A DNA stretch of 64,000 bases from an uncultured Erythrobacter sp. (lineage in GTDB: Bacteria > Pseudomonadota > Alphaproteobacteria > Sphingomonadales > Sphingomonadaceae), in NCBI GenBank assembly GCA_947488325.1, contig CANKYZ010000004.1, positions 62,001 to 126,000 on the forward strand. Reading direction: 5' to 3'. Shown here in pieces: positions 1-64,000 of the stretch. The position numbers were made by a program, and so were the translations under genes. Under the pieces are notes generated by a model. That model was not told where the DNA came from. It searched no databases and was given only the letters and a program-made list of their open reading frames with translations. Positions within the stretch are counted from its first letter, which is position 1; each line of letters begins with the position of its first letter.

Positions 1-601
1 GATCGCTGATGGCGCTTCGGTTGAACGCGCAGTGGCAACTGGCTTCGATCAAGAAGCTAGCCTGCGATTCAATCTGCACCAAGCCGACTTCCTCACCGCC
101 AGCCGTGTTCGTGATGCGGTCAATGCGCGTTTCCCCGGTATGGCGCGGATCGCCGATGGAGTTAGTATTGAGCTGACCTTACCATTTGGCAATGACGTGC
201 GCGCTGGGACTTTGGCAGAGATTGAGATGCTGCCCGTCACGCCTGCTCCTGTCGCGGCGCGGGTTATCGTCAACTCCCGCACAGGCACTGTTGTTATCAA
301 TCAAGCAGTCCGTCTGGCGCCTGCTGCGATCAGCCATGGAAAGCTAGTAATCCGCATCGACGAATCGCCACGCGTGGTTCAACCGGAACCTTTCGGCAAT
401 GGCGTTACCGCGATTGAGGAAGACACCGAGATCACCGTTACACAAAACGACAGCCGGGTGGTGTTGCTACCGGATGCCGCCAATCTAAGCGAAATTGTCG
501 ATGCGTTGAACTTGCTAGGTGTGGGGGCATCCGATCTTGTTGTGATCCTAGAGAGCCTCAAACAAGCGGGTGCGCTGCAAGCCGAAATGGTGGTGTTGTG
601 A
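1..601 (+). CDS. flgI: Flagellar P-ring protein FlgI (3' part)
   Basis: The frame is open from the left edge, so the start lies outside the window and only about the last 200 residues are seen. The visible part matches the FlgI C-terminus, including a segment near ASLRFNLHQADFLTASRV and the closing LGVGASDLVVILESLKQAGAL. FlgI forms the periplasmic P ring around the flagellar rod. The stop codon shares one base with the start of the next gene (TGATG), so the two are probably translationally coupled. Identification is firm from the family's characteristic C-terminus and from the flagellar neighbours. Confidence 0.93.
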   Translation, partial: IADGASVERAVATGFDQEASLRFNLHQADFLTASRVRDAVNARFPGMARIADGVSIELTLPFGNDVRAGTLAEIEMLPVTPAPVAARVIVNSRTGTVVINQAVRLAPAAISHGKLVIRIDESPRVVQPEPFGNGVTAIEEDTEITVTQNDSRVVLLPDAANLSEIVDALNLLGVGASDLVVILESLKQAGALQAEMVVL

Positions 602-894
602 TGGCATCTATCGCCCCCCTCTCTGACCCCATCACCGCGCTCAGCCCGGAAAGACTTGAGCTGCGCGAGGCGGCTGAAGGGTTTGAAGCCATCATGATCC
701 GCCGAATGCTGGAAACTGCCCGTGCCTCAAGTTTTGGAGAGGAGGCTCCGCTTACTGGTGGAGGTCTGAGACAGTTTGAAAAGATGCGCGACGAACACTT
801 CGCTGAAGTCGCATCGGCATCCGGCGCATTCGGGTTTGCACGGAGTATCGAGCAACAACTTGCTCAATATGTTGATGGCAACACAGGTGAATAA
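601..894 (+). CDS. flgJ: Rod-binding protein, FlgJ N-domain type
   Basis: This is a 97-residue protein matching the rod-binding domain of FlgJ, with core residues EAAEGFEAIMIRRMLETAR and a C-terminal FARSIEQQLAQ. It lacks the muramidase domain of enterobacterial FlgJ, as is usual in alphaproteobacteria, so a separate lytic enzyme must open the peptidoglycan. I chose ATG at 601, which overlaps the flgI stop, over a GTG three bases upstream. The stop TAA overlaps the flgK start. Its role is to cap or scaffold the growing rod in the periplasm. Confidence 0.85.
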   Translation: MASIAPLSDPITALSPERLELREAAEGFEAIMIRRMLETARASSFGEEAPLTGGGLRQFEKMRDEHFAEVASASGAFGFARSIEQQLAQYVDGNTGE

Positions 895-2252
895 TGACCA
901 CAAGTCTCATCTCTATCGGCCGAAGCGGGGCAGCCGCAGCACGCGCTAGTCTTGAACTGACAGCGCAGAATATCGCGAATGCTTCGAACCCTGACTACGT
1001 GCGCCGCACGATTAATCAGAGCGAGCTTGTCGGCAGCGCCACGATTGATTTTCAGACTAGCAGCGCATTGAGCGGTACGTTCGTTGGAGATGTTCAGCGC
1101 ATCAATAGCGAATTAATCCAGCGTCAGGCGCGCGACAGCGGTTCTCAATTAGCTGCTGCCGAAACGGAGCTTGCGGGCCTGCGTGATGCTGAAACTGCGC
1201 TTGAAAACTCACGCCTGTTTGAAGGGTTGGTGGATTTTGAAGCCGCGCTGATTTTGCTTGAAAGCGACCCAACCGATCCTGCCTTGCGCACCGGAGCGTT
1301 GGAGACTGCGCGGCAACTGACAGACACATTTCACTTCGCAGATATCGCGCTAGGCAACGCCCGCAGTTTGGTTGAAGACGGAGTTACAATCGGGGTGGAA
1401 AGCGCCAATGGTGCTGCGGCCGAGCTGGCGCGGATCAATCTTGCACTCGTCAATTCACGCGAAGGGACAGCGGGTCGAGCCTCGTTGCTTGATGCGCGCG
1501 ATGCGTCTTTGCGCGATCTTGCCGATCAATTCGGGATCACCACCGAATTCGATGAATTTGGGGCTGCCGAAGTTCGGCTGGTTACCTCGCCACCTGATCC
1601 TTCTGGACAAGGTGCTTTGCTCGTTTCCGGTACGACCGCAAATGAAATCAGCGCGGCGGTTCAATCCGATGGGATCACCAGTTTTAGCGTCGCGGGCACG
1701 GCCTTTATTCCCGTCAGCGGTGCGATGGCAGGTCGTGCATCGGCATTGGTTGATATCACCACGCGTCAATCCGAGCTCGACGCTGCAGCACTAGCTACCA
1801 TCACCCGCGCCAATGCAGCACAGGCTTCTGGATCCGCGCTTGATGGATCAGCAGGACAACCGCTATTTTCGGGTACCAATGCCACCGACATAGCTCTGGC
1901 GCTGGCTGATGGATCAGGACTGGCATTGGCACCCGCTGGCGCACCCGCAGGCAGCCGCGACACCGCCAATCTTGGGAATCTAATCGCAGCCTTTGGCGCC
2001 GATGACGGACCAATCGCAAATACCGACCGGTCATTGCTTTCGCTGTCCAGCCGCATTGCGGGGCTGGACACAACGCGTGAAGGACTGGCGATCATCAATG
2101 CCGCTGCAGAGGCTGAATTGCTTAGTGAAACAGGTGTCGACCTAGACGCAGAAGCGGCCAATCTCATACGTCTGCAACAGGCATTCCAAGCGAATAGCCG
2201 AGTGATTCAAGTCGCCAGCGATCTGTTTGATACGATCCTGGGTCTGGGCTGA
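894..2252 (+). CDS. flgK: Flagellar hook-associated protein 1 FlgK
   Basis: This 452-residue protein joins hook to filament. The N-terminus (SLISIGRSGAAAARASLELTAQNIANASNPDYVRR) carries the conserved rod/hook family signature. The C-terminus (EAANLIRLQQAFQANSRVIQVASDLFDTILGL) is the matching helical D0 segment. The central region is shorter than in enteric FlgK, which is common in this group. It starts at ATG overlapping the flgJ stop and is followed 17 bases later by flgL, consistent with one operon. Confidence 0.92.
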   Translation: MTTSLISIGRSGAAAARASLELTAQNIANASNPDYVRRTINQSELVGSATIDFQTSSALSGTFVGDVQRINSELIQRQARDSGSQLAAAETELAGLRDAETALENSRLFEGLVDFEAALILLESDPTDPALRTGALETARQLTDTFHFADIALGNARSLVEDGVTIGVESANGAAAELARINLALVNSREGTAGRASLLDARDASLRDLADQFGITTEFDEFGAAEVRLVTSPPDPSGQGALLVSGTTANEISAAVQSDGITSFSVAGTAFIPVSGAMAGRASALVDITTRQSELDAAALATITRANAAQASGSALDGSAGQPLFSGTNATDIALALADGSGLALAPAGAPAGSRDTANLGNLIAAFGADDGPIANTDRSLLSLSSRIAGLDTTREGLAIINAAAEAELLSETGVDLDAEAANLIRLQQAFQANSRVIQVASDLFDTILGLG

Positions 2253-2269
2253 TTGGTGGAGATGCAGAG

Positions 2270-3187
2270 ATGAGTCAGGTCAGCAATTCAACTGGCGCAT
2301 TTTTTGAACGTTCGCTCGGCCAAATGGGTGACTTGCGCAGTTCAATAGAGCGTCTCCAATCCGAAATCGCAACTGGCGAACGTATTCAGCGCGGGTCGGA
2401 TGACCCGGTTGGTGCCGCGCGATTGCGTGCGCTCACGCGGTTGGAACGGCGCGGTGAAACCGAAGAGGAAAACGCGGCGCGGTTGGGGCAAGATCTATCC
2501 GAAGCATCCAATCAGATTGAAGGCATCGTCTCAATCCTTCAGCGCGCGCGTGAATTGTCCGTTGCCGCTGCCAACGATCCAGTTGGCGAGAATGGCCGTG
2601 CTGCGATCGCGGAAGAACTTGAGCAGATGGCCGAAGAAATGTTCGCGCGATCCAATACCCTTTCGATCACCGGCGCGCCTTTGTTCGCGGGAACGGCTGG
2701 TGATCCCGCCTTTGTCCGTGATGCTAGCGGCGTTGTGACCTACAATGGCAACAACCAGAACGGTACTGTGCCGGTCGCACCAGGGACAGAAATTGAGCGC
2801 GGAGTGACGGGCGAACAGCTGTTTGAATTTGACGATAATGGCACACCCAGCAGCAATTTTGCGGTGCTAACCGGTCTGGCTGCTGCTTTGCGGGGCAGCG
2901 CTGTTGACCCGGCTCAGGCTTCGCAAGACGCTTTGTCGGGCATCGATTCCGCACTCGACAATGCCAATCGTAGCCAGACCGTGATCGGCACTCGGCTCGC
3001 ATGGGTGGAATCGATCCAGCAGAACCAGCAGGACCGCGCCATCGATGTTGCGGAGCAGCGCTCTGAGATTGGAGACACCGATATCGCCGACACAATAGTA
3101 CGTCTGCAACAAACATTGACTGCACTTGAGGCGAGCCAAGCCAGTTTCACCCGCGTCAGCTCGCTGACTTTGTTCAACGCGCTTTGA
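2270..3187 (+). CDS. flgL: Flagellar hook-associated protein 3 FlgL
   Basis: This is a 305-residue flagellin-like junction protein. The N-terminal helix (LQSEIATGERIQRGSDDPVGAARL) and the C-terminal helix (DTDIADTIVRLQQTLTALEASQASFTRVSSLTLFNAL) are typical of FlgL. A GGTGGAGATGCAG stretch just before the ATG supplies the ribosome-binding site. It sits between flgK and motA and acts with FlgK at the hook-filament junction. Confidence 0.92.
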   Translation: MSQVSNSTGAFFERSLGQMGDLRSSIERLQSEIATGERIQRGSDDPVGAARLRALTRLERRGETEEENAARLGQDLSEASNQIEGIVSILQRARELSVAAANDPVGENGRAAIAEELEQMAEEMFARSNTLSITGAPLFAGTAGDPAFVRDASGVVTYNGNNQNGTVPVAPGTEIERGVTGEQLFEFDDNGTPSSNFAVLTGLAAALRGSAVDPAQASQDALSGIDSALDNANRSQTVIGTRLAWVESIQQNQQDRAIDVAEQRSEIGDTDIADTIVRLQQTLTALEASQASFTRVSSLTLFNAL

Positions 3188-3214
3188 GTCACGCGCTTAG
3201 GAAGGATTGAACCA

Positions 3215-4078
3215 GTGTTTGCCGGGATCGGAATCGTAGTTTTGCTCGTCATGGTTTTTGGCGGTTACATGCTTGCAGGCGGAGCGATGGGGCCAATCCT
3301 GGCCGCATTGCCGCTCGAAATGATGATGATTGGCGGGGCTGCGATTGGGGCAACGCTAATCGGCAATTCTATGCACGAACTTAAATTACTGGGCGGCGGC
3401 TTGGCGAAAGTCTTCAAAGGGCCAAAGTATTCTGACGAAGATCATATCGACGTGATCGCATTGACCAGCAAATTGATGAAAGTGCTGAGGTCTGATGGTG
3501 CAGTGGCACTGGAAAGTCATGTGACTGAACCAGAGAATTCCGCTATTTTCAGCGAATATCCGCGACTTCAGCAAGATGAGGTGATCGTAAATCTGATTTG
3601 CGACCCCCTGACTTTGTTGGTTGTATCATCGGGCACGCTGGATACGTATGCGGTTGAGGATGTGATCGACAATGCGATCAAAACGCAGCTGCATGAAATG
3701 GATGAGCCGAGCCACGCGATTCAATCGCTCGCCGATGCGTTTCCGGCGCTGGGGATTGTTGCGGCTGTGCTGGGTATTATTAAGACGATGGGAGCGATCG
3801 ATCAGCCTCCAGCGATCTTGGGTAAAATGATTGGCGGTGCCTTGGTTGGCACGTTTTTGGGTGTGCTATTGGCCTATGGTTTTGCTGGACCGATGGCAGG
3901 TCGGTTGAAACAGGTAAGCTCCCACGACCAGCAGATTTTCTATTCCATTAAGCAAGTGATTGTCGCCAGCCTTCACGGACATCCACAGCCACTGGTTCTC
4001 GAAGCCGCACGCTCAGGCTTGCCGCCTGCACACCGGCCTAAACTGACCGATCTGCTAGATACGATGCGTGGCCGCTGA
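3215..4078 (+). CDS. motA: Flagellar motor stator protein MotA
   Basis: This 287-residue inner-membrane protein forms the proton-conducting stator with MotB. The sequence shows the N-terminal membrane segments (GIVVLLVMVFGGYMLAGG) and the later pair (LGIVAAVLGIIKTMGA and GALVGTFLGVLLAYGFAGP) with the conserved proline-bearing region. The start is GTG, preceded by GGAAGGATT. The stop lies one base before the motB ATG chosen here. Confidence 0.94.
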   Translation: MFAGIGIVVLLVMVFGGYMLAGGAMGPILAALPLEMMMIGGAAIGATLIGNSMHELKLLGGGLAKVFKGPKYSDEDHIDVIALTSKLMKVLRSDGAVALESHVTEPENSAIFSEYPRLQQDEVIVNLICDPLTLLVVSSGTLDTYAVEDVIDNAIKTQLHEMDEPSHAIQSLADAFPALGIVAAVLGIIKTMGAIDQPPAILGKMIGGALVGTFLGVLLAYGFAGPMAGRLKQVSSHDQQIFYSIKQVIVASLHGHPQPLVLEAARSGLPPAHRPKLTDLLDTMRGR

Positions 4079-4079
4079 G

Positions 4080-5117
4080 ATGGCTGACGATGCAGCGGCT
4101 GTGGTTCCTGACCCAGGATTAGCGCCAGTAATCATCAAGAAGATCACCATCGCAGGCGGTGATGGTCATCATGGTGGTGCGTGGAAAGTTGCCTATGCCG
4201 ATTTTGTGACGGCGATGATGGCGTTTTTCCTATTGCTATGGCTGCTTGGCGCCACTGAGGAGAACCAGCGCAAAGGCATCGCCGATTATTTTACGCCCAC
4301 TCTGGTGAAAACCCGTGCACAAAGCGCCGGGTCGGACGGCATGCTGGGAGGCAGTTCGTTGACCGATGTCGACAATTACCCCCATGCGGCTGGCCAGACC
4401 GGGACACGGTCGATTACCATTCCGCGTGGTGCCGAGGGAGGCCCAGTCGAAGGCGGGGGTGACGGCGCATCTCAGGAAGAAAAAGTCAAAGAGCTGCGTG
4501 AGGAAATCAATGAGCGACTTGCTGCAAGGCGCGAACTTTCGCGACTTGCTCAGCAGGTTCAGGTCATGCGCGCACCAGATGGTATCCGGATCGACTTAGT
4601 CGACGATGCTGATTTTTCGATGTTCGCGCTGGGCACAACAGTGATGACCGATGAAGCGCGCAGTCTACTCAACATAATTGGCGAGACACTTGAAAATGAA
4701 GGTAGCCCGCTCATCCTGCGGGGGCACACAGATTCATTGCCTTGGCGTGATGGGATTACGGCCAACAATTGGTCACTATCCGCCGGTCGAGCTGAAGCGA
4801 CCCGGCAACAGTTGATACGGAGCGGCATTGGGAACGAACGGTTTGCCCGGATCGAGGGGGTTGCTGAAACGGAACCTCTCATTCTCGACAACCCCGCCGA
4901 CCCGCGCAACCGCCGTATTTCACTGCTTTTGCTCGAAGCGCCAAGAAGTAGAGCCGGCCGCCGACCGCGGCCAGCACCGCAAATTGAATTACGTGACCAA
5001 GAGACTCCCGATGCGGATGAGGAACCCAGAGCAAATATCGCGAGGGCGGCACCTCAATCGGAGCGCTCTCAAGCCGGACTAAGTGGAAGCGCGGAGGCAC
5101 TCGCACCGTCCCGGTAA
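4080..5117 (+). CDS. motB: Flagellar motor stator protein MotB
   Basis: This is a 345-residue stator subunit. HHGGAWKVAYADFVTAMM leads into the single membrane helix, and Asp41 is the predicted proton-binding residue. The C-terminal OmpA-like domain (LRGHTDSLPW, NNWSLSAGRAEATRQ, DNPADPRNRRISLLLL) binds peptidoglycan. The last 50 or so residues are a polar, probably disordered tail. I chose ATG at 4080; a GTG at 4068, inside motA, would add four residues. Confidence 0.93.
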   Translation: MADDAAAVVPDPGLAPVIIKKITIAGGDGHHGGAWKVAYADFVTAMMAFFLLLWLLGATEENQRKGIADYFTPTLVKTRAQSAGSDGMLGGSSLTDVDNYPHAAGQTGTRSITIPRGAEGGPVEGGGDGASQEEKVKELREEINERLAARRELSRLAQQVQVMRAPDGIRIDLVDDADFSMFALGTTVMTDEARSLLNIIGETLENEGSPLILRGHTDSLPWRDGITANNWSLSAGRAEATRQQLIRSGIGNERFARIEGVAETEPLILDNPADPRNRRISLLLLEAPRSRAGRRPRPAPQIELRDQETPDADEEPRANIARAAPQSERSQAGLSGSAEALAPSR

Positions 5118-5165
5118 ACCATATCGGTTTAGCTTTGCTTCCGGCTAACAACGGGGACATGCGTG

Positions 5166-7607
5166 ATGACCGAGAATATCTTGCCACACCAACTGCGAAC
5201 AGCTTTGGAGCACGGGACGGATGCATTGCGCATTCTCTCGCTCGATTGTTTTGACACACTGCTTTGGCGCGATTGCCAAACACCGACTGATGTCTTTGCT
5301 GGCCTTTCGGCCGTTACAACCGGACAGCGGATCGTTGCCGAGAATCAAGCACGCAAGGCGCAGAGGACATTGCGCCAGAGTACAGAGGTTGGGTTAGGCG
5401 CTATATATGCGCAGGCCATGCCGAACTCCACGGCCACGCATAGAGAGGCGGCGATTGCAGCTGAGCTTTCTGCCGAAGCAAGTGTTTGCTTTGCCTTTGA
5501 ACCGACCGTTGAGTTGATGCGCGCCGCCAAACTGCGCGGGCATCAGGTCATCATTGTTTCTGACACTTATCTAGATGCGAACCAATTGCTTGATCTGATT
5601 ACGCAGGCTGCAGGTGATGAGATTGCAGGGTTGATCGACCGGGTGTTCGCGTCATCGCAGGCGGGAATCTCCAAGTCGCAAGGCATGCTGGCTAAGGTGC
5701 TAAAGGCAATGAAGTGCAAGCCACAAGAGCTCTTACATATTGGTGACAGCCGAAAGGCGGACTTTGATGGTGCGCGGGCGCTAGGCATTCCGGCGCTGCA
5801 TCTGACACAGTTCGATGAAACCGCCAGACAACGTTTCCGGTTTGAACGGTCTTGCCAACAAATCATCGGTGAGGCCAAGAATGACGTGCGCGGGCTAATG
5901 CCGCATCGAGCAACTTTGTCTCAGATCGAACCTCAATTAACGGATCCGGCTCAGACGCTGGGGTTGAGCGTACTTGGCCCCGTTTTCTCAGCGTATGACC
6001 AATGGCTACGGCGCGAGGCAGACGCGCTTGCGAGCGCAGGAGGCGGTACAGTGCATTGGTTGTTTATGCTGCGTGATGGCCATTTGCCCCATCTGGTTCA
6101 CCAGGCAGTAGGCGAGGCGGAGAGCACCGCGCGGGTCGAGATCAGCCGCTTTACCGCCATCGCCGCTGCGCTGGCGACAGGAGATGCCTATCGGAAACAA
6201 CTCGCGCTGGAATTTGGCCTCAACCCCAGCACGCTTGCTCGGCAAATGTTGTTTGATGAAGATGAGGTCGCGCGCGTGGTTGGCGATCCGAAAAGCGATT
6301 CCGAAAATGTGGAATCCAGCCTTCGTCTGCGCGATGAACTGCGTAAAGGGCAGCGCGAAAAGCTAACCCGCCGCCGTGCGCGTGCGCGTGCCAACAGATT
6401 GGTGGAACATGTTCGCCGTGCAGTCGATCCGCAGCCGGGTGATACGCTGATGTTAGTGGATTTGGGCTACAATGGGTCTGCGCAGGACAATGTCGACCTC
6501 CTGCTGTCAGAGGCATTCAGTGTGCGTGTCGCAGGCCGTTATTTATTGCTGCGCGAAATGACGGCAACTGGCCTCGATAAGAAGGGGTTGATCGATGACC
6601 GCCATTTTGATGCTCAGTTGTTAGAGGCGATGTGCGGCAATGTTGCTGTGATTGAACAACTCGCGACCTGCGAGCTGGGATCGGTGGTTGATTTTACCGA
6701 TGCAGGGGAGCCAATCCGAACACAAAGCGCGGTTAAAGGCACTCAAAGCAAAGTGCGCGACCGCGTTCAATCCGGGGTGGTCCGTTTTGCCACAGAGGCA
6801 AATAGTCCGCCGATTGTTAGGCGCGCTGATTCTCATACAGTGCGCGGATGGCGAGAGACAGCGGCAAGTACGCTGACCCGTTTTATGTTCCTGCCGCAAC
6901 CTTGTGAGCTCGCCGTGCTCAAGAGTTTTGAACACGACGTCAATATGGGCAGTGAACGGATGGTTGGGCTGTTCGATGAGGCCGATGCGCATGAAGGCAT
7001 GCGCCGCCGCGGCCTGTTCTACATGAAGGGTGCATCACGAATGTTTTTGCCAGCAGAATTGGCGCAAGAGGATATGAACACACGGCTTTCATTGCTGGCG
7101 CAAAAACGCTTCGGCTTGGGGCTTACCTATAGCGATAACACGGCTCAAGGGATTGCCATCCCAGCGCTCTATGTTGGCGAAAAAGACAGTGCTCGCACCG
7201 TTGTCCATGCTCAGCCAACGCATGAAGGATACTATACAGCGAGGCTGCCGTTGGCCGCAAATACGAAGTGTATCGCACTGCAAGTCGGGTCAGTCTTTGA
7301 GTGGTTCGAATTGGCAAGCATCACCCGATCTGCGGTTAGTGATCTAAAGGGCGAGGTGCTGAATGACGGTGTGGCTCACCGGGTCGCAGCACAATTCGAC
7401 GCGATCACTGAACGTGCGATAGGCATTTTTGAATGCACCGATCCGACGGCCTTTGTGCTGTTCAATCCGCCGGCCCAAACTGATGGCGAAGAGCCACAAA
7501 TGATTGAATTTGTTATGCGCCCTTTACGGCGAAGGGTGGTGCCAATCGCGGACGCGCTTGCGCTTGATCTCAAACAGAATTCCCAACCACAGGATGCCGC
7601 AGCATGA
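5166..7607 (+). CDS. Large HAD-like protein in flagellar locus (possible flagellin modification)
   Basis: This 813-residue protein has an N-terminal HAD phosphatase-like domain. The nucleophile motif DCFDT is at residues 27-31, motif II VSDT at 131-134, and the acidic motif HIGDSRKADFDGA at about 191-203. The remaining 600 residues, with a conserved-looking segment around DTLMLVDLGYNGSAQDN, are not assigned by me. It overlaps the following methyltransferase by four bases and sits between motB and fliC. That context suggests sugar or nucleotide-sugar processing for flagellin decoration, but this is inference. GTG at 5163 is an alternative start. Confidence 0.6.
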   Translation: MTENILPHQLRTALEHGTDALRILSLDCFDTLLWRDCQTPTDVFAGLSAVTTGQRIVAENQARKAQRTLRQSTEVGLGAIYAQAMPNSTATHREAAIAAELSAEASVCFAFEPTVELMRAAKLRGHQVIIVSDTYLDANQLLDLITQAAGDEIAGLIDRVFASSQAGISKSQGMLAKVLKAMKCKPQELLHIGDSRKADFDGARALGIPALHLTQFDETARQRFRFERSCQQIIGEAKNDVRGLMPHRATLSQIEPQLTDPAQTLGLSVLGPVFSAYDQWLRREADALASAGGGTVHWLFMLRDGHLPHLVHQAVGEAESTARVEISRFTAIAAALATGDAYRKQLALEFGLNPSTLARQMLFDEDEVARVVGDPKSDSENVESSLRLRDELRKGQREKLTRRRARARANRLVEHVRRAVDPQPGDTLMLVDLGYNGSAQDNVDLLLSEAFSVRVAGRYLLLREMTATGLDKKGLIDDRHFDAQLLEAMCGNVAVIEQLATCELGSVVDFTDAGEPIRTQSAVKGTQSKVRDRVQSGVVRFATEANSPPIVRRADSHTVRGWRETAASTLTRFMFLPQPCELAVLKSFEHDVNMGSERMVGLFDEADAHEGMRRRGLFYMKGASRMFLPAELAQEDMNTRLSLLAQKRFGLGLTYSDNTAQGIAIPALYVGEKDSARTVVHAQPTHEGYYTARLPLAANTKCIALQVGSVFEWFELASITRSAVSDLKGEVLNDGVAHRVAAQFDAITERAIGIFECTDPTAFVLFNPPAQTDGEEPQMIEFVMRPLRRRVVPIADALALDLKQNSQPQDAAA

Positions 7608-8422
7608 GCGATCTCTTGATCCACTCCATGTCAGAGTTTTCTAACCTGATTCTTCCTTGTCTTGATCAGGTGAAGGCGCGCGATATTGTCGAGATTGGAA
7701 GTGAATTTGGCGGCATGTCGAAAGTGCTAGCAGACCTCGCTGCCAAACAAGGCGGGATGCTGACTTGCATCGATCCTGAACCGGCAAAGGGCTTCGCCGA
7801 ATGGGCAGCGGGCGAAGATCATGTTCGCCATATTCCACATCCCAGCCTTGAAGCGATCAAAGTATGTTCTGCCGTCGATGCGTGGTTCGTCGATGGGGAT
7901 CACAATTATTATACAGTCTATCATGAACTCACCGCGATTGATGCGATTCAACGCGGCGCGGGCCAGCCATTGTTGGCTTTTTTGCACGATGTTTCATGGC
8001 CATGTGCACGCCGGGATTTCTATTATGCGCCCGATCGTGTTCCACCGAGCTGGCGGCATCCGCATAGTTTTGACCATGGCGTTCGCTTGGGTGAGGACGG
8101 CGTCCATGCCGGGCGTGGTCTGCGCGGAATGGGTGCATTTGCGGTAGCATTGGAGGCGGGAGGTCCCTGCAACGGTGTGTTGACGGCAGTTGAAGACTTT
8201 CTGAAAGAAGCGGATTCTGAGGAACGACCGCTCTTTTATGTCCATGTCCCTGCTGTGCTGGGCCTCGGCGTAATATTTGATGCCGAAGCTTCGTGGTCCG
8301 CCGCACTCGCGGACTTCTTGCTACCCTATCACGCGAACCCGCTGATCGCACGGTTGGAGGAAAACCGGTTGCGCAACTACCTTGAAGTGATTGATTTTCA
8401 GGACCGCAGCGTACCAGTCTAA
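7604..8422 (+). CDS. Class I SAM-dependent methyltransferase (family 24-like)
   Basis: This 272-residue protein shows a Rossmann SAM-binding motif (IVEIGSEFGGMSKVLADLA, from about residue 27), an acidic motif (LTCIDPEP), and AWFVDGDHNYYTVYHEL, which resembles the class I Methyltransf_24 family. It overlaps the upstream HAD gene by ATGA, so the two are coupled. It ends just before a terminator shared with the convergent flagellin gene. Position suggests methylation of a flagellin sugar or side chain; the substrate cannot be told from sequence. Confidence 0.65.
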   Translation: MSDLLIHSMSEFSNLILPCLDQVKARDIVEIGSEFGGMSKVLADLAAKQGGMLTCIDPEPAKGFAEWAAGEDHVRHIPHPSLEAIKVCSAVDAWFVDGDHNYYTVYHELTAIDAIQRGAGQPLLAFLHDVSWPCARRDFYYAPDRVPPSWRHPHSFDHGVRLGEDGVHAGRGLRGMGAFAVALEAGGPCNGVLTAVEDFLKEADSEERPLFYVHVPAVLGLGVIFDAEASWSAALADFLLPYHANPLIARLEENRLRNYLEVIDFQDRSVPV

Positions 8423-8477
8423 GTTTGACTTTTGGCCGACAACAACCAGTCCAACGACCTTCGCAGCCAAAAAAGAA

Positions 8478-8505
8478 AAAACCCGGAGCTGCGGCTCCGG
8501 GTTTT
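8478..8505. terminator. Bidirectional intrinsic terminator between methyltransferase and fliC
   Basis: A perfect 12-bp stem (8478-8489 with 8494-8505) encloses a four-base loop, TGCG. The arms begin with AAAA and end with TTTT, so the hairpin is followed by a U-tract on both strands. It lies between the convergent methyltransferase and fliC genes and should end transcription of both. Confidence 0.9.
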
Positions 8506-8545
8506 CCTTGCTGCCTCATAGGGGAGCGTGTTGCAGATCAACCGA

Positions 8546-9364
8546 TTACCGCAGCAGCGAGAGGACGTTCTGCTGAGATTGATTGGCCTGGGCGAGCATC
8601 GCGGTCGATGCCTGGCCGAGGATCTGAGCCTTGGCGAGTGCAGTGGTCTCTGACGAATAGTCAGTGTCTTCGATCCGCGATCGCGCATCAGATAGGTTTG
8701 TCGATGTCGTTGTCAGATTATTGATCGCCGATTCGAGGCGGTTTTGGCCGGCACCCAATGACGAACGAGCTGTGTTCACATCGCTAAGCGCGGCATCAAC
8801 ATTGGTGATAGCAGTGGCAGCGTTCGTGGCTGATGACACATCAAGAGCAGCAGCATCAATGTTGGTGCCGTCAATCGCGGTGCTGGTGAGCGCAACGCTG
8901 CGGCCTGCGTCGATCTGGATAGAAACAGAAACATCACTGCCGCTGGTTGTGCTGAACAAAGAAACGCCGTTAAATTCGGTGTTGCTCAATATATCGCTAA
9001 TCTGGCCAGCAAGTTCGGTAACTTCCGTGTCGAGGAAACCGCGATCTTCTGCATCCAGAGTGCCGTTTTGTGATTGCACGGCCAATTCTCGAACGCGCTG
9101 GAGCATGTTCGCTACTTCGTCGAGCCCGCCTTCAGCGGTTTGAGCCAGCGCGATACCGTCATTAGCGTTACGGATGCCTTGGTTTAGTGCGCGAATATCG
9201 CTGGTGAAACCAGTGGCGATTGAAAGGCCAGCTGCATCGTCAGACGCGCTATTGATGCGGCTGCCTGTAGATAGACGCTCCATGGCATCGCCGAGCATTT
9301 CGTTGGCCTTCGAGCTCGCATTCTGAGCGCGAAGGGCTGAGGTGTTGGTGTTGATTACGGACAT
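8546..9364 (-). CDS. fliC: Flagellin
   Basis: This 272-residue filament protein is on the minus strand. The N-terminal D0/D1 ([36 protein letters not shown]) and C-terminal D1/D0 ([38 protein letters not shown]) helices are complete. The central part is only about 80 residues, so the surface D2/D3 domains are absent or minimal, as in many alphaproteobacterial flagellins. An AGGAG motif sits just before the ATG. It is the only flagellin gene in the window. Confidence 0.96.
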
Positions 9365-9768
9365 TAGTCAATCTCCTGAGTTCTATTGCAAGTGGTCTAC
9401 ACAGGGCGACGAGAGCCGCAGCTGCTGCACATAAGAGCGACCATTGTCTGGGATGTTTAAGTGCTTTCTTGTTTTGGGAGTTTGGCAGGCGGCGTTTTTG
9501 GGTTTCTGAGCATAGAGCGCCGGCTCTTTCTATAAGGGTGCGCATTTTTGCCGAACGGATTTGCGTCCATTTTTTCGGCTATCGAATTAAAATTGCAGAT
9601 GCGTCGGTTCAGCAATTGTGCCGGGGATCGGCCAAAAAGCGCCAGTTTTCGAACTCGAAGGATTGTTATCGCGGAAAGCACGTACGGAAGACTACGAGTG
9701 CTTAAATTTGCTCTATCTTGGCCGCCGGGGCGGCAAATCCTTTCCACCAGGCAAAAACAGGTGGAACA
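9365..9768. other. Intergenic region between divergent fliC and sigma-54 activator
   Basis: This 404-base non-coding stretch should hold promoters for fliC (minus) and the activator (plus). I could not find a convincing GG-N10-GC sigma-54 site or a sigma-28 site by eye. Near 9719-9736 there is a GC-rich inverted repeat (GCCGCC...GGCGGC) that could be an activator-binding site. Confidence 0.5.
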
Positions 9769-11118
9769 ATGCGGGCGCTTAATTCAAATTTCCAAAAAGC
9801 AGACCTCGATAAAGAGATACGAGGTGATGGGATTCATGCGGCATTGGTCGAACCTACATTGCCATTGCTCGCACAGAGCTGGCAGCGGGATCGCCTTATT
9901 CTGGGCGACCACGGCAAGTTTCCGCCCATTACAGGGGCCCAGAGCGGAAAACGCAGCTCTAACCTGCTCGCAATTGATCTGGTCCAATCTGACAAGCCCG
10001 CTCTCACTCGAATTGGAGAGGCCCGGATTACGCTAGCCTATCCTCCCCGTTCCATTGACCCGGCGCAAGCCGCGTTGATCGCTAGCGCCGCCGATGGCGG
10101 TTGGCCGATTGCCGGTGACAATGAAAGTCTAGCGTTGCTCACTCTAGCGGAACGGATTGCGGCCAGTGAAATTCCGGTCCTACTCGAAGGGCCAACCGGT
10201 ACGGGTAAAGAGGTCTTCGCCCGCTTTGTTCACCGCATGAGCGTCCGTTCCAAAGGTCCATTTATTGCGGTCAATTGTGCTGCCATGCCCGAAGCCATGT
10301 TGGAAGGGCTGTTATTCGGTCACCGTAAGGGCGCGTTTACTGGTGCAGGTGAAACGCGTGAGGGGTTATTTAATGCTGCGGATGGCGGAACCTTACTGCT
10401 CGACGAGATAGGTGAACTACCGATTGCGCTACAAGCCAAATTGCTGCGGGCACTGCAAGAAGGCGAAATCCTGCCGCTCGGTGCGACCAAACCGATCAAT
10501 GTCGATGTGCGTATTATCGCAGCGACAAACCGCACGCTGTCAGACGAGGTCCGAGCGGGTCGATTTCGTGAAGACCTACTCTACCGTCTCAATGTATTTC
10601 CCATGACATTACCTGCGCTGCGAGACCGGAAAGGCGATATTGCGCCGCTCGCCTTTGGGATGTTGCTCCGCCACGCTTGCCGGCCCTCAATGCCGTGTTG
10701 GATTTCAGTGCAAGCGCTCGCCTTGTTGGAGTCGCATCCATGGCCGGGTAACGTCCGCGAATTGGAAAATGTGATCCGTCGTGCGATCCTGCTGGCTGGC
10801 AAAGATCCGCACATTGGTTCTGAACATATCGTTTTTGACCAACCTGCGCGGATGGTTGGGAATGAGCCGTGCGGGACAGCGACGAGGCAGCATCCATCGG
10901 GAAGATTGTCTGAGGAATGCAATGCTGATCAAAGCTCGCTTTCCGATGTGGCATTTAAATCAGAGGCTCAGGCGATCTTGAGGACTCTCGATCTACATGG
11001 CGGGCACCGTGCTAAGACCGCGCTGAGCCTGGGTATATCTGAACGGACGCTGCGCTATCGGTTGGCATCCATGCGGGAATCAGGCCTTATCTCACCTGCA
11101 TCGGCAGGTGCGGCGTGA
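9769..11118 (+). CDS. flbD: Sigma-54-dependent flagellar transcriptional activator (FlbD/FleQ type)
   Basis: This is a 449-residue bacterial enhancer-binding protein. The AAA+ domain shows Walker A EGPTGTGKE (140-148), the sigma-54 contact loop GAFTGA (188-193) and Walker B GGTLLLDEIG (206-215). The C-terminus is a Fis-type helix-turn-helix (HRAKTALSLGISERTLRYRLA). The first 110 residues do not look like a normal receiver domain with phospho-acceptor aspartate, resembling degenerate FlbD receivers. ATG at 9769 has AGGTGG upstream. It likely activates fliC and late flagellar operons. Its stop overlaps the fliE GTG. Confidence 0.85.
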   Translation: MRALNSNFQKADLDKEIRGDGIHAALVEPTLPLLAQSWQRDRLILGDHGKFPPITGAQSGKRSSNLLAIDLVQSDKPALTRIGEARITLAYPPRSIDPAQAALIASAADGGWPIAGDNESLALLTLAERIAASEIPVLLEGPTGTGKEVFARFVHRMSVRSKGPFIAVNCAAMPEAMLEGLLFGHRKGAFTGAGETREGLFNAADGGTLLLDEIGELPIALQAKLLRALQEGEILPLGATKPINVDVRIIAATNRTLSDEVRAGRFREDLLYRLNVFPMTLPALRDRKGDIAPLAFGMLLRHACRPSMPCWISVQALALLESHPWPGNVRELENVIRRAILLAGKDPHIGSEHIVFDQPARMVGNEPCGTATRQHPSGRLSEECNADQSSLSDVAFKSEAQAILRTLDLHGGHRAKTALSLGISERTLRYRLASMRESGLISPASAGAA

Positions 11119-11474
11119 ACGGCGTTGGCCCTATGGGTTCCATGCAGCAAGTGATGGCGCTGCGTCAGGAGGTGATGTCGCGAAGTCAGGCATTGCAGGA
11201 TGTCCGCGCAGCCAGCGGTAATTCCGAGCCCAACTCAACCAATCTGGCACCGGGCGGCGGGTTTGCAGATGCATTGACCGGTGCGCTTCAACAAGTCAGC
11301 GCGGTGCAAAAACATTCTGGTGAAATGCAGGCCGCCTATGAGCGCGGCGAAGTTACCGACATCGCGAAAGTGATGCTTGCCCGGCAGGAAGCAGGGGTTG
11401 CGTTTGAGGCAACCTTGCAGGTCCGCAACAAATTGTTGTCCGCCTATCAAGACATAATGCGGATGGGGAGCTAA
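11115..11474 (+). CDS. fliE: Flagellar hook-basal body protein FliE
   Basis: This 119-residue protein links the MS ring to the rod. The C-terminal half (VMLARQEAGVAFEATLQVRNKLLSAYQDIMRM) is the FliE signature. It starts at GTG overlapping the stop of the activator gene (GTGA), so the two are coupled, and lies three bases before fliF. The N-terminal 40 residues are variable. Confidence 0.9.
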   Translation: MNGVGPMGSMQQVMALRQEVMSRSQALQDVRAASGNSEPNSTNLAPGGGFADALTGALQQVSAVQKHSGEMQAAYERGEVTDIAKVMLARQEAGVAFEATLQVRNKLLSAYQDIMRMGS

Positions 11475-11477
11475 TAA

Positions 11478-13145
11478 GTGGCTGATGCAAATGTTCCCGT
11501 GGCCGCTGGTGGAGCCGTCCCGGTCGGCGCGGGTGCCGCGTCGTCTTCAGGCGATTGGCGTTCACAGATTTCGCAATTCACCAGTCAGCCCGCGTTCCGC
11601 CGAGCATTGCCCGGAATTGTGGCTGTGGGCGTCATCGCGATCATCGCAGCGCTCTATCTCACGATCGCTCAGGGACCGCAGCGAATACTGTATTCCAGTC
11701 TGACTGACGCTGAGCGCGGTAATGTGGTCGAAACGCTTGAGCAGGGCGGGATTAGTTACGCGATTGACAATTCAACCGGCGCACTGACCGTGGCGGAAAG
11801 CGATGTCTATCGCGCCCGCATGTTGGTGGCGAGCGATGCTGGTTTAGCTGCCCCGCAAGGCGCAAGTGAGATGCTCGATTCAATCCCCTTGGGATCCAGC
11901 CGAACGCTTGAAGGCGAGAGGTTAAGGTTGGCGCGAGAGCGCGAATTGATGCTGACGATTCGAGAGATTGACGGGATTGAATCGGTCCGTGTCCACCTCG
12001 CAACGCCTGAACGTTCGGCGTTTGTGCGCCAGAACAGCCCACCCAGCGCCAGTGTTATGGTCCGGTTGGTTGGCGGCCGCTCGCTTAACCAGTCGCAGGT
12101 TGAGGCAATCGTAAATCTCGTATCTGGATCGGTGCCTGGCATGACATCGGATACGGTGCGCGTGGTTGATCAGAATGGCCGATTGCTCTCATCCGAACGC
12201 GAAGGCACGCTGGATGGATTGGTGTTGCAGCAGGAATTTGAAGGCAAGCTGCGCGAACAAGTGACAGCACTGCTGACACCGCTCTTGGGTGAAGGCAATT
12301 TTTCGAGCCAGGTGCAGGTTGAACTCGACCAATCAGAAAATACTTCTGCACGCGAAAGCTATGACCAAGACGGGTCGGTTCGCAGCGAAAGCGAACGCAC
12401 GTCGACACGAATGGCTGGATCTGGACCCGGCGGTATACCCGGCGTGACAGCCAATACGCCGGCACCCGACGCTCAACTTGTCGATGGCGCTCCTGATCCT
12501 GCCACGGCAGATGCCGCTGCTCAAGGAACTGAGCCTGCCCCAAGTGACAGCGAAAGCGCTGTTCAGCGAAACTATGAATTGGGCCGCGAAGTTGCTGTCA
12601 CCAGCACGCGTCCCGGCTCGCTGGTAAAGCTCTCAGTTGCGGTTGCCGTAAGCGATGCGGCGCTGGAGGCTGCGGCACCGCTTACGATAGGAGAAGTGCA
12701 ATCACTCGTCAGTGCCGCAGTCGGTGCAAACGATGCGCGCGGCGATCAAGTTGAGGTTGTTTTGGGTGCGTTTGAAAGCACTGAAATGGAACCCATGGCT
12801 TTCTATGAACAGCCGTGGTTCTCCAATGTTTTGCGCTATGTCACTGCTCTAATTGCGACCCTTCTGGTACTAATACTGGCGGTTCGTCCCTTGATAAAGC
12901 GGATGCGTGATCCGGGTGCCAAGATCGAAACGACCGAAGAAGGCAATCCGGAAGTTCCTTCTCTTCAGGGAAATGGCCAGCTGGCGCAGGCGACGGCTTC
13001 CGATCAGGCTCCGATGGTTGATCTACCGCAACGCGTCGAACTCGCGCGGCAACTTGCAGCAGATCAACCCGATAGGGCGGTCGAAGCTCTCCAGCGAATG
13101 CTCGAAAATCCAACGGATCAAGCTGAAGGAAGCACAGCATCATGA
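11478..13145 (+). CDS. fliF: Flagellar MS-ring protein FliF
   Basis: This is a 555-residue membrane ring protein. It has one membrane helix near residues 48-66 (IVAVGVIAIIAALYLTIA) and another near 455-472 (YVTALIATLLVLILAV). Between them lie the ring-building periplasmic motifs (GGISYAIDN, ARERELMLTIREIDGIESVRVHLATPERSAFVR). The cytoplasmic tail that binds FliG is present. It starts at GTG and overlaps fliG by ATGA. Confidence 0.95.
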   Translation: MADANVPVAAGGAVPVGAGAASSSGDWRSQISQFTSQPAFRRALPGIVAVGVIAIIAALYLTIAQGPQRILYSSLTDAERGNVVETLEQGGISYAIDNSTGALTVAESDVYRARMLVASDAGLAAPQGASEMLDSIPLGSSRTLEGERLRLARERELMLTIREIDGIESVRVHLATPERSAFVRQNSPPSASVMVRLVGGRSLNQSQVEAIVNLVSGSVPGMTSDTVRVVDQNGRLLSSEREGTLDGLVLQQEFEGKLREQVTALLTPLLGEGNFSSQVQVELDQSENTSARESYDQDGSVRSESERTSTRMAGSGPGGIPGVTANTPAPDAQLVDGAPDPATADAAAQGTEPAPSDSESAVQRNYELGREVAVTSTRPGSLVKLSVAVAVSDAALEAAAPLTIGEVQSLVSAAVGANDARGDQVEVVLGAFESTEMEPMAFYEQPWFSNVLRYVTALIATLLVLILAVRPLIKRMRDPGAKIETTEEGNPEVPSLQGNGQLAQATASDQAPMVDLPQRVELARQLAADQPDRAVEALQRMLENPTDQAEGSTAS

Positions 13146-14203
13146 CAAATTCAGATGTAATTGAAACCGGCGAGGAAACCGGCACGGCTTCCGAAGCTGA
13201 AGAACGAAAACCACGGTTTAATAGGATTGACCGAGCAGCGGTGTTCTTGATGTTGTTGAGCGATGACGAGGCCGCTGGCTTGTTATCCCGGCTTGGTCCG
13301 GACGAGCTTGAACAAATCGGCACTGCGATGTGCGAATTGGGCGAGATCGATAAAAATTCGATGGCGGAGGCGTTGGAAGATTTTGTCGGCGAGAGCACCC
13401 GTGAAGTGCTGGCTAAGCAGGACCGCGCGGCGCAAGTGCGAATGTTACTCGAACGGTCAATTGGTCCGACCAAGACGGAAAGCATGATGCTGCGGATTGA
13501 GCCAAATCCAGGACCTCGTATCATCGAAATGGCTCGCTGGTTAGCTCCATCGGTGCTACTGAAATTGGTTGAAGACGAACATCCGCAAGTGATCGCAGCA
13601 TTGCTGTTGATGCTTGAACCTGAGCCCGCTGCAGAGGTGCTGTCTGCTCTGCCAAGCCATATCCAACCGATCGTGGTAGAGCGCGTCGCGCGAATTGGCC
13701 CGATCTCTCAACAGGCCGTCGGGATGATCGACAGTTTGTTATCGCAGCGCATTGGCGCAAGCTTTGGTGCGAATGCACTGGCGCTTGGCGGCCCTCGCGA
13801 GGCGGCGAACCTTATCAATCTTGCTGCAGGGGAGCTGCGGGGTACTGTCCTTCCCGCAATTGCACAACGTGACGGGCCGCTCGCAGAGAAAATCGAAGAA
13901 GAGCTCTTCACTTTCGAGATGCTTTTCGATCTCGAGTCTCAGGCGATGGAGCGATTGCTTCGCGATGTGGACAGCGAGGCGCTTATCGATGCGCTCAAAG
14001 GCCTCAAAGAAGACGAGCGCACACCGTTCTTCAAATCCATGTCGAGCCGCGCGGCCGATGGTATTCGAGACGAGATTGAAATGCGGGGCAGGCTTTCACG
14101 CGGCGAAGTCGACGCTGCAAAGCGCAAGATCGTCGAAATTGCGCGTTCGCTTGCCGATCAAGGCGAGATCGTAATGGGGGGTGACGATGGCGAATTCGTC
14201 TGA
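13142..14203 (+). CDS. fliG: Flagellar motor switch protein FliG
   Basis: This is a 353-residue rotor protein. It has an N-terminal FliF-binding domain (DRAAVFLMLLSDDEAAGLLSRLGPDEL), the middle EHPQ motif (EDEHPQVIAALLLML) that contacts FliM, and a C-terminal charged domain (FEMLFDLESQAMERLLRDVD) that contacts MotA. The length is normal. It overlaps fliF at the start and fliH at the end. Confidence 0.95.
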   Translation: MTNSDVIETGEETGTASEAEERKPRFNRIDRAAVFLMLLSDDEAAGLLSRLGPDELEQIGTAMCELGEIDKNSMAEALEDFVGESTREVLAKQDRAAQVRMLLERSIGPTKTESMMLRIEPNPGPRIIEMARWLAPSVLLKLVEDEHPQVIAALLLMLEPEPAAEVLSALPSHIQPIVVERVARIGPISQQAVGMIDSLLSQRIGASFGANALALGGPREAANLINLAAGELRGTVLPAIAQRDGPLAEKIEEELFTFEMLFDLESQAMERLLRDVDSEALIDALKGLKEDERTPFFKSMSSRAADGIRDEIEMRGRLSRGEVDAAKRKIVEIARSLADQGEIVMGGDDGEFV

Positions 14204-14840
14204 TTGGGTCGCAGCATTGCAAGATTCCGACCGGCCCGGCGAAAGTAGCGGCCCAAATTGGATAGATGCGTTGCTCGAACCACGCGAGTTTGTGGCTGGA
14301 CACCCCATCGCCCGAAAGCTGATCAACTCAGATGAAGTTGTTCCAACTGGTGAGCAGGATTTGCAAACTGAACCACCTGCCCCTCTCGACCCTGAGGCGG
14401 AGGCGTTCGCTCGCGGCGAAGCAGCCGGGATCGCCGCGACTCAGGCAGAATTTAGTGCTTTGCAAGAGCGCCAGCGCGGCCTGAGGTTGACATTTCGTAA
14501 TCTAGACCAAGCGGCGATGGATACCCTCGCCAGTGAACTGGTCGAAACGGTAATTGGCCTTTGCGAGCGAGCATTTGTCGAGTTCAAACCCGATCCAGAA
14601 AATTTGCAGAAACGCTGTCAAGAAGCGGCCCATCGTCTGGGTGCGGCTGCCAATGAATGCTCACTATTCCTAAACCCAGAAGACATCGCACTGATCGATC
14701 CTGAAACGTTGGAACATTGGCGTGTCATTCCGGATGAAAATGTTAAACGTGGAGGGTTGCATTTTGAAAGCCCCAATGGATCCATTAGCGATGGTCCACC
14801 GGAATGGCGCCGTGCAATCGCCGCTGCGTTGCGGGGCTGA
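14187..14840 (+). CDS. fliH: Flagellar assembly protein FliH
   Basis: This 217-residue protein between fliG and fliI is the expected regulator of the FliI ATPase. Sequence conservation is weak, as is usual for FliH. The C-terminal part (DTLASELVETVIGLCERAFVEF) and the ending GPPEWRRAIAAALRG fit the family. ATG at 14187 lies within the fliG end; GTG at 14181 is an alternative. The assignment rests mostly on gene order. Confidence 0.75.
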   Translation: MANSSDWVAALQDSDRPGESSGPNWIDALLEPREFVAGHPIARKLINSDEVVPTGEQDLQTEPPAPLDPEAEAFARGEAAGIAATQAEFSALQERQRGLRLTFRNLDQAAMDTLASELVETVIGLCERAFVEFKPDPENLQKRCQEAAHRLGAAANECSLFLNPEDIALIDPETLEHWRVIPDENVKRGGLHFESPNGSISDGPPEWRRAIAAALRG

Positions 14841-14848
14841 TTCAAGAC

Positions 14849-16201
14849 ATGCTGGCTGAAATGCAAATTGAACTGTCGCGATTTCGATCAGTCGATGTCG
14901 CCTCGGGCCCGGTCTTGTCCGGTCGGGTTGTGGCTTGCGATGGCGGCTTGACCGAGGTCGCTGGATTGGCGCTTCCGATTGGGTCACTCGGCGCGATCGA
15001 GAATGAAGTGGGTGATGAGGCACTGGCCGAAGTCATCGGTTTTCGCGGCGGACATTCGCTGATGATGCTGCTGGGTGATACGCAGCTGCTGCATCCCAGC
15101 GCGAAGGTCCGCGCGATTGGGTCACCGGGAACGGTGCGCGTTGGCAATGCATTGCTGGGTCGTGCAGTGGATGGTTTGGGCAATCCCATTGATGGCGGCC
15201 CTCCGCTTGATCTGCCAGAGAAATGGCCACTTTCCGGCAAACGCGAAGGCGCGCTTGAGCGTGCGCCTGTCCGCGAAAGCTTCGATTGCGGGGTTCGCGC
15301 GATCAACGCATTGACGATGATGGGCGTCGGTCAAAGAATGGGCGTAATTGCCGGCTCTGGGGTCGGCAAATCGGTGCTGATCGACACGGTTGCAGGCCAT
15401 GCTGTGGCGGATATTACTGTTGTCGCATTGATCGGTGAGCGCGCGCGCGAAGTATCGGATTTTGTCGCGAGGCACATGACCGGAGTGCGGCGCGGCCGCA
15501 TGGTCGTCGTTGCCGTCCCAGCGGATCATGCACCAAATCTTCGCCTCCGCGCTGCGCAATATGCGACCGCGATTGCCGAGCATTTTCGCGGGCAGGGAAA
15601 ACGGGTGCTACTGGTGCTCGATAGCCTGACCCGTGTTGCCCATGCGGCGCGGGAATTGGCATTGGTTCTGGGTGAACCTGGCGCAGCGCGCGGCTATCCC
15701 CCTTCGGCATTGGCCGCAGTTACGAAACTGGTCGAACGAGCAGGCAATTCCTCGCAATCTAGCGGTGCAATAACTGGCCTGTACACCGTGCTCGCAGATG
15801 GCGATGACACTTCCGATCCCGTGGTCGACACAGCGCGCGCGATCCTTGACGGGCATGTCGTTCTGTCGCGTGACTTGGCGCAGCGCGGGCATTATCCTGC
15901 GATCGATATCCCGGCATCGCTCAGTAGGGTAATGGACGATCTCGTTGAACCCCAAATTGGCGCAGCAGCCAGAGACCTAAGAGCTTTGATCGCCGCACGT
16001 GAGGATAATCGCGACCTGGTTATGATGGGTGCCTATCGAGCAGGATCTGACACGGTTCTGGACCGCGCGATTAAGCACACATTGTTGATCGATGATTTCT
16101 TGAAACAGGCTCGCGGAAAGACCTTCGGTCTTTCTGAAAGTTTGACCGGGCTGATGGCGCTGAATGCCGTCACAAACGAAAATCCAATACCTAATGAATG
16201 A
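14849..16201 (+). CDS. fliI: Flagellum-specific export ATPase FliI
   Basis: This 450-residue F1-beta-like ATPase powers flagellar type III export. It shows a P-loop GSGVGKSVLID, GERAREVSDFV, the Walker B region VLLVLDSLTRVAHAARE, and a typical ending DDFLKQ. I chose ATG at 14849, after the fliH stop at 14840, because upstream codons overlap fliH without resembling the family. It forms a cytoplasmic complex with FliH and FliJ. Confidence 0.95.
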   Translation: MLAEMQIELSRFRSVDVASGPVLSGRVVACDGGLTEVAGLALPIGSLGAIENEVGDEALAEVIGFRGGHSLMMLLGDTQLLHPSAKVRAIGSPGTVRVGNALLGRAVDGLGNPIDGGPPLDLPEKWPLSGKREGALERAPVRESFDCGVRAINALTMMGVGQRMGVIAGSGVGKSVLIDTVAGHAVADITVVALIGERAREVSDFVARHMTGVRRGRMVVVAVPADHAPNLRLRAAQYATAIAEHFRGQGKRVLLVLDSLTRVAHAARELALVLGEPGAARGYPPSALAAVTKLVERAGNSSQSSGAITGLYTVLADGDDTSDPVVDTARAILDGHVVLSRDLAQRGHYPAIDIPASLSRVMDDLVEPQIGAAARDLRALIAAREDNRDLVMMGAYRAGSDTVLDRAIKHTLLIDDFLKQARGKTFGLSESLTGLMALNAVTNENPIPNE

Positions 16202-16652
16202 ACCAAAAACCAAACGACGTCTAACGCTGGTCGGTCGTCAGCTTATGCTTGCAAAAATTGCGCGGCGCGAAGCAATGGCGGCGCTTGCACATGCCGTTGA
16301 TGAAGAATTACGCAGCAGTGTTCTGGCCGAGCGCAGTCGTAAATTTGTCTGCGACTATGGCCTCCGCGTGGATAGTTCCAGCGGCCATTCATTGCGCGAT
16401 CGAGCTGGTTTTGTTCGAAGGTTGCAAGAGATCGCCGATCAAGCCGATGAGGCATACAAAGACGCGAATGACCAAGCGCTATGGCAGGCCCAGACGCTTG
16501 CCATTACGGAAACTCGAGCAAAGCGTTTCGAAGAGCGGATGCAAGCCGCTCGACGCGAACTGGAAGCCATTCGGGTCAAGCGCGAGCAGGTCATCACAAC
16601 TGGAATGGCACACAAGTTGCAGAACAAATCCAAAGAAGCCGGCGACAGCTGA
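16194..16652 (+). CDS. fliJ: FliJ-like flagellar export chaperone
   Basis: This 152-residue, charged, predominantly helical protein has long coiled-coil-like stretches (RFEERMQAARRELEAIRVKREQV). It lies directly after fliI, overlapping its stop, where FliJ is expected. FliJ sequences diverge strongly, so the call depends on position, size and helical character. ATG at 16164 would lengthen it by ten residues but lies further inside fliI. Confidence 0.65.
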   Translation: MNEPKTKRRLTLVGRQLMLAKIARREAMAALAHAVDEELRSSVLAERSRKFVCDYGLRVDSSSGHSLRDRAGFVRRLQEIADQADEAYKDANDQALWQAQTLAITETRAKRFEERMQAARRELEAIRVKREQVITTGMAHKLQNKSKEAGDS

Positions 16653-16679
16653 TCGGCGACAATTGCGAGGACCTGTTCT

Positions 16680-18281
16680 TTGATTCAAGCTCCCTTAGAA
16701 ATATCGGTAATTACCACCGGGCCAACCTCCGCTATAGCTCCCAATCTGTTGGCAGGCACGTCATCATTTCCGACACTGTTGCAGGCCTCGCAGACGGGGA
16801 TTGGTGGTCTAGTAGAGGCGGAGGTGCAGGAAAGCGAAAGCTTTATTGACGCGGAACCTAAAGGGTTTGAGCAAGATATTAATCTCACGTCTCTAGCTGG
16901 CCTTATAACCCAGTTACCAGCGCAAATGTCCGTCGACTTGCCAAGCGGCAGATCAATGCCACCAATCGGCAATTTACCGCCGCCAGCGGGGTCAGAACCT
17001 CCAAAGGTTGCACCCAATATACCGTTATCGACGCCTGCCGAAGCGATAGCAGGTAAACGTGCTCCACCGCGCCCTTCGGTCAATCAAAATCCGCATTCAC
17101 CGCTCGCAAATGGATCGAGACTGGTGCCCGGCCAAGGGGATGAGGTCATCGAGACTGACGTCATCCATTTGCCCAAAAATGCCCGATCATCGGATCAGCT
17201 TAAAGCACCAGATGGCCCTGGGGTTTCGCCACAGGAAAACGCAACTCTCTTGACCACGTCGGGCGCTCGATCGGTGCAGCATACTCTCGCAAATTCTGCA
17301 ATTGTCCAACCGTCATCTGCATCGAATGCGGGCAGCGGCCCGTCTGAAATCGCTACAGGAGCGATTGCCAGCCGCGAGAATCAGTCACGCCAGTCAGCGG
17401 CACCAATATCTGTGCGAGCAAGCGCCATGGAGCATGACCTGGTTCAGAATCTGGAAAGGCGACCCGTTATTGCAGCTGCGGTTTTGCAGAGTTTATCACG
17501 CAGCGGCCACGGAGCAAAAATCGAGAGCACTTTTCGGGCCGTATTGGGAGTTGATCCTGAGCTTCGGCCTTCTGAGCGTCGGTTAACAACACAGGTCCAA
17601 GGTCGTGCTATCCTTCCTGCAAGCCTTGCTAATGCGAATACAGCAGAAGCAGCGAATCTTCCTTTGGCGGCCAACCCGTTAGGCGCGCAGTCAAACGTTC
17701 AACTGAATGCACAACCGGTGGCCGGTCTTTCTGCAACTACGGGATTATCTGCTATTCCGACTGGAATTGAACCACGCAGTGAGGCCAGGGCCGGACAGCC
17801 CATCGAAACGGTGATTGGGCAACTTGCAGAGGTTCGCGAATTCGTGCGTGCTTCAAGGCCTGAATTGACGTTGCGACACCATGAATTTGGTGCGATCAAT
17901 GTGCGGATCGAAGCGACCGGCGCAGATTTGCGCGCGACCCTTGCCAGCCGCGACCCGGGCTTTGTGCCTGCTGTTAACGCGGCACTTGCGGAGCGTGCAA
18001 TCGCAGCCAGTGCGGAAAGCACATCTGGCCAATCAAGCCGCAGCAATGAACAAAACGGCAATCAAAGCTCTGCATCGCAAACGGCTTCTCAGGGAGGTTT
18101 CTCTGGTTCTGGGGCGTCATCCGATGGCCGCTACGGGTCTTCCACAGGGTCAGGGCAAGGATCGTCGCAACCATACTGGGAGCAAAGCGGTGGCGACGAA
18201 GAAGACAGCGTTGTGAAAGATCGATCCGTTTCGGCTGATGTCGGTTCTGACGATGCTCATGGCACCGGACTTTTCGCTTGA
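16680..18281 (+). CDS. fliK: Flagellar hook-length control protein FliK
   Basis: This 533-residue protein has a long low-complexity N-terminal region rich in Pro, Ser, Ala and Asn. It has a C-terminal hook-length domain (ELTLRHHEFGAINVRIEATGADLRATLASRDPGF, about residues 395-440) followed by a Ser/Gly/Gln-rich tail. This layout is typical of FliK, which measures hook length and switches export specificity. The start is TTG with a GAGG motif upstream, so the exact start is uncertain. Confidence 0.85.
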   Translation: MIQAPLEISVITTGPTSAIAPNLLAGTSSFPTLLQASQTGIGGLVEAEVQESESFIDAEPKGFEQDINLTSLAGLITQLPAQMSVDLPSGRSMPPIGNLPPPAGSEPPKVAPNIPLSTPAEAIAGKRAPPRPSVNQNPHSPLANGSRLVPGQGDEVIETDVIHLPKNARSSDQLKAPDGPGVSPQENATLLTTSGARSVQHTLANSAIVQPSSASNAGSGPSEIATGAIASRENQSRQSAAPISVRASAMEHDLVQNLERRPVIAAAVLQSLSRSGHGAKIESTFRAVLGVDPELRPSERRLTTQVQGRAILPASLANANTAEAANLPLAANPLGAQSNVQLNAQPVAGLSATTGLSAIPTGIEPRSEARAGQPIETVIGQLAEVREFVRASRPELTLRHHEFGAINVRIEATGADLRATLASRDPGFVPAVNAALAERAIAASAESTSGQSSRSNEQNGNQSSASQTASQGGFSGSGASSDGRYGSSTGSGQGSSQPYWEQSGGDEEDSVVKDRSVSADVGSDDAHGTGLFA

Positions 18282-18313
18282 GGATGAAACCTGCGAATAG
18301 GAGCTGACGAAGC

Positions 18314-18889
18314 ATGGCTAAGGCTGAAAAAACGGCCCCATCAGAAAAGCCAAAAAGGGGCATGATGAAGATGGTGCTTGGCGCTATCTTACTGCTGGCA
18401 GTGGGCGCTGGTGGTGCCTATGGCGCATTCGCTGCAGGCTTCATTGGGGAGACAGGCGAAGCTGAACCGGACCTTCCTGAATTGGTGCGTAAGGGTGATG
18501 CGGACCCGTATGAATTGCCGTCCTCAAGTAAGGACGATGCACCGGTTGTTCACGGCGATGGCGGAAGCGAATATCGCACCGCCTATTACAGTTTCGAAGA
18601 ATCGTTCACGTCGAACTTGGCGGATTCGCCCGCGCTGATTCAGGTCGAATTGGCAGTTTCGACCCAGCGCGATGGGCGGGTGCTTGGCTGGGTTATGAAT
18701 CACGAACTTGCCATTCGATCCGCTGTTCTGGCGCAGCTTGCCGCAACGCCAGAGGCCGAAATCTACGATGTCGAAGGCAAGGAAGCGCTTACGAAGCGAC
18801 TGACCGATGCAATCAATGAAGTCTTGGAAGAAAATGAAGGCTTTGGCGGTATTGATGCTGTGCATTTCAAAGGACTCTTGGTCCAGTGA
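18314..18889 (+). CDS. fliL: Flagellar basal body-associated protein FliL
   Basis: This 191-residue inner-membrane protein has one N-terminal membrane helix (MVLGAILLLAVGAGGAYGAFAAGF) and a periplasmic domain. The ending, with EALTKRLTDAINEVLEE, is typical of FliL. It associates with stators at the basal body. An AGGAG motif precedes the ATG by about ten bases, and the stop overlaps the fliM GTG. Confidence 0.88.
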   Translation: MAKAEKTAPSEKPKRGMMKMVLGAILLLAVGAGGAYGAFAAGFIGETGEAEPDLPELVRKGDADPYELPSSSKDDAPVVHGDGGSEYRTAYYSFEESFTSNLADSPALIQVELAVSTQRDGRVLGWVMNHELAIRSAVLAQLAATPEAEIYDVEGKEALTKRLTDAINEVLEENEGFGGIDAVHFKGLLVQ

Positions 18890-19845
18890 ATATGGCCGGA
18901 ACTTTTGCTGAGTCATTCGCTGTTGCGCGACCCTTGGCGCAGCATTGTGCTGAGTTAACATGGCGGGGTCCGCGCCCCGAAGAACGCGTCGAGCATGTGT
19001 CAGCCTGGTGCCGTGAACTCGGCCTGGAATTGGCGCAAGAGCTCGGACAGTTGTTTTCAGGCGGTAAGCTGAAAGTGACAGTGGCAATACCAGAAATTCT
19101 TCAAGGCAAGGATGTATTCGAACATATTGGAGCCACCGCATTGAATAGCCTGCTGCGCTGCGGTGAGGGCGGTCAAACTATGCTTCTGTCGCTCGACTAT
19201 GCGACTGCGATTGCCCTTACCGATAGTTCTTTCGGCGGGCAGGGCAGCCTTCCAGAAGATGTGCCCTCGCAATTGCCGCGTTCTGCCGGAATGCTGGTTG
19301 AGCAATGTGCATCTGTCATCGCGCAGGTGATTGCTATGACGAATGGCTCAGCCGAACGTTCAGGCGGTGATGTCCTGGTCCGCAGCGAAAGCGTAACCCG
19401 GCTAAAACCGTTTAGCATTGCCGCTGATGTCGCTTTTTTTCGTGTCACAATGACGATGGGAGCGACAGCGGAATGGAGCGCGGTACTGGCTGTCGAGAAT
19501 GACAAGCTCGACGCGGTGCTTCCGGGAACAGCTTCTAGCAGGCAGACAAATCGTAATTCGAGCAAGCCGAGCGATGCGGCCAGCGGTCCGTTTGCGGCCA
19601 TGCCGCTGCCATTGGAGGCGGTGCTTGGCGAATTCAATATGGCGTTGGAAAAGCTCGAAAAACTTGCACCCGGCGACGAAATTCCACTTTCGATCGCGCG
19701 CGAGTTGCCATTGCGGGTAGGCGAAAAAACCCTCGCGCATGGCACGTTGGGCACGATTGAAGACCGCATGGCGCTCCGTATTACGCGCCTACCGGGGCAG
19801 ACAACCGCCGCGACTTTCAAACAAAATGATGGGATCACGGCATGA
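18886..19845 (+). CDS. fliM: Flagellar motor switch protein FliM
   Basis: This 319-residue protein lies between fliL and fliN. The C-terminal SPOA/FliN-like domain (LPLEAVLGEFNMALEKLEKLAPGDEIPLSIARELPLRVGEKTLAHGTLG) is clear. The middle domain is divergent, and the N-terminal CheY-binding motif normally found in FliM is not obvious. Position and the SPOA domain support the call. GTG at 18886 overlaps the fliL stop; ATG at 18892 is possible. Confidence 0.8.
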   Translation: MNMAGTFAESFAVARPLAQHCAELTWRGPRPEERVEHVSAWCRELGLELAQELGQLFSGGKLKVTVAIPEILQGKDVFEHIGATALNSLLRCGEGGQTMLLSLDYATAIALTDSSFGGQGSLPEDVPSQLPRSAGMLVEQCASVIAQVIAMTNGSAERSGGDVLVRSESVTRLKPFSIAADVAFFRVTMTMGATAEWSAVLAVENDKLDAVLPGTASSRQTNRNSSKPSDAASGPFAAMPLPLEAVLGEFNMALEKLEKLAPGDEIPLSIARELPLRVGEKTLAHGTLGTIEDRMALRITRLPGQTTAATFKQNDGITA

Positions 19846-20162
19846 ATGCCTTCAATCCAGCAATTCACCGCTTTGGCGATGTCACCGTTCGACTATCAGT
19901 AGAACTGGGGCGCACCGATATGCCGCTGAAAGACGTTTTGGCGTTAGGCGAGGGCAGCATTGTTCCGCTTGACCGGCTGACCGATGAATTGCTCGAGGTG
20001 ACCGCTAATGGCCGCGTCGTCGCTCATGGCGAAGTGGTCGCTCAAGACGGGCGCTTTGCGCTGCGGATTGTAAGCATGGCCGGCGACGATAGCGGCGATC
20101 AGCCATCGATTAATGCTAAGCCAGACAGCGGCGATGTTACCGCCACGGACGCGCCATCATGA
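19842..20162 (+). CDS. fliN: Flagellar motor switch protein FliN
   Basis: This 106-residue SPOA-domain protein (VTVRLSVELGRTDMPLKDVLALGEGSIVPLDRL, then ANGRVVAHGEVV) matches FliN of the cytoplasmic C ring. It starts at ATG overlapping the fliM stop (ATGA) and overlaps fliO at its end. Coupling of fliM, fliN and fliO suggests coordinated production of the switch and export gate. Confidence 0.92.
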   Translation: MNAFNPAIHRFGDVTVRLSVELGRTDMPLKDVLALGEGSIVPLDRLTDELLEVTANGRVVAHGEVVAQDGRFALRIVSMAGDDSGDQPSINAKPDSGDVTATDAPS

Positions 20163-20458
20163 TGGTCGATTATTTCCTTAGGCTGGCACTACTTTTGCCG
20201 TTGTTGGCGCTACTCATTTGGGGAAGCCTGCGTTTAACGCGTTTTCTTCAAACGCGGATCGTCGGCGCGCAGAAAGACGGACAGAAAATCGAATTGCTCG
20301 AAACCAGCTTGCTGGCACCTGGCCTTAAACTGGCCGTTGTACGGTTCCATGATCAAGAGATCCTGCTCGGTTGCTCGCGTAATGGTCTTGTGCGGCTCGG
20401 CGAAGTGGAAGGCCGCGCCGAAACTGTCATCCAAACCAACGGACCAGAGCAGATATAA
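20159..20458 (+). CDS. fliO: Flagellar biosynthetic protein FliO
   Basis: This 99-residue protein has one N-terminal membrane helix (FLRLALLLPLLALLIWGSL) and a small cytoplasmic domain (IELLETSLLAPGLKLAVVRFHDQEILLG) like FliO. FliO assists assembly of the FliP ring. It lies between fliN and fliP with overlapping codons at both ends. The family is weakly conserved, so position matters. Confidence 0.82.
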   Translation: MMVDYFLRLALLLPLLALLIWGSLRLTRFLQTRIVGAQKDGQKIELLETSLLAPGLKLAVVRFHDQEILLGCSRNGLVRLGEVEGRAETVIQTNGPEQI

Positions 20459-21258
20459 TGACACGGATTTCCATGATCCGGGCTGCATTGTGCCTGCCTA
20501 TGTTAACCATGTTTGTTTTGGCCCTTTTTGCGTTCGCTGAACCAGTGCTGGCCGCTGCGCCCGAACCCATCGGCGTTGGCGGCGCGCTAGAACGTGCGCT
20601 TGGCAGCGATGGTTCTGGCGGCGAAGATGCGCCGTTGAGCTTCTCAATCCAGCTATTGCTGGTGATGAGCATGCTGACAATTCTGCCAGCCATTGTGCTC
20701 ATGATGACCAGCTTTCTGCGGATTCTGATTGTGCTTTCGATCTTGCGACAGGCTCTGGGTTTGCAAGGTTCACCCCCGACACAGGTGCTGGTGGGGCTTT
20801 CGCTGTTTCTTTCGCTATTTGTCATGGCACCCACTATTGAAACTGTGAATGCGCTTGCGATAGAACCCTACTCCGCAGGAACACTCAGCGCCGATGCGGC
20901 GATCGCCAGCGCTGGTGAGGCGTTTCATTCCTTCATGCTCAGTCAAACGCGGGAGGCGAACCTGATTATGTTTGCGGATCTCGCCGGGGTTGGGCAATTT
21001 GAAGATCCGTCGGAAATTCCATTCTCCATTCTACTTCCCTCATTCGTGACCAGCGAGCTGGAAACCGCGTTTCAGATCGGTTTCATGCTGTTCCTCCCAT
21101 TTCTTGTGATCGACCTAGTGGTAGCCAGTGTTTTGATGAGCCTTGGGATGATGATGCTCTCACCCACCATCATATCATTGCCGTTCAAACTGTTGTTGTT
21201 TGTGCTCGTAGATGGCTGGGCGTTGCTGATGGGCAGTCTCGCGATGAGCTTCGCCTGA
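20458..21258 (+). CDS. fliP: Flagellar export gate protein FliP
   Basis: This 266-residue export-gate membrane protein has a cleavable-type signal at the N-terminus. It carries the hallmark segments LPAIVLMMTSFLRILIVLSILRQALG and PFLVIDLVVASVLMSLGMMMLSP. With FliQ and FliR it forms the central export channel. The start overlaps the fliO stop. Confidence 0.96.
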   Translation: MTRISMIRAALCLPMLTMFVLALFAFAEPVLAAAPEPIGVGGALERALGSDGSGGEDAPLSFSIQLLLVMSMLTILPAIVLMMTSFLRILIVLSILRQALGLQGSPPTQVLVGLSLFLSLFVMAPTIETVNALAIEPYSAGTLSADAAIASAGEAFHSFMLSQTREANLIMFADLAGVGQFEDPSEIPFSILLPSFVTSELETAFQIGFMLFLPFLVIDLVVASVLMSLGMMMLSPTIISLPFKLLLFVLVDGWALLMGSLAMSFA

Positions 21259-21265
21259 GCGGCCA

Positions 21266-21538
21266 GTGCAACAAGATGCTCAACTCCTCGCTCTGGCTGA
21301 CCAGACTCTATGGGTGACAGCCCTGATCGTTGGCCCGGTGCTGTTCTGCGCACTGGCGGTAGGTCTGCTCGTCGGGATCATTCAAGCTGCGACTTCGGTG
21401 AATGAGCAGACGCTGACCTTTGTACCTAAACTGGCAATCACCGCGCTAGTCTTTGTGGTTTTGGGCGGCACAATGATGGCATTACTGGGTGATTTCCTTC
21501 GAGAGATCTTTGCGCAAATCGCGCAGGTTTCGGCTTAA
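21266..21538 (+). CDS. fliQ: Flagellar export gate protein FliQ
   Basis: This 90-residue protein has two membrane helices (GPVLFCALAVGLLVGIIQAATSVNEQTLTFVPK and ALVFVVLGGTMMALLGDF) and the conserved QAATSVNEQTL loop. GTG start seven bases after fliP. It is a gate subunit wrapping FliP/FliR. Confidence 0.95.
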   Translation: MQQDAQLLALADQTLWVTALIVGPVLFCALAVGLLVGIIQAATSVNEQTLTFVPKLAITALVFVVLGGTMMALLGDFLREIFAQIAQVSA

Positions 21539-21542
21539 TCCA

Positions 21543-22340
21543 ATGAACATTCTCGATTTCGGTTTTGGCGGGCTGGAGGAGCAATTGTGGCAAATTCTCT
21601 TCTTATCAATCCGCTGCGGTGCTGCGTTTCTGGCCGCCCCGATGGTTGGTGGTATGACTGTCCCTCCGCAATTGCGTGCCCTTCTGGCACTGATCTTTGC
21701 TGTCTTTGTTGCGACGTGGTTTCCGCTCCCTGTTCTGCCTGAAATGATGAGCTTCGCCGCTGTCCTTGCCGTTGTGCAGGAAGTGATAATCGGGGCTGCG
21801 CTGGGCTTTGTCCTTCAAGTCGCCTTTGCAGTCCCGCTGATCGCCGCAGAACAAATCGCAGGGACGATGGGTCTGGCGATTGCAACCTCTATTGACCCGT
21901 CTAGCGGCGCACAATCAGGTGCGCTTGGCACCTTTTTTGGGTTGATCCTAACGCTGCTATTTTACGCGATTGGCGCTCACTTATTGTGGTTTGAACTGCT
22001 CATGGAAAGTTATCGAATTTTGCCTGCAGGTTCCTTTGCCGTGGGGGAAATTCAGGTGTGGGATATTATGACATTTGCCGGATACGGTTTTGCGACGGCG
22101 GCTGCGATTGCGTTGCCTGTCGTGCTGATTTTGTTGATGGTGCAAGTCGTAACCGGCACTATCTCACGCTCGGCACCTGCGCTTAACCTATTCGCCCTGG
22201 GTTTGCCGGCTGGAGTGCTGGCTGGGATCACTGCACTTATTATCGTGATGCCGATAATAGTTGAGCAATTCATCTCTCTTCTGAGCGTGGCGTTGGAACG
22301 ATCGGCGGCTTTGTTTGAACCAATGGCAGGTGCTGCGTGA
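21543..22340 (+). CDS. fliR: Flagellar export gate protein FliR
   Basis: This is a 265-residue polytopic export-gate protein. The hydrophobic segments and the AEQIAGTMGLAIATSIDPSSG motif fit FliR. I chose ATG at 21543, four bases after the fliQ stop; a longer frame from 21489 would overlap fliQ by 50 bases. The stop overlaps the flhB GTG. Confidence 0.94.
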   Translation: MNILDFGFGGLEEQLWQILFLSIRCGAAFLAAPMVGGMTVPPQLRALLALIFAVFVATWFPLPVLPEMMSFAAVLAVVQEVIIGAALGFVLQVAFAVPLIAAEQIAGTMGLAIATSIDPSSGAQSGALGTFFGLILTLLFYAIGAHLLWFELLMESYRILPAGSFAVGEIQVWDIMTFAGYGFATAAAIALPVVLILLMVQVVTGTISRSAPALNLFALGLPAGVLAGITALIIVMPIIVEQFISLLSVALERSAALFEPMAGAA

Positions 22341-23473
22341 GCGAGGAATCTACCGGCGAAAAGAGGTTTGATCCAACTCCGAAACGCAAGAGTGATGCAG
22401 CGAAAAAGGGTGATGTCCTTCGGTCCAAAGAAGTTGCAACTGCCGCAGCAATGGCTGCTGGAACATTTACGCTGGCAATGGTCGGTCCGTGGTTATTCAG
22501 CAGTCTTAAGAGCGTCGCAATCGCCAGCTTTCGTTTCGATCTTTTGACCCTCAACGAATTTGCGCCGGGGACTAGGTTTGCCGAGGCAGCATCAGCAATA
22601 TTGCCGCCGATCTTCGCGATTGGCTTGGCGGTGATTACCATCACGGTTGGGTCGCAAATGTTGTTGGGGGAGGGACGCTTTGTGCCCGAAAACCTCAAAC
22701 CTAAAGGTTCGCGCATCAATCCCATGTCGGGAATGAAGCGCATCTTCGGAACTCAAGGCCTCATCGAATTGGGCAAGTCAATCCTTAAACTCGGCCTGCT
22801 CGGCTCGATTGCTTGGTATTGGATTACGAACAATATTGACGGCCTGCTTGGCATCGGTCGCGGAACATTAGAGGCGCAACTGGCCTTTGCTTGGGATGGT
22901 GCGGCAGCGCTGGTGGGCCTGCTGGTGGTGGGTCTGCTCATCATTGCTGTCATCGATTATCCGCTCCAACGTTTTCAGCAGAACAAGCGGCTGAAAATGA
23001 GCATGCAAGACATGAAGGACGAAAACAAACAGTCGGAAGGCTCACCCGAAATGAAGATGGCCCGGCGTCAACGGCAACGCGATCTGGCGCGAGGCAGTGT
23101 TGGCAAGGCGATGAAGGAAGCGCAATTTGTAGTTGTGAACCCGATGCATTTCGCGATCGCGTTGACTTATGATCCCAACCTCGCGCCTGCTCCCGTCGTT
23201 CTGGCAAAAGGACGCGGAGAAACTGCGATGGCTATGCGTGAATTGGCCAATGAAGCGGATCTGCCGGTTCTTCATTATCCGCAGCTTGCCCGTGCGATCT
23301 ATTTCACCACGCGCACAAACCAGGTCGTCCGCGAAGAGCTCTATGTCGCGATTGCATCTTTGGTCGCATTTGTGCTTTCGATAAAACGCGGGGAAAAGCC
23401 AAAGGTGCCGCACGTCGAAGTTCCAGAGGCGCTGCGCTTTGATGCTGACGGTAAACTCAAAAATCCGGCTTAA
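22337..23473 (+). CDS. flhB: Flagellar export switch protein FlhB
   Basis: This 378-residue protein has an N-terminal signature (TPKRKSDAAKKGDVLRSKEV), four membrane helices and a cytoplasmic autoprotease domain. The cleavage motif, normally NPTH, reads NPMH here (FVVVNPMHFAIALTYDP). FlhB switches export from hook to filament substrates. It overlaps fliR by GTGA. The family call is certain; the motif substitution is unusual. Confidence 0.95.
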   Translation: MSEESTGEKRFDPTPKRKSDAAKKGDVLRSKEVATAAAMAAGTFTLAMVGPWLFSSLKSVAIASFRFDLLTLNEFAPGTRFAEAASAILPPIFAIGLAVITITVGSQMLLGEGRFVPENLKPKGSRINPMSGMKRIFGTQGLIELGKSILKLGLLGSIAWYWITNNIDGLLGIGRGTLEAQLAFAWDGAAALVGLLVVGLLIIAVIDYPLQRFQQNKRLKMSMQDMKDENKQSEGSPEMKMARRQRQRDLARGSVGKAMKEAQFVVVNPMHFAIALTYDPNLAPAPVVLAKGRGETAMAMRELANEADLPVLHYPQLARAIYFTTRTNQVVREELYVAIASLVAFVLSIKRGEKPKVPHVEVPEALRFDADGKLKNPA

Positions 23474-23503
23474 ACCCCGGCGCGCATCGCCGTTCTATGG
23501 GGC

Positions 23504-24937
23504 ATGGACAATCCCGGTTCCTCAATTATCTCTGCATTTGGTGCGGGCAGCGGCGTGGACTTTGTGCAGCTTGCTGATAATTTGTCTGAAGCGACATTCT
23601 CGTTTCAACGCGGCAACCTGCAATCGCGCAACGAGACGCTCGAAGCGCGGATTTCCGCCGCTTCGCTTTTGCGTAGTTCATTGACCAATTTATCGAGCGC
23701 ATTGGGTGACCGAATTCGCACCGGTGATCTGGCTCCGCGTCCGTCGATCAGTAATCCGTTTGTGGCTGATGTCTCGACTACACCCGGACTGACACCGACG
23801 GGCACATACTCACTCGAAGTCAGCCAGCTTGCCGACAGCCAAACCTTGGTTTCGCAGAACTTTGGCGAGAGTAGCGATTTGGTCGGTGAAGGCACAATGC
23901 GCATCCGTTTCGGTTCGGTCGATGGCGCGACTTTTACCGAAGGCACCGCGCAGGACGCGCTTGAGATTGAGGTGGCTAGTACTGACACGCTCGCAACCAT
24001 TGCTGGAAAGATCAGTTCTGGGAGTGGCGGCAAGCTCGAAGCGTATGTCGCAAACGGGACGAATGGCGCTCAGCTTGTCATCAAAGGACAAGAGGGCGCA
24101 GCCAACGGATTTATCGTCGAAGGGGAGAGCAGCGCGGCATCGCCTACGGCGACCTCTGGCGACCTGTCGTACCTTTCGTGGCAGCCCGCGACTGATGTAG
24201 GTGAGTTACGCCAAACTTCACGTGATGCTCTTTTTACGCTCGACACGGTGCAGTTGAGCAGCGCGAGCAATACGGTGACAGCCCTGCCAGAAGGTATTGT
24301 GCTGCACCTGACTGGTACCAATGCCGGCGACCCGACCATCGTTTCTTTCGATAATGACAGCACTGCGATCGCCAGCGTTATGAACGATTTCGTCGCTGCT
24401 TTGAACGACCTTGCTGGCCTGCTCAATGCAGAGGGTGCGGCATTTGGCGGGACGTTGGGCAATGATCCTGGTACGCGCGAATTGAAACGCGATTTGGCAC
24501 GACTGACCAGTGAAATTGTGATGCCAGGTGCCGAAGAGGGCGAGCCGTCAACTTTGAGCGATCTTGGTATGTCGCTCAACCGAGATGGCACATTTGAACT
24601 CGACACAGATAGGCTCAACGCGACGCTAGCCGCAAACCCGGATGCGACAGCCGCGATGTTCACGACCGGGGCGTTTGGTGTGTTCGCCACTATGGACAAT
24701 CTGGCGCGCGACAATTCCCAACGCACCGATCCGGGATCGCTAGGCGGCTCGCTGGTCCGTTACGAAGCGCAGATTGAAAGCAACGAGGACCGTCTTACAA
24801 AAATTGCGGATCAACAGGAAAGTCTCCGCTCCCGTCTGACTCGTGATTTGATCTCGGCTGAGCGGCGCGTTGCATCATCGCAGTCAACTTTGAGCTTCCT
24901 CCAGCAACAGATCGACGCTTGGAACGGATCGAATTGA
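23504..24937 (+). CDS. fliD: Flagellar filament cap protein FliD
   Basis: This is a 477-residue cap protein (HAP2). The N-terminus (SSIISAFGAGSGVDFVQLADNLSEA), the internal TGTYSLEVSQLADSQTLVS and the C-terminus (YEAQIESNEDRLTKIADQQESLRSRL) match FliD. The final coiled-coil helix inserts into the filament end. It is followed 16 bases later by fliS, its usual partner. Confidence 0.92.
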   Translation: MDNPGSSIISAFGAGSGVDFVQLADNLSEATFSFQRGNLQSRNETLEARISAASLLRSSLTNLSSALGDRIRTGDLAPRPSISNPFVADVSTTPGLTPTGTYSLEVSQLADSQTLVSQNFGESSDLVGEGTMRIRFGSVDGATFTEGTAQDALEIEVASTDTLATIAGKISSGSGGKLEAYVANGTNGAQLVIKGQEGAANGFIVEGESSAASPTATSGDLSYLSWQPATDVGELRQTSRDALFTLDTVQLSSASNTVTALPEGIVLHLTGTNAGDPTIVSFDNDSTAIASVMNDFVAALNDLAGLLNAEGAAFGGTLGNDPGTRELKRDLARLTSEIVMPGAEEGEPSTLSDLGMSLNRDGTFELDTDRLNATLAANPDATAAMFTTGAFGVFATMDNLARDNSQRTDPGSLGGSLVRYEAQIESNEDRLTKIADQQESLRSRLTRDLISAERRVASSQSTLSFLQQQIDAWNGSN

Positions 24938-24953
24938 TCGAGGAGGAACGTTT

Positions 24954-25328
24954 ATGCAAATGCTTAATGATGGACCTGCTGCGGCATATCGCAGAGTGGA
25001 TCTGGATGCCCGGATAGAGGCCTCGTCTAGAGAGCACCTGACGTTGATCTGCCTGGAAGAAGCGGTGGCAGCATTGGCGCAGGCGCTGCTTGCTCTTGAG
25101 CGTGAGCCAGATCGCGTTCCGAGTGAACCATTGGCCCGCGCGCAAGGAATTGCGGTCTGGCTGGCGCGTAGCGTCGCACCGGAAAACCCGCTTTATGAGC
25201 CTATGAAGCAGTTTTATGGTGGGATTGCCAGAACACTAACGCGCAATATGCGCCGCGCATATTTTGGTGAACTGAGTCAGGTGCGCGAACATTTCACCGA
25301 CTTGCTAGACGCTGTCAAGGCGGCTTAA
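24954..25328 (+). CDS. fliS: Flagellin export chaperone FliS
   Basis: This 124-residue helical protein lies directly after fliD. The start (AAYRRVDLDARIEASS) and the LTLICLEEAVAALAQAL helix fit FliS, which binds the flagellin C-terminus in the cytoplasm. GAGGAGG precedes the ATG. The stop overlaps the stop of the convergent hydrolase gene by three bases within TTAA. Confidence 0.8.
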   Translation: MQMLNDGPAAAYRRVDLDARIEASSREHLTLICLEEAVAALAQALLALEREPDRVPSEPLARAQGIAVWLARSVAPENPLYEPMKQFYGGIARTLTRNMRRAYFGELSQVREHFTDLLDAVKAA

Positions 25329-26200
25329 CCTGCCATTGCTCTGGTGATAATTTGGGCAGCGTCCTCTGGATCTTCGAACGGGTGGAAATGTGTGCGATCT
25401 GGACGGTAAAGGTCTTTTCCTTTTGGCAACAACGCTGACAGTTTTGGCCAAGTGGGCGAGCCTTTGAAATCTTTGAGATCGGTCTGTTTGGCTCGCACAA
25501 CCAAAGTTGGAATTTGGACTGTTTTAGCCGCATCTAGAATGCCCGAATTGCTCCGACTGGACCCATAGACGCTTGCCTCCATTTCAGGCGAACAAGCCAG
25601 AACAAACCCGCCACCTTTTTGCTCTATGAGGCCATGACGGCAGTAATCCTCGAACACCCTCGGAGTGAACAGGCAATACGGATCGCGTGGAGCAAAGCGC
25701 TCCATCATCGCTTGCGGCGAAGCGAAGTCTCGTTTGCGCCGGATGGCCGGGTGAGGGGCGTCGGATGTGAAAAGAGCTGCGTCCGCAGCATAGAATTCTG
25801 GCGCAAGGATCACAGGATCAAACAGGATGAGGCGGCTGAAGGCATCAGGTTTTTCAGACGCGCATTGCACCAATGTGTGCGCGCCCATCGAATGGCCGAT
25901 GCCCACAGCGCGACGAATGCGCAATTGATCCAAAAATGCACTCACATCGTCAGATAGCGTGCGCCAATCATCGATTGGTTCGCCATCGCTATGGCCATGC
26001 CCTCTTAGATCAAGCGAGAGCACACGCCGGTCAGAAAAGTGCTCCGCAATTGCATCGAAAGTCCGCCCATGAAATCCGGTTGCATGAGCGAACAGCAGTG
26101 GCGACTCCTGATTTCCTGGCTTTGCCCGCCATTCGTAATAAGTGAGGTTTATCCCGTTCACCCGCACGCTACGTTTTACGGGTTGGCCTGATACTGGCAT
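25325..26200 (-). CDS. Alpha/beta hydrolase
   Basis: This 291-residue hydrolase has an oxyanion-region motif HATGFHGR, the nucleophile elbow GHSMG (about residues 103-107), the acid region RAKQTDLKDF and a late histidine near RTHFHPFEDP. The fold and triad are clear; the substrate is not. It lies downstream of nhaA on the same strand, 45 bases apart, and may be cotranscribed. It converges with fliS with no room for a separate terminator. Confidence 0.82.
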   Translation of the reverse strand: MPVSGQPVKRSVRVNGINLTYYEWRAKPGNQESPLLFAHATGFHGRTFDAIAEHFSDRRVLSLDLRGHGHSDGEPIDDWRTLSDDVSAFLDQLRIRRAVGIGHSMGAHTLVQCASEKPDAFSRLILFDPVILAPEFYAADAALFTSDAPHPAIRRKRDFASPQAMMERFAPRDPYCLFTPRVFEDYCRHGLIEQKGGGFVLACSPEMEASVYGSSRSNSGILDAAKTVQIPTLVVRAKQTDLKDFKGSPTWPKLSALLPKGKDLYRPDRTHFHPFEDPEDAAQIITRAMAG

Positions 26201-26245
26201 GAATTTTCGTCCTCAACTGACGGGCGACGGGTTGGTGTCGCCAGT

Positions 26246-27463
26246 TTAGTTTGTGTTTTCGGAGCTGCTGTCTTCGGACCTTGTGTCTTTAGCAGGTGCA
26301 TCAGGCAAGATTGATTTTAATAGGAAATATCCAGCCAACGCGGCCACGAGCGACCCCGAAAGCACGCCGACTTTCACCGCGTCGATTTGTGCCGGATCAG
26401 CAAAAGCGAGATTACCGATGAAAAGACTCATCGTGAATCCAATTGCCGCGAGCACCGATATTCCGTGAATTTTGCGCCAGCCAACGCCATCGGGGAGCTT
26501 TGCCATCCCTGACTTTACAGCGAGCCACGCAAATCCGACGATCCCAATTTGTTTTCCAATGAGCAATCCCAAAGCGATCCCCAGAGGTAAGGGTTGAAGG
26601 AGGTCAGCGGGGGACAGATCGATCAAGGTAACCCCAGCATTGGCAAAACCGAAAATCGGAATAATGAGGAATGCGACCCATTTATGCAGGCCATGTTCCA
26701 TATGCTCGAGCAGACGTGATCCGTCACGGGCGACCATTGGGATCATCATGGCCGCTGTGACTCCAGCCAATGTTGCGTGGACTCCGGATTTCAGGACAAA
26801 GACCCACATCACCAAAGTCAGCAGCACATAGGGAATGGTTGACGCGATCCGCATCCGGCCCAGCGCAAATAGCAGCGCGAGCGATATGCCGCCGCCGATT
26901 AGCATATCGATCTTGATCTCACCGGTATAGAATAATGCTATCACCGTAATTGCGCCAATGTCATCAATGACTGCAATGGCTAGCAATAGCGCCTTCATCG
27001 CCACCGGAACACGCGGACCGAGTAATGACAGGATACCCAAAGCAAAGGCGATGTCGGTCGCAGCTGGAATCGCCCAGCCGCCTATGCTTTCCGGCGAATT
27101 GAAGTTGAAGCCAACATAGATCATCGCCGGGATCGCCATCCCGCCAATCGCTGCGGCAACGGGAAGCGATGCCTTGTCCCAGCTCGACAATTGGCCCGAT
27201 ATGATCTCGCGCTTAACTTCAAGGCCGATCAGGAAAAAGAAGATCGCCATCAACCCGTCATTGATCCACAGTAACAACGCCTTGTTAATCTCGAACGATC
27301 CAAAAGAGACATTAAGCTTGGTTTCCAACGTGCCAAAATATGCAGGAGCAAGGGGGGTGTTGGCGATGATGAGTGCCAGCGCCGCTGAAGCGATCAATAC
27401 GATCCCGCCTGCGCTTTCCAGTTTGAGGAAGTCGCGCAACGTTTCGCTAACCCGATTAATCAT
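26246..27463 (-). CDS. nhaA: Na+/H+ antiporter NhaA
   Basis: This 405-residue polytopic antiporter has conserved segments GGWAIPAATDIAFALGILSLLG and AIAVIDDIGAITVIALFYTG, holding the paired aspartates that bind sodium and protons. The start is most likely ATG at 27463, with AGGTGA eight bases upstream; the GTG at 27475 lies within that ribosome-binding site. NhaA exports sodium at alkaline pH, consistent with a marine or saline habitat. Confidence 0.95.
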   Translation of the reverse strand: MINRVSETLRDFLKLESAGGIVLIASAALALIIANTPLAPAYFGTLETKLNVSFGSFEINKALLLWINDGLMAIFFFLIGLEVKREIISGQLSSWDKASLPVAAAIGGMAIPAMIYVGFNFNSPESIGGWAIPAATDIAFALGILSLLGPRVPVAMKALLLAIAVIDDIGAITVIALFYTGEIKIDMLIGGGISLALLFALGRMRIASTIPYVLLTLVMWVFVLKSGVHATLAGVTAAMMIPMVARDGSRLLEHMEHGLHKWVAFLIIPIFGFANAGVTLIDLSPADLLQPLPLGIALGLLIGKQIGIVGFAWLAVKSGMAKLPDGVGWRKIHGISVLAAIGFTMSLFIGNLAFADPAQIDAVKVGVLSGSLVAALAGYFLLKSILPDAPAKDTRSEDSSSENTN

Positions 27464-27684
27464 GTGATTTGTCACCTGAGATATTTTGATGATGCTTGAT
27501 TGCCATGCGTCTAGGCGATCTTGCCCTCGCCGCCAATTTCTGAATTTGCATGACCCTTGGTCACTGTGCAGAAGTAAGCGTTACATTGACAATTCGCCTG
27601 CCTTAGTTGAACGCGCGCTGTTATCAATTCTGGACGGATTACTCGTCCTATAATCTTCGTCACATCCACCTTCCGGAGTCCTTC

Positions 27685-28209
27685 TTGAGCGACGTCCAGC
27701 ATGCAGAGACGCCCGATATTTTGGAGCGGCAGGCCGAATTTCGGCAACTCATGGGGTTATTCACAACTGGCGTCTGCGTGGTGTCGGTTGCGGCTGGAGA
27801 CGATTCGATAGCAGCGATGACCGTCAATTCCTTTGTATCCGTATCGCTTGATCCGATGTTGGTATGTTGGAATTTGCAAAACGCATCGAGTCAATTTGAC
27901 ATTTATGCAGGCGCAGAACGGTTCGCTGTGAGTATTCTAGCAAGAAATCAGGCGGAGCTAGCACAGCGCTATGCGTCTCGCGGGGACCATGGAATGCGCA
28001 ATGATGATTTCGCGCGGAGCGCCGGAGGTTTGCCCGTAATTGCGGGCTCATTGGGCTTTCTCGAGTGTCGGCGATGGTCGGACTATGTTGCTGGTGATCA
28101 CACGTTAATTTTTGGCGAAGTCACTGGGTTGAGCAATCAAGCAGACCCTGGCGAAGCGGGTTCACCACTTGGCTTTTTCAATGGTGAGTTTTGCGGTATT
28201 GGTGCTTGA
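27685..28209 (+). CDS. Flavin reductase-like, FMN-binding protein
   Basis: This protein of about 174 residues has the flavin reductase fold: FRQLMGLFTTGVCVVSV, AMTVNSFVSVSLDPMLVCWNL, FAVSILARNQ, and the closing PLGFFNGEFC. Such proteins supply reduced flavin to two-component monooxygenases. I chose TTG at 27685 because GGAG lies just upstream and the preceding residues do not fit the family. It overlaps the TetR gene by TGATG, so the two form one transcript. Confidence 0.8.
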   Translation: MSDVQHAETPDILERQAEFRQLMGLFTTGVCVVSVAAGDDSIAAMTVNSFVSVSLDPMLVCWNLQNASSQFDIYAGAERFAVSILARNQAELAQRYASRGDHGMRNDDFARSAGGLPVIAGSLGFLECRRWSDYVAGDHTLIFGEVTGLSNQADPGEAGSPLGFFNGEFCGIGA

Positions 28210-28844
28210 TGGACTTAGAACAAAAACAATATGTGCAAGAAGACACTCGCGAGAAATTGCTGTTAGCGGCGCATAGCCAGTTTGCTGGCCGCGGGTTTTA
28301 TGGTGCGAGCATCGCCCAGATTGCAGGCGAAGTGGGGCTGACAAAGCAAGCTTTGTTGTATCACTTCAAACGCAAGGAAGACCTGTACAGTGCGGTCCTC
28401 AAACGGATCGCAGTTCGACTGCTGTCAGTTCTTCGATCAGCCGTCGATGCGAATAACTCGCCTGAACACCAGCTCGAAACTATGGTCGAAGGCATGTATT
28501 TTGCTGCTTGCGATAATCCGCTTGATACAAAGGTATTGATGCGGGAATTGCTCGAAGATCAACGCCGAGATGCGCCTGAGAATGAATGGTTTATCAAGAC
28601 ATTCCTTGATGAGATGGTGAGTGTTCTCGATTCTGTCTCTGAACTGGAAGGCATGTCGTTCTCTGAGAAATTTTCGCGTGCCTATATGATTGTTTCTGCG
28701 ATCCAGTTCTTCGCAGCGTCGACTTCACCTTTAATCCGGTTTTATGGTGAAGAGGAGTATGCGAGGATCGCTCACGCTTATCCACTTGCACTGCGTGAAC
28801 AGGTCCATAAGCTGCTGGCTGGCGGCAAGGAAGGTTTAGGTTAG
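28209..28844 (+). CDS. TetR/AcrR family transcriptional regulator
   Basis: This 211-residue regulator has an N-terminal helix-turn-helix (REKLLLAAHSQFAGRGFYGASIAQIAGEVGLTKQALLYHFKRKEDLY) of the TetR type and a helical ligand-binding domain. ATG at 28209 overlaps the flavin reductase stop, so it likely controls that gene or its own operon. The ligand is unknown. Confidence 0.88.
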   Translation: MDLEQKQYVQEDTREKLLLAAHSQFAGRGFYGASIAQIAGEVGLTKQALLYHFKRKEDLYSAVLKRIAVRLLSVLRSAVDANNSPEHQLETMVEGMYFAACDNPLDTKVLMRELLEDQRRDAPENEWFIKTFLDEMVSVLDSVSELEGMSFSEKFSRAYMIVSAIQFFAASTSPLIRFYGEEEYARIAHAYPLALREQVHKLLAGGKEGLG

Positions 28845-28848
28845 TACG

Positions 28849-29250
28849 TTAGTACAAGATCATCTGTGTGCAGCGGAATAGAGCCAGTTTGCGTCCTGTT
28901 TCCTGATGGGTGACGGTTGAGGTCCAGACTTGTGTCGTCTGGCCCAAATGATCAGCTTCAGACCGGCCAACCAGGGTTCCTTCACTGGCTGATCCCAGAA
29001 AGTTCGATTTAAGCTCGATCGTTGTGTAGCCCTTGGCACCGTCCGGCAGGGCCTGCCCGGCTGCAAAGCCGCACACACTATCAGCCAGTGCAATCATGCT
29101 GGCTGCGTGCAACGCGTTTGCGCCGGATCGAAGATGGTGCTGCTGGATTGACATCTTTGCTTCCAACCAACCCTTTCCTTCATCGACGAGCGTGATGCCC
29201 ATATGCGGGACCAGACCGCCTGCAACCGGGTGGAAGCGTGGGTCTGTCAT
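28849..29250 (-). CDS. PaaI-like hotdog-fold thioesterase
   Basis: This 133-residue protein fits the hotdog thioesterase family: LRSGANALHAASMIALADSVCGFAAG followed by TTIELKSNFLGSASEG. It probably hydrolyses an acyl-CoA or aryl-CoA. ATG at 29250 has GAGG just upstream and overlaps the cupin neighbourhood by a few bases, so it is the last gene of an adhC-cupin-thioesterase operon. Confidence 0.8.
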   Translation of the reverse strand: MTDPRFHPVAGGLVPHMGITLVDEGKGWLEAKMSIQQHHLRSGANALHAASMIALADSVCGFAAGQALPDGAKGYTTIELKSNFLGSASEGTLVGRSEADHLGQTTQVWTSTVTHQETGRKLALFRCTQMILY

Positions 29251-29254
29251 GACC

Positions 29255-29623
29255 TCAAACCTCCACTGGTTTGAAAGCAGTCGCTGGATTACCAGTGTTG
29301 GGTGTGCCGTCAGCATCCATGACCAACAGTTTGACCTCGCCATCTCTCGCGCACGGGCGATGCTCAACTCCGCGTGGAACTACGATCATTTCACCCGTTG
29401 CTAGCTGTACGGAGCGGTCCCGAAACTCCATATCAAGTGTACCTTCGACCACGAGAAATAATTCATCGGTGTCTTCGTGATGATGCCAATGAAACTCCCC
29501 CAAAACCTTTGCTAAGCGGACTTCGTTTCCATTGTAGCGCGCTGCAATGCGCGGTGACCAATGATCGGAAAACAGTGCGAATTTCTCCGCAATATTGACT
29601 TTGCTGGGAGCTGCGTCAGCCAT
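29255..29623 (-). CDS. Cupin domain protein
   Basis: This 122-residue small cupin has metal-binding residues in motif 1 (HWHHHEDTDELFLVVEGTL) and motif 2 (GEMIVVPRGVEHRP). The function is unknown. The ATG overlaps the adhC stop (TGATG), so translation is coupled. Cupins next to glutathione-dependent formaldehyde dehydrogenase are not a standard pairing that I know. Confidence 0.8.
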   Translation of the reverse strand: MADAAPSKVNIAEKFALFSDHWSPRIAARYNGNEVRLAKVLGEFHWHHHEDTDELFLVVEGTLDMEFRDRSVQLATGEMIVVPRGVEHRPCARDGEVKLLVMDADGTPNTGNPATAFKPVEV

Positions 29624-30729
29624 CAAAAGACAACTACACTGCGGATGCTTTCGCCGGAATGCATCAGGTCAAAACCCTTGTTAATGTCTTCCAGTGCAAG
29701 GGCATGTGTAATCATCGGATCAATCGCGATTTTGCCGTTCATGTACCAATCAACTATCTTGGGTACATCGGTGCGCCCCCTTGCCCCGCCAAATGCGGTG
29801 CCGCGCCAATTGCGGCCTGTGACCAACTGAAATGGGCGAGTCGTGATCTCCGTGCCCGCTTCGGCCACGCCAATGATGATGGAGGTTCCCCAACCCTTAT
29901 GACAGGATTCAAGAGCTTGACGCATCACATCCGTATTGCCGGTGCAGTCGAAAGTATAGTCCGCTCCGCCATCGAGCATATCGACCAGATGGGAAACGAC
30001 ATCGCCGGTTTCCTTGGGGTTTACAAAGTCCGTCATGCCGAATTTCTCGCCCCATTCGCGCTTCGATGGGTTGATATCAACACCTACAATTCGGTCTGCT
30101 CCAGCCATTTTGGCGCCTTGGATTACGTTTAATCCAATGCCGCCCAACCCGAATATAACGACATTGTCGCCCGGCTGAACCTTGGCAGTGTTCACTGCGG
30201 CACCGACTCCGGTCGTAACTCCGCATCCGATATAGCAAGCGGATTGGAATGGAGCGTCATTGCGGATTTTTGCGACAGCAATTTCTGGAAGCACGATGAA
30301 GTTTGAGAAGGTTGAGCACCCCATATAATGGTATATTACCTGACCTTTATAGCTCATCCGTGAGGTGCCATCGGGCATGAGACCTTGACCCTGCGTGGCG
30401 CGGATCGCGCTGCAGAGATTGGTCTTGCCCGAAAGGCACATTTTGCACTGCCGACATTCTGGTGTGTAGAGCGGTATCACGTGGTCATCTGGCGCGACGC
30501 TGGTGACGCCTGCGCCAATTTCCCTAACAATCCCAGCGCCTTCATGGCCCAGCACGCTGGGGAATTTCCCCTCACTGTCTAGCCCGTCCAAGGTATAGGC
30601 GTCGGTGTGGCAAATCCCGGTAGCCATGATCTCGATCAGCACTTCGCCTGGCTTTGGTCCTTCAAGATCAAGCTCGACGATCTCAAGTGGCACTTTCGCC
30701 TCGAAAGCGACGGCGGCTCTGGTTTTCAT
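29623..30729 (-). CDS. adhC: S-(hydroxymethyl)glutathione dehydrogenase / class III alcohol dehydrogenase
   Basis: This 368-residue zinc MDR dehydrogenase has [12 protein letters not shown] and [12 protein letters not shown] (catalytic zinc), the structural zinc cysteines in [17 protein letters not shown], and the NAD fold [18 protein letters not shown]. It oxidises the formaldehyde-glutathione adduct and can reduce S-nitrosoglutathione. ATG at 30729 matches the family's [11 protein letters not shown] start. The usual partner S-formylglutathione hydrolase is not adjacent. Confidence 0.94.
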
Positions 30730-30827
30730 AGTGCGACTCCATTGTAAAAAAATCGATCCGATTGCAATGCGATAGGGCGCGCGCATTCTTGGGTCCAAAA
30801 CTATCCTTTGCGACGAAAGAAATAGAA

Positions 30828-30890
30828 TTAGATTACAATGGCCAACACGGACGTTGCAGTCAAAATTGTGAATGCGAAATCGCTGTTCAT
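30828..30890 (-). CDS. Possible 20-residue hydrophobic small protein upstream of adhC
   Basis: A short frame encodes [20 protein letters not shown], a polar start followed by a single hydrophobic stretch long enough to span a membrane. A GGAGG motif (complement of 30901-30905) lies ten bases upstream, slightly far but strong. It ends 98 bases before adhC. It could be a small membrane protein, a leader peptide or chance; there is no homology evidence. Confidence 0.3.
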
Positions 30891-31242
30891 GTCGGTACAA
30901 CCTCCAACGTTCACTCCCAATAATCCGGTAATCGGGCTACGCACGATCTGCGTCGCGCCGAAGGTAGGCCTAATCGCCGCATTCATTGCGGCAAGAAGCG
31001 ATTGAGAAAATGGCCTAACTAAAGGTGAGAGCCTTACGGGTATTTTGGAGTTTAGTTCCAATGCCCCCACTACCGCCAAATTTGCATTTTTTCGGTTAAA
31101 ATCTGCGCTCTCTTAGAGGCGATTATTAGCCGGCAGGGTCCCACCCCGTGCCAGTATGGATTACTTGGTGCACCTAAAAGGAGAGATTTCGAACGCGCTA
31201 TTTGAGGAATTGTCTGATTGGAATGAGCAGCTGAGGACTCCG
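30891..31242. other. Intergenic region upstream of adhC, no clear gene
   Basis: Apart from the small minus-strand frame before it and a short plus-strand frame from 31156 that runs through the hexamer repeat, I see no supported gene here. Base composition is more AT-rich than in neighbouring genes. The stretch borders insertion-sequence remnants. Confidence 0.4.
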
Positions 31243-31284
31243 CCCAGTCCCAGTCCCAGTCCCAGTCCCAGTCCCAATCCCAGT
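31243..31284 (+). repeat. Hexanucleotide tandem repeat (CCCAGT)7
   Basis: Seven head-to-tail copies of CCCAGT lie here, the sixth reading CCCAAT. They fall inside a 49-codon frame (31156-31305) where they encode Pro-Ser dipeptides. A hexamer keeps frame when copies change, so expansion would lengthen a Pro-Ser linker rather than switch a gene off. No ribosome-binding site precedes that frame. Confidence 0.9.
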
Positions 31285-31355
31285 TTTAGGGGGGCGAAGC
31301 CATAACGGGTCCCATCAAGGAGAAGTTTCAAAAGGCTGGGAACACACTTGACGAT

Positions 31356-31601
31356 GTGCCCAGCCCAGTAACCGAGTACGCAAGATCACTCTCTGTTCGC
31401 TTCGGCGATGAAGAGCGCAGCGAGCTTGACCTGCCAACCGCTCGCGTATTTCTGGCGGACCGGGGCTATGACAGCGACCATATTCGCAACACGCTCACAG
31501 AGCGTGGCGGAACACCTGTCATCCCGGCCAAGACCAATCGCAAAAACCCATCCCGCACGACACGCGGAAACTCTCTATTTTCCACCTTACAAACAGCGTA
31601 A
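31356..31601 (+). pseudogene. IS5-family transposase fragment
   Basis: The frame contains ARVFLADRGYDSDHIRNTL followed by GTPVIPAKTNRK, the central DDE region of IS5-type transposases. Only about 60 recognisable residues remain; the N-terminal part and the downstream catalytic glutamate region are missing. The sequence before ELDLPTARVF does not look like transposase. It is a decayed insertion sequence. Confidence 0.75.
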
Positions 31602-31656
31602 CTGTGTGGTTCAACTATTCGAACTAGGCCCTGTCCTGCAGTAAAATCTCACCCGT

Positions 31657-32203
31657 TCAGCTGAGGCAACTCACCTGTCCCAAAGGCGTCCTGCGGTAGT
31701 GAATTTCGAACCGGTGGGATCGCCAACACTTGCAATAAGCGCGCTGGCCAGAAGTGGGCCAACGCCCGGAACCTCCATCAACCGTTTGCCAAGTTCGGTG
31801 CTGCGCGCGCTGGCGATTGAGGATCATGCGCACCCGATGCAGCATCATCGCGCTTTGTTGCTGGGGCGACTTGATATCGACAAAGCGCATTGTCGAGCGC
31901 ATGGCTGCCTCGCAGATTGCTTCGGCATCGGCCGCATCGTTCTTTCCGCGTTTGACATTTGGTTTTACACATTGAGTTGGCATCGGCATTACATCACGGC
32001 CCAGCGCGGCCAGCTCACACGCTCAGTAATGCAATGATGAACACGCTTACATGCCCACGAGGTAAACAGGCAGCTTGGCAAAGAACGGCAAAAGCTGCGA
32101 GCGGGTCAGACGTTTGACCACAGCCGTTTACCCATCGTCATCAATCCAGTGAACCTGAATACCGATTTCGCCAGATCCAAGTCGATCGCCGTAACAATCT
32201 CCA
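31657..32203 (-). pseudogene. IS110-family transposase, frameshifted remnant
   Basis: Read on the minus strand, the start MEIVTAIDLDLAKSVFRF (from 32203) is the IS110 N-terminus. Further pieces (RSQLLPFFAKLP, then CVKPNVKRGKNDAADAEAICEA and MRFVDIKSPQQQSAMMLHR) appear in different frames, so at least two frameshifts separate them. The C-terminal half is lost or degenerate. It no longer encodes an active enzyme. Confidence 0.8.
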
Positions 32204-32698
32204 TCTTGGGTCTCCTTCGTATACACTGCGCGGAACATACCGCACTTCGAGCGGAAAGCCGTCCACGGCATCAGTTGCGGACCATCGCCTACGTCCTGGA
32301 GATGCTGCCACGGTCCGACAAAATCAAATTGAGAGTTCAATCTTCTAGTTTCCAAGAACGGGTAATTCAAAGGCAATTCGTACAAACAAAAATTCATCTG
32401 TGCATGATGGTCCTAATCTGACTTTAAAGGAAACTTCTGCTGCGTTTGGCTAGGTAAGATTAGGGTGGAAGTGCTGGAGCTATCTGAGAGGTGACCTTTA
32501 GTTTGACATTTTTTGCGATAAGTTGCCGCAATTGCAAGCCAAATCACATTGACTAACTTAGGGGATATCAGCATTATAAGAACACTGCTATTTTTTTGAG
32601 TTGATACACTTTTAGTGAATGTGGAACGGCAGTTATCCCTTAGTCTTAACGACGGGGCAATTAGAAAAACAATCCTGCGGGTCGGAGATACAGCATGC
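32204..32698. other. Non-coding stretch between IS110 remnant and regulator
   Basis: About 500 bases, AT-rich in the second half, with only short unconvincing frames on both strands. It probably includes the insertion-sequence flank and the upstream part of the promoter region of the LuxR-type gene. Confidence 0.5.
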
Positions 32699-32762
32699 GG
32701 TAAGGCACGCTGCATTTCTGGCTGCATGGCGTTATTTTGGAGATGCGTAAGGTAAGGCACGC
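32699..32762 (+). repeat. Direct repeat pair upstream of LuxR-type regulator
   Basis: The 12-mer GGTAAGGCACGC occurs at 32699-32710 and again at 32751-32762. Both copies are followed by related TGCATTT-type sequence. The 52-base offset is close to five helical turns. The second copy ends 41 bases before the regulator ATG, so these may be operator sites, possibly for autoregulation. Confidence 0.45.
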
Positions 32763-32803
32763 ATTTGCTGCATTTGTTGCTGGCCTAGGAGGGGGAAAGC
32801 GAG

Positions 32804-33460
32804 ATGATAAAGCAAATCACGAGTCGAACATTTTTGAAGCAGGGGTACTCGATTAGTCGGGACGCTCGACAGCACACAGTATTTGCGCAGCCATATGGTG
32901 GAGCGCGAGATATTGATGAAATCCTCTCCGCGCATGAACGGCTGGATAAACGCACGCATATCATGCTGGACCGGACCGGTACCGTTCTTGCCGTCGGGGA
33001 AAAGGCCAGATCCAGAATTTCTGAATTTTGCTGCTTTTCGATCAGAGACGACCGCCTGACCGCGATTAAGGCCGATGCGAAGGCTCCATTGCAACGCTTG
33101 CTCGAACTGGCTGAGGGCGAAGTCGACAGTGCCATCGTGCCGTGTAGAAAGGTGGGCGGGCATATCTTGTTGTTGGCAACATGTCTGTGTCAGGAAACGA
33201 TCTTGATCAACATTCACGTGGCGGCCCCAGGTCACCAAGCTGCAAAATTGGTCGATCTTACCGAAGCTTTTGGACTGACGCCAAGCGAGGCGCATATCGT
33301 CGAATTGTTGCTTGGTGGACACGGCCCTTCGATGATCGGTGAGGAACTCAATATTTCGGTGCACACCGTTCGGGCGCATTTGCGGCATTGTTACGACAAG
33401 CTAGGTGTCAGCTCCCGCGAGGAACTTTGGCAAGCTCTGTCACCGTACCACCTCTATTAG
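32804..33460 (+). CDS. LuxR-type transcriptional regulator (likely controls the amyloid operon)
   Basis: This 218-residue protein has a C-terminal LuxR helix-turn-helix (LTPSEAHIVELLLGGHGPSMIGEELNISVHTVRAHLRHCYDKLGVSSREEL, about 160-210). The first 150 residues show no receiver or autoinducer domain that I can name. GGAGGGGG lies ten bases before the ATG. It is transcribed toward the Fap-like operon 200 bases downstream, by analogy with CsgD placement, but direct control is inference. Confidence 0.8.
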   Translation: MIKQITSRTFLKQGYSISRDARQHTVFAQPYGGARDIDEILSAHERLDKRTHIMLDRTGTVLAVGEKARSRISEFCCFSIRDDRLTAIKADAKAPLQRLLELAEGEVDSAIVPCRKVGGHILLLATCLCQETILINIHVAAPGHQAAKLVDLTEAFGLTPSEAHIVELLLGGHGPSMIGEELNISVHTVRAHLRHCYDKLGVSSREELWQALSPYHLY

Positions 33461-33673
33461 CAGTAACAGGCTCGGCAAAAGCTCGTGTAATACCAATGCA
33501 TATAGTCAAAACTGACTACTGAACTTGTGTGATGTGGCCGAAAACGAATCGGCTTATACCCCAATCAGAAATTAACGAACGGGTCGCCTGGAGCAACCGC
33601 TCCCTCGTCTTGGTCTGACGGCAAATATGTCGCGTATTCTTGGACGAGCTGAAAAAGTTTGGGGGTAGGCGAT

Positions 33674-34174
33674 ATGTATATTTCAAGAAAACTTCTAAGG
33701 CTTTCGACATGTGCGGCGTTCGTCTCAGCCGGAGCCGGTTTCTTCGCAGTCGGTGCCGCGCCAGCTTTGGCGCAGGAAGGCGAATATCCCTCCAATCAAG
33801 AGCAACATCCCGGACAGATCGTATATTCCCGCGATGTGCCGCATGGCATCGCAATCCGGCGAATTGCGCAGGGTGAAGCACAAACTGTTGCACCGGACCA
33901 ATCGCGTCTCATCATCAACACTATTCTAATCGGCCTTGAGCCGATGTCCGATGCTGACCAAGCTGGCGTCACAGCTCCGCTTGCGCGCCCCCTAGATGTG
34001 ACGAATCAGGTGATCAGCATCGGACTGTCGCAAGTTTCAGGACCCAAGAGTTCGGCCGACTTCACGCGGTCAGAGAGCGGAGCGAGCTTAACCGGAGGCA
34101 TTGTCGGCCGCAGCCTGAATGTTCTGCCGTCCGCCTTAAGCGTGATCTCTCGTACCGCAGGGAGTGGCCAATGA
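33674..34174 (+). CDS. Secreted protein in fapA position of amyloid operon
   Basis: This 166-residue protein has a signal peptide ending near ALAQ (about residue 35). The mature part is polar, without cysteine or recognised domain. It is the first gene of the amyloid operon and overlaps the next gene by ATGA. In Pseudomonas this position holds FapA, a periplasmic chaperone that guides fibril composition. I see no firm sequence match, so only the position suggests that role. ATG at 33674 has GGGGG upstream. Confidence 0.55.
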   Translation: MYISRKLLRLSTCAAFVSAGAGFFAVGAAPALAQEGEYPSNQEQHPGQIVYSRDVPHGIAIRRIAQGEAQTVAPDQSRLIINTILIGLEPMSDADQAGVTAPLARPLDVTNQVISIGLSQVSGPKSSADFTRSESGASLTGGIVGRSLNVLPSALSVISRTAGSGQ

Positions 34175-34782
34175 AACTGACGTTACCCTTTCTAAGCGGG
34201 ACCACATTGTTGTTGTCCGCGGCACCCCAATCGCTTTCGGCTCAAGAAGCTCTGCCCGTTCAGGACAATGTTGATGTTGCCGCCGAAGAGATCAACGGGA
34301 ATAGTGGTCGCGTCGCAGTAAACATTGTGTCTGGTGACGGCAATCAACAATTGGGCAGTGCGACACTTGCTATTGGTGACATCGCGATCACCGGCCAAAG
34401 CGTTGGTCAGTTGATGGTTACGGCCAACACAGGCGACCGATCAACGGCGATCATGATCGGTGCGAACGCGCTTTCAAACAATTCCGGCATGGTGAGCCTG
34501 AACATCACCGCCGGCGCTCACAACCAGTCCGCCAATCTGGCGACACTGGCCTTAGGAAATAGCGGAGTGATCTCAGATCAGATGCTCGCTCAGTCGAGCG
34601 CTCCCACAGATCCGACGGGGCCATCGGTTCAAGCTCTCCAAACCAGCAATGACACCATCGACATCGATGACGCGGCATTCGCTCGGAATAGCGGGCTTGT
34701 TCAGATGAATGTCGTCGGTGGCGAGAGGAATTCCTCTGCCAACACCTTCGCGCTGAACATTTCGGCCGGGGGCGAACCTTGA
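34171..34782 (+). CDS. FapB-like amyloid repeat protein (minor subunit candidate)
   Basis: This 203-residue protein has a signal peptide (to about residue 24, SLSAQ). Three imperfect repeats of the pattern NSGxVxxNIxxGxxNQ follow: NSGRVAVNIVSGDGNQQ, NSGMVSLNITAGAHNQS and NSGLVQMNVVGGERNSS. Pseudomonas FapB/FapC have comparable Gly/Asn/Gln repeats that form the amyloid core. No cysteine is present, unlike the C-terminal CxxC I recall in Pseudomonas FapB/C. By order and size it would be the nucleator or minor fibril subunit. Confidence 0.55.
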   Translation: MKLTLPFLSGTTLLLSAAPQSLSAQEALPVQDNVDVAAEEINGNSGRVAVNIVSGDGNQQLGSATLAIGDIAITGQSVGQLMVTANTGDRSTAIMIGANALSNNSGMVSLNITAGAHNQSANLATLALGNSGVISDQMLAQSSAPTDPTGPSVQALQTSNDTIDIDDAAFARNSGLVQMNVVGGERNSSANTFALNISAGGEP

Positions 34783-34805
34783 ACCGAAGCAATGGAGTAA
34801 GGACT

Positions 34806-35849
34806 ATGAAGAAGGTAATGTTAGCTACGGCGGCGGTTTCGGCTTTGGCCGTAACCATCCCCGCCATGGCACAAGAGGTCGTTGAAGTTGGAGGCCAAGA
34901 TGGCGAATCCAGCCTTGAAGTCGATCTTCGCTATGCGAACAATATCGACACCAGTGTGACGACAGATGTCACCTACCAGAAGGACGTTGCCCTGCGCGGT
35001 ACTGTCCGGTTGAATGGGCAGATTGACGTAGATAGCTCAGCTGTTGCGGTAACTGATGCAAAACAGTTCCTAACCGGCGTGGTTGTAAACTACCGCGAAG
35101 AGAACGAGCTCAATGGCGAGAACGGCTTTGTTGACGCAGTCTTTGGACCGGGCATCAGCGAAGCGGGGAACGACCCGAACGATGCGCTAATCGATGGTGT
35201 CATTGAGCCGCAGATTCGCGTTGGTTACTTTGCGCCGATCATCAACACGGTTGATGCATTCAATGTCGAAGCATCGGGCAATGTCGGGGTTAACCTCGCA
35301 GCCGGTTACTTTAACCAGCAGATGAATAGCGCGTCGATTTCCGTTTCGGCAAACAGTGATCCGGAAGCGTCAGGAGGTTGGGCAGAGGCTTCAACCACCG
35401 GCCTGCAATCCCTGATCGGAGTAGCGCAAATAGCGACCCCAGGAGAAATCCTCGACGAGGATGATCCAGAGTTGGGCGGTGCCCGGAACAACTTCCGTGA
35501 TCGCAACACCATTCTTGGTGCAACCATCACGGGCTCCGGCAATATCGGTGTAAATGCGGCCACTGGCAGCCTCAATCAACAGGCAAACCTGATGACGCTT
35601 GCCACCGCGAATGATGCTGATCTGGCAGAAGCCAATACCGGCCTGATCCAGACCGCGCTGCTCAGCACAGTTGAACAGCAGGATAGCATCAATTCGATCT
35701 CCGGTCTGGATATCAGCGGTTCGTCCGGCAACATCGGTGTGAACTTCGCAGCTGGAGTTGGGAACCAGCAGACGAACTCGCTTACCATAGCAGCTTCGCA
35801 AGGTGCCGGTGATGCCGGCGGCGGCGGCGGCGGCGGCGACGGTAGCTAA
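34806..35849 (+). CDS. FapC-like amyloid repeat protein (major subunit candidate)
   Basis: This 347-residue protein has a signal peptide (cleavage near AMAQ, about residue 23). Three strong repeats follow: SGNVGVNLAAGYFNQQ, SGNIGVNAATGSLNQQ and SGNIGVNFAAGVGNQQ. They are separated by 60-90 residue linkers, the layout of Pseudomonas FapC. The C-terminus is a glycine run ending GDGS. No cysteine is present. An AGGAC/GGAGTAAGG site precedes ATG 34806. It is the probable main fibril component, followed by strong hairpins. Confidence 0.6.
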   Translation: MKKVMLATAAVSALAVTIPAMAQEVVEVGGQDGESSLEVDLRYANNIDTSVTTDVTYQKDVALRGTVRLNGQIDVDSSAVAVTDAKQFLTGVVVNYREENELNGENGFVDAVFGPGISEAGNDPNDALIDGVIEPQIRVGYFAPIINTVDAFNVEASGNVGVNLAAGYFNQQMNSASISVSANSDPEASGGWAEASTTGLQSLIGVAQIATPGEILDEDDPELGGARNNFRDRNTILGATITGSGNIGVNAATGSLNQQANLMTLATANDADLAEANTGLIQTALLSTVEQQDSINSISGLDISGSSGNIGVNFAAGVGNQQTNSLTIAASQGAGDAGGGGGGGDGS

Positions 35850-35863
35850 TGCCCGCGCGGGCT

Positions 35864-35930
35864 GGGGAGAGGAGAACTTACCTTCTCCTTTCCCCAACCT
35901 TCCCCAGCCGCTTGCACGGCTGGGGAAGGT
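35864..35930 (+). promoter_or_regulatory. Two strong hairpins between fapC-like and fapD-like genes
   Basis: The first hairpin pairs 35864-35876 with 35883-35895 (one G-U pair, loop CTTACC). The second is a perfect 14-bp stem, 35897-35910 with 35917-35930, loop CTTGCA. Neither has a U-tract. GGCTGGGGA near 35860 can also pair with TCCCCAGCC at 35901, so two folds exclude each other. They could protect or process the mRNA and favour fibril-subunit expression over downstream genes. They may also be a dispersed palindromic repeat. Confidence 0.6.
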
Positions 35931-35985
35931 ACCTTCGCACAATTCGAAGGCAGCCCTCTGCCCGAAGCATGGAGCAGTCCATACA

Positions 35986-36717
35986 ATGTTTCAGAATTCT
36001 CTCTTCCGGTCAAAAATACGCGCATTTGCGCTGTCTTGCGTGTGCGCGGCGATGGTTTCAGCTTGCAGCACCGCTCCGGCTGGCAGAACACCCATCTGGC
36101 TTGGCCAACTTTCCCCTGGTGCGCCAGTCATTGCATCGCAGCCACGCAGCTGGACAGCCCAAAAATTTGACAATCTGGTACGGCAAGAAGCAGATTTCAG
36201 CTGCGGTGCGGCGGTGCTCGCGACGATCTTTAACTATGCCTACGGGTACTCCACGACGGAGCGCCAAGTTCTGGTCAATATGCTCAAGATCGCGGACCCG
36301 GACATCGTTCGCCAGAGGGGTTTCTCACTGCTCGACATGAAGACCTATTCGATGTCGCTTGGCATGATGGCGGAAGGGTACAGGGTCGATTATGATCAGC
36401 TTGCACGCCTTGAATTCCCTGCAATCGTTCTGATCGATGTGCGCGGATACAAACATTTTGTCATCGCTCGCAAGGTGTTCGGGGGCAGGATCGCAATCGG
36501 CGATCCTGCCCTAGGCAACCGCACAATGACCCGTGATAAATTCGAAAGCGCATGGAACGGAATCGCTTTCGTGGTCATGGGCGAAGGCTACGACCCAGAC
36601 ACAGTTTTGGTCGATCCCCCGTCCCCCCTTTCGGCTCGACGCTTGCTGATGACGACGGCCAGCCTGCCCGCCACCGAGGCCGCAGAATACGGCTTTGCCC
36701 CCGGATATAGGTTTTGA
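35986..36717 (+). CDS. fapD: FapD-like C39 peptidase, predicted lipoprotein
   Basis: This 243-residue protein matches FapD, the C39-type cysteine peptidase of Fap amyloid operons. The candidate triad is Cys73 (ADFSCGAAVLAT), His157 (GYKHFVIA) and Asp173 (AIGDPALGNR); RQRGFSLLDMKTY is also typical of FapD. The N-terminus ends in a lipobox VSAC, with Cys27 as lipidation site, so it may be membrane-anchored. I chose ATG at 35986; a longer frame lacks a signal. It may process fibril subunits or the pore protein. Confidence 0.78.
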   Translation: MFQNSLFRSKIRAFALSCVCAAMVSACSTAPAGRTPIWLGQLSPGAPVIASQPRSWTAQKFDNLVRQEADFSCGAAVLATIFNYAYGYSTTERQVLVNMLKIADPDIVRQRGFSLLDMKTYSMSLGMMAEGYRVDYDQLARLEFPAIVLIDVRGYKHFVIARKVFGGRIAIGDPALGNRTMTRDKFESAWNGIAFVVMGEGYDPDTVLVDPPSPLSARRLLMTTASLPATEAAEYGFAPGYRF

Positions 36718-36734
36718 ATTCTTAGGAGGATAAG

Positions 36735-37586
36735 ATGCACACGCCACCAGCATTCCGAAAAGCACTGAAATCTAGTGTTACAGCAGCAGGGCTTTCGATC
36801 GTCACGCTCTATGCTGCGAGCGGAACACCGGCTTTTGCCAACGATCCATTCGTAGCGCTCGAAGCTCTTGGTCCTCCAATAGATGACAAAGAGCTGGGCG
36901 ACGTTCGCGGCAAGTTTATCCAACGCGGCGAAGTTTCGTTCTTTGGTATTTCGATGATAACCAGCTGGCAAGATGCAAGCGGTGTCACAACAACCGCACG
37001 CCTCATGTTCAACGTCAGCTTTCTGGATAATGGAAACGGCGAGGATCCTGCTCCACAACTGCTCGTCGGTTGGTCCCGTGAGGGCGATCCCGCGATGGAT
37101 GTGACAGACAGCCATGCGGGCTACACGCCGGTAATAACAGCGCAGCAAGTTCTTCCGGTTGGAGAGCTTGGCAACACACAGGGAGCAGCGCAGGCGAACA
37201 TTATCGCTGGCGCCGATAACTCCACCATCAATGGTTTGCAGATCGCGTTGGTCCCGACATCCGAACTCACCGAGTTTAAGTCTGACGGATTGACTTCGAT
37301 CACAGAAACCACTGGACGCGGATTTGCCGATGGCGATGCTCTGGAATTTCGCATTGGCGCCAATGAACTAGCTCTCGCGCTGACCGGCAACAATGGCAGT
37401 GACAGCACTTTGCAAAGCGTGGGCGGTGACCTTGGCAGAGTACTTCAGCAAACAACAATTAACAGCGACGGAAACCTGATCAGCAACTCCGCCGCTATCA
37501 TCATCGGGACGGATATTGGTTCGACCGACTTTAGCGCCGTACGCGCGACGGAGGCACTTTCGGTCATGCGCGGACACGGATTCTGA
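36735..37586 (+). CDS. fapE: FapE-like amyloid accessory protein
   Basis: This 283-residue secreted protein has a signal peptide to about residue 36. The segment ELGDVRGKFIQRGEVSFFGISMITSWQ resembles the conserved N-terminal part of FapE as I recall it. The C-terminal half, rich in Asn, Gly and Ser with LQQTTINSDGNLISNSA, has fibril-like composition. AGGAGGATAAG precedes the ATG. FapE is an extracellular minor component of Pseudomonas Fap fibrils. The order fapD-fapE supports the call. Confidence 0.6.
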   Translation: MHTPPAFRKALKSSVTAAGLSIVTLYAASGTPAFANDPFVALEALGPPIDDKELGDVRGKFIQRGEVSFFGISMITSWQDASGVTTTARLMFNVSFLDNGNGEDPAPQLLVGWSREGDPAMDVTDSHAGYTPVITAQQVLPVGELGNTQGAAQANIIAGADNSTINGLQIALVPTSELTEFKSDGLTSITETTGRGFADGDALEFRIGANELALALTGNNGSDSTLQSVGGDLGRVLQQTTINSDGNLISNSAAIIIGTDIGSTDFSAVRATEALSVMRGHGF

Positions 37587-37609
37587 AAGAGATTAAAGGT
37601 GGTAAGACC

Positions 37610-38203
37610 ATGAAAATTCTATCTTCTCTCGTAATTGCTGCCGTCCTCTTCGTCAGCCCGACTGTCGGACATGCGGAAAACTCCAGCGGACAGTTTGCAG
37701 TGGAGGGGCCAGGACGTCTGACCTGTGAGGCATTTACAGATGCCCGAACGGACAAAGGTTCAGCAGAATTCCAGCGATTAATCGGATTCATCGAAGGCTA
37801 TTTGAGCGCGGCCAACCGTTATGAACCGAACACATTCGACCTTTCTCCTTGGCACAATGCCGCTGCGTTTGATTTGATCCTCAACAAACACTGCACCGAA
37901 AATCCCGAAGATGTGATTGTCAGCGTGGCGCAAAAGATGGTCTCCGCTCTGCGGCCAGTGCGTGTCGCCAGCTATTCTCCGATGGTGGAGGTGGGCTCAG
38001 GAGAAAATCGCGCGATCTTGTACAGGACCATTCTTCGCCGGACCCAAGCTTCCTTGCGGTCGCGTGGCTTGTTCGCGGGTGAGGAAGACGGAAACTACTC
38101 ACCGCAGATGCGTGATGCTCTGTTGGCATTCCAAAGACAAGCTGATCTCTTTGAAACCGGTGTGCCTGATCCGGCCACGCTTTGGACGCTACTCAATCCG
38201 TAA
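37610..38203 (+). CDS. Secreted two-cysteine domain fused to peptidoglycan-binding domain
   Basis: This 197-residue protein has a signal peptide (to residue 22). A helical domain follows with Cys39 and Cys95, probably disulfide-bonded, and the signature IGFIEGYLSAANRYEP. The C-terminal region (about 145-197: LRSRGLFAGEEDGNYSPQMRDALLAFQRQ, then TGVPDPATLWTLL) matches PG_binding_1 domains. It lies between fapE and fapF in the same transcript. Inference: it anchors or aligns the FapF pore through the cell wall. I know no such member in the Pseudomonas operon. Confidence 0.6.
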   Translation: MKILSSLVIAAVLFVSPTVGHAENSSGQFAVEGPGRLTCEAFTDARTDKGSAEFQRLIGFIEGYLSAANRYEPNTFDLSPWHNAAAFDLILNKHCTENPEDVIVSVAQKMVSALRPVRVASYSPMVEVGSGENRAILYRTILRRTQASLRSRGLFAGEEDGNYSPQMRDALLAFQRQADLFETGVPDPATLWTLLNP

Positions 38204-38250
38204 TCGCGGGTGGGTTGAACTGGAGATCGTCAGGTAAGGGGACGAAAGTC

Positions 38251-39618
38251 ATGAGCCTTCTTAAGACAGCAAGCACCGCGTTGATTGCCGGTTCTACTAT
38301 GGCGCTGGCAATGCCGTATCACGCATCAGCTCAAAGCTTTGAGACTGAAATAGAAACTTTGCGCGCGCAGATCGCTGAGTTGGAAGAGCGCGAGGCGAGA
38401 GCAAATGCCCGTTTACGTGCACTTGAAGATCAACTCTTGCGCATCCAAGCAGAGCCGATTTCCCCCGACGAAGCGCTCACAATACGAGGCCGTGCGGTGC
38501 CCGCACAGACCCGTCCGAGGACGCTAGACCTATCGCTTGACGCCTTTCGCGGTTCTTACCCGGTCATGGACCGAGAGGACTCGGTAAGATTTGTACAGAT
38601 ACAACAGGCTGAGGATGCTGCGGGAAGAAGCGATCAGGACGATGAGAGTGTGCAAAGAGCCCCAGACACCTCCGCAGCGGTTGAAGATATCGTGCAAGAG
38701 CAACAGGGTTTGCAACGGAGCCGTTGGGGAGCTGATTTATCGGTTGGTTACTCGCGCTTCAGCGATGCACGGATCAATCTAGACGGCTTCCTGGCGCTTG
38801 ATGCAATCTTTCTGGGAACGATCAGCATAGATGAGGTTGATGCAGACATCTTCACCAGTGAGGCGACGCTGCGATATGGTGTCAGCGATGATCTGTTCTT
38901 GGATGCCAGCGTTCCCTTTCTATACCGCACATCCACCTTCCGCAGCGGAGGTGCAGGAGGCGCAGCGAACGAACTGGTAGAAACCAGTGTCCATGACGGC
39001 GGCCTTGGTGACATCAGCCTGGGTGCGAGTTATCAATTGCTAACGGAGACGATCAGGCGTCCGAATCTGGTATTGAGCGGTCGAGCGAAACTCCCCACCG
39101 GCCAAGAGCCTTTTGGTATTGATTTTGTCGAAGTTGTTGGCAGCGAAGGAAATCTGCAGGTTCCCAATGAACTGGCGACTGGCAGCGGGGTATATGGAGC
39201 ATCAATTGGGCTCTCGGCGCTCAAATCGCTAGATCCATTGGTGGTATTTGGCAGTCTCAACTATTTTCGTAACTTCGAACGTAATTTTGGCGATATCGAC
39301 GAGAATCCCGGACCTCAACCTGGCCGAGTGGATGTGGGTGATGCAGTCCAATTCGGCGCCGGCCTAGCCTTTGCGCTCAATGATCGATCAAGCATTTCGA
39401 TGTCCTACTCCCAGCGGGTTGTCGAGCGCTCCCGTGTGCGGCTTGATGGTCAAGAGTGGCAGCGGATCGTTGGTAGCCAAGCCAATGTCGCATTGGTTAA
39501 TCTGGGGGCGACATTCTCATTAGGGGATCAGTTATCGCTTGTTTCAACGGTTGGTATTGGCTTGACCGATGACAGCCCCGACATGGTTGTTGGAATTCGA
39601 CTGCCATACCGGTTTTAG
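38251..39618 (+). CDS. fapF: FapF-like outer membrane amyloid secretion pore
   Basis: This 455-residue protein has a signal peptide (to about residue 28), a periplasmic coiled coil (FETEIETLRAQIAELEEREARANARLRALEDQLLRIQ, about 30-68), a linker, and a beta-barrel from about residue 155. It ends in the outer-membrane sorting signature with terminal phenylalanine (IRLPYRF). This architecture is that of FapF, a trimeric barrel whose coiled coil gates export of Fap subunits. ATG at 38251 has AAGGGGA upstream. It is the last gene of the operon. Confidence 0.75.
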   Translation: MSLLKTASTALIAGSTMALAMPYHASAQSFETEIETLRAQIAELEEREARANARLRALEDQLLRIQAEPISPDEALTIRGRAVPAQTRPRTLDLSLDAFRGSYPVMDREDSVRFVQIQQAEDAAGRSDQDDESVQRAPDTSAAVEDIVQEQQGLQRSRWGADLSVGYSRFSDARINLDGFLALDAIFLGTISIDEVDADIFTSEATLRYGVSDDLFLDASVPFLYRTSTFRSGGAGGAANELVETSVHDGGLGDISLGASYQLLTETIRRPNLVLSGRAKLPTGQEPFGIDFVEVVGSEGNLQVPNELATGSGVYGASIGLSALKSLDPLVVFGSLNYFRNFERNFGDIDENPGPQPGRVDVGDAVQFGAGLAFALNDRSSISMSYSQRVVERSRVRLDGQEWQRIVGSQANVALVNLGATFSLGDQLSLVSTVGIGLTDDSPDMVVGIRLPYRF

Positions 39619-39641
39619 AGTGATGGGACTTCACCCAATCT

Positions 39642-40073
39642 TCAAGGTTCGAGATAGATATGCTTGGATGGCTCCATCAGCTTTCGTTTGGTGAATGCTA
39701 GAGGGACGGCTTTCATCTCTTCGCTATCGATCCGGCTCCAGACAACGTGGCAGTGCCTGCGGTCGCCTTTTTCGTGAAAGACTATGGCGCGCGGTTGGCC
39801 CTCAAGGCCCAGCCTTTCTTCAGCGCCCTTTATCGCTTCTAAGAAGGTTTCCGTTTCCACTTTCTGCGAAGCTGGCGGGTTTATGCTAAGTGAGAAGAGA
39901 TATTTCTGGCATCGCGTCCCGCGTGCCGTCGCCTCTGCCTCTTTGAAGGCCGAAGACAGATCATCGCCTGCGAACCCAGAGACTTCTTGCCCAGTGACGT
40001 GTTCATTATCAGGACTCATCAGATGATGAGCCAGATTGTGTCCATTGGCGCGCGAGTTTCCAACGAAGATCAT
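39642..40073 (-). pseudogene. Truncated MobA/VirD2-type relaxase
   Basis: The 143-residue frame carries the relaxase core: GNSRANGHNLAHHLM, YLFSLSINPP, and the metal-binding motif GDRRHCHVVWSRID. It stops right after KHIYLEP, where full-length relaxases continue past an LEHGW-type sequence, so the C-terminal part has been lost by frameshift or deletion. It follows mobC by 11 bases. It is a remnant of a mobilisable plasmid or integrative element. Confidence 0.7.
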
Positions 40074-40084
40074 GGCCGCACATC

Positions 40085-40492
40085 CTACAAGCCGAGCGCT
40101 TCAATCAGAGATGAACGAATAAAGGCAATGTCATCGGCAGCATCTCCAATTGCAGCCTCGGTGTCGTGAGGAAGCCCCAATGTCCCACTATTAACCGCAC
40201 GGGCCAGTTGATTGAGGTTGTTTGAAAGCTGTGAATGTCCAAGAGCGCCCAGAACACGCCCCAATGCCTCGAAGTCTTTGATAGGACGCTTGCCTTTCGC
40301 GCGATGTGCAGGCGCTTCATCACCAATGCAGCGCGAACGTACATAGGCGCTAAGCGTGAGATCACCCGCTTTGCGTTCAAGTTCAGCGCGTTCGTATTCG
40401 ATAAAGCGAACAGAGACTGGCCTGCCGTAGTAAGGCGCTTTCTGCTTGCCTTCAGCAGCTTCATTAAAGGGAGTGCCCGCCGAGCCTGTCAT
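40085..40492 (-). CDS. mobC: MobC-like plasmid mobilisation protein
   Basis: This 135-residue protein resembles MobC relaxosome accessory proteins: VSVRFIEYERAELERKAGDLTLSAYVRSRC, then LGALGHSQLSNNLNQLARAVNSGTL. It would bind the origin of transfer beside the relaxase. No intact transfer genes are near, so it is likely a relic together with the truncated relaxase. Confidence 0.72.
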   Translation of the reverse strand: MTGSAGTPFNEAAEGKQKAPYYGRPVSVRFIEYERAELERKAGDLTLSAYVRSRCIGDEAPAHRAKGKRPIKDFEALGRVLGALGHSQLSNNLNQLARAVNSGTLGLPHDTEAAIGDAADDIAFIRSSLIEALGL

Positions 40493-40665
40493 GGCTTGGG
40501 CCCAGGGTTTCCCTTCGGTTCAGAGGATTTGAGATGGTCATTCCACTCAGCCAGAGTGTCAAATAGCGCGTTCGAAGTTTCTCCTTCTAGGTGTACCATT
40601 ATTCCATATTTCAACGCGCTTAAGCTCGAATTGACCCGCGCTCTCTCGCTGCTACGGTCGCAGGT

Positions 40666-42399
40666 GTGAGTGATATAGGGCTGATCTTTACCGGCGTAAG
40701 CTGTGTGTTTTTCATGGCGTTGGTTGGCTGGGTCAGCTGGCTGAAAACGCGCGGAACTGCGGATACAAAGGAAGGTTATTTCCTTGCTGGCCGGGGGCTT
40801 GGGGCGACGTTTATTGCAGGGTCGCTTTTGCTCACCAATCTATCCGCCGAACAGCTGATAGGGCTCAACGGTTCGGCCTATGGTTATAATATGTCGAGCA
40901 TGGGCTGGGAGGTAACTGCGGCGGTTGCGACTATCGCAATGGCGCTGATTTTCTTGCCCAAATATCTAGCGGGCGCCTTCACAACATTGCCGCAATTTCT
41001 GAACGATCGGTTTGATCCGGCTGTGCGGCGTATGTCGGTTATGCTGTTCATGCTGGGCTATGGCCTCGTGACGATCCCTAGCGTGCTTTATTTTGGATCG
41101 CTTGCAGTCATTGCTTTCTTTGATGTGCCAGGTTTGACAGGTTTGGGTGATTTTGAAGCATTGGTGATGATGGTGGTCCTGATCGGCACCACAGGTGCGA
41201 TTTACGCTGTGTTTGGCGGTTTGCGAGCGGTTGCAATCTCAGATACTCTCAACGGTGTTGGTTTGCTGATCATTGGAATCTTAGTCCCGGTCTTCGGTCT
41301 AATAGCACTGGGCGATGGTGATTTCAGCGCGGGTTTTGCGACATTGGGCAGCGAGCATCCGGAAAAGCTCAACGCGATTGGCGCATCGGATGACCCGACG
41401 CCATTCGGGACAATCTTCACCGGGATGATTTTTGCCAACCTGTTTTACTGGTGCACCAATCAATATGTGATCCAGCGGACACTGGGAGCAAAGAGCCTCG
41501 CTGAGGGACAAAAGGGCGTTCTTTTTTCCGGATTCTTCAAAATTCTCGTGCCCTTTATGATGATGATCCCCGGCGTGATTGCGTTTCATCTTTATGGGCC
41601 GGAATTGGGGAACATTGATGAAGCCTATCCACGCCTGATCCGTGATGTACTGCCAGCCTATCTGTCGGGATTCTTCCTTGCAGTGCTGCTTGGTGCTGTG
41701 TTTAGTTCGTTCAATTCACTGCTGAACAGCGCCGCGACTTTGTTCAGCCTCGACGTCTATGCTCCTGCAAGAGAAAGCACGCGCGGAGACAAAGCTAGCG
41801 ATGCGGAGCTGGTCCGGGTGGCAAAGATTGCCAGCCTTGTGATTGCACTGTTTTCATTCGCGATTGCACCGCTTCTCGCCTTTGCGCCTGATGGGGTGTT
41901 TCAGGTGATCCGTATCTTCACCGGCTTTTACAATATCCCAACGATCGTGATCGTGATGGTCGGCCTGTTTACCGTGCGCGTGCCAGCATTGGGCGCGAAG
42001 ATTGTGGTGGTATTCCATGTGATCACTTACGGCCTGCTTCGCTCCGTTTTCGACGATGTCGTCACGCTGCATTTCATCCATATCTATGCCATCCTGTTTG
42101 TAATCGAGGTGATGATCATGCTGATCTGCGGCTGGCTGCGACCTCGAGAGCAGGCATGGAGGTTCACCCGCGATGAAAAGGTCGACTTGACGCCGTGGCC
42201 GTTTGCGAAGCCATTGGCGGTCACTTTGTTTTCATGCGTGGTGGCAACCTACCTGTTGTTCTCACCCATTGGTGTGGCTTCGGCGGACGGACCGGGCGCG
42301 CTATTCGCCACGCTGATTGGCGCGCTGTTCATCGGCAATCTGGCGTTATGGGCTGTTAATTTACGACGGAGCGAGGCTGGAGCAAGCTTGGCGACATGA
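40666..42399 (+). CDS. Sodium:solute symporter family transporter
   Basis: This is a 577-residue membrane transporter of the SSS family with about 13-14 helices. Family-typical segments are EGYFLAGRGLGATFIAGSLLLTNLSAEQLIGLNGSAYG near the N-terminus and FGGLRAVAISDTLNGVGLL in the middle. It resembles the sugar-transporting (vSGLT/YidK-like) branch. GTG start. With the beta-galactosidase and sugar oxidoreductases nearby, a sugar substrate is plausible but not proven. Confidence 0.85.
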   Translation: MSDIGLIFTGVSCVFFMALVGWVSWLKTRGTADTKEGYFLAGRGLGATFIAGSLLLTNLSAEQLIGLNGSAYGYNMSSMGWEVTAAVATIAMALIFLPKYLAGAFTTLPQFLNDRFDPAVRRMSVMLFMLGYGLVTIPSVLYFGSLAVIAFFDVPGLTGLGDFEALVMMVVLIGTTGAIYAVFGGLRAVAISDTLNGVGLLIIGILVPVFGLIALGDGDFSAGFATLGSEHPEKLNAIGASDDPTPFGTIFTGMIFANLFYWCTNQYVIQRTLGAKSLAEGQKGVLFSGFFKILVPFMMMIPGVIAFHLYGPELGNIDEAYPRLIRDVLPAYLSGFFLAVLLGAVFSSFNSLLNSAATLFSLDVYAPARESTRGDKASDAELVRVAKIASLVIALFSFAIAPLLAFAPDGVFQVIRIFTGFYNIPTIVIVMVGLFTVRVPALGAKIVVVFHVITYGLLRSVFDDVVTLHFIHIYAILFVIEVMIMLICGWLRPREQAWRFTRDEKVDLTPWPFAKPLAVTLFSCVVATYLLFSPIGVASADGPGALFATLIGALFIGNLALWAVNLRRSEAGASLAT

Positions 42400-42481
42400 G
42401 CGGCTCGTTTGGTGGATTGTCAGAGAACGAGGGAGGCGTACAATTCTAATCGGGGGCAGTTCTCTATTTAGGAGATCGCCA

Positions 42482-42619
42482 ATGGCAACTGCCGAGAAAC
42501 GTCCATACGCTAAACCGACGCTGATCATTCATGGTTCAGTTCGAAATCTCACAGGCGGGAGCGGTAGAGTGGGGCGTGATGGCGCCATCGGATTCCGAAA
42601 CACGCCGGGAGGCCGTTGA
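42482..42619 (+). CDS. Orphan lasso-peptide-like precursor
   Basis: This 45-residue peptide has AGGAG seven bases before its ATG. The leader reads YAKPTLIIHGSVRNLTG, fitting the lasso leader pattern YxxPxLxxxGxxxxxT with threonine at position -2. The predicted core begins at Gly26 (GSGRVGRD), placing Asp33 at core position 8, suited to an isopeptide ring, and ends TPGGR, 20 residues in all. No lasso cyclase, RRE protein, leader peptidase or exporter lies in this window. It may be served in trans or be a non-lasso relative. Confidence 0.6.
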   Translation: MATAEKRPYAKPTLIIHGSVRNLTGGSGRVGRDGAIGFRNTPGGR

Positions 42620-42633
42620 GAAAGATTGCCGAC

Positions 42634-43566
42634 TTACGCTACCAAACTCGCCAGAACCCGGCGTTTGCCCTCAAACGGACGCCGTCCATGCATCACTGCA
42701 AAATTGTCGATCAGTGCGACGTCGCCCGCTTGCCAGTTCAGATCGTAGGTTAGCTCATCCGCTATCGCGATGGCGGCCGCCATATTCCCGCTGGTGATCG
42801 CTGAGCCATCGCCAAAGGTGATCGCTCTGTTGGGATCGTTGCGGCTGTCGGCCCATCCGCGAAATGCCGCGATCAATTGGTTGAAGAAACTGCGGCGGCC
42901 ATCGGGAAGGGCGCGCACTGCATCAAGCGTCGGGGTGGTTGCCCGGAGAGAGTCGTCCTCGCGCCATTCCCAGCTATAGCCAAGCTCAGCCAACCGCGCT
43001 TCTGCACCTTCGCGATTATCGACGCTCAAAGTGCTGCGCCAGCTACGTCCTTGGCCGGACCCCGCATCATCGCTGCCCGGCATGACATTGGCGTAGCGTA
43101 CACCTTCAGCTTCGACCCGAGCGACAAAATCGGGAGCATCCGCCGCGAGCCGATCCAGCACCCAATCCGAACGACATAGAGGCGTCGCACCGCCTGTGTC
43201 GGCTGCGATCTCACAATAGAAGAACAATTTTGCGGGATATAGCGGCGTCTGCGCCATTTCGTGATGAAGGAATATCTCAGTCGTCGGTGGCGCTTCGTTG
43301 GCCGTAAAGACCCGCGGTGTCACATTGGTGCGCACCGCGTTTGACAGCGAATCCTCATAGGTAAAGCCGGGATCGCCGTAAGCTTCGATCGCTGCGTCAA
43401 AGGCCACTGGATCAGGCACATCAAACCCGCGAAACAACAGCGCGCCCGCGTCTGCCAAACCGGCATCGACCGCCCCTTTATTCGCACCAAGGAACGCGGC
43501 TAGACGGCCATTGCCCGTTATGATTCGGGGAAATTCGCTGCTGTTTGTGTTGTTGATTTCAGTCAT
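42634..43566 (-). CDS. TauD/TfdA-like Fe(II)/2-oxoglutarate dioxygenase
   Basis: This 310-residue protein has an iron-binding motif of HxE type (FLHHEMAQTP) and a distal histidine in NFAVMHGRRPFEGKRRVLASL. The HxE variant resembles the SyrP-like branch that hydroxylates amino-acid residues. ATG at 43566 overlaps the aldo/keto reductase stop (ATGA), so it belongs to the minus-strand operon. It converges on the lasso-like peptide gene with 14 bases between. Substrate unknown. Confidence 0.75.
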   Translation of the reverse strand: MTEINNTNSSEFPRIITGNGRLAAFLGANKGAVDAGLADAGALLFRGFDVPDPVAFDAAIEAYGDPGFTYEDSLSNAVRTNVTPRVFTANEAPPTTEIFLHHEMAQTPLYPAKLFFYCEIAADTGGATPLCRSDWVLDRLAADAPDFVARVEAEGVRYANVMPGSDDAGSGQGRSWRSTLSVDNREGAEARLAELGYSWEWREDDSLRATTPTLDAVRALPDGRRSFFNQLIAAFRGWADSRNDPNRAITFGDGSAITSGNMAAAIAIADELTYDLNWQAGDVALIDNFAVMHGRRPFEGKRRVLASLVA

Positions 43567-44530
43567 AGATCGGGTGAAATGTGTTGAAGGCAGCTTCGGC
43601 AAAAACACCGGGATCGTTGAAACGACGGTCTTGATTGAGCGCGCTGATGGCCGCCATTTCAACATTGCTCAGCGCAAAATCACCGGTTTCGAGGTTTTCG
43701 CGCATCCGTTCAGGCTTAATTGTCTTTGGGATGATCGCGGTGCCGCGTTGGATGCCCCAGCGCAGCAAGACCTGTGCGGGCGTCTTACTATGCGCTTGTG
43801 CTGCTACCATTACGGGCGCTGCGCCCAGCAGGCTTTCACCCGCTTCCGCCATGTTCAATTCGAAATAGCTTTGCGCGCCCAGCGGCGAAAATGCCGTCAC
43901 GTCGATCCCATAATCGTATGCTAGTCGGATCAGCTTTTCCTGCGTCAGATAGGGGTGGGATTCGATCTGGAGCATTGACGGCTTTATCCGCGCATAGGTC
44001 ATCAGATCATGGATTAGTGCCGAATTGTAGTTGCACACGCCAATGCGTTTCACGAGACCCTTATCGACCAAAGCCTCCATCGCTTTCCACGTTTCATGTA
44101 AGGGCACAGCCGCGCGTTGCATAACGGGTTCAGCGGCGTCAGGATTGCGGAGCCATTCGGGCGGGTAACGCTCTGCGATCGGTACGTATTCCAGCGCGAT
44201 TGGGAAGTGCATCAGATAGAGGTCGAGGCAATCGAGTTGAAGGTCGGTCAGCGATTTGCGGCACGCTTCCTCGACATGTTCGGGCGCGTGGAAGGTGTTC
44301 CACAGTTTGGACGTGATCCAAAGATCGTCGCGCGTCACCAAACCTTCTGCCAAGGCTTGAGCCAAACCTTCGCCAGTTTCCGCTTCATTGGCGTAATCGG
44401 CGGCGCTGTCAAAATGGCGATAGCCCGCGTTAACAGCTTCAACGACGCTCGCGGCGGTATCGTCGCGCGGTATCTTCCAAAGGCCGAAGCCAGTGCGGGG
44501 TATGCCAGTTCGAGGGTCGGTTGTTTGCAT
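43559..44530 (-). CDS. Aldo/keto reductase, xylose-reductase-like
   Basis: This 323-residue NAD(P)H oxidoreductase has catalytic residues in FDSAADYANE (Tyr), WITSKLWNTFH (Lys) and LYLMHFPIALEYVP (His). The cofactor motif is AIIPKTIKPERMRENL. The HFPIA...ERYPPEW segment resembles D-xylose reductases. I chose ATG at 44530, just after the Gfo/Idh/MocA stop; GTG at 44548 is possible. Confidence 0.85.
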   Translation of the reverse strand: MQTTDPRTGIPRTGFGLWKIPRDDTAASVVEAVNAGYRHFDSAADYANEAETGEGLAQALAEGLVTRDDLWITSKLWNTFHAPEHVEEACRKSLTDLQLDCLDLYLMHFPIALEYVPIAERYPPEWLRNPDAAEPVMQRAAVPLHETWKAMEALVDKGLVKRIGVCNYNSALIHDLMTYARIKPSMLQIESHPYLTQEKLIRLAYDYGIDVTAFSPLGAQSYFELNMAEAGESLLGAAPVMVAAQAHSKTPAQVLLRWGIQRGTAIIPKTIKPERMRENLETGDFALSNVEMAAISALNQDRRFNDPGVFAEAAFNTFHPIYD

Positions 44531-44534
44531 GTGT

Positions 44535-45650
44535 CTATGTCTCGTCACTAAATCGCATATCGACCGGCTGGCCGGTGGCGATACTTTGCTGTGCGGCGAT
44601 GCCCATTACTACGGAGCGGTAGCCGTCGCGGGCTGTGATGAGGGGCGGGGTGCCATTCACCAAAGCGGCATGGAAATCGCGCTGTTGGAAATAGGTCGCT
44701 CCGTGGTGGCTGCCAGCCTCCAGCGCGTCTGTTGGAGTTTCGACCGTTTCGACCGATGGGCCAGCGTGCCCGACAATACGCCTGCCTGCATCATCGACCG
44801 TTCCTCCGCGCGGCGACCATGTCACCTCGCTAGCAGGGAGCTTTACTTCCAACTTGCCAATCGGACCGACCGCGCTGATCTCTTCCTGCTGTTCAGACCC
44901 TTCGGCAAACATGCAGAGATCAAGCATTGCACGCGCACCGCCCGCGAAATCGATGATCACAAAAGCGTTGTCGAGAATGTCGGGCTTCTCACCGTCATAG
45001 CGTTCGTCCAGGTGGTTTACATCCGCCGCGCCGCTGGCAAAAATCCGGATAGGTTCATCCCGCAAAATGTGGCGCATGAGGTCGAAGAAATGGCAGCACT
45101 TCTCAACCAAAGTGCCGCCCGTATTGCGATTGAAGCGGTTCCAATCGTCGACTTTGACGAGGAAGGGGAAGCGGTGTTCACGGATCGCGAGCATTTTGAG
45201 ATCGCCCGCCTCGCCCGCATGAATGCGCTCGATAAAGCGCGTAACTGGCGGCATATATCTATACTCCAGCCCGACCCAGAACAGCTGCGGATAGTCGCGC
45301 GCTGCCCGCGCCAAATCTTCAGCATCCGCGACATCGGTGCATATCGGCTTTTCGAGCAGAATGGCCGCACCCGTATCCATCACTGGCCTGACAATTTTGG
45401 CATGGGTGAAATTGGGAGAAGCGATGATGACGGCATCAGGCTTTGCCTTGGTGAGCATCGCGGCATTGTCGTCGAATAGGTACACATTCTGCCCAAGCGC
45501 TTCTGCTTGTTGCTGAGCAGCCGTAAGCGAACCGGCGTCAGGATCGGCAATCGCAATCAGCTCTGCACCTGGCACCAGAGCAAGATTGCGCATATGTTCG
45601 CGGCCCATCATGCCGCAGCCAATGATCGCATAGGTTCGGGTGCTGGTCAT
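44535..45650 (-). CDS. Gfo/Idh/MocA family oxidoreductase
   Basis: This 371-residue NAD(P)-dependent sugar oxidoreductase has a Rossmann start (YAIIGCGMMGREHMRNLALVPGAEL) and the family motif LLEKPICTD with catalytic lysine, followed by a C-terminal barrel-like domain (VGLEYRYMPPVTRFIERI). Such enzymes oxidise inositols or sugars. It sits between the beta-galactosidase and the aldo/keto reductase on the same strand, consistent with sugar catabolism. Confidence 0.87.
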   Translation of the reverse strand: MTSTRTYAIIGCGMMGREHMRNLALVPGAELIAIADPDAGSLTAAQQQAEALGQNVYLFDDNAAMLTKAKPDAVIIASPNFTHAKIVRPVMDTGAAILLEKPICTDVADAEDLARAARDYPQLFWVGLEYRYMPPVTRFIERIHAGEAGDLKMLAIREHRFPFLVKVDDWNRFNRNTGGTLVEKCCHFFDLMRHILRDEPIRIFASGAADVNHLDERYDGEKPDILDNAFVIIDFAGGARAMLDLCMFAEGSEQQEEISAVGPIGKLEVKLPASEVTWSPRGGTVDDAGRRIVGHAGPSVETVETPTDALEAGSHHGATYFQQRDFHAALVNGTPPLITARDGYRSVVMGIAAQQSIATGQPVDMRFSDET

Positions 45651-45693
45651 AAGCGGCGTTCATGTGCTTGGGTGCCGAAATTGGCAAGTGCGA

Positions 45694-47622
45694 TCATGAC
45701 TTTGCCCAGATCGCAACGCCGGCGGGGTCCAGTGCGATCTCTCCTAAAATGGGTGTTCCAAAGCCCAATGGTCCAGTGTCGATTGTGCTGTTCGAATAAT
45801 TGAACGCAAAGATGTGCGAAGCACTGCGCCGGATACGCAAGCCCTCTGGTAATGGTTGAAGCGCCAACCCCGCCTCATCGGCAATACGTCCGATCAGCAG
45901 ATCAAGCAGTGACTGGTCAGGCCATGCGGCAACGTAACGTACATTCGCATTCGCAAAGACGATACCGCGACCATCTTTCAGCGCCAATTCAGGTTCAATC
46001 TCACTCGCCACATCTTCGCGCCAGCGTGAAATCGACCAGCTGTCGCCTGCTTCACAGACGTCATCGCGCAGCGATTCAACGCGCGTCACTGTCAGTGGGA
46101 TAAGATCGCGCAACTCACCGGGAGCCAGCCCAGCTGGAATGCAGAAACTTGTACTCTTGCTGCCTGACCGCGGACCGATCAGGACGGAGCAGTCAAGGGC
46201 GCTAAGCTTTTGCGTGAAGGCTGTTGGTGTGATCGGCAGGCTGGGGACAAAGACGGCGTCATATTGGCTCAGATCGGCTTCGGGACTGACAATATCGACA
46301 TCCAGCCCCTGACGCCGCAGTGCCGAATACCATTCATAGGTAAGTTCCAGATATCGGAAACTATGGCCTTGCGGTTGGATACCGCAGACCCATGCCGCCT
46401 CGTATGAGAAGACCAGTGCGACCGGTGCTTTGGCGATTTTCTGCGGGCCAATTTGAGCGATGGCTTGCGTTGCGGCTCGCGCTTCATAGGCTGCCTCAGC
46501 ATCAACACTGTCGGGTCGCAGCAAACCAGCATGCATTTGCTCCTGTGCAAAAGGAGCCTGCCGCCAGCGGAAATATGCGGTGAATTCAGCCCCATGTGCA
46601 CAGGCTTCCAACGTCCAAAGCGTAACCATACCCGGCAATGGTGCTGGGTTGAAACGCGCCCAGTTCACTGGCCCCGGTTGCTGCTCCATCACGCCCCAGC
46701 GACCGTTTGAACAGCCGCGATACAGATCATGGTGGAATGCGGCGATATCGGGATGACCTTGGCGAAGATAGTCGCGCTTTTCTTCGTCTGAGAACCAGAA
46801 TTGTTCCAAAAAGCCGAGCGGGTAACTGTCCCATGTCGCCACATCGAGATCACGCCCAACATCATGATGGTCGAATTCTGTAAAGAAGCCCATGAAGTTG
46901 TGCGTGATGTCTCTACCCGGCGAATTTTTGCGTAAGATATCTACTTGCACACGGTTGAAACTGACGACTTCATCCGATGCGAAACGCCGATAATCGAGCC
47001 AATGTGCAGGGTTCGCTTCGGTGACTGTGAGGTTGGGTGGGTCAATTTCTCCAAAGGAGCGATATTCCATGCTCCAAAAGACATTGCCCCATGCGGTGTT
47101 TAACGCGTCAACATCACCGTATCGTGCCGCCAGCCATTCGCGGAACCGCGCTGCAGCGGCGTCTGAAAAACTAAGCACCGTGTCGTGGCAGCCATATTCA
47201 TTGTCGGTCTGCCAAGCAGTGATCGCAGGATGCTGACCATAGCGTTTTGCCAATTGCGCGGTGATCCGACTGGCTTCCTTGCGATATCCGGCATGCGAAA
47301 AGCAATAATGTCGCCGCGATCCAAAGCCTCGCGGACGGCCGCTTTCATCGGTCGCAACCATATCCGGCATCTGGTCCACCAGCCATTTGGGTGGAGTGGC
47401 CGTTGGTGTGCAGAGGATCACTTTGAGTCCCGCAGCGTGCAAGGTCTCTATCGCACAGTCGAGCCAATCCCAGTCGAATTGCCCCGGTGCCGCTTCAATC
47501 CGGCTCCACGCAAACTCCCCAATCCGAACCAATGACAGGCCCATTTCGGCCATCCGGCGCGCATCGTCGGCCCACATCTCCGCAGGCCAATGTTCAGGAA
47601 AATAACAACAGCCGAGTTCCAC
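45694..47622 (-). CDS. GH42 family beta-galactosidase
   Basis: This 642-residue glycoside hydrolase begins GCCYFPEHWPAEMWADDARRMAEMG, typical of GH42. The acid/base glutamate lies in AWQTDNEYGCH, the nucleophile in MEQQPGPVNWA, followed by the YFRWRQAPFAQEQ motif, a trimerisation domain and a C-terminal beta domain. No signal peptide, so it is cytoplasmic and likely cleaves imported galactosides. GTG start. It is first in the minus-strand sugar operon. Confidence 0.92.
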   Translation of the reverse strand: MELGCCYFPEHWPAEMWADDARRMAEMGLSLVRIGEFAWSRIEAAPGQFDWDWLDCAIETLHAAGLKVILCTPTATPPKWLVDQMPDMVATDESGRPRGFGSRRHYCFSHAGYRKEASRITAQLAKRYGQHPAITAWQTDNEYGCHDTVLSFSDAAAARFREWLAARYGDVDALNTAWGNVFWSMEYRSFGEIDPPNLTVTEANPAHWLDYRRFASDEVVSFNRVQVDILRKNSPGRDITHNFMGFFTEFDHHDVGRDLDVATWDSYPLGFLEQFWFSDEEKRDYLRQGHPDIAAFHHDLYRGCSNGRWGVMEQQPGPVNWARFNPAPLPGMVTLWTLEACAHGAEFTAYFRWRQAPFAQEQMHAGLLRPDSVDAEAAYEARAATQAIAQIGPQKIAKAPVALVFSYEAAWVCGIQPQGHSFRYLELTYEWYSALRRQGLDVDIVSPEADLSQYDAVFVPSLPITPTAFTQKLSALDCSVLIGPRSGSKSTSFCIPAGLAPGELRDLIPLTVTRVESLRDDVCEAGDSWSISRWREDVASEIEPELALKDGRGIVFANANVRYVAAWPDQSLLDLLIGRIADEAGLALQPLPEGLRIRRSASHIFAFNYSNSTIDTGPLGFGTPILGEIALDPAGVAIWAKS

Positions 47623-47698
47623 GCGCGATGCCCTTTTGAAAGAAAGTTTCGTGTCCTAACCCCCCATTCGCGACAGGGCTAGCCTGAGGGCCATTTAC

Positions 47699-47722
47699 AC
47701 ATATAAAAATATCTTTATATGT
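47699..47722. promoter_or_regulatory. Inverted-repeat operator ahead of the methionine-cycle operon
   Basis: A 24-base near-perfect palindrome with arms ACATATAAA and TTTATATGT pairs at 11 of 12 positions. It ends six bases before the ATG of the ArsR-methyltransferase gene. The sequence resembles the ATATAAAGATATCTTTATAT-like motif that I recall for SahR/SamR-type ArsR regulators of methionine metabolism. Autoregulation of the operon is likely. Confidence 0.75.
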
Positions 47723-47728
47723 CATCTC

Positions 47729-48730
47729 ATGTCGATCGACGCTATATTTAAGGCATTAGCCGACCCCACGCGATTGCGCATAGCGCGATTGCTGTCGGCG
47801 ATGGAGTTGGCTGTGGGTGAACTTGCCCAAGTGCTTGGCCAAAGCCAACCGCGCGTTTCGCGGCATGTCGGTATTTTGTGCGACGCGGGGCTTGCTGAAA
47901 GGCACCGTGAGGGAAGCTGGGTTTTCCTGCGTGCGGCCAGTGGCGGCGAAAATGCAACTCCGATCCTTGCTGCGCTTGACCGGTTGCTCGCGATTGCTGA
48001 GCGTGAGAATCCCGAATTCGCAGCCATTTGCGCTGATGATCGGCGCAAACTTGCTGCGATCCGCGATGCACGCGAAACCAATGCAGAAGATTATTTTGCT
48101 CGTCATGCCGGGGAATGGGACGACCTGCGCGCCCTCCATACACCTGATGATCAGGTCGAAGAGCACCTTGCAAAGGCATTGGGCGACGCTCCTATGGGTG
48201 CTGTGCTGGATATCGGTACGGGCACTGGACGGATGGCCGAATTGTTCGCCAGCGAAGCCGAGCATATCGTTGCTTTTGATAAGAACCTAGAGATGCTGCG
48301 GGTGGCGCGGGCGAAATTGCAGCATCTGCCCACCGCGCAGATTGAGCTGGTCCAAGGGGATTTTGCCGATTTGCCGTTTGCTGCGGGCAGCTTTGATACC
48401 GTCCTGCTCCATCAAGTGCTTCACTTTGCGCAGGATCCCATTCTGCCATTGGCCGAAGCTGCGCGGGTCACTCGTTCTGGTGGCCGGATCGCGATTGTTG
48501 ATTTTGCGCCGCATGACCGTGAAGAATTGCGTGATCGTTTCCAGCACGCCAGGCTTGGATTTTCAGACAGGCAAATGCGTGAACTTGTTAAATCAGCAGG
48601 TTTCGTCCCGACAGACCCTATCACGCTCGAGGGCGCTGAGCTGGTCGTAAAGATCTGGATCGGCAGGCGCGCCGGGCCAGCACGAGATGCCGCAACTCCC
48701 CGCAAGACCGCAAAAGAAGCGATATCATGA
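47729..48730 (+). CDS. ArsR-family regulator fused to SAM-dependent methyltransferase
   Basis: This 333-residue protein has an N-terminal winged helix (IFKALADPTRLRIARLLSAMELAVGELAQVLGQSQPRVSRHVGILCDAGL, residues 5-55) joined to a class I methyltransferase-like domain (GAVLDIGTGTGRMAELFASE from about 155). The second domain may sense S-adenosylmethionine or homocysteine rather than catalyse. It heads the metF-metH operon, overlaps metF by ATGA, and has a palindromic operator upstream. Inference: SAM/SAH-responsive repressor of the methionine cycle. Confidence 0.85.
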   Translation: MSIDAIFKALADPTRLRIARLLSAMELAVGELAQVLGQSQPRVSRHVGILCDAGLAERHREGSWVFLRAASGGENATPILAALDRLLAIAERENPEFAAICADDRRKLAAIRDARETNAEDYFARHAGEWDDLRALHTPDDQVEEHLAKALGDAPMGAVLDIGTGTGRMAELFASEAEHIVAFDKNLEMLRVARAKLQHLPTAQIELVQGDFADLPFAAGSFDTVLLHQVLHFAQDPILPLAEAARVTRSGGRIAIVDFAPHDREELRDRFQHARLGFSDRQMRELVKSAGFVPTDPITLEGAELVVKIWIGRRAGPARDAATPRKTAKEAIS

Positions 48731-49668
48731 CCCCTACACTCGACCAGCTCCATGAACATCGCACCGCGATCGACACGCCGCTTTTTTCTGGCTTGCCCGG
48801 TGATGTAGCGGTGAGTTTTGAATTCTTCCCACCCAAAAGCGAGAAGATGGAAGCGCAATTGTGGGATGCCGTCCAGCAGTTAAAGCCGCTCGATCCTAGC
48901 TTCGTTTCGGTTACCTATGGCGCGGGCGGGTCTACTCGTGAACGCACTCACGCAACCGTCTCGCGGATCATCGCGGAGGCGCAAATGCCAGCGGCCGCGC
49001 ACCTTACTTGTGTAGGTGCATCTAAGGCGGAAATACGTGAGGTTGCCGAGCATTATTGGGAAGCAGGTGTACGCCATATCGTTGCTTTGCGCGGCGATGC
49101 GGGCGAGCCGGGCGCTCCGTTCACGCCGCATCCAGATGGGTATGCCAGCGCGGCTGATCTGGTGAGAGGTTTGAAGGATATTGCCGATTTCGAAATCTCG
49201 GTTGCCGCCTATCCCGAAACGCATCCTGACTCCGATTGCGCGCAATCCGACATCGACAATCTAAAACGCAAACTGGATGCCGGGGCGACCCGCGCGATCA
49301 GCCAGTTTTTCTTCTCAGCCGACACGTTTTTCCGCTTTCGCGATCAGCTGATGGCAAATGGGATTGAGCAGCCGGTCCTGCCGGGCATCCTGCCGGTCAC
49401 CAATGTTGCGCAAGCGCGCAAATTTGCTGGCCTTTGCGGGGCGCAAATTCCCGAATGGATGATCGGATTGTTCGACGGACTCGATGAAAAACCAGCCGCG
49501 CGTCAGCTTGTCGCGGCGACGGTGGCTGCTGAATTGTGCCGCAGGCTCTATGCTGGCGGAGTGCGCGATTTGCATTTCTACACGTTGAACCGGCCCGAGC
49601 TCGCCTATGCAATCTGCCACATGCTTGGTAAACGTCCCAAGGCAGCTCATTTAGGCGGTGCAGGATGA
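48727..49668 (+). CDS. metF: 5,10-methylenetetrahydrofolate reductase MetF
   Basis: This 313-residue flavoprotein makes 5-methyltetrahydrofolate for methionine synthesis. Family motifs seen are VSFEFFPPKSEKMEAQLW, FVSVTYGAGGSTRERT, HIVALRGD, ISQFFFSADTFFRF and LPGILPVTN. The active-site glutamate is in FEFFPPK. It overlaps both neighbours by ATGA. Confidence 0.96.
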   Translation: MTPTLDQLHEHRTAIDTPLFSGLPGDVAVSFEFFPPKSEKMEAQLWDAVQQLKPLDPSFVSVTYGAGGSTRERTHATVSRIIAEAQMPAAAHLTCVGASKAEIREVAEHYWEAGVRHIVALRGDAGEPGAPFTPHPDGYASAADLVRGLKDIADFEISVAAYPETHPDSDCAQSDIDNLKRKLDAGATRAISQFFFSADTFFRFRDQLMANGIEQPVLPGILPVTNVAQARKFAGLCGAQIPEWMIGLFDGLDEKPAARQLVAATVAAELCRRLYAGGVRDLHFYTLNRPELAYAICHMLGKRPKAAHLGGAG

Positions 49669-50711
49669 GCCCGCGCGAAGCCTTGCAGGCAGCTGCCAAA
49701 GAGCGTGTCTTGATCTTTGATGGCGCATTCGGGACGCAAATCCAGAATCGCAAACTGACCGAAGAAGATTATGCTGGCGATTTGGGTCTGAAGGCGGATC
49801 AAAAGGGCAATAACGATATCCTTGCCCTGACTCGTCCTGATATCATCGCGGATATTACGCGAAGCTATCTAGACGCCGGGTCGGATGTCATTTCGACCAA
49901 CACATTCTCTGCCAATCGTATCAGTCAAGCTGATTATGCGGCAGAGGATCAGGTCGCCGCGATCAATATTGCGAGCGGCAAGATCGCCCGTAAACTGGCC
50001 GAAGAATACACTGCCAGGGACGGAAAGTTGCGATTTATTGCAGGCGCCATCGGACCGACGAATAAAACCCTATCGCTCAGCCCTGATGTCGAAGATCCCG
50101 GCTACCGCGAAATCAGTTTTGATGAACTGGTCGCGGTCTATAAAGAACAAGCTGCTGCCTTGGTTGAAGGCGGGGTGGATTTCATATTGATTGAAACCGT
50201 GTTCGACACGCTCAACGCCAAAGCCGGCACGATGGCAGTCAATCAGCTTGAAAAAGAGATCGGCCGCGAAGTTCCTGTGATGATGTCGATGACGCTCACC
50301 GATTTGTCGGGCCGTAATTTGTCCGGTCACACGGTCGAGGCTTTCTGGTACGCAGTACGGCATGCAAAACCAGTGACGATTGGCCTCAATTGCAGCTTTG
50401 GCGCGGACCAATTGCGTCCGCATGTGCAGGTGCTGTCCGGGATCGCTGACACCCTTTTGATGGTTTATCCTAATGCGGGCCTGCCCAATGAATTGGGCGA
50501 ATATGATGAAATGCCCAAAACAACTGCCGGACTGGTCCAGCAATGGGCGGATAACGGCCAGGTCAACATTCTGGGCGGATGCTGCGGTTCTAGCCCTGAA
50601 CATATCAAAGCGATTGCAGATGCTGTCGTCGATTGCGCACCGCGTGTTATTCCCAAACCAGAAACCGCGATGCGGCTTTCTGGCCTTGAAGCTTTTGTGG
50701 TGGCTGCTTGA
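49665..50711 (+). CDS. metH: Methionine synthase, homocysteine-binding subunit (split MetH N-part)
   Basis: This 348-residue protein corresponds to the homocysteine methyltransferase domain of Met[35 protein letters not shown] and the zinc-binding [12 protein letters not shown]. In E. coli this domain is fused to the rest; here it is a separate gene, an arrangement known in alphaproteobacteria. It starts at ATG overlapping the metF stop. Confidence 0.93.
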
Positions 50712-50713
50712 TT

Positions 50714-53353
50714 ATGACCGAACAAACTTCGTCTAAGCGAACGGGCGCACAATTCATTAACATCGGTGAGCGCACCAATGTCACCGGTTCCGCCCGGTTC
50801 AAAAAGCTCATCATGGCGGACGATTATACCACTGCGGTCGAAGTCGCTCGTCAGCAGGTCGAAAACGGCGCGCAAGTGATCGACGTCAATATGGACGAAG
50901 GCTTGCTCGACGCCGAAGCGGCGATGACGACTTTCCTCAAATTGATTGCTGCCGAACCCGACATTGCGCGGGTGCCGGTGATGATCGACAGTTCCAAATG
51001 GGACGTGATCGAAGCAGGCCTAAAATGCGTTTCGGGTAAGCCTATCGTCAACTCGATCAGCATGAAGGAAGGTGAGGAGCCTTTCCTGGAGCATGCCCGC
51101 AAATGCATGGCCTATGGCGCAGCCGTGGTTGTCATGGCGTTTGACGAGGTTGGTCAGGCGGACACGAAACAGCGCAAGATCGAGATTTGCAAACGCGCCT
51201 ATGATCTACTGGTCGCAGAAGGATTTCCGCCCGAAGATATCATCTTCGACCCCAACGTCTTCGCCGTGGCGACAGGAATCGAAGAGCACGATCGTTATGG
51301 GCTCGACTTCCTAGAAGCGGTGGAGGAAATCAAAGCGCAGTGCCCGCATGTCAAGACAAGCGGCGGGCTGTCCAACCTCTCTTTCAGTTTTCGCGGCAAT
51401 GAAACCGTTCGCCGCGCGATGCATTCGGTGTTCCTGTATCATGCGATCCCTGCGGGTCTCGACATGGCGATCGTCAATGCCGGGCAGCTCGACGTTTACG
51501 ATACGATTGAACCAAAGCTGCGCGAAGCATGCGAAGATGTGATTCTGATGCGCCGTGAAGGCGCGACCGAGCGGCTGATTGATTTGGCTGAAAGCTATAA
51601 GGGTAGGTCGGTCGCTGACGAAAAAGCCGCCGAAGAATGGCGCGGCTGGGAAGTTACGCGGCGGCTTGAGCATGCGCTTGTCAAAGGGATCGATGCGCAT
51701 GTTGTCGCCGATACCGAAGAAGCGCGTGCGGCTCTCGAGGTGTCAGGAGGGCGCCCCATTGAGGTGATCGAAGGGCCGCTGATGGACGGTATGAATGTCG
51801 TTGGCGACTTGTTTGGATCGGGCAAAATGTTCCTGCCACAAGTGGTGAAATCCGCGCGCGTTATGAAGAAAGCCGTCGCGCATCTGATCCCCTTTATCGA
51901 GGCAGAAAAGGACTTGCTGCCCGAATCTCAACGCAAGGCTAAGGGTAAGATCATTATGGCCACAGTGAAGGGCGACGTTCACGACATTGGCAAAAATATC
52001 GTTGGCGTGGTCTTGCAATGCAATGGCTATGACGTGGTCGATATGGGCGTAATGGTGCCGTGGCAGGACATCCTGAAATCGGCCAATGATAACAAAGCAG
52101 ATATGATTGGCCTATCCGGCCTGATTACGCCTTCGCTGGATGAAATGGTGACCGTGGCTGAAGAAATGCAGCTGTCCGGCATGACAATGCCGCTGCTGAT
52201 CGGCGGGGCAACCACTAGTAAGGTCCACACTGCACTACGGATCGATCCAAAATACAAAGGTCCTGTGATTCATGTGCTTGATGCGAGCCGTGCGGTCGGC
52301 GTCGCTTCAAAATTACTTTCCGACACCCAGCGCGATGGCTTTGTTGGTGAAGTGGCAGACGAATACACGCATGTTCGAGATGCTCGAGCAGGCAAAACCG
52401 AAAAACAGCTGATGACGATTGAGGAGGCGCGTGCGAATTATTACGACGCTTATCTTTCCGACAAACCTGCTCCGCCGCTTGAACCGGGAGTTCATGTTTT
52501 CGACGATTGGTCGCTCGAAGAACTGCGCGAATATATCGATTGGACACCGTTTTTCAGAGCATGGGAATTGCATGGCAATTACCCTTCAATCCTAGATGAC
52601 GAGGTGGTCGGAGAAAGCGCGCGCAGTCTAAAGGCAGATGCTGATGCGATGCTGAACCAGATCATCAGCGAGAAATGGCTGACAGCGCGCGGCGTATGCG
52701 GGCTGTGGCCTTGCGCGCGCGACGGCGATGATGTGACAATCCACCGGGTTAATCGCGAAGAGCACGTCCGGCTTCCATTCTTGCGCCAGCAGATCAAGAA
52801 GTCGCGTGACCGGGCCAATATGTGCCTTGCCGACTTCATTGACCCCGATGGCGATTGGATTGGTGGATTTGCGGTTGGTATTCACGGGATCGATTCTCAC
52901 TCAGAACGCTTTCAGGCGGACAAGGACGATTATTCCGACATCCTGCTTAAAGCCTTGGCCGACCGGTTTGCCGAAGCATTTGCAGAGCGGTTGCACAAAC
53001 ATGTAAGAACCGATCTATGGGGATATGCGCCTGGCGAACAGCTTACAAACAAAGCGTTGATCAAAGAGCAATACCGCGGAATTCGGCCCGCGCCCGGATA
53101 TCCAGCGTGTCCAGATCACTCGTTAAAGCCGACTTTGTTTGAATTGCTGGATGCAGAAGTGAATACTGGCCTAAGTCTGACCGAGAGCTTTGCTATGTGG
53201 CCCACGGCTGCGGTGAGCGGCTTCTATTTTGGACACCCGGAATCGCAATATTTCGGTGTGGCAAAAATTGGTCGTGATCAACTGGAAGATTATGCGGCTC
53301 GCCGCGGGGTCGATTTGGCCGTCGCGGAACGTTGGTTGCGGCCAAACCTCTAG
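50714..53353 (+). CDS. metH: Methionine synthase, folate-, B12- and activation-domain subunit (split MetH C-part)
   Basis: This 879-residue protein has the pterin-binding domain ([16 protein letters not shown]), a cap and the cobalamin-binding domain with DxHxxG ([14 protein letters not shown], His as lower ligand). [22 protein letters not shown] and the activation domain ([14 protein letters not shown]) follow. It transfers methyl from methyltetrahydrofolate to homocysteine via B12, in partnership with the preceding gene. ATG at 50714 chosen; TTG at 50708 is possible. Confidence 0.95.
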
Positions 53354-53611
53354 CGGGGGGCCTTACGCTAGGGTGCGTTAAGCTGTCGTTTTGCGCCTCT
53401 ATTCTGCAGGCAGGACTACGTAGATTGACATTAACCAAATTTGTTAAGGAAGAAATCGTTCGCAATTGGATGGATCCGACAAATTGGCGTGATTTCAGCT
53501 GGGAAAGTCCGGGATTTGCTGGTCAATCGATCAATTGGTGGTATGAAGTCTTTCGAATCGACCGATTTGATTTGTTAACATCATTCGGGAATTCGTTAAG
53601 AATGGGTAGGG

Positions 53612-53627
53612 CTGCCCAATTGGGCAG
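53612..53627. promoter_or_regulatory. 16-bp palindrome abutting the csgF ribosome-binding site
   Basis: CTGCCCAATTGGGCAG is a perfect palindrome whose last bases run into the Shine-Dalgarno AGGAGGGG (53626-53633). It could be an operator for a dimeric regulator, or as RNA a small hairpin affecting access to the ribosome-binding site. Confidence 0.5.
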
Positions 53628-53639
53628 GAGGGGAATTCA

Positions 53640-54062
53640 ATGACACGCTTTATTGCGGTTGCTTTGGCGCTGGGGTTGGGTGCAACGGCCAGTCCGGCCC
53701 TTGCGCAAGATCTGGTTCATCAGCCAATCAGCCCAACATTTGGCGGCAATCCGTTCAATTCCAATCACATTCTTGGCACTGCTAGTGCGCAGAACGATAC
53801 CACGGACCCCAATTCTTCTGCGAATAGCAATCAGTCGAGTATTTTTGCTCGTCAACTTGAATCGCGCCTGCTTTCAGCACTGTCATCGCAAGTCGTCGAT
53901 GCGATATTTGGTGAAAACCCGCAGGAACAGGGCGTGATCAGCTTTGGTGGCCAGACCATCGAATTTTTCCGCTCGCTTGATGAGGTCACTCTGACCATCA
54001 GAAATGATGATACGGGCGAAGAAACTCGTATTGTCATCCCTCTCTTTATCGATGTGAATTGA
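53640..54062 (+). CDS. csgF: Curli assembly protein CsgF
   Basis: This 140-residue secreted protein has a signal peptide to about ALAQ (residue 23). The mature N-terminus (PISPTFGGNPFNSNHILGTASAQN) is the conserved CsgF segment that plugs the CsgG pore. The C-terminal part (FFRSLDEVTLTIRNDDTGEETRIVIP) matches the family. CsgF couples secretion to nucleation at the cell surface. AGGAGGGG precedes the ATG, and the stop overlaps csgG. Confidence 0.92.
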   Translation: MTRFIAVALALGLGATASPALAQDLVHQPISPTFGGNPFNSNHILGTASAQNDTTDPNSSANSNQSSIFARQLESRLLSALSSQVVDAIFGENPQEQGVISFGGQTIEFFRSLDEVTLTIRNDDTGEETRIVIPLFIDVN

Positions 54063-55030
54063 TGCAGATTTTCGTAAGAATCGGATTTGTTGCTGCGCTC
54101 GCCCTGGGGTTGGGTGGGTGTATGAGTCTGGGCCAGGATGGGCGTGCCACGCTGCCTGAAGAGACCAGCCTTGCATATTTCCCAGAGCAAACTCAGACAC
54201 AGAGCCTGTTGCACCAATTGCCGGGTCCGCAGCGACAGGTGGCGATCGCGGTTTATGGCTTTAGTGACCAAACCGGACAGTTTCGTCCAACCAATACGGG
54301 TCAGACACTTTCGCGCGCTGTGACGCAGGGGGCGGGGTCAATCCTGGCCAAGGCGCTGCAAGATGCGGGTAACCGTCAATGGTTCACCGTGGTTGAACGC
54401 GAGCGGCTTGATAACCTATTGAAGGAACGTCAGATCATCGGTGAGATGCGCCGGCGTTATCTTGGTGAAGAAGAGATCGATCCGAACGCGCTTCCTGCGT
54501 TGTTATTTGCTGGCGTGTTGCTTGAAGGCGGCATTGTTGGATATGACACCAATACAGTGACCGGCGGTGCAGGTGCGGCATTTTTGGGAATTGGCGCGCG
54601 CACAGAATATCGTCAGGACACTGTTACAGTTTATTTGCGGGCTGTTTCAGTTCGGACAGGTGAGGTTCTAACGAACGTTCAGGCGTCGAAGACTATTGCT
54701 AGCCAATCGATTGGTGCCAGCGCATATCGATTTGTTGCATTTCGCGAACTGCTTGAGGCTGAATGGGGCATCACCTCCAATGAGCCTGATCAAGTTGCTC
54801 TGCAGCAGGCAATTGAGAAGGCGGTTTATGGACTGGTCCTAGAAGGGGTCGATCTTGGCCTTTGGCGGTTTGCTGATATGGAATCGACAGAAGCTCTCAT
54901 GTCCACCTATCGGGCGGAGCGAGATGGCATTTACGATGCCCGTGACGTTCAAGAAGCAGTGCGCCGTGCGGGTTCATTGACCGCCCTTACGGTGGTAGAG
55001 CGTGAAGATGGCGAAGACGAGGGTTCCTGA
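54062..55030 (+). CDS. csgG: Curli secretion pore lipoprotein CsgG
   Basis: This 322-residue protein has a lipobox LGGC (Cys20) and the CsgG core: VAIAVYGFSDQTGQFRP, QWFTVVERERLDNLLKERQI, LEGGIVGYDTNTVTGG, YRQDTVTVYLRAVSVRTGEVL. It forms the nonameric outer-membrane channel for curlin export. ATG overlaps the csgF stop (TGATG). The curlin genes follow after a 201-base gap. Confidence 0.95.
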   Translation: MQIFVRIGFVAALALGLGGCMSLGQDGRATLPEETSLAYFPEQTQTQSLLHQLPGPQRQVAIAVYGFSDQTGQFRPTNTGQTLSRAVTQGAGSILAKALQDAGNRQWFTVVERERLDNLLKERQIIGEMRRRYLGEEEIDPNALPALLFAGVLLEGGIVGYDTNTVTGGAGAAFLGIGARTEYRQDTVTVYLRAVSVRTGEVLTNVQASKTIASQSIGASAYRFVAFRELLEAEWGITSNEPDQVALQQAIEKAVYGLVLEGVDLGLWRFADMESTEALMSTYRAERDGIYDARDVQEAVRRAGSLTALTVVEREDGEDEGS

Positions 55031-55231
55031 ACGGATCAATTTGAGTGTTTAAGTAGAGGGTGTGCACCGAAAAATAAGACGGGCACACATCGCGGGTCGC
55101 AAAAAATAGCACGCAAAGGAGGTGCAACTCCAATGCGTGCAGGGGAATTGACGGCGATAACCTCATAGCCCGACGTCTAGACGCGTCGTGGCAGTCTGTG
55201 GTCATCGCCTGCTTAACTAGGTGAGGCAATT

Positions 55232-56668
55232 ATGAAGAACTACGTATATCTGGCCGCTTCGACATTAGCGCTTGCAGCGGCAGCTCCTGCGCTCGCTCAA
55301 AGCAATGAAAGTACCGTCACCCAGTCAGGCACAGACGGAGCGGTAACTGTTACACAAGTCGCCGAGGGCAACGTTTCGGATGTTGATCAGTCGGGCACAA
55401 ATGGCGTTGTGGCCGTCACTCAGAATGGCCCAGTCGGCTTTAATGACTCGATTGTTGTTCAAAGCGCGAACGACAGTACGGTTTCTGTAACGCAAGACGG
55501 ATTTGACTTGCTGTCACCAGATCTCCCAACCAACACCAGCGACATTAATCAAGCGGGCGACACTCAGAGCGTTATTTCGAACCAAGTCGGTGACGCCAAT
55601 GATTCTGCGGTAACGCAGAGCGGTCTCGATCAGACTGTGACTTTGGTCCAGAACGGCCTTGGTAATTCATCGACAGTCAGCCAATCGGACGAAGACAACG
55701 ACGCTAATGTATTCCAGAATGGCGATAACAACTCGTCGATCATCGCGCAATCTGACGAAGATGGAACGATTGATCTCGACCAGATTGGTGAGGGTCATGC
55801 CAGCACGATCACGCAGGCTGATGACAACAACACCAATGCCGTTGTGCTTCAGACCAATGCCGACAACACATCGACAGTAACGCAGCGCGCGTCGAACAGC
55901 GACGCTTTCATCACCCAGTCGGGTGTTGGGAATACGTCAAACCTTCTCCAAGGTAACGTCTCTGACAATCAAGAAGCCACGATCACGCAAAGCGGTGACG
56001 GTAACATGTCTGATGTCCAGCAGGGTTTTAATGGCGTAGGTCCATTGGACGACGACAATGAAGTGTTTGTCGACCAGCAGGGCAATCTCAACATTGCTGC
56101 TGCTGTCCAAATCAATGAACGCAACCTCGTCAATATCTTGCAGACCGGCAACGAAAACGAAGCACGGGTTGAAGCCCAAGGCGTCGGGCTCAGTGGGACA
56201 GGCAATGAGGACAACACCGCGAACATCACTCAGGGCGGCGATAACAACTTCGCTTCTGTGAATCAGCCCGGTGAGAACAACGTTTACACGGTTGTGCAGT
56301 CAGGCAGTGGAAACACCTCGACCGGTGACCAGAGCGCGCGAAGCCTTGGCGGAATGGCGTTCATCACTCAAATTGGCGATGGCAACATGTCTGATGTCAT
56401 TCAAGTCGGCGCTGGCGATGGCGAGTTGAGCAACACCGCCACTGTTACTCAAACGGGCGACGATGGCATTTCAGCTGTGTCGCAAACAGGTGATCAGAAC
56501 TCCGCGACGCTTAGCCAACTGCTTGGCAGTTCGGGTGCCGATTCATCCATCACTCAGGACGGCACATTGAACGCTGCCTCTGTCACGCAAGGCGGAATTG
56601 GCGATGGATCGACTGTTTCGCAAATCGGCACGAGCAATTCCATCACGGTGACCCAGAATACACCGTGA
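55232..56668 (+). CDS. Curlin-repeat amyloid protein 1
   Basis: This 478-residue protein has a signal peptide (ALAQ, about residue 23). The rest is built of degenerate curlin repeats of the type SxVTQxGxxNxxxVxQ, roughly 20 copies, rich in Gln, Asn, Gly, Ser and Thr. It is about three times longer than E. coli CsgA. The end reads ITVTQNTP. AGGTGAGG precedes the ATG. It is a candidate major fibril subunit exported by CsgG. Confidence 0.85.
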   Translation: MKNYVYLAASTLALAAAAPALAQSNESTVTQSGTDGAVTVTQVAEGNVSDVDQSGTNGVVAVTQNGPVGFNDSIVVQSANDSTVSVTQDGFDLLSPDLPTNTSDINQAGDTQSVISNQVGDANDSAVTQSGLDQTVTLVQNGLGNSSTVSQSDEDNDANVFQNGDNNSSIIAQSDEDGTIDLDQIGEGHASTITQADDNNTNAVVLQTNADNTSTVTQRASNSDAFITQSGVGNTSNLLQGNVSDNQEATITQSGDGNMSDVQQGFNGVGPLDDDNEVFVDQQGNLNIAAAVQINERNLVNILQTGNENEARVEAQGVGLSGTGNEDNTANITQGGDNNFASVNQPGENNVYTVVQSGSGNTSTGDQSARSLGGMAFITQIGDGNMSDVIQVGAGDGELSNTATVTQTGDDGISAVSQTGDQNSATLSQLLGSSGADSSITQDGTLNAASVTQGGIGDGSTVSQIGTSNSITVTQNTP

Positions 56669-56767
56669 TGACCAGTTAATGCAGGCCGCGTGTCTGCAAC
56701 AACGAAAATGGAGCGAAGCACGCTCTCGCAAAATTGAAATTGAACTAAACTAAAGAGGAACAAGACC

Positions 56768-57814
56768 ATGAAAAAGATGATCCTTACAGGAGCTTCACTG
56801 CTGGCTCTCACAATGGCTGGCCCAGCTTTTGCGCAAAGCACATCGACCGTCACGCAAGACGGCAATGGCAATGATGCCGGCGTCGTTCAGGAAAACTCGA
56901 ACGTTTCTGATATTAATCAGGTTGGTGACAACAATGTTGCAGATGTTGAGCAAACAAGCACTGGCACAACCGGCAATGAAGTCGATATTGATCAGACCGC
57001 GACGGGTTCGAACACTGCCAACGCTCTTCAGACTGCGGGCGCGACCGGCTCATTCATCGACATCTTGCAGGACGGCACTTCTGACGGCAACACCGCCAAT
57101 GCTTCCCAAGCTTCAGCCATTGGCAGTTCATCCGAGATCACCCAAACTGACACGACCGGCAGTTTCGCCGAAACCGCACAGGGCGGCGGCGGCGGCATCA
57201 ACAATGGCGCCGTGATCATTCAAGGCGATACATCCGCTGTTGGCGGGACATTGTCTGGGGCTTTCAATGCAAACTCGATCATCCGACAGGAAGGTGATGA
57301 CAATTTCGCTCTCTCCGTGCAAGGCGGTGGGGATCAAACGTCATTAATCGATCAGTTCGGCCCTAGCAGCGGCAATTTTGCGCAAGTGGCTCAAGGCGCG
57401 TTTAGCGACGGCAGCAGCAATGCGTTTGTCCAACAGCTTGGCGATAACGGCGTTGTTGACGTGTCGCAGAATAGCAGTCTGAATGACGCTTTCGTCCTTC
57501 AGCTGAGCGGCGATGGCAACCAAGCGGTTGTCGATCAGGGCTTATTTGCTGGCGGTGACACCAATGCCGCATCCATCCTGCAGGACGGTGATGGCAACTT
57601 CAGTGAGATTGAGCAGAACGCTTTGACAGCTGGCGGCACCAACCTCGCCAATAATGAGCAGACCGGAAACGGCAACATCAGCTTCATCACGCAGGAAGAC
57701 AGCGGCAACATGGCTGACGTCGTTCAGAATGGCGACGGTCACACATCGACTGTGAATCAGAGCGGAACCGGCAACGTCGCAAACGTTGCTCAGGGCACAC
57801 CGCCTGCACCATAA
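56768..57814 (+). CDS. Curlin-repeat amyloid protein 2
   Basis: This 348-residue protein has a signal peptide (AFAQ, about residue 23) and about 15 curlin-like repeats (STVTQDGNGNDAGVVQ, NMADVVQNGDGHTSTVNQSG). It ends in QGTPPAP, a tail shared exactly with the next gene. A block IIQGDTSAVGGT...NANS...QEGDDN also recurs in the next protein, indicating paralogy. AAAGAGGAACAAG supplies the ribosome-binding site. Confidence 0.85.
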   Translation: MKKMILTGASLLALTMAGPAFAQSTSTVTQDGNGNDAGVVQENSNVSDINQVGDNNVADVEQTSTGTTGNEVDIDQTATGSNTANALQTAGATGSFIDILQDGTSDGNTANASQASAIGSSSEITQTDTTGSFAETAQGGGGGINNGAVIIQGDTSAVGGTLSGAFNANSIIRQEGDDNFALSVQGGGDQTSLIDQFGPSSGNFAQVAQGAFSDGSSNAFVQQLGDNGVVDVSQNSSLNDAFVLQLSGDGNQAVVDQGLFAGGDTNAASILQDGDGNFSEIEQNALTAGGTNLANNEQTGNGNISFITQEDSGNMADVVQNGDGHTSTVNQSGTGNVANVAQGTPPAP

Positions 57815-57829
57815 AGCGAATATGAATAG

Positions 57830-57858
57830 TGCCGGGCGGGCGGGGGGTCCGTCCGGCA
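57830..57858 (+). terminator. Hairpin between curlin genes 2 and 3
   Basis: A 10-bp GC-rich stem (57830-57839 with 57849-57858, one G-U pair) lies 16 bases after the stop. Only three T residues follow, so it may be a weak terminator or an mRNA-stabilising element that sets subunit ratios. Confidence 0.5.
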
Positions 57859-57929
57859 TTTCCCAATTAGGGCCAATCCCCCGTAAGAAATGAATGGCCT
57901 AAGGGCAAAAGACTAGAAGGGTAGAGAAT

Positions 57930-59636
57930 ATGAAAAAGACCATTTTTGCAGGCGCATCAATATTGGCGATGGCAGCAGCAGCGCCGGTTTTCGGTCAAGC
58001 AACCGTTCCCGCTGATTGTGTAAGCACGACTGGCAATTGCAGTGTTCTGGACCAAAACGGTGATACGCTCTCAGTCGATGTCAATCAGACTGGTACGGGC
58101 AATGTTTCCGATGTCGATCAAGATGGCTCTACCCTTACGGCGATTGTTGACCAAGGCGTTGATGACAATATTTCGAATATCGCCCAGGATGCCTCTGGAG
58201 CAGGAGCACAGGGCTTTACCGCTACTGTGACGCAAACTGGCGGTGGCGACTCGATCGTAAATCAGACCGGAGCCGGTGCGAACAACACGGGTCTTGTGGC
58301 AGTTGTAAACCAGGCCGGCGACAGCGCATCGGACATTGCGCAGGTTTTGAACAATGATGATGCAGACAATGCAACGGCAACCGTTAATCAGACGGGCGAC
58401 GGTCACTCATCACTCATCACGCAAATGGATGTCGGAGTGGGCTCCAATGACGGTGATCTAACCGCAACTGTCACGCAAAGCGGTGCAGACAACAATTCAG
58501 ACGTGAGTCAGTCGAACCGCCAACAAAACGCAATTGTCCTTCAAACAGGCACCGGCAGCACTTCGACCGTCATGCAGGAAGGCCGTCAGCAGACAGCCAA
58601 TGTCATGCAAACGGGCGATGACGGCATCTCGGAGGTCTTCCAAGAAGGCCGCAGCAACCTTGCGACGCTCAATCAGTCAGGCACAGAAAATGACTCGTTC
58701 ATAAGTCAGGATGATTCGGGCGGCACTGGTCAGACCGCGACCGTCACCCAAACCGGCTCGTCCAACGGCTCCTCCATTTTCCAAGATGGCCGCAATGCTG
58801 GTGCCAATGACGGCAACAATTTCGCCACTGTAACGCAAGACGGTACAAACGGCCTTGCATCGGTTGAGCAGATTGATCAGGCGCGCGGCGATACTGCTAC
58901 GATTTCGCAAAGCGGGCTGACCAATCTCGCCGAAGCAGCCATTGTCCAAACTGGCGATGCCGTAGACGGCGCGCCTGACACTGCGAATGTCGCAACTATC
59001 ACACAAAGCGGCGGCAGCGGCAGTTTCTCCGCTATCATTCAGGGCGACACCACCACTTTTGGCGGTGACATTGTGGGTGCATCGAATGCCAGCGCAACAT
59101 CAGAGCAAGATGGTGACGATCTTGAATCATTGATCCTTCAAGGCGGCGACGCGCAAATCGCCTTTGTCAGCCAAATTAGCAGCGGTAATCAAAGCACCAT
59201 TGCTCAGGGCGACTTTGGCGGTGACGGCGGCGATGCCAATGTGATGCAGACGGGCACGAACGGCATCTCAGTGGTGTTCCAGAACAGCGATGGCAGTGAT
59301 GCCGATGTTGTTCAGGGCGGTGGAGATGGCAATAGCAGCTCCATCGACCAAGGCTTTGTCGGCGGTGCCGGTGTTGGCGCCGATGGCAACATTGCAGATG
59401 TAAGCCAGAACGGCTCCAACAATGAGAGCGGCATCTTCCAGAATGCTGTTGATATCGGCGGTGATAACATCGCCAACGTTCTTCAAGATGGGACAGGCAA
59501 TATCAGTCTGATCGATCAAGAAGGTTCGATAAATCAAGCCAATGTCTCTCAATTCGATGGCAGCACATCGAACGTGTTCCAAGACGGTTCTGGGAACAAC
59601 ACCTCCGTAACGCAGGGCACGCCGCCAGCGCCTTAA
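57930..59636 (+). CDS. Curlin-repeat amyloid protein 3, with N-terminal cysteine pair
   Basis: This 568-residue protein is the longest curlin-repeat member. After a signal peptide (VFGQ, about residue 22) come two cysteines (PADCVSTTGNCSVLDQNG), then about 25 repeats such as ATVTQSGADNNSDVSQ. It ends NTSVTQGTPPAP, as in the preceding gene, and shares its IIQGDT...FGGDIVGASNAS block. GAAGGGTAGAG precedes the ATG. Tandem duplication with gene 2 is likely. Confidence 0.85.
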   Translation: MKKTIFAGASILAMAAAAPVFGQATVPADCVSTTGNCSVLDQNGDTLSVDVNQTGTGNVSDVDQDGSTLTAIVDQGVDDNISNIAQDASGAGAQGFTATVTQTGGGDSIVNQTGAGANNTGLVAVVNQAGDSASDIAQVLNNDDADNATATVNQTGDGHSSLITQMDVGVGSNDGDLTATVTQSGADNNSDVSQSNRQQNAIVLQTGTGSTSTVMQEGRQQTANVMQTGDDGISEVFQEGRSNLATLNQSGTENDSFISQDDSGGTGQTATVTQTGSSNGSSIFQDGRNAGANDGNNFATVTQDGTNGLASVEQIDQARGDTATISQSGLTNLAEAAIVQTGDAVDGAPDTANVATITQSGGSGSFSAIIQGDTTTFGGDIVGASNASATSEQDGDDLESLILQGGDAQIAFVSQISSGNQSTIAQGDFGGDGGDANVMQTGTNGISVVFQNSDGSDADVVQGGGDGNSSSIDQGFVGGAGVGADGNIADVSQNGSNNESGIFQNAVDIGGDNIANVLQDGTGNISLIDQEGSINQANVSQFDGSTSNVFQDGSGNNTSVTQGTPPAP

Positions 59637-59659
59637 TTGGCAACCGACGAACACTGCCA

Positions 59660-59691
59660 GGGCGGAGCGTGCCAGATGGCTCGCTTCGCCC
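59660..59691 (+). terminator. Hairpin between curlin genes 3 and 4
   Basis: A 10-bp stem with one mismatch pairs 59660-59669 (GGGCGGAGCG) with 59682-59691 (CGCTTCGCCC). TTTT follows five bases later. It may act as a partial terminator before the last curlin gene. Confidence 0.5.
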
Positions 59692-59715
59692 ACCATTTTG
59701 GAGTATAGAGCGAGT

Positions 59716-60390
59716 ATGCAAGTGATGACCCTTCGCCTGATCAAGTTCGTGCGCACATTGGCGGCTTCCGCTTTGGCAGTGGCTACGTTCGCCGCGCCAC
59801 TTTCAGCTCAGGGAACCTTCGCTCCAATTGATACGCCAGCGACCGGATCAGAAAACGCCTTTGTCGAGCAGATTGGGACTGGTAACCAGGTTGATTTGGT
59901 TCAAACGACCGATGGACAGACCGCCGAAGTACGGCAGGATGGCTCAGACAATTCTGCTGATCTCAATCAGGCTGAAGGCGGCGTACATATCGCGCTTGTC
60001 GATCAATCTGGCACTGACAATACTGCGGGCATCGCTCAACGAGGTGAAGGTCAAACGATCGCGATCCTCACCCAGGATGGCATCAGCAATTCAGCGCTAC
60101 TCTTTCAACGTGATAACGGAGCGATAGGTTCGGCTGCGGAAGTCGTGCAGACAGGGACAGGAAATACGCTGACGCTGGTTCAGGATGGATCAGACAACCA
60201 GGCGCGTCTTATCCAAAATGGTGACGCCAATGAGATGACAGCAACTCAGCTCGATTCTGGTAACCGGCTTGAATGGGTTCAGGATGGCACTGGCCTTGCC
60301 GATCTTCGGATTACTCAAACCGGCGGTGCGGCGATGCAGATCACGCAAACCAACCCAGGCACCATTCCCAATACAGGCGGTTCCAACTGA
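59716..60390 (+). CDS. Curlin-repeat protein 4 (CsgB-like minor subunit candidate)
   Basis: This 224-residue protein has a signal peptide (PLSAQ, about residue 30) and some eight curlin repeats (NAFVEQIGTGNQVDLVQ, NTLTLVQDGSDNQARLIQNG). It is the smallest of the four and nearest in size to CsgA/CsgB. It ends NPGTIPNTGGSN without the QGTPPAP tail. It may nucleate fibrils; that is inference. ATG at 59716 chosen over a TTG upstream. Confidence 0.78.
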   Translation: MQVMTLRLIKFVRTLAASALAVATFAAPLSAQGTFAPIDTPATGSENAFVEQIGTGNQVDLVQTTDGQTAEVRQDGSDNSADLNQAEGGVHIALVDQSGTDNTAGIAQRGEGQTIAILTQDGISNSALLFQRDNGAIGSAAEVVQTGTGNTLTLVQDGSDNQARLIQNGDANEMTATQLDSGNRLEWVQDGTGLADLRITQTGGAAMQITQTNPGTIPNTGGSN

Positions 60391-61193
60391 CTGCCGCGCT
60401 GCGCCTGATCGCTGGCCGGACAGCTGTGGCGAACTTGATGATCGCAGTGCCAGCTGGCGCGCTGGCTCAGGAAAACCAGTATGATGTGCCCCGCGATGAA
60501 TCGGTATTTGTCGTTCAGGCCCCCCCGATTGAGGCTGACGCGCGGATAACTGCGCCAGAGGCACCCGTTACTCCGCCGCGCGCAGATGCATCCTCCAAAG
60601 TGTATTTCCCAGACACAATCACCCCGGAAAGCGTTGCGATCGCGCGCGCGCGCAGCGCGCAGCAGGAACAGCTCCCACGCGAACAGCAAGCTACCGATAG
60701 CGTCACGCAAGTTTCTCACGACGGCCAAGGCCGGCAAGATTTGGATCAGGTTTCTGTAGGCAGTTCAAGCAGCGCGCTTGCGCAGCTATCTGACGTCGAG
60801 CGCCAAGTTTTGATCGAGGCCGTTGAAGGCACCGATATTTGCGATCGAAGCACTGACATTCCCGCTCTCCAAGAATTGTGTGCGACTCGCTTGGAAACTC
60901 GTTCAGCAGAATTTGCGCAGAATTCCGACCGTGGGTTGGCAGAAGACAGTCTGTTGGGTGGCGGTCTAGACAGTTCCCGGCTTGCGACGCTTGAGGCGGC
61001 AATTTCTCGGTTGGCAGGCAATGCAGCCAATTCCAACGATTTTTCAAACCAAGCGATCGCATCAGTTGCGCTTGGCAATACGACGCTAAGTGACGCGCAG
61101 GCAACCTCAGCCGAAAGCGATAATGCCAGTGAATTGTCGCAAGAGACACAAGCGGTTGTTGCCGCGATAATTCAGCAACTTGGTGGAAACTAG
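60387..61193 (+). CDS. Unknown secreted protein of the curli locus, probable CTG start
   Basis: This protein of about 268 residues lies between curlin 4 and csgH. From CTG at 60387 it would have a good signal peptide (TAALRLIAGRTAVANLMIAVPAGALAQ). CTG overlaps the upstream stop (CTGA), with AGGCGG six bases before it. The standard starts inside (GTG 60426, ATG 60438) would truncate the signal. The mature part is Pro/Ala-rich, then polar, with two cysteines (DICDRS, QELCAT). I recognise no domain. Confidence 0.6.
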   Translation: MTAALRLIAGRTAVANLMIAVPAGALAQENQYDVPRDESVFVVQAPPIEADARITAPEAPVTPPRADASSKVYFPDTITPESVAIARARSAQQEQLPREQQATDSVTQVSHDGQGRQDLDQVSVGSSSSALAQLSDVERQVLIEAVEGTDICDRSTDIPALQELCATRLETRSAEFAQNSDRGLAEDSLLGGGLDSSRLATLEAAISRLAGNAANSNDFSNQAIASVALGNTTLSDAQATSAESDNASELSQETQAVVAAIIQQLGGN

Positions 61194-61199
61194 GAACAA

Positions 61200-61580
61200 A
61201 TGACTATGCGCAATCTCCTGAAGCGACTCGCATTCATCACACCCGCTTTTGCCATCGCAATGGGCGGAGCGTCTGGGGCAGCTGGAGCGAGTGGCGGCGA
61301 AGAATCTGGGCGTGCATTGTCGCTCAACGTCTCGGAAAATGGCGACAAGGTTGAGATTGAGCTGATCGCAAACTCACGAATTGCTCAGCAAGTCGAATAT
61401 TCGGTTGAACTTGTCGGTAACTCGAATGCCCACCATCACGGGAACACCAGCATCCCAGCGGGCAATCGGCAGGTCCTCTCCCGGCTCATCACTAATGTTA
61501 GCGACACATGGTGTGCAACGGTTGAAGTTACTGAAGGAAGCGGTGCGCACTACACTCTAACAGCGGGCGATTGCTCGTAA
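61200..61580 (+). CDS. csgH: Curli assembly chaperone CsgH
   Basis: This 126-residue secreted protein has an N-terminal signal and a single beta-sandwich-like domain with SLNVSENGDKVEIELIANS, VEYSVELVGNSNAHHHGNTSIPAG, and two cysteines (DTWCATVEV, AGDCS) that may pair. This fits CsgH, the alphaproteobacterial counterpart of CsgC, which blocks premature amyloid formation in the periplasm. It starts six bases after the preceding gene. Confidence 0.82.
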   Translation: MTMRNLLKRLAFITPAFAIAMGGASGAAGASGGEESGRALSLNVSENGDKVEIELIANSRIAQQVEYSVELVGNSNAHHHGNTSIPAGNRQVLSRLITNVSDTWCATVEVTEGSGAHYTLTAGDCS

Positions 61581-61724
61581 AAATTATCCCGAATCAGAGC
61601 CGTTTGCGGGTCTGTTTTCCACGTTGCGCACAATTATTTTCCTGATCACCGCACACGCGATTGACGCGCCATTTCGCATCCGCAACACAGAATACGCCTG
61701 CTAGGAGTGATTCTGGCGTCTTTC

Positions 61725-61924
61725 GCGGGAGAGATTGGCCTGGCCTTAAAAGCCAGGTTCGGCGCCGAAGGAGCAACCGCCCCGGAAACTCTCAGGCAAA
61801 TGGACCGCAAATAGGCATAGGTACTCTGGAAAGCGTGATCGCGTGTTTGTGCGATTGCCACCGAAGGGGAAAGCTGCACGTCGCAATTGACGCTTGGCTA
61901 AGCTCTCAGGTTTACCCGACAGAG
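61725..61924 (+). ncRNA. Tandem glycine riboswitch
   Basis: Two glycine aptamers lie in series. Aptamer I (61725-61808) contains GCGGGAGAG, CGCCGAAGGAGCAA and GAAACTCTCAGGCAAA...GGACCGC. Aptamer II (61824-61924) contains CTCTGGAAAG, CACCGAAGGGGAAAGC and GCTCTCAGG...CGACAGAG. It sits 58 bases before gcvT and should turn on the glycine cleavage genes when glycine is abundant. The expression platform is probably the hairpin region near 61934-61956. Confidence 0.93.
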
Positions 61925-61982
61925 GGGGCAGGAACGACGCTTCATTTCGGAGCGTTGCAATGCCTGTTCGGGGATCAAGAAT

Positions 61983-63116
61983 TTGAGCGAAGAACCACTT
62001 GTTGAAGAGATAGCGCTGGATCCGCTGCCGCTTGATGCATGGCACCGGGAAAACGGCGCACGCATGGTGCCCTTTGCCGGGTATGAAATGCCGATCCAAT
62101 ATGCCGGCGAACACGGCGGGATTGTCGCTGAACACAATTGGACACGAGAAAGTGCCAGTCTGTTCGATGTTTCCCATATGGGACAACTCGGTGTGAGCGG
62201 TGATCAGGCGGGAGAAGCGCTTGAGGCCCTGCTGCCCGGCGGCATCACTTCGTTGAAAGAGGGGCGAATGCGTTATTCGTTGTTGCTCAATGAAGAGGGC
62301 GGCATTCTGGATGATTTGATGGTGACCAATACCGGTCAGCAATATGGTCTGGTTGTAAATGGCGCATGCAAGTGGGACGATATTGCTCATCTGCGCGAAC
62401 ACCTTCCTGATGCAGTGACGCTCACCCATTACGCCGACAATGCGCTGTTGGCTTTACAGGGGCCGAAAGCGGCAGACGTATTGGGCGCGCTGGTGCCAGT
62501 TGCGAGTGAGCTGACTTTCATGAAGGCCTGCTTTGCCGATTGGGAAGGCGTCCCGCTCTGGATTTCGCGCGCTGGCTATACTGGTGAAGACGGTTTTGAG
62601 ATCGCAGTGCCCGGAAAGCATGCTGAAAAGCTTGCTAATGCGTTGACCGAGGATGACCGAGTGAACCCGGCTGGATTGGGCGCTCGTGACAGTTTGCGTC
62701 TCGAAGCTGGTCTGCCGCTATACGGGCACGATATGACCGATGGGACCGATCCGGTTAGCGCCGATCTCACTTTTGCTCTGACTAAGAAACGCCGCGAATC
62801 CGGCGGTTGGATGGGCCATGAACCTGTCGCCGCGATCCTCGCCAATGGCCCTAAGCAACGCCGCGTTGGCTTGTTGCTGGATGGGCGGATGCCCGCGCGC
62901 GAAGGCGCCGGTGTCTATGCCGGCGACACCAAAGTCGGCACTGTGACCAGCGGCGGTTTTTCGCCCACACTCGGCCAACCGATCGCCATGGCCTATGTCG
63001 ATATCACACACACAGCAGATGGGACCGCGCTTGAATGTGAGGTTCGAAATAAGCGTCTGTCTGCCACCGTTTCACCCATGCCTTTTGTCCCGCATCGCTA
63101 CTTTCGAGGGAGCTAA
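61983..63116 (+). CDS. gcvT: Glycine cleavage system T protein (aminomethyltransferase)
   Basis: This 377-residue folate enzyme has [56 protein letters not shown] and [20 protein letters not shown], all GcvT hallmarks. It releases ammonia and methylene-THF from the H-protein-bound intermediate. No ATG fits the family N-terminus, so TTG at 61983 is the likely start. It is the first gene after the riboswitch. Confidence 0.95.
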
Positions 63117-63120
63117 ACTT

Positions 63121-63492
63121 ATGCCGCGTTACTTTACTGATGAACATGAATGGATCGACGTCGAAGGCGAGACCGCCACAGTCGGGATCACCGATTACGC
63201 GCAGGAGCAGCTGGGCGATATCGTCTTTGTTGAACTGCCTGATGTCGGCGCGATACTCGACAAAGGCGGCGATGCAGCTGTTGTCGAAAGCGTCAAAGCA
63301 GCAAGTGATGTCTATTCCCCAATCACTGGCGAAGTGACCGAAGCGAACAGTGCACTCGAAGACGAACCCGCTTTGGTCAACTCCTCAGCCGATGAAGAAG
63401 GCTGGTTCTTCCGCATGACCCTTTCAGACCGCGACGAGCTCGAAGGGCTGATGGACGACAAAGCCTACAAAGCGTTCGTCGATAATCTTTGA
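63121..63492 (+). CDS. gcvH: Glycine cleavage system H protein
   Basis: This 123-residue lipoyl carrier has [13 protein letters not shown] and the lipoylation motif [19 protein letters not shown], with the lysine in ESVKA. ATG at 63121 has GAGGGAG upstream and follows gcvT by four bases. It shuttles the aminomethyl group between P and T proteins. Confidence 0.97.
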
Positions 63493-63539
63493 TCTTGGCT
63501 GAGCCTCCGTTTTGGCGGGGAGCAAGAAAGACCTGAACT

Positions 63540-64000
63540 ATGCGTTACCTTCCCCTCACCGATACTGATCGTACCGATATGCTGGAGCGTATCGGGGCGG
63601 CGTCCGTCGATGATCTGTTCGTCGATGTTCCTGCCCTTGCGCAACTCGATGGGCCGATCCGCGATCTTCCGATGCGCGCCAGCGAAATGGCGGTTGAGCG
63701 GCATATGCAAGCGCGCGCCACGAAAAATCTTGCCGCAGGCGATGCACCATTCTTCATCGGAGCAGGGGCGTATCGCCACCATATCCCGGCCAGCGTAGAT
63801 ACGGTAATCCAGCGCGGCGAATTCCTGACTGCCTACACGCCGTATCAGCCTGAGATCGCCCAGGGCACGTTGCAAATGCTGTTTGAGTTTCAGACTCAGG
63901 TCGCGAACCTCTATGGTTGCGCTGTGGCCAATGCCTCGCTCTACGACGGATCGACTGCGTGTTGGGAAGCGGTGGCGATGGCGGGCCGGTTAACGAAGCG
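63540..64000 (+). CDS. gcvPA: Glycine dehydrogenase subunit 1, GcvPA (5' part)
   Basis: The frame is open to the right edge, so only the first 153 residues are seen: [54 protein letters not shown] and [18 protein letters not shown]. This is the N-terminal half-type P protein, which works with a separate GcvPB subunit expected downstream. A GGGGAGCAAGAAAG stretch lies ahead of the ATG. Confidence 0.95.

Follow-up and report, generated by a model that had tools for sequence, protein, structure and literature searches.

A lasso-type precursor gene lying apart from the maturation cluster in an uncultured Erythrobacter genome

The orphan gene and its surroundings

The stretch of DNA analysed here (the window) comprises 64,000 nucleotides of a contig, designated C4, of an uncultured Erythrobacter sp. 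Between the genes of a sodium:solute symporter (SSS) and of a convergently oriented TauD/TfdA-family dioxygenase (TauD) lies a short gene whose translation is MATAEKRPYAKPTLIIHGSVRNLTGGSGRVGRDGAIGFRNTPGGR, 45 amino acids followed by a stop (Table 1). Residues are numbered from the predicted cleavage site (Gly26 = +1), which places Tyr at -17, Pro at -14, Leu at -12, Thr at -2 and Asp at +8. The protein has the two sequence elements by which a lasso precursor is recognized: a leader with YxxPxL and Thr(-2), and a core beginning with Gly1 (or another permitted residue) and carrying Asp or Glu at positions 7-9. Against the NCBIfam model NF033521 (lasso_leader_L3) it scored 23.2 bits, above the cut-off of 19. 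Seven of 14 control genomes gave some match to this model, none of them above the cut-off, and in the genome of the window just two matches exceeded it, the orphan and the precursor of the cluster on contig C7 described below. The motif Y..P.L...G.....T.G.{5,7}[DE] matched once in the six frames of the window and not at all in 150 order-3 Markov simulations. These results confirmed what an earlier note on this DNA had proposed, a 45-codon gene with a properly spaced AGGAG, an intact lasso-type leader and a 20-residue core; the search with a lasso-leader HMM, which the note had recommended, was positive.

The promoter-like site upstream of the gene, equalled in 3 of 300 shuffled sequences, may serve the orphan's own transcription. 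The orphan at the corresponding site of genome G021 has a 9/12 match with an identical TACAAT (3 of 300 shuffles), and in the other nine of the 11 same-site orphans scanned against shuffles the match was weaker or absent. A promoter common to the same-site orphans was dropped and is not claimed, because only these two were clear of the shuffles.

Table 1. Features at the orphan locus (positions in the window) and in the lasso cluster (positions in locus L014 of contig C7)
Feature	Position	Strand	Basis or remark
SSS symporter, left neighbour	40666..42399	+	NF007790, 708 bits; PF00474
Sigma-70-like promoter TTGTCA-16-TACAAT	42417..42444	+	between symporter stop and orphan; 10/12 consensus bases
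AGGAG ribosome-binding site	42470..42474	+	7 nt upstream of orphan ATG
Orphan lasso precursor gene	42482..42619	+	45 codons plus stop (138 bases); NF033521 above cut-off; same-site homologues in 9 other genomes of 100
Leader, residues 1-25	42482..42556	+	YxxPxL -17 to -12, G -8, T -2, G -1; 19-row alignment
Core, 20 residues, GSGRVGRDGAIGFRNTPGGR	42557..42616	+	predicted ring Gly1-Asp8
TauD/TfdA-family dioxygenase, convergent right neighbour	42634..43665	-	PF02668, 102 bits; ORF as listed
Aldo/keto reductase (AKR), Gfo/Idh/MocA oxidoreductase, GH42 beta-galactosidase	43559..47622	-	mostly retained with or without the orphan (synteny)
B2 peptidase	C7, 8653-9210	-	NF033537, 63.5 bits, cut-off 33; PF13471
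Cyclase	C7, 9174-11171		GATase and Asn_synthase domains
Precursor P0002, MINTTAKAKYETPKLTTFGSVRNLTGGSGTRFRDGAVTNSRF	C7, 11174-11302		
Kinase	C7, 11842-12744		place and homology
B1 (PqqD/RRE protein)	C7, 12777-13058		PqqD, 64.8 bits
ABC exporter	C7, 13067-14809	-	
Nucleotidyltransferase	C7, 14731-15906	-	PF14907

The true start of TauD may lie nearer 43569 than the start of the listed reading frame. In whole-genome searches, Asn_synthase, Transglut_core3 and PqqD had no match on contig C4, in agreement with the earlier note, which had found no cyclase, peptidase or RRE gene nearby. The orphan is not clustered with maturation genes. Such clustering is usual rather than defining; its absence makes an ordinary cluster member less probable, not a lasso precursor.

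The statement that no peptidase was nearby proved right with respect to a lasso B2, for which contig C4 gave no match, but a C39-type peptidase, which is not a lasso B2, is encoded at 35914-36714 of the window. The possibility that the orphan is a double-glycine peptide cut by this enzyme was rejected because the C39 gene had no match in the sequence fetched to either side (approximately 8-10 kb) of the 10 other same-site orphans. The C39 gene belongs to a row (35914-39618) in which the other products are one that Pfam did not match, one with a peptidoglycan-binding domain and one resembling outer-membrane proteins; the row may resemble a Fap-type amyloid export set. Adjoining the symporter gene, the minus strand (39642-40492) encodes a short relaxase-domain protein (143 aa) and a MobC/NikA-like protein, perhaps left over from a mobilisable element.

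Lasso genes elsewhere in the genome

Searching the whole genome (3.27 Mb in 14 contigs) revealed a lasso cluster on contig C7. The absence of maturation genes, as the earlier note had it, therefore holds for contig C4 but not for the genome, which carries a cluster with a precursor similar to the orphan, and one of the situations in which the note would have abandoned its reading, a genome devoid of lasso maturation genes, did not arise. Cyclase, RRE and B2 are all encoded in C7, although the cyclase (252.6 against 525) and B1 (55.8 against 80) remained below the curated cut-offs of the lasso-specific NCBIfam models. By sequence, B1 is closest among solved proteins to the lasso protein TbiB1 (E 2.5e-14).

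The C7 kinase had no match by sequence in Pfam, NCBIfam or PDB. The structural model of a relative encoded in locus L134 (mean pLDDT 89.4) matched PEPCK and HPr-kinase structures, e.g. 3tqf (E 1.4e-5). Judged from this model, the C7 enzyme is probably an HPr-kinase-type K, and the cluster would contain the K gene that marks phosphorylated lasso peptides. Ser2 of the orphan core is a candidate site for such a kinase.

P0002 and the orphan have the leader and the ring pattern in common and share the segments GSVRNLTGGSG and RDGA. A third match to the orphan in the same genome (C9:51948) was dropped (E 0.38, internal stop). Contig C6 of the same genome (G000) carries a second lasso-like pair (L015, 13272-15744), consisting of a protein with C-terminal Transglut_core3 and an Asn_synthase-type protein; a candidate precursor on this contig, P0003 (L004, 2731-2874), ends in the Trp-rich core GSGGWGWDRWFPGSPDWH.

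Orphan precursors in related genomes

The orphan protein was searched against 100 genomes of the genus, its own included, and 33 genomes matched. All 50 matching places were fetched and annotated: 33 adjoin cluster genes, 16 are orphans, and one (L090, on contig C3 of G020) is a chance frame that was dropped from the orphan count. Ten of the 16 orphans, that of the window among them, occupy one and the same site between SSS and TauD (10 of 100 genomes), so that the comparison of synteny suggested earlier came out positive. All ten of these genomes have a second precursor elsewhere, beside a clade-type cyclase (threshold at least 200 bits). Two other orphans, L056 (G087) and L060 (G038), adjoin the gene of a 373-aa methyltransferase. 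Nine sister clusters were compared, and the protein encoded there between the precursor and the kinase is 43-57% identical to this enzyme. Orphans L081, L084 and L087 lie at other places. The orphans form about three lineages in a FastTree phylogeny of the neighbours, a spread compatible with either ancient presence followed by losses or transfer on several occasions.

Three observations were made in passing. Orphan L054 (9828-13492) adjoins two large serine recombinase genes, one of which was tested by Pfam; this neighbourhood suggests movement of the precursor. The precursor-kinase gap is occupied by a methyltransferase of approximately 313-380 aa, whose matches to the PRMT C-terminus are weak, in sister clusters L133 (10200-11327), L141, L144, L159, L163, L088, L153, L151 and L157; the gap in C7 has no such gene. 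The cluster of G078 (L082) is otherwise full and has a precursor in which a TAG breaks the leader near its start.

The pattern G[ST]VRNLTGG was found in 49 stretches of the genome_contigs collection, which may leave out the window's own genome, corresponding to 42 distinct confirmed loci. By title, all of these belong to Erythrobacteraceae or its genera except one 'Sphingomonadaceae bacterium'. At least one cluster gene accompanies 34 of the 42; the remaining eight are orphans, five of them at the SSS-TauD site.

Gly1, Ser2 and Asp8 are retained in 16 of 16 orphans. Asp8 is present in 31 of the 32 cluster cores counted (the broken G078 precursor left out), and Ser2 in all 19 rows of the alignment; one cluster precursor, L128, has Thr2. 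In the 19-row alignment the leader is more strongly conserved than the core tail, and the tail RNTPGG or RNSPGG is retained in four species. The four same-site orphans closest to one another (own, G030, G060 and G080) gave, over six pairs, pS values of 0.61-0.82 and pN values of 0.20-0.27; synonymous differences are near saturation, and the ratio is rough because the sequences are short. These sequence comparisons give signs of purifying selection.

The presence of orphans was then compared with that of the cluster; the p-values of this comparison treat related genomes as independent. A clade-type cyclase was found in 30 of the 100 genomes, and two more (G005 and G047) have other cluster genes on cut contigs, which raises the number to 32. 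An orphan at any place occurred in 14 of these 32 and in one of the 68 others. The TauD of the orphan site is present in 37 genomes, and here the orphan was found in 10 of the 22 genomes with the cyclase vs none of the 15 without it (p 0.0019); when the cyclase-free genomes were limited to the nine with SSS beside TauD, p was 0.015. In 20 of the 27 orphan-free TauD genomes the matched ends of SSS and TauD are 0-53 nt apart; in G036 the distance is 228 nt, with no precursor between them. SSS was not found beside TauD in six of the 27, in one of which (L122) TauD stands at a contig end. The core of an orphan resembled the cluster core of its own genome (similarity 0.573) more than in shuffled pairings (0.482, p 0.008), a difference from which relatedness was not removed.

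The orphan is dispensable, because the SSS-TauD site is without it in 12 of the 22 cyclase genomes. Its presence does not strictly need the machinery, because G039, with orphan L087, had no clade-type cyclase and no Transglut_core3 match. Two of the ten same-site genomes, G086 and G009, depart from the usual cluster. In G086 (L086) no B2 was found beside the cluster of cyclase, kinase, B1, exporter and nucleotidyltransferase. G009 has a precursor-bearing cyclase without other cluster genes (L063) and a second cyclase (L188) adjoined by kinase, B1, exporter and nucleotidyltransferase, with no B2 there. Both genomes have Transglut_core3 matches elsewhere.

In one sister lineage the same-site orphans of G019, G086 (E. 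crassostrea), G009 and isolate 4-65 continue into an S74 domain (L142, L143, L057, L062), as do the cluster precursors L148, L153 and L161. A family-level search, in which 18 of 397 genomes matched, added three fusions (L168-L170), ten in total; it further matched S74 proteins that lack a lasso leader (L171-L173, L175 and L176). The window's own orphan has no S74 domain. Against PF13884 (Peptidase_S74, cut-off 22) all six fusions tested of the ten were above the cut-off: three same-site orphans with 29.7, 23.9 and 34.3 bits, and L148, L153 and L161 with 29.1, 33.9 and 37.7 bits. The match starts at the Ser of SDRRLK/SDPRAK, and this Ser and the Lys five residues downstream are retained in 7 of 7 aligned rows. 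In endosialidases such a pair is catalytic, and here the domain may cut itself off before its first Ser.

The best PHROG relatives of the domain are virion structural and DNA ejection proteins, and a viral fold library returned 'intramolecular chaperone auto-processing domain' proteins (best E 1.3e-6). The AlphaFold model of an S74 fusion was poor (mean pLDDT 53.7), with the ICA domain of MyRF as the best hit in a PDB search (E 0.058), and the domain call is for this reason based on Pfam, PHROGs and the viral library. As in phage proteins with Peptidase_S74, the intramolecular chaperone domain, the S74 part is C-terminal in the sister orphans and in some cluster precursors. The phage carriers are larger structural proteins, whereas here the domain is found on lasso precursors of approximately 118-132 aa.

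Proposed maturation in trans, alternatives and related systems

The orphan is most probably a functional, separately encoded lasso precursor, a paralogue of the C7 precursor that is matured in trans by the C7 cluster. Maturation in trans was one of three options left by the earlier note, and it is favoured by the presence, on another contig of the same genome, of a cluster with a similar precursor. The C7 B1/RRE protein would bind the YxxPxL leader of the orphan, B2 would cut after Gly(-1) with Thr(-2) as a guide, and the cyclase would link Gly1 to Asp8 and thread the tail. The HPr-kinase-fold enzyme may phosphorylate Ser2, and the ABC exporter would release the product. A single machinery would then serve two core peptides encoded at two loci. 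For the orphan product, lasso or branched-cyclic, the calculated mass is 1968.015 Da (linear minus water), or 2047.981 Da with a phosphate.

The second option of the note, a relic, would be a duplicated precursor that was left over and is no longer matured or expressed. Contig C4 without a match to cyclase, B2 or PqqD, the 12 cyclase genomes with an empty site and the orphan of G039 would suit such a remnant. Against it stand the excess of synonymous change among four species, the invariant Gly1 and Asp8, the fixed synteny in 10 genomes and the presence of a promoter-like and a ribosome-binding site. The retention of the gene at the same place in related species gives the orphan the look of a functioning component, not of a remnant, and we regard the relic as unlikely.

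We judge it very unlikely that the orphan acts as a decoy or regulator which bears the leader, keeps the shared B1, B2 and cyclase occupied and yields no secreted lasso peptide. The stronger conservation of the leader relative to the core tail and the distance of the gene from exporter and cyclase agree with this role, but a decoy would need neither the Gly1/Asp8 pair found in every orphan nor the RNTPGG/RNSPGG tail kept in four species.

Maturation by the second lasso-like cluster is scarcely credible: the C6 pair is present in the same genome, but P0003 lacks the YxxPxL...GSVRNLTGG leader that the orphan and the C7 precursor share. Fe(II)/2OG enzymes are known to hydroxylate lasso peptides, and the adjacency of TauD is fixed in 10 genomes, but it is equally hard to believe that TauD tailors the orphan peptide and that SSS, orphan and TauD form a small pathway; of the 27 orphan-free TauD genomes, 25 have TauD together with AKR as well as Gfo/Idh, and because of this retention the main role of TauD is independent of the orphan.

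The third option, another RiPP class, is unlikely, since the leader spacing is that of the experimentally studied BsfA from the bsf cluster of Bradymonas sediminis, in which, according to the passages retrieved from its description, YxxPxL spans -17 to -12 and Gly1 is joined to Asp8 (PMC10368454). The bsf cluster (BsfA, B1, B2, C, K) is further alike in having separate B1/RRE and B2 proteins and a kinase that acts with B1. It differs in three respects: BsfA has Ile at -2, where the same passages call Thr the usual residue and the orphan has Thr; the conserved hydroxyl residue of the core is Ser2 here, whereas BsfK acts on Ser3; and here one precursor gene is unlinked from the cluster (PMC10368454). 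Clusters of the paeninodin/pseudomycoidin type likewise add kinase and nucleotidyltransferase genes to the lasso set; in the excerpts at hand their kinase target is the C-terminal Ser, whereas the C7 core ends in SRF and that of the orphan in GGR, and here a second precursor is unlinked (PMC8498205).

Precursors separated from their enzymes have parallels in other classes. As the retrieved passages describe them, prochlorosins similarly have one enzyme set for precursor genes that may be scattered over the genome, but they are lanthipeptides with up to tens of precursors, in contrast to one or two lasso orphans per genome here (PMC10783134). The heterocycloanthracin precursor gene is often outside the local context of its modifying enzymes, as here, and belongs to the thiazole/oxazole class, not to the lasso peptides (PMC4603692, in part). 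Lasso clusters were already predicted in Erythrobacter by a pan-genome study, which in its retrieved portions speaks of clusters, not of unlinked precursors (PMC9723273). In the retrieved parts of open-licence PMC papers, the literature search came upon neither trans maturation of an unlinked lasso precursor nor a lasso precursor fused to S74.

We tentatively put forward, as a serious possibility though short of an even chance, a dispersed lasso system in the Erythrobacteraceae. One cluster would mature several precursors scattered over the chromosome, some of them with a satellite tailoring methyltransferase. The S74 domain would have been captured by a scattered precursor (in one lineage) and by an Aurantiacibacter cluster precursor, and by cutting itself off it would fix where the core ends, either ahead of threading or while it proceeds. 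If true, the sister S74 fusions would represent a new means of protecting or trimming the C-terminus of a RiPP precursor. Unlinked precursors would escape lasso genome mining that takes clusters as its starting point. Should a single cyclase set serve unlinked cores, such sets would be naturally promiscuous, and hidden lasso peptides could be searched for by the leader alone.
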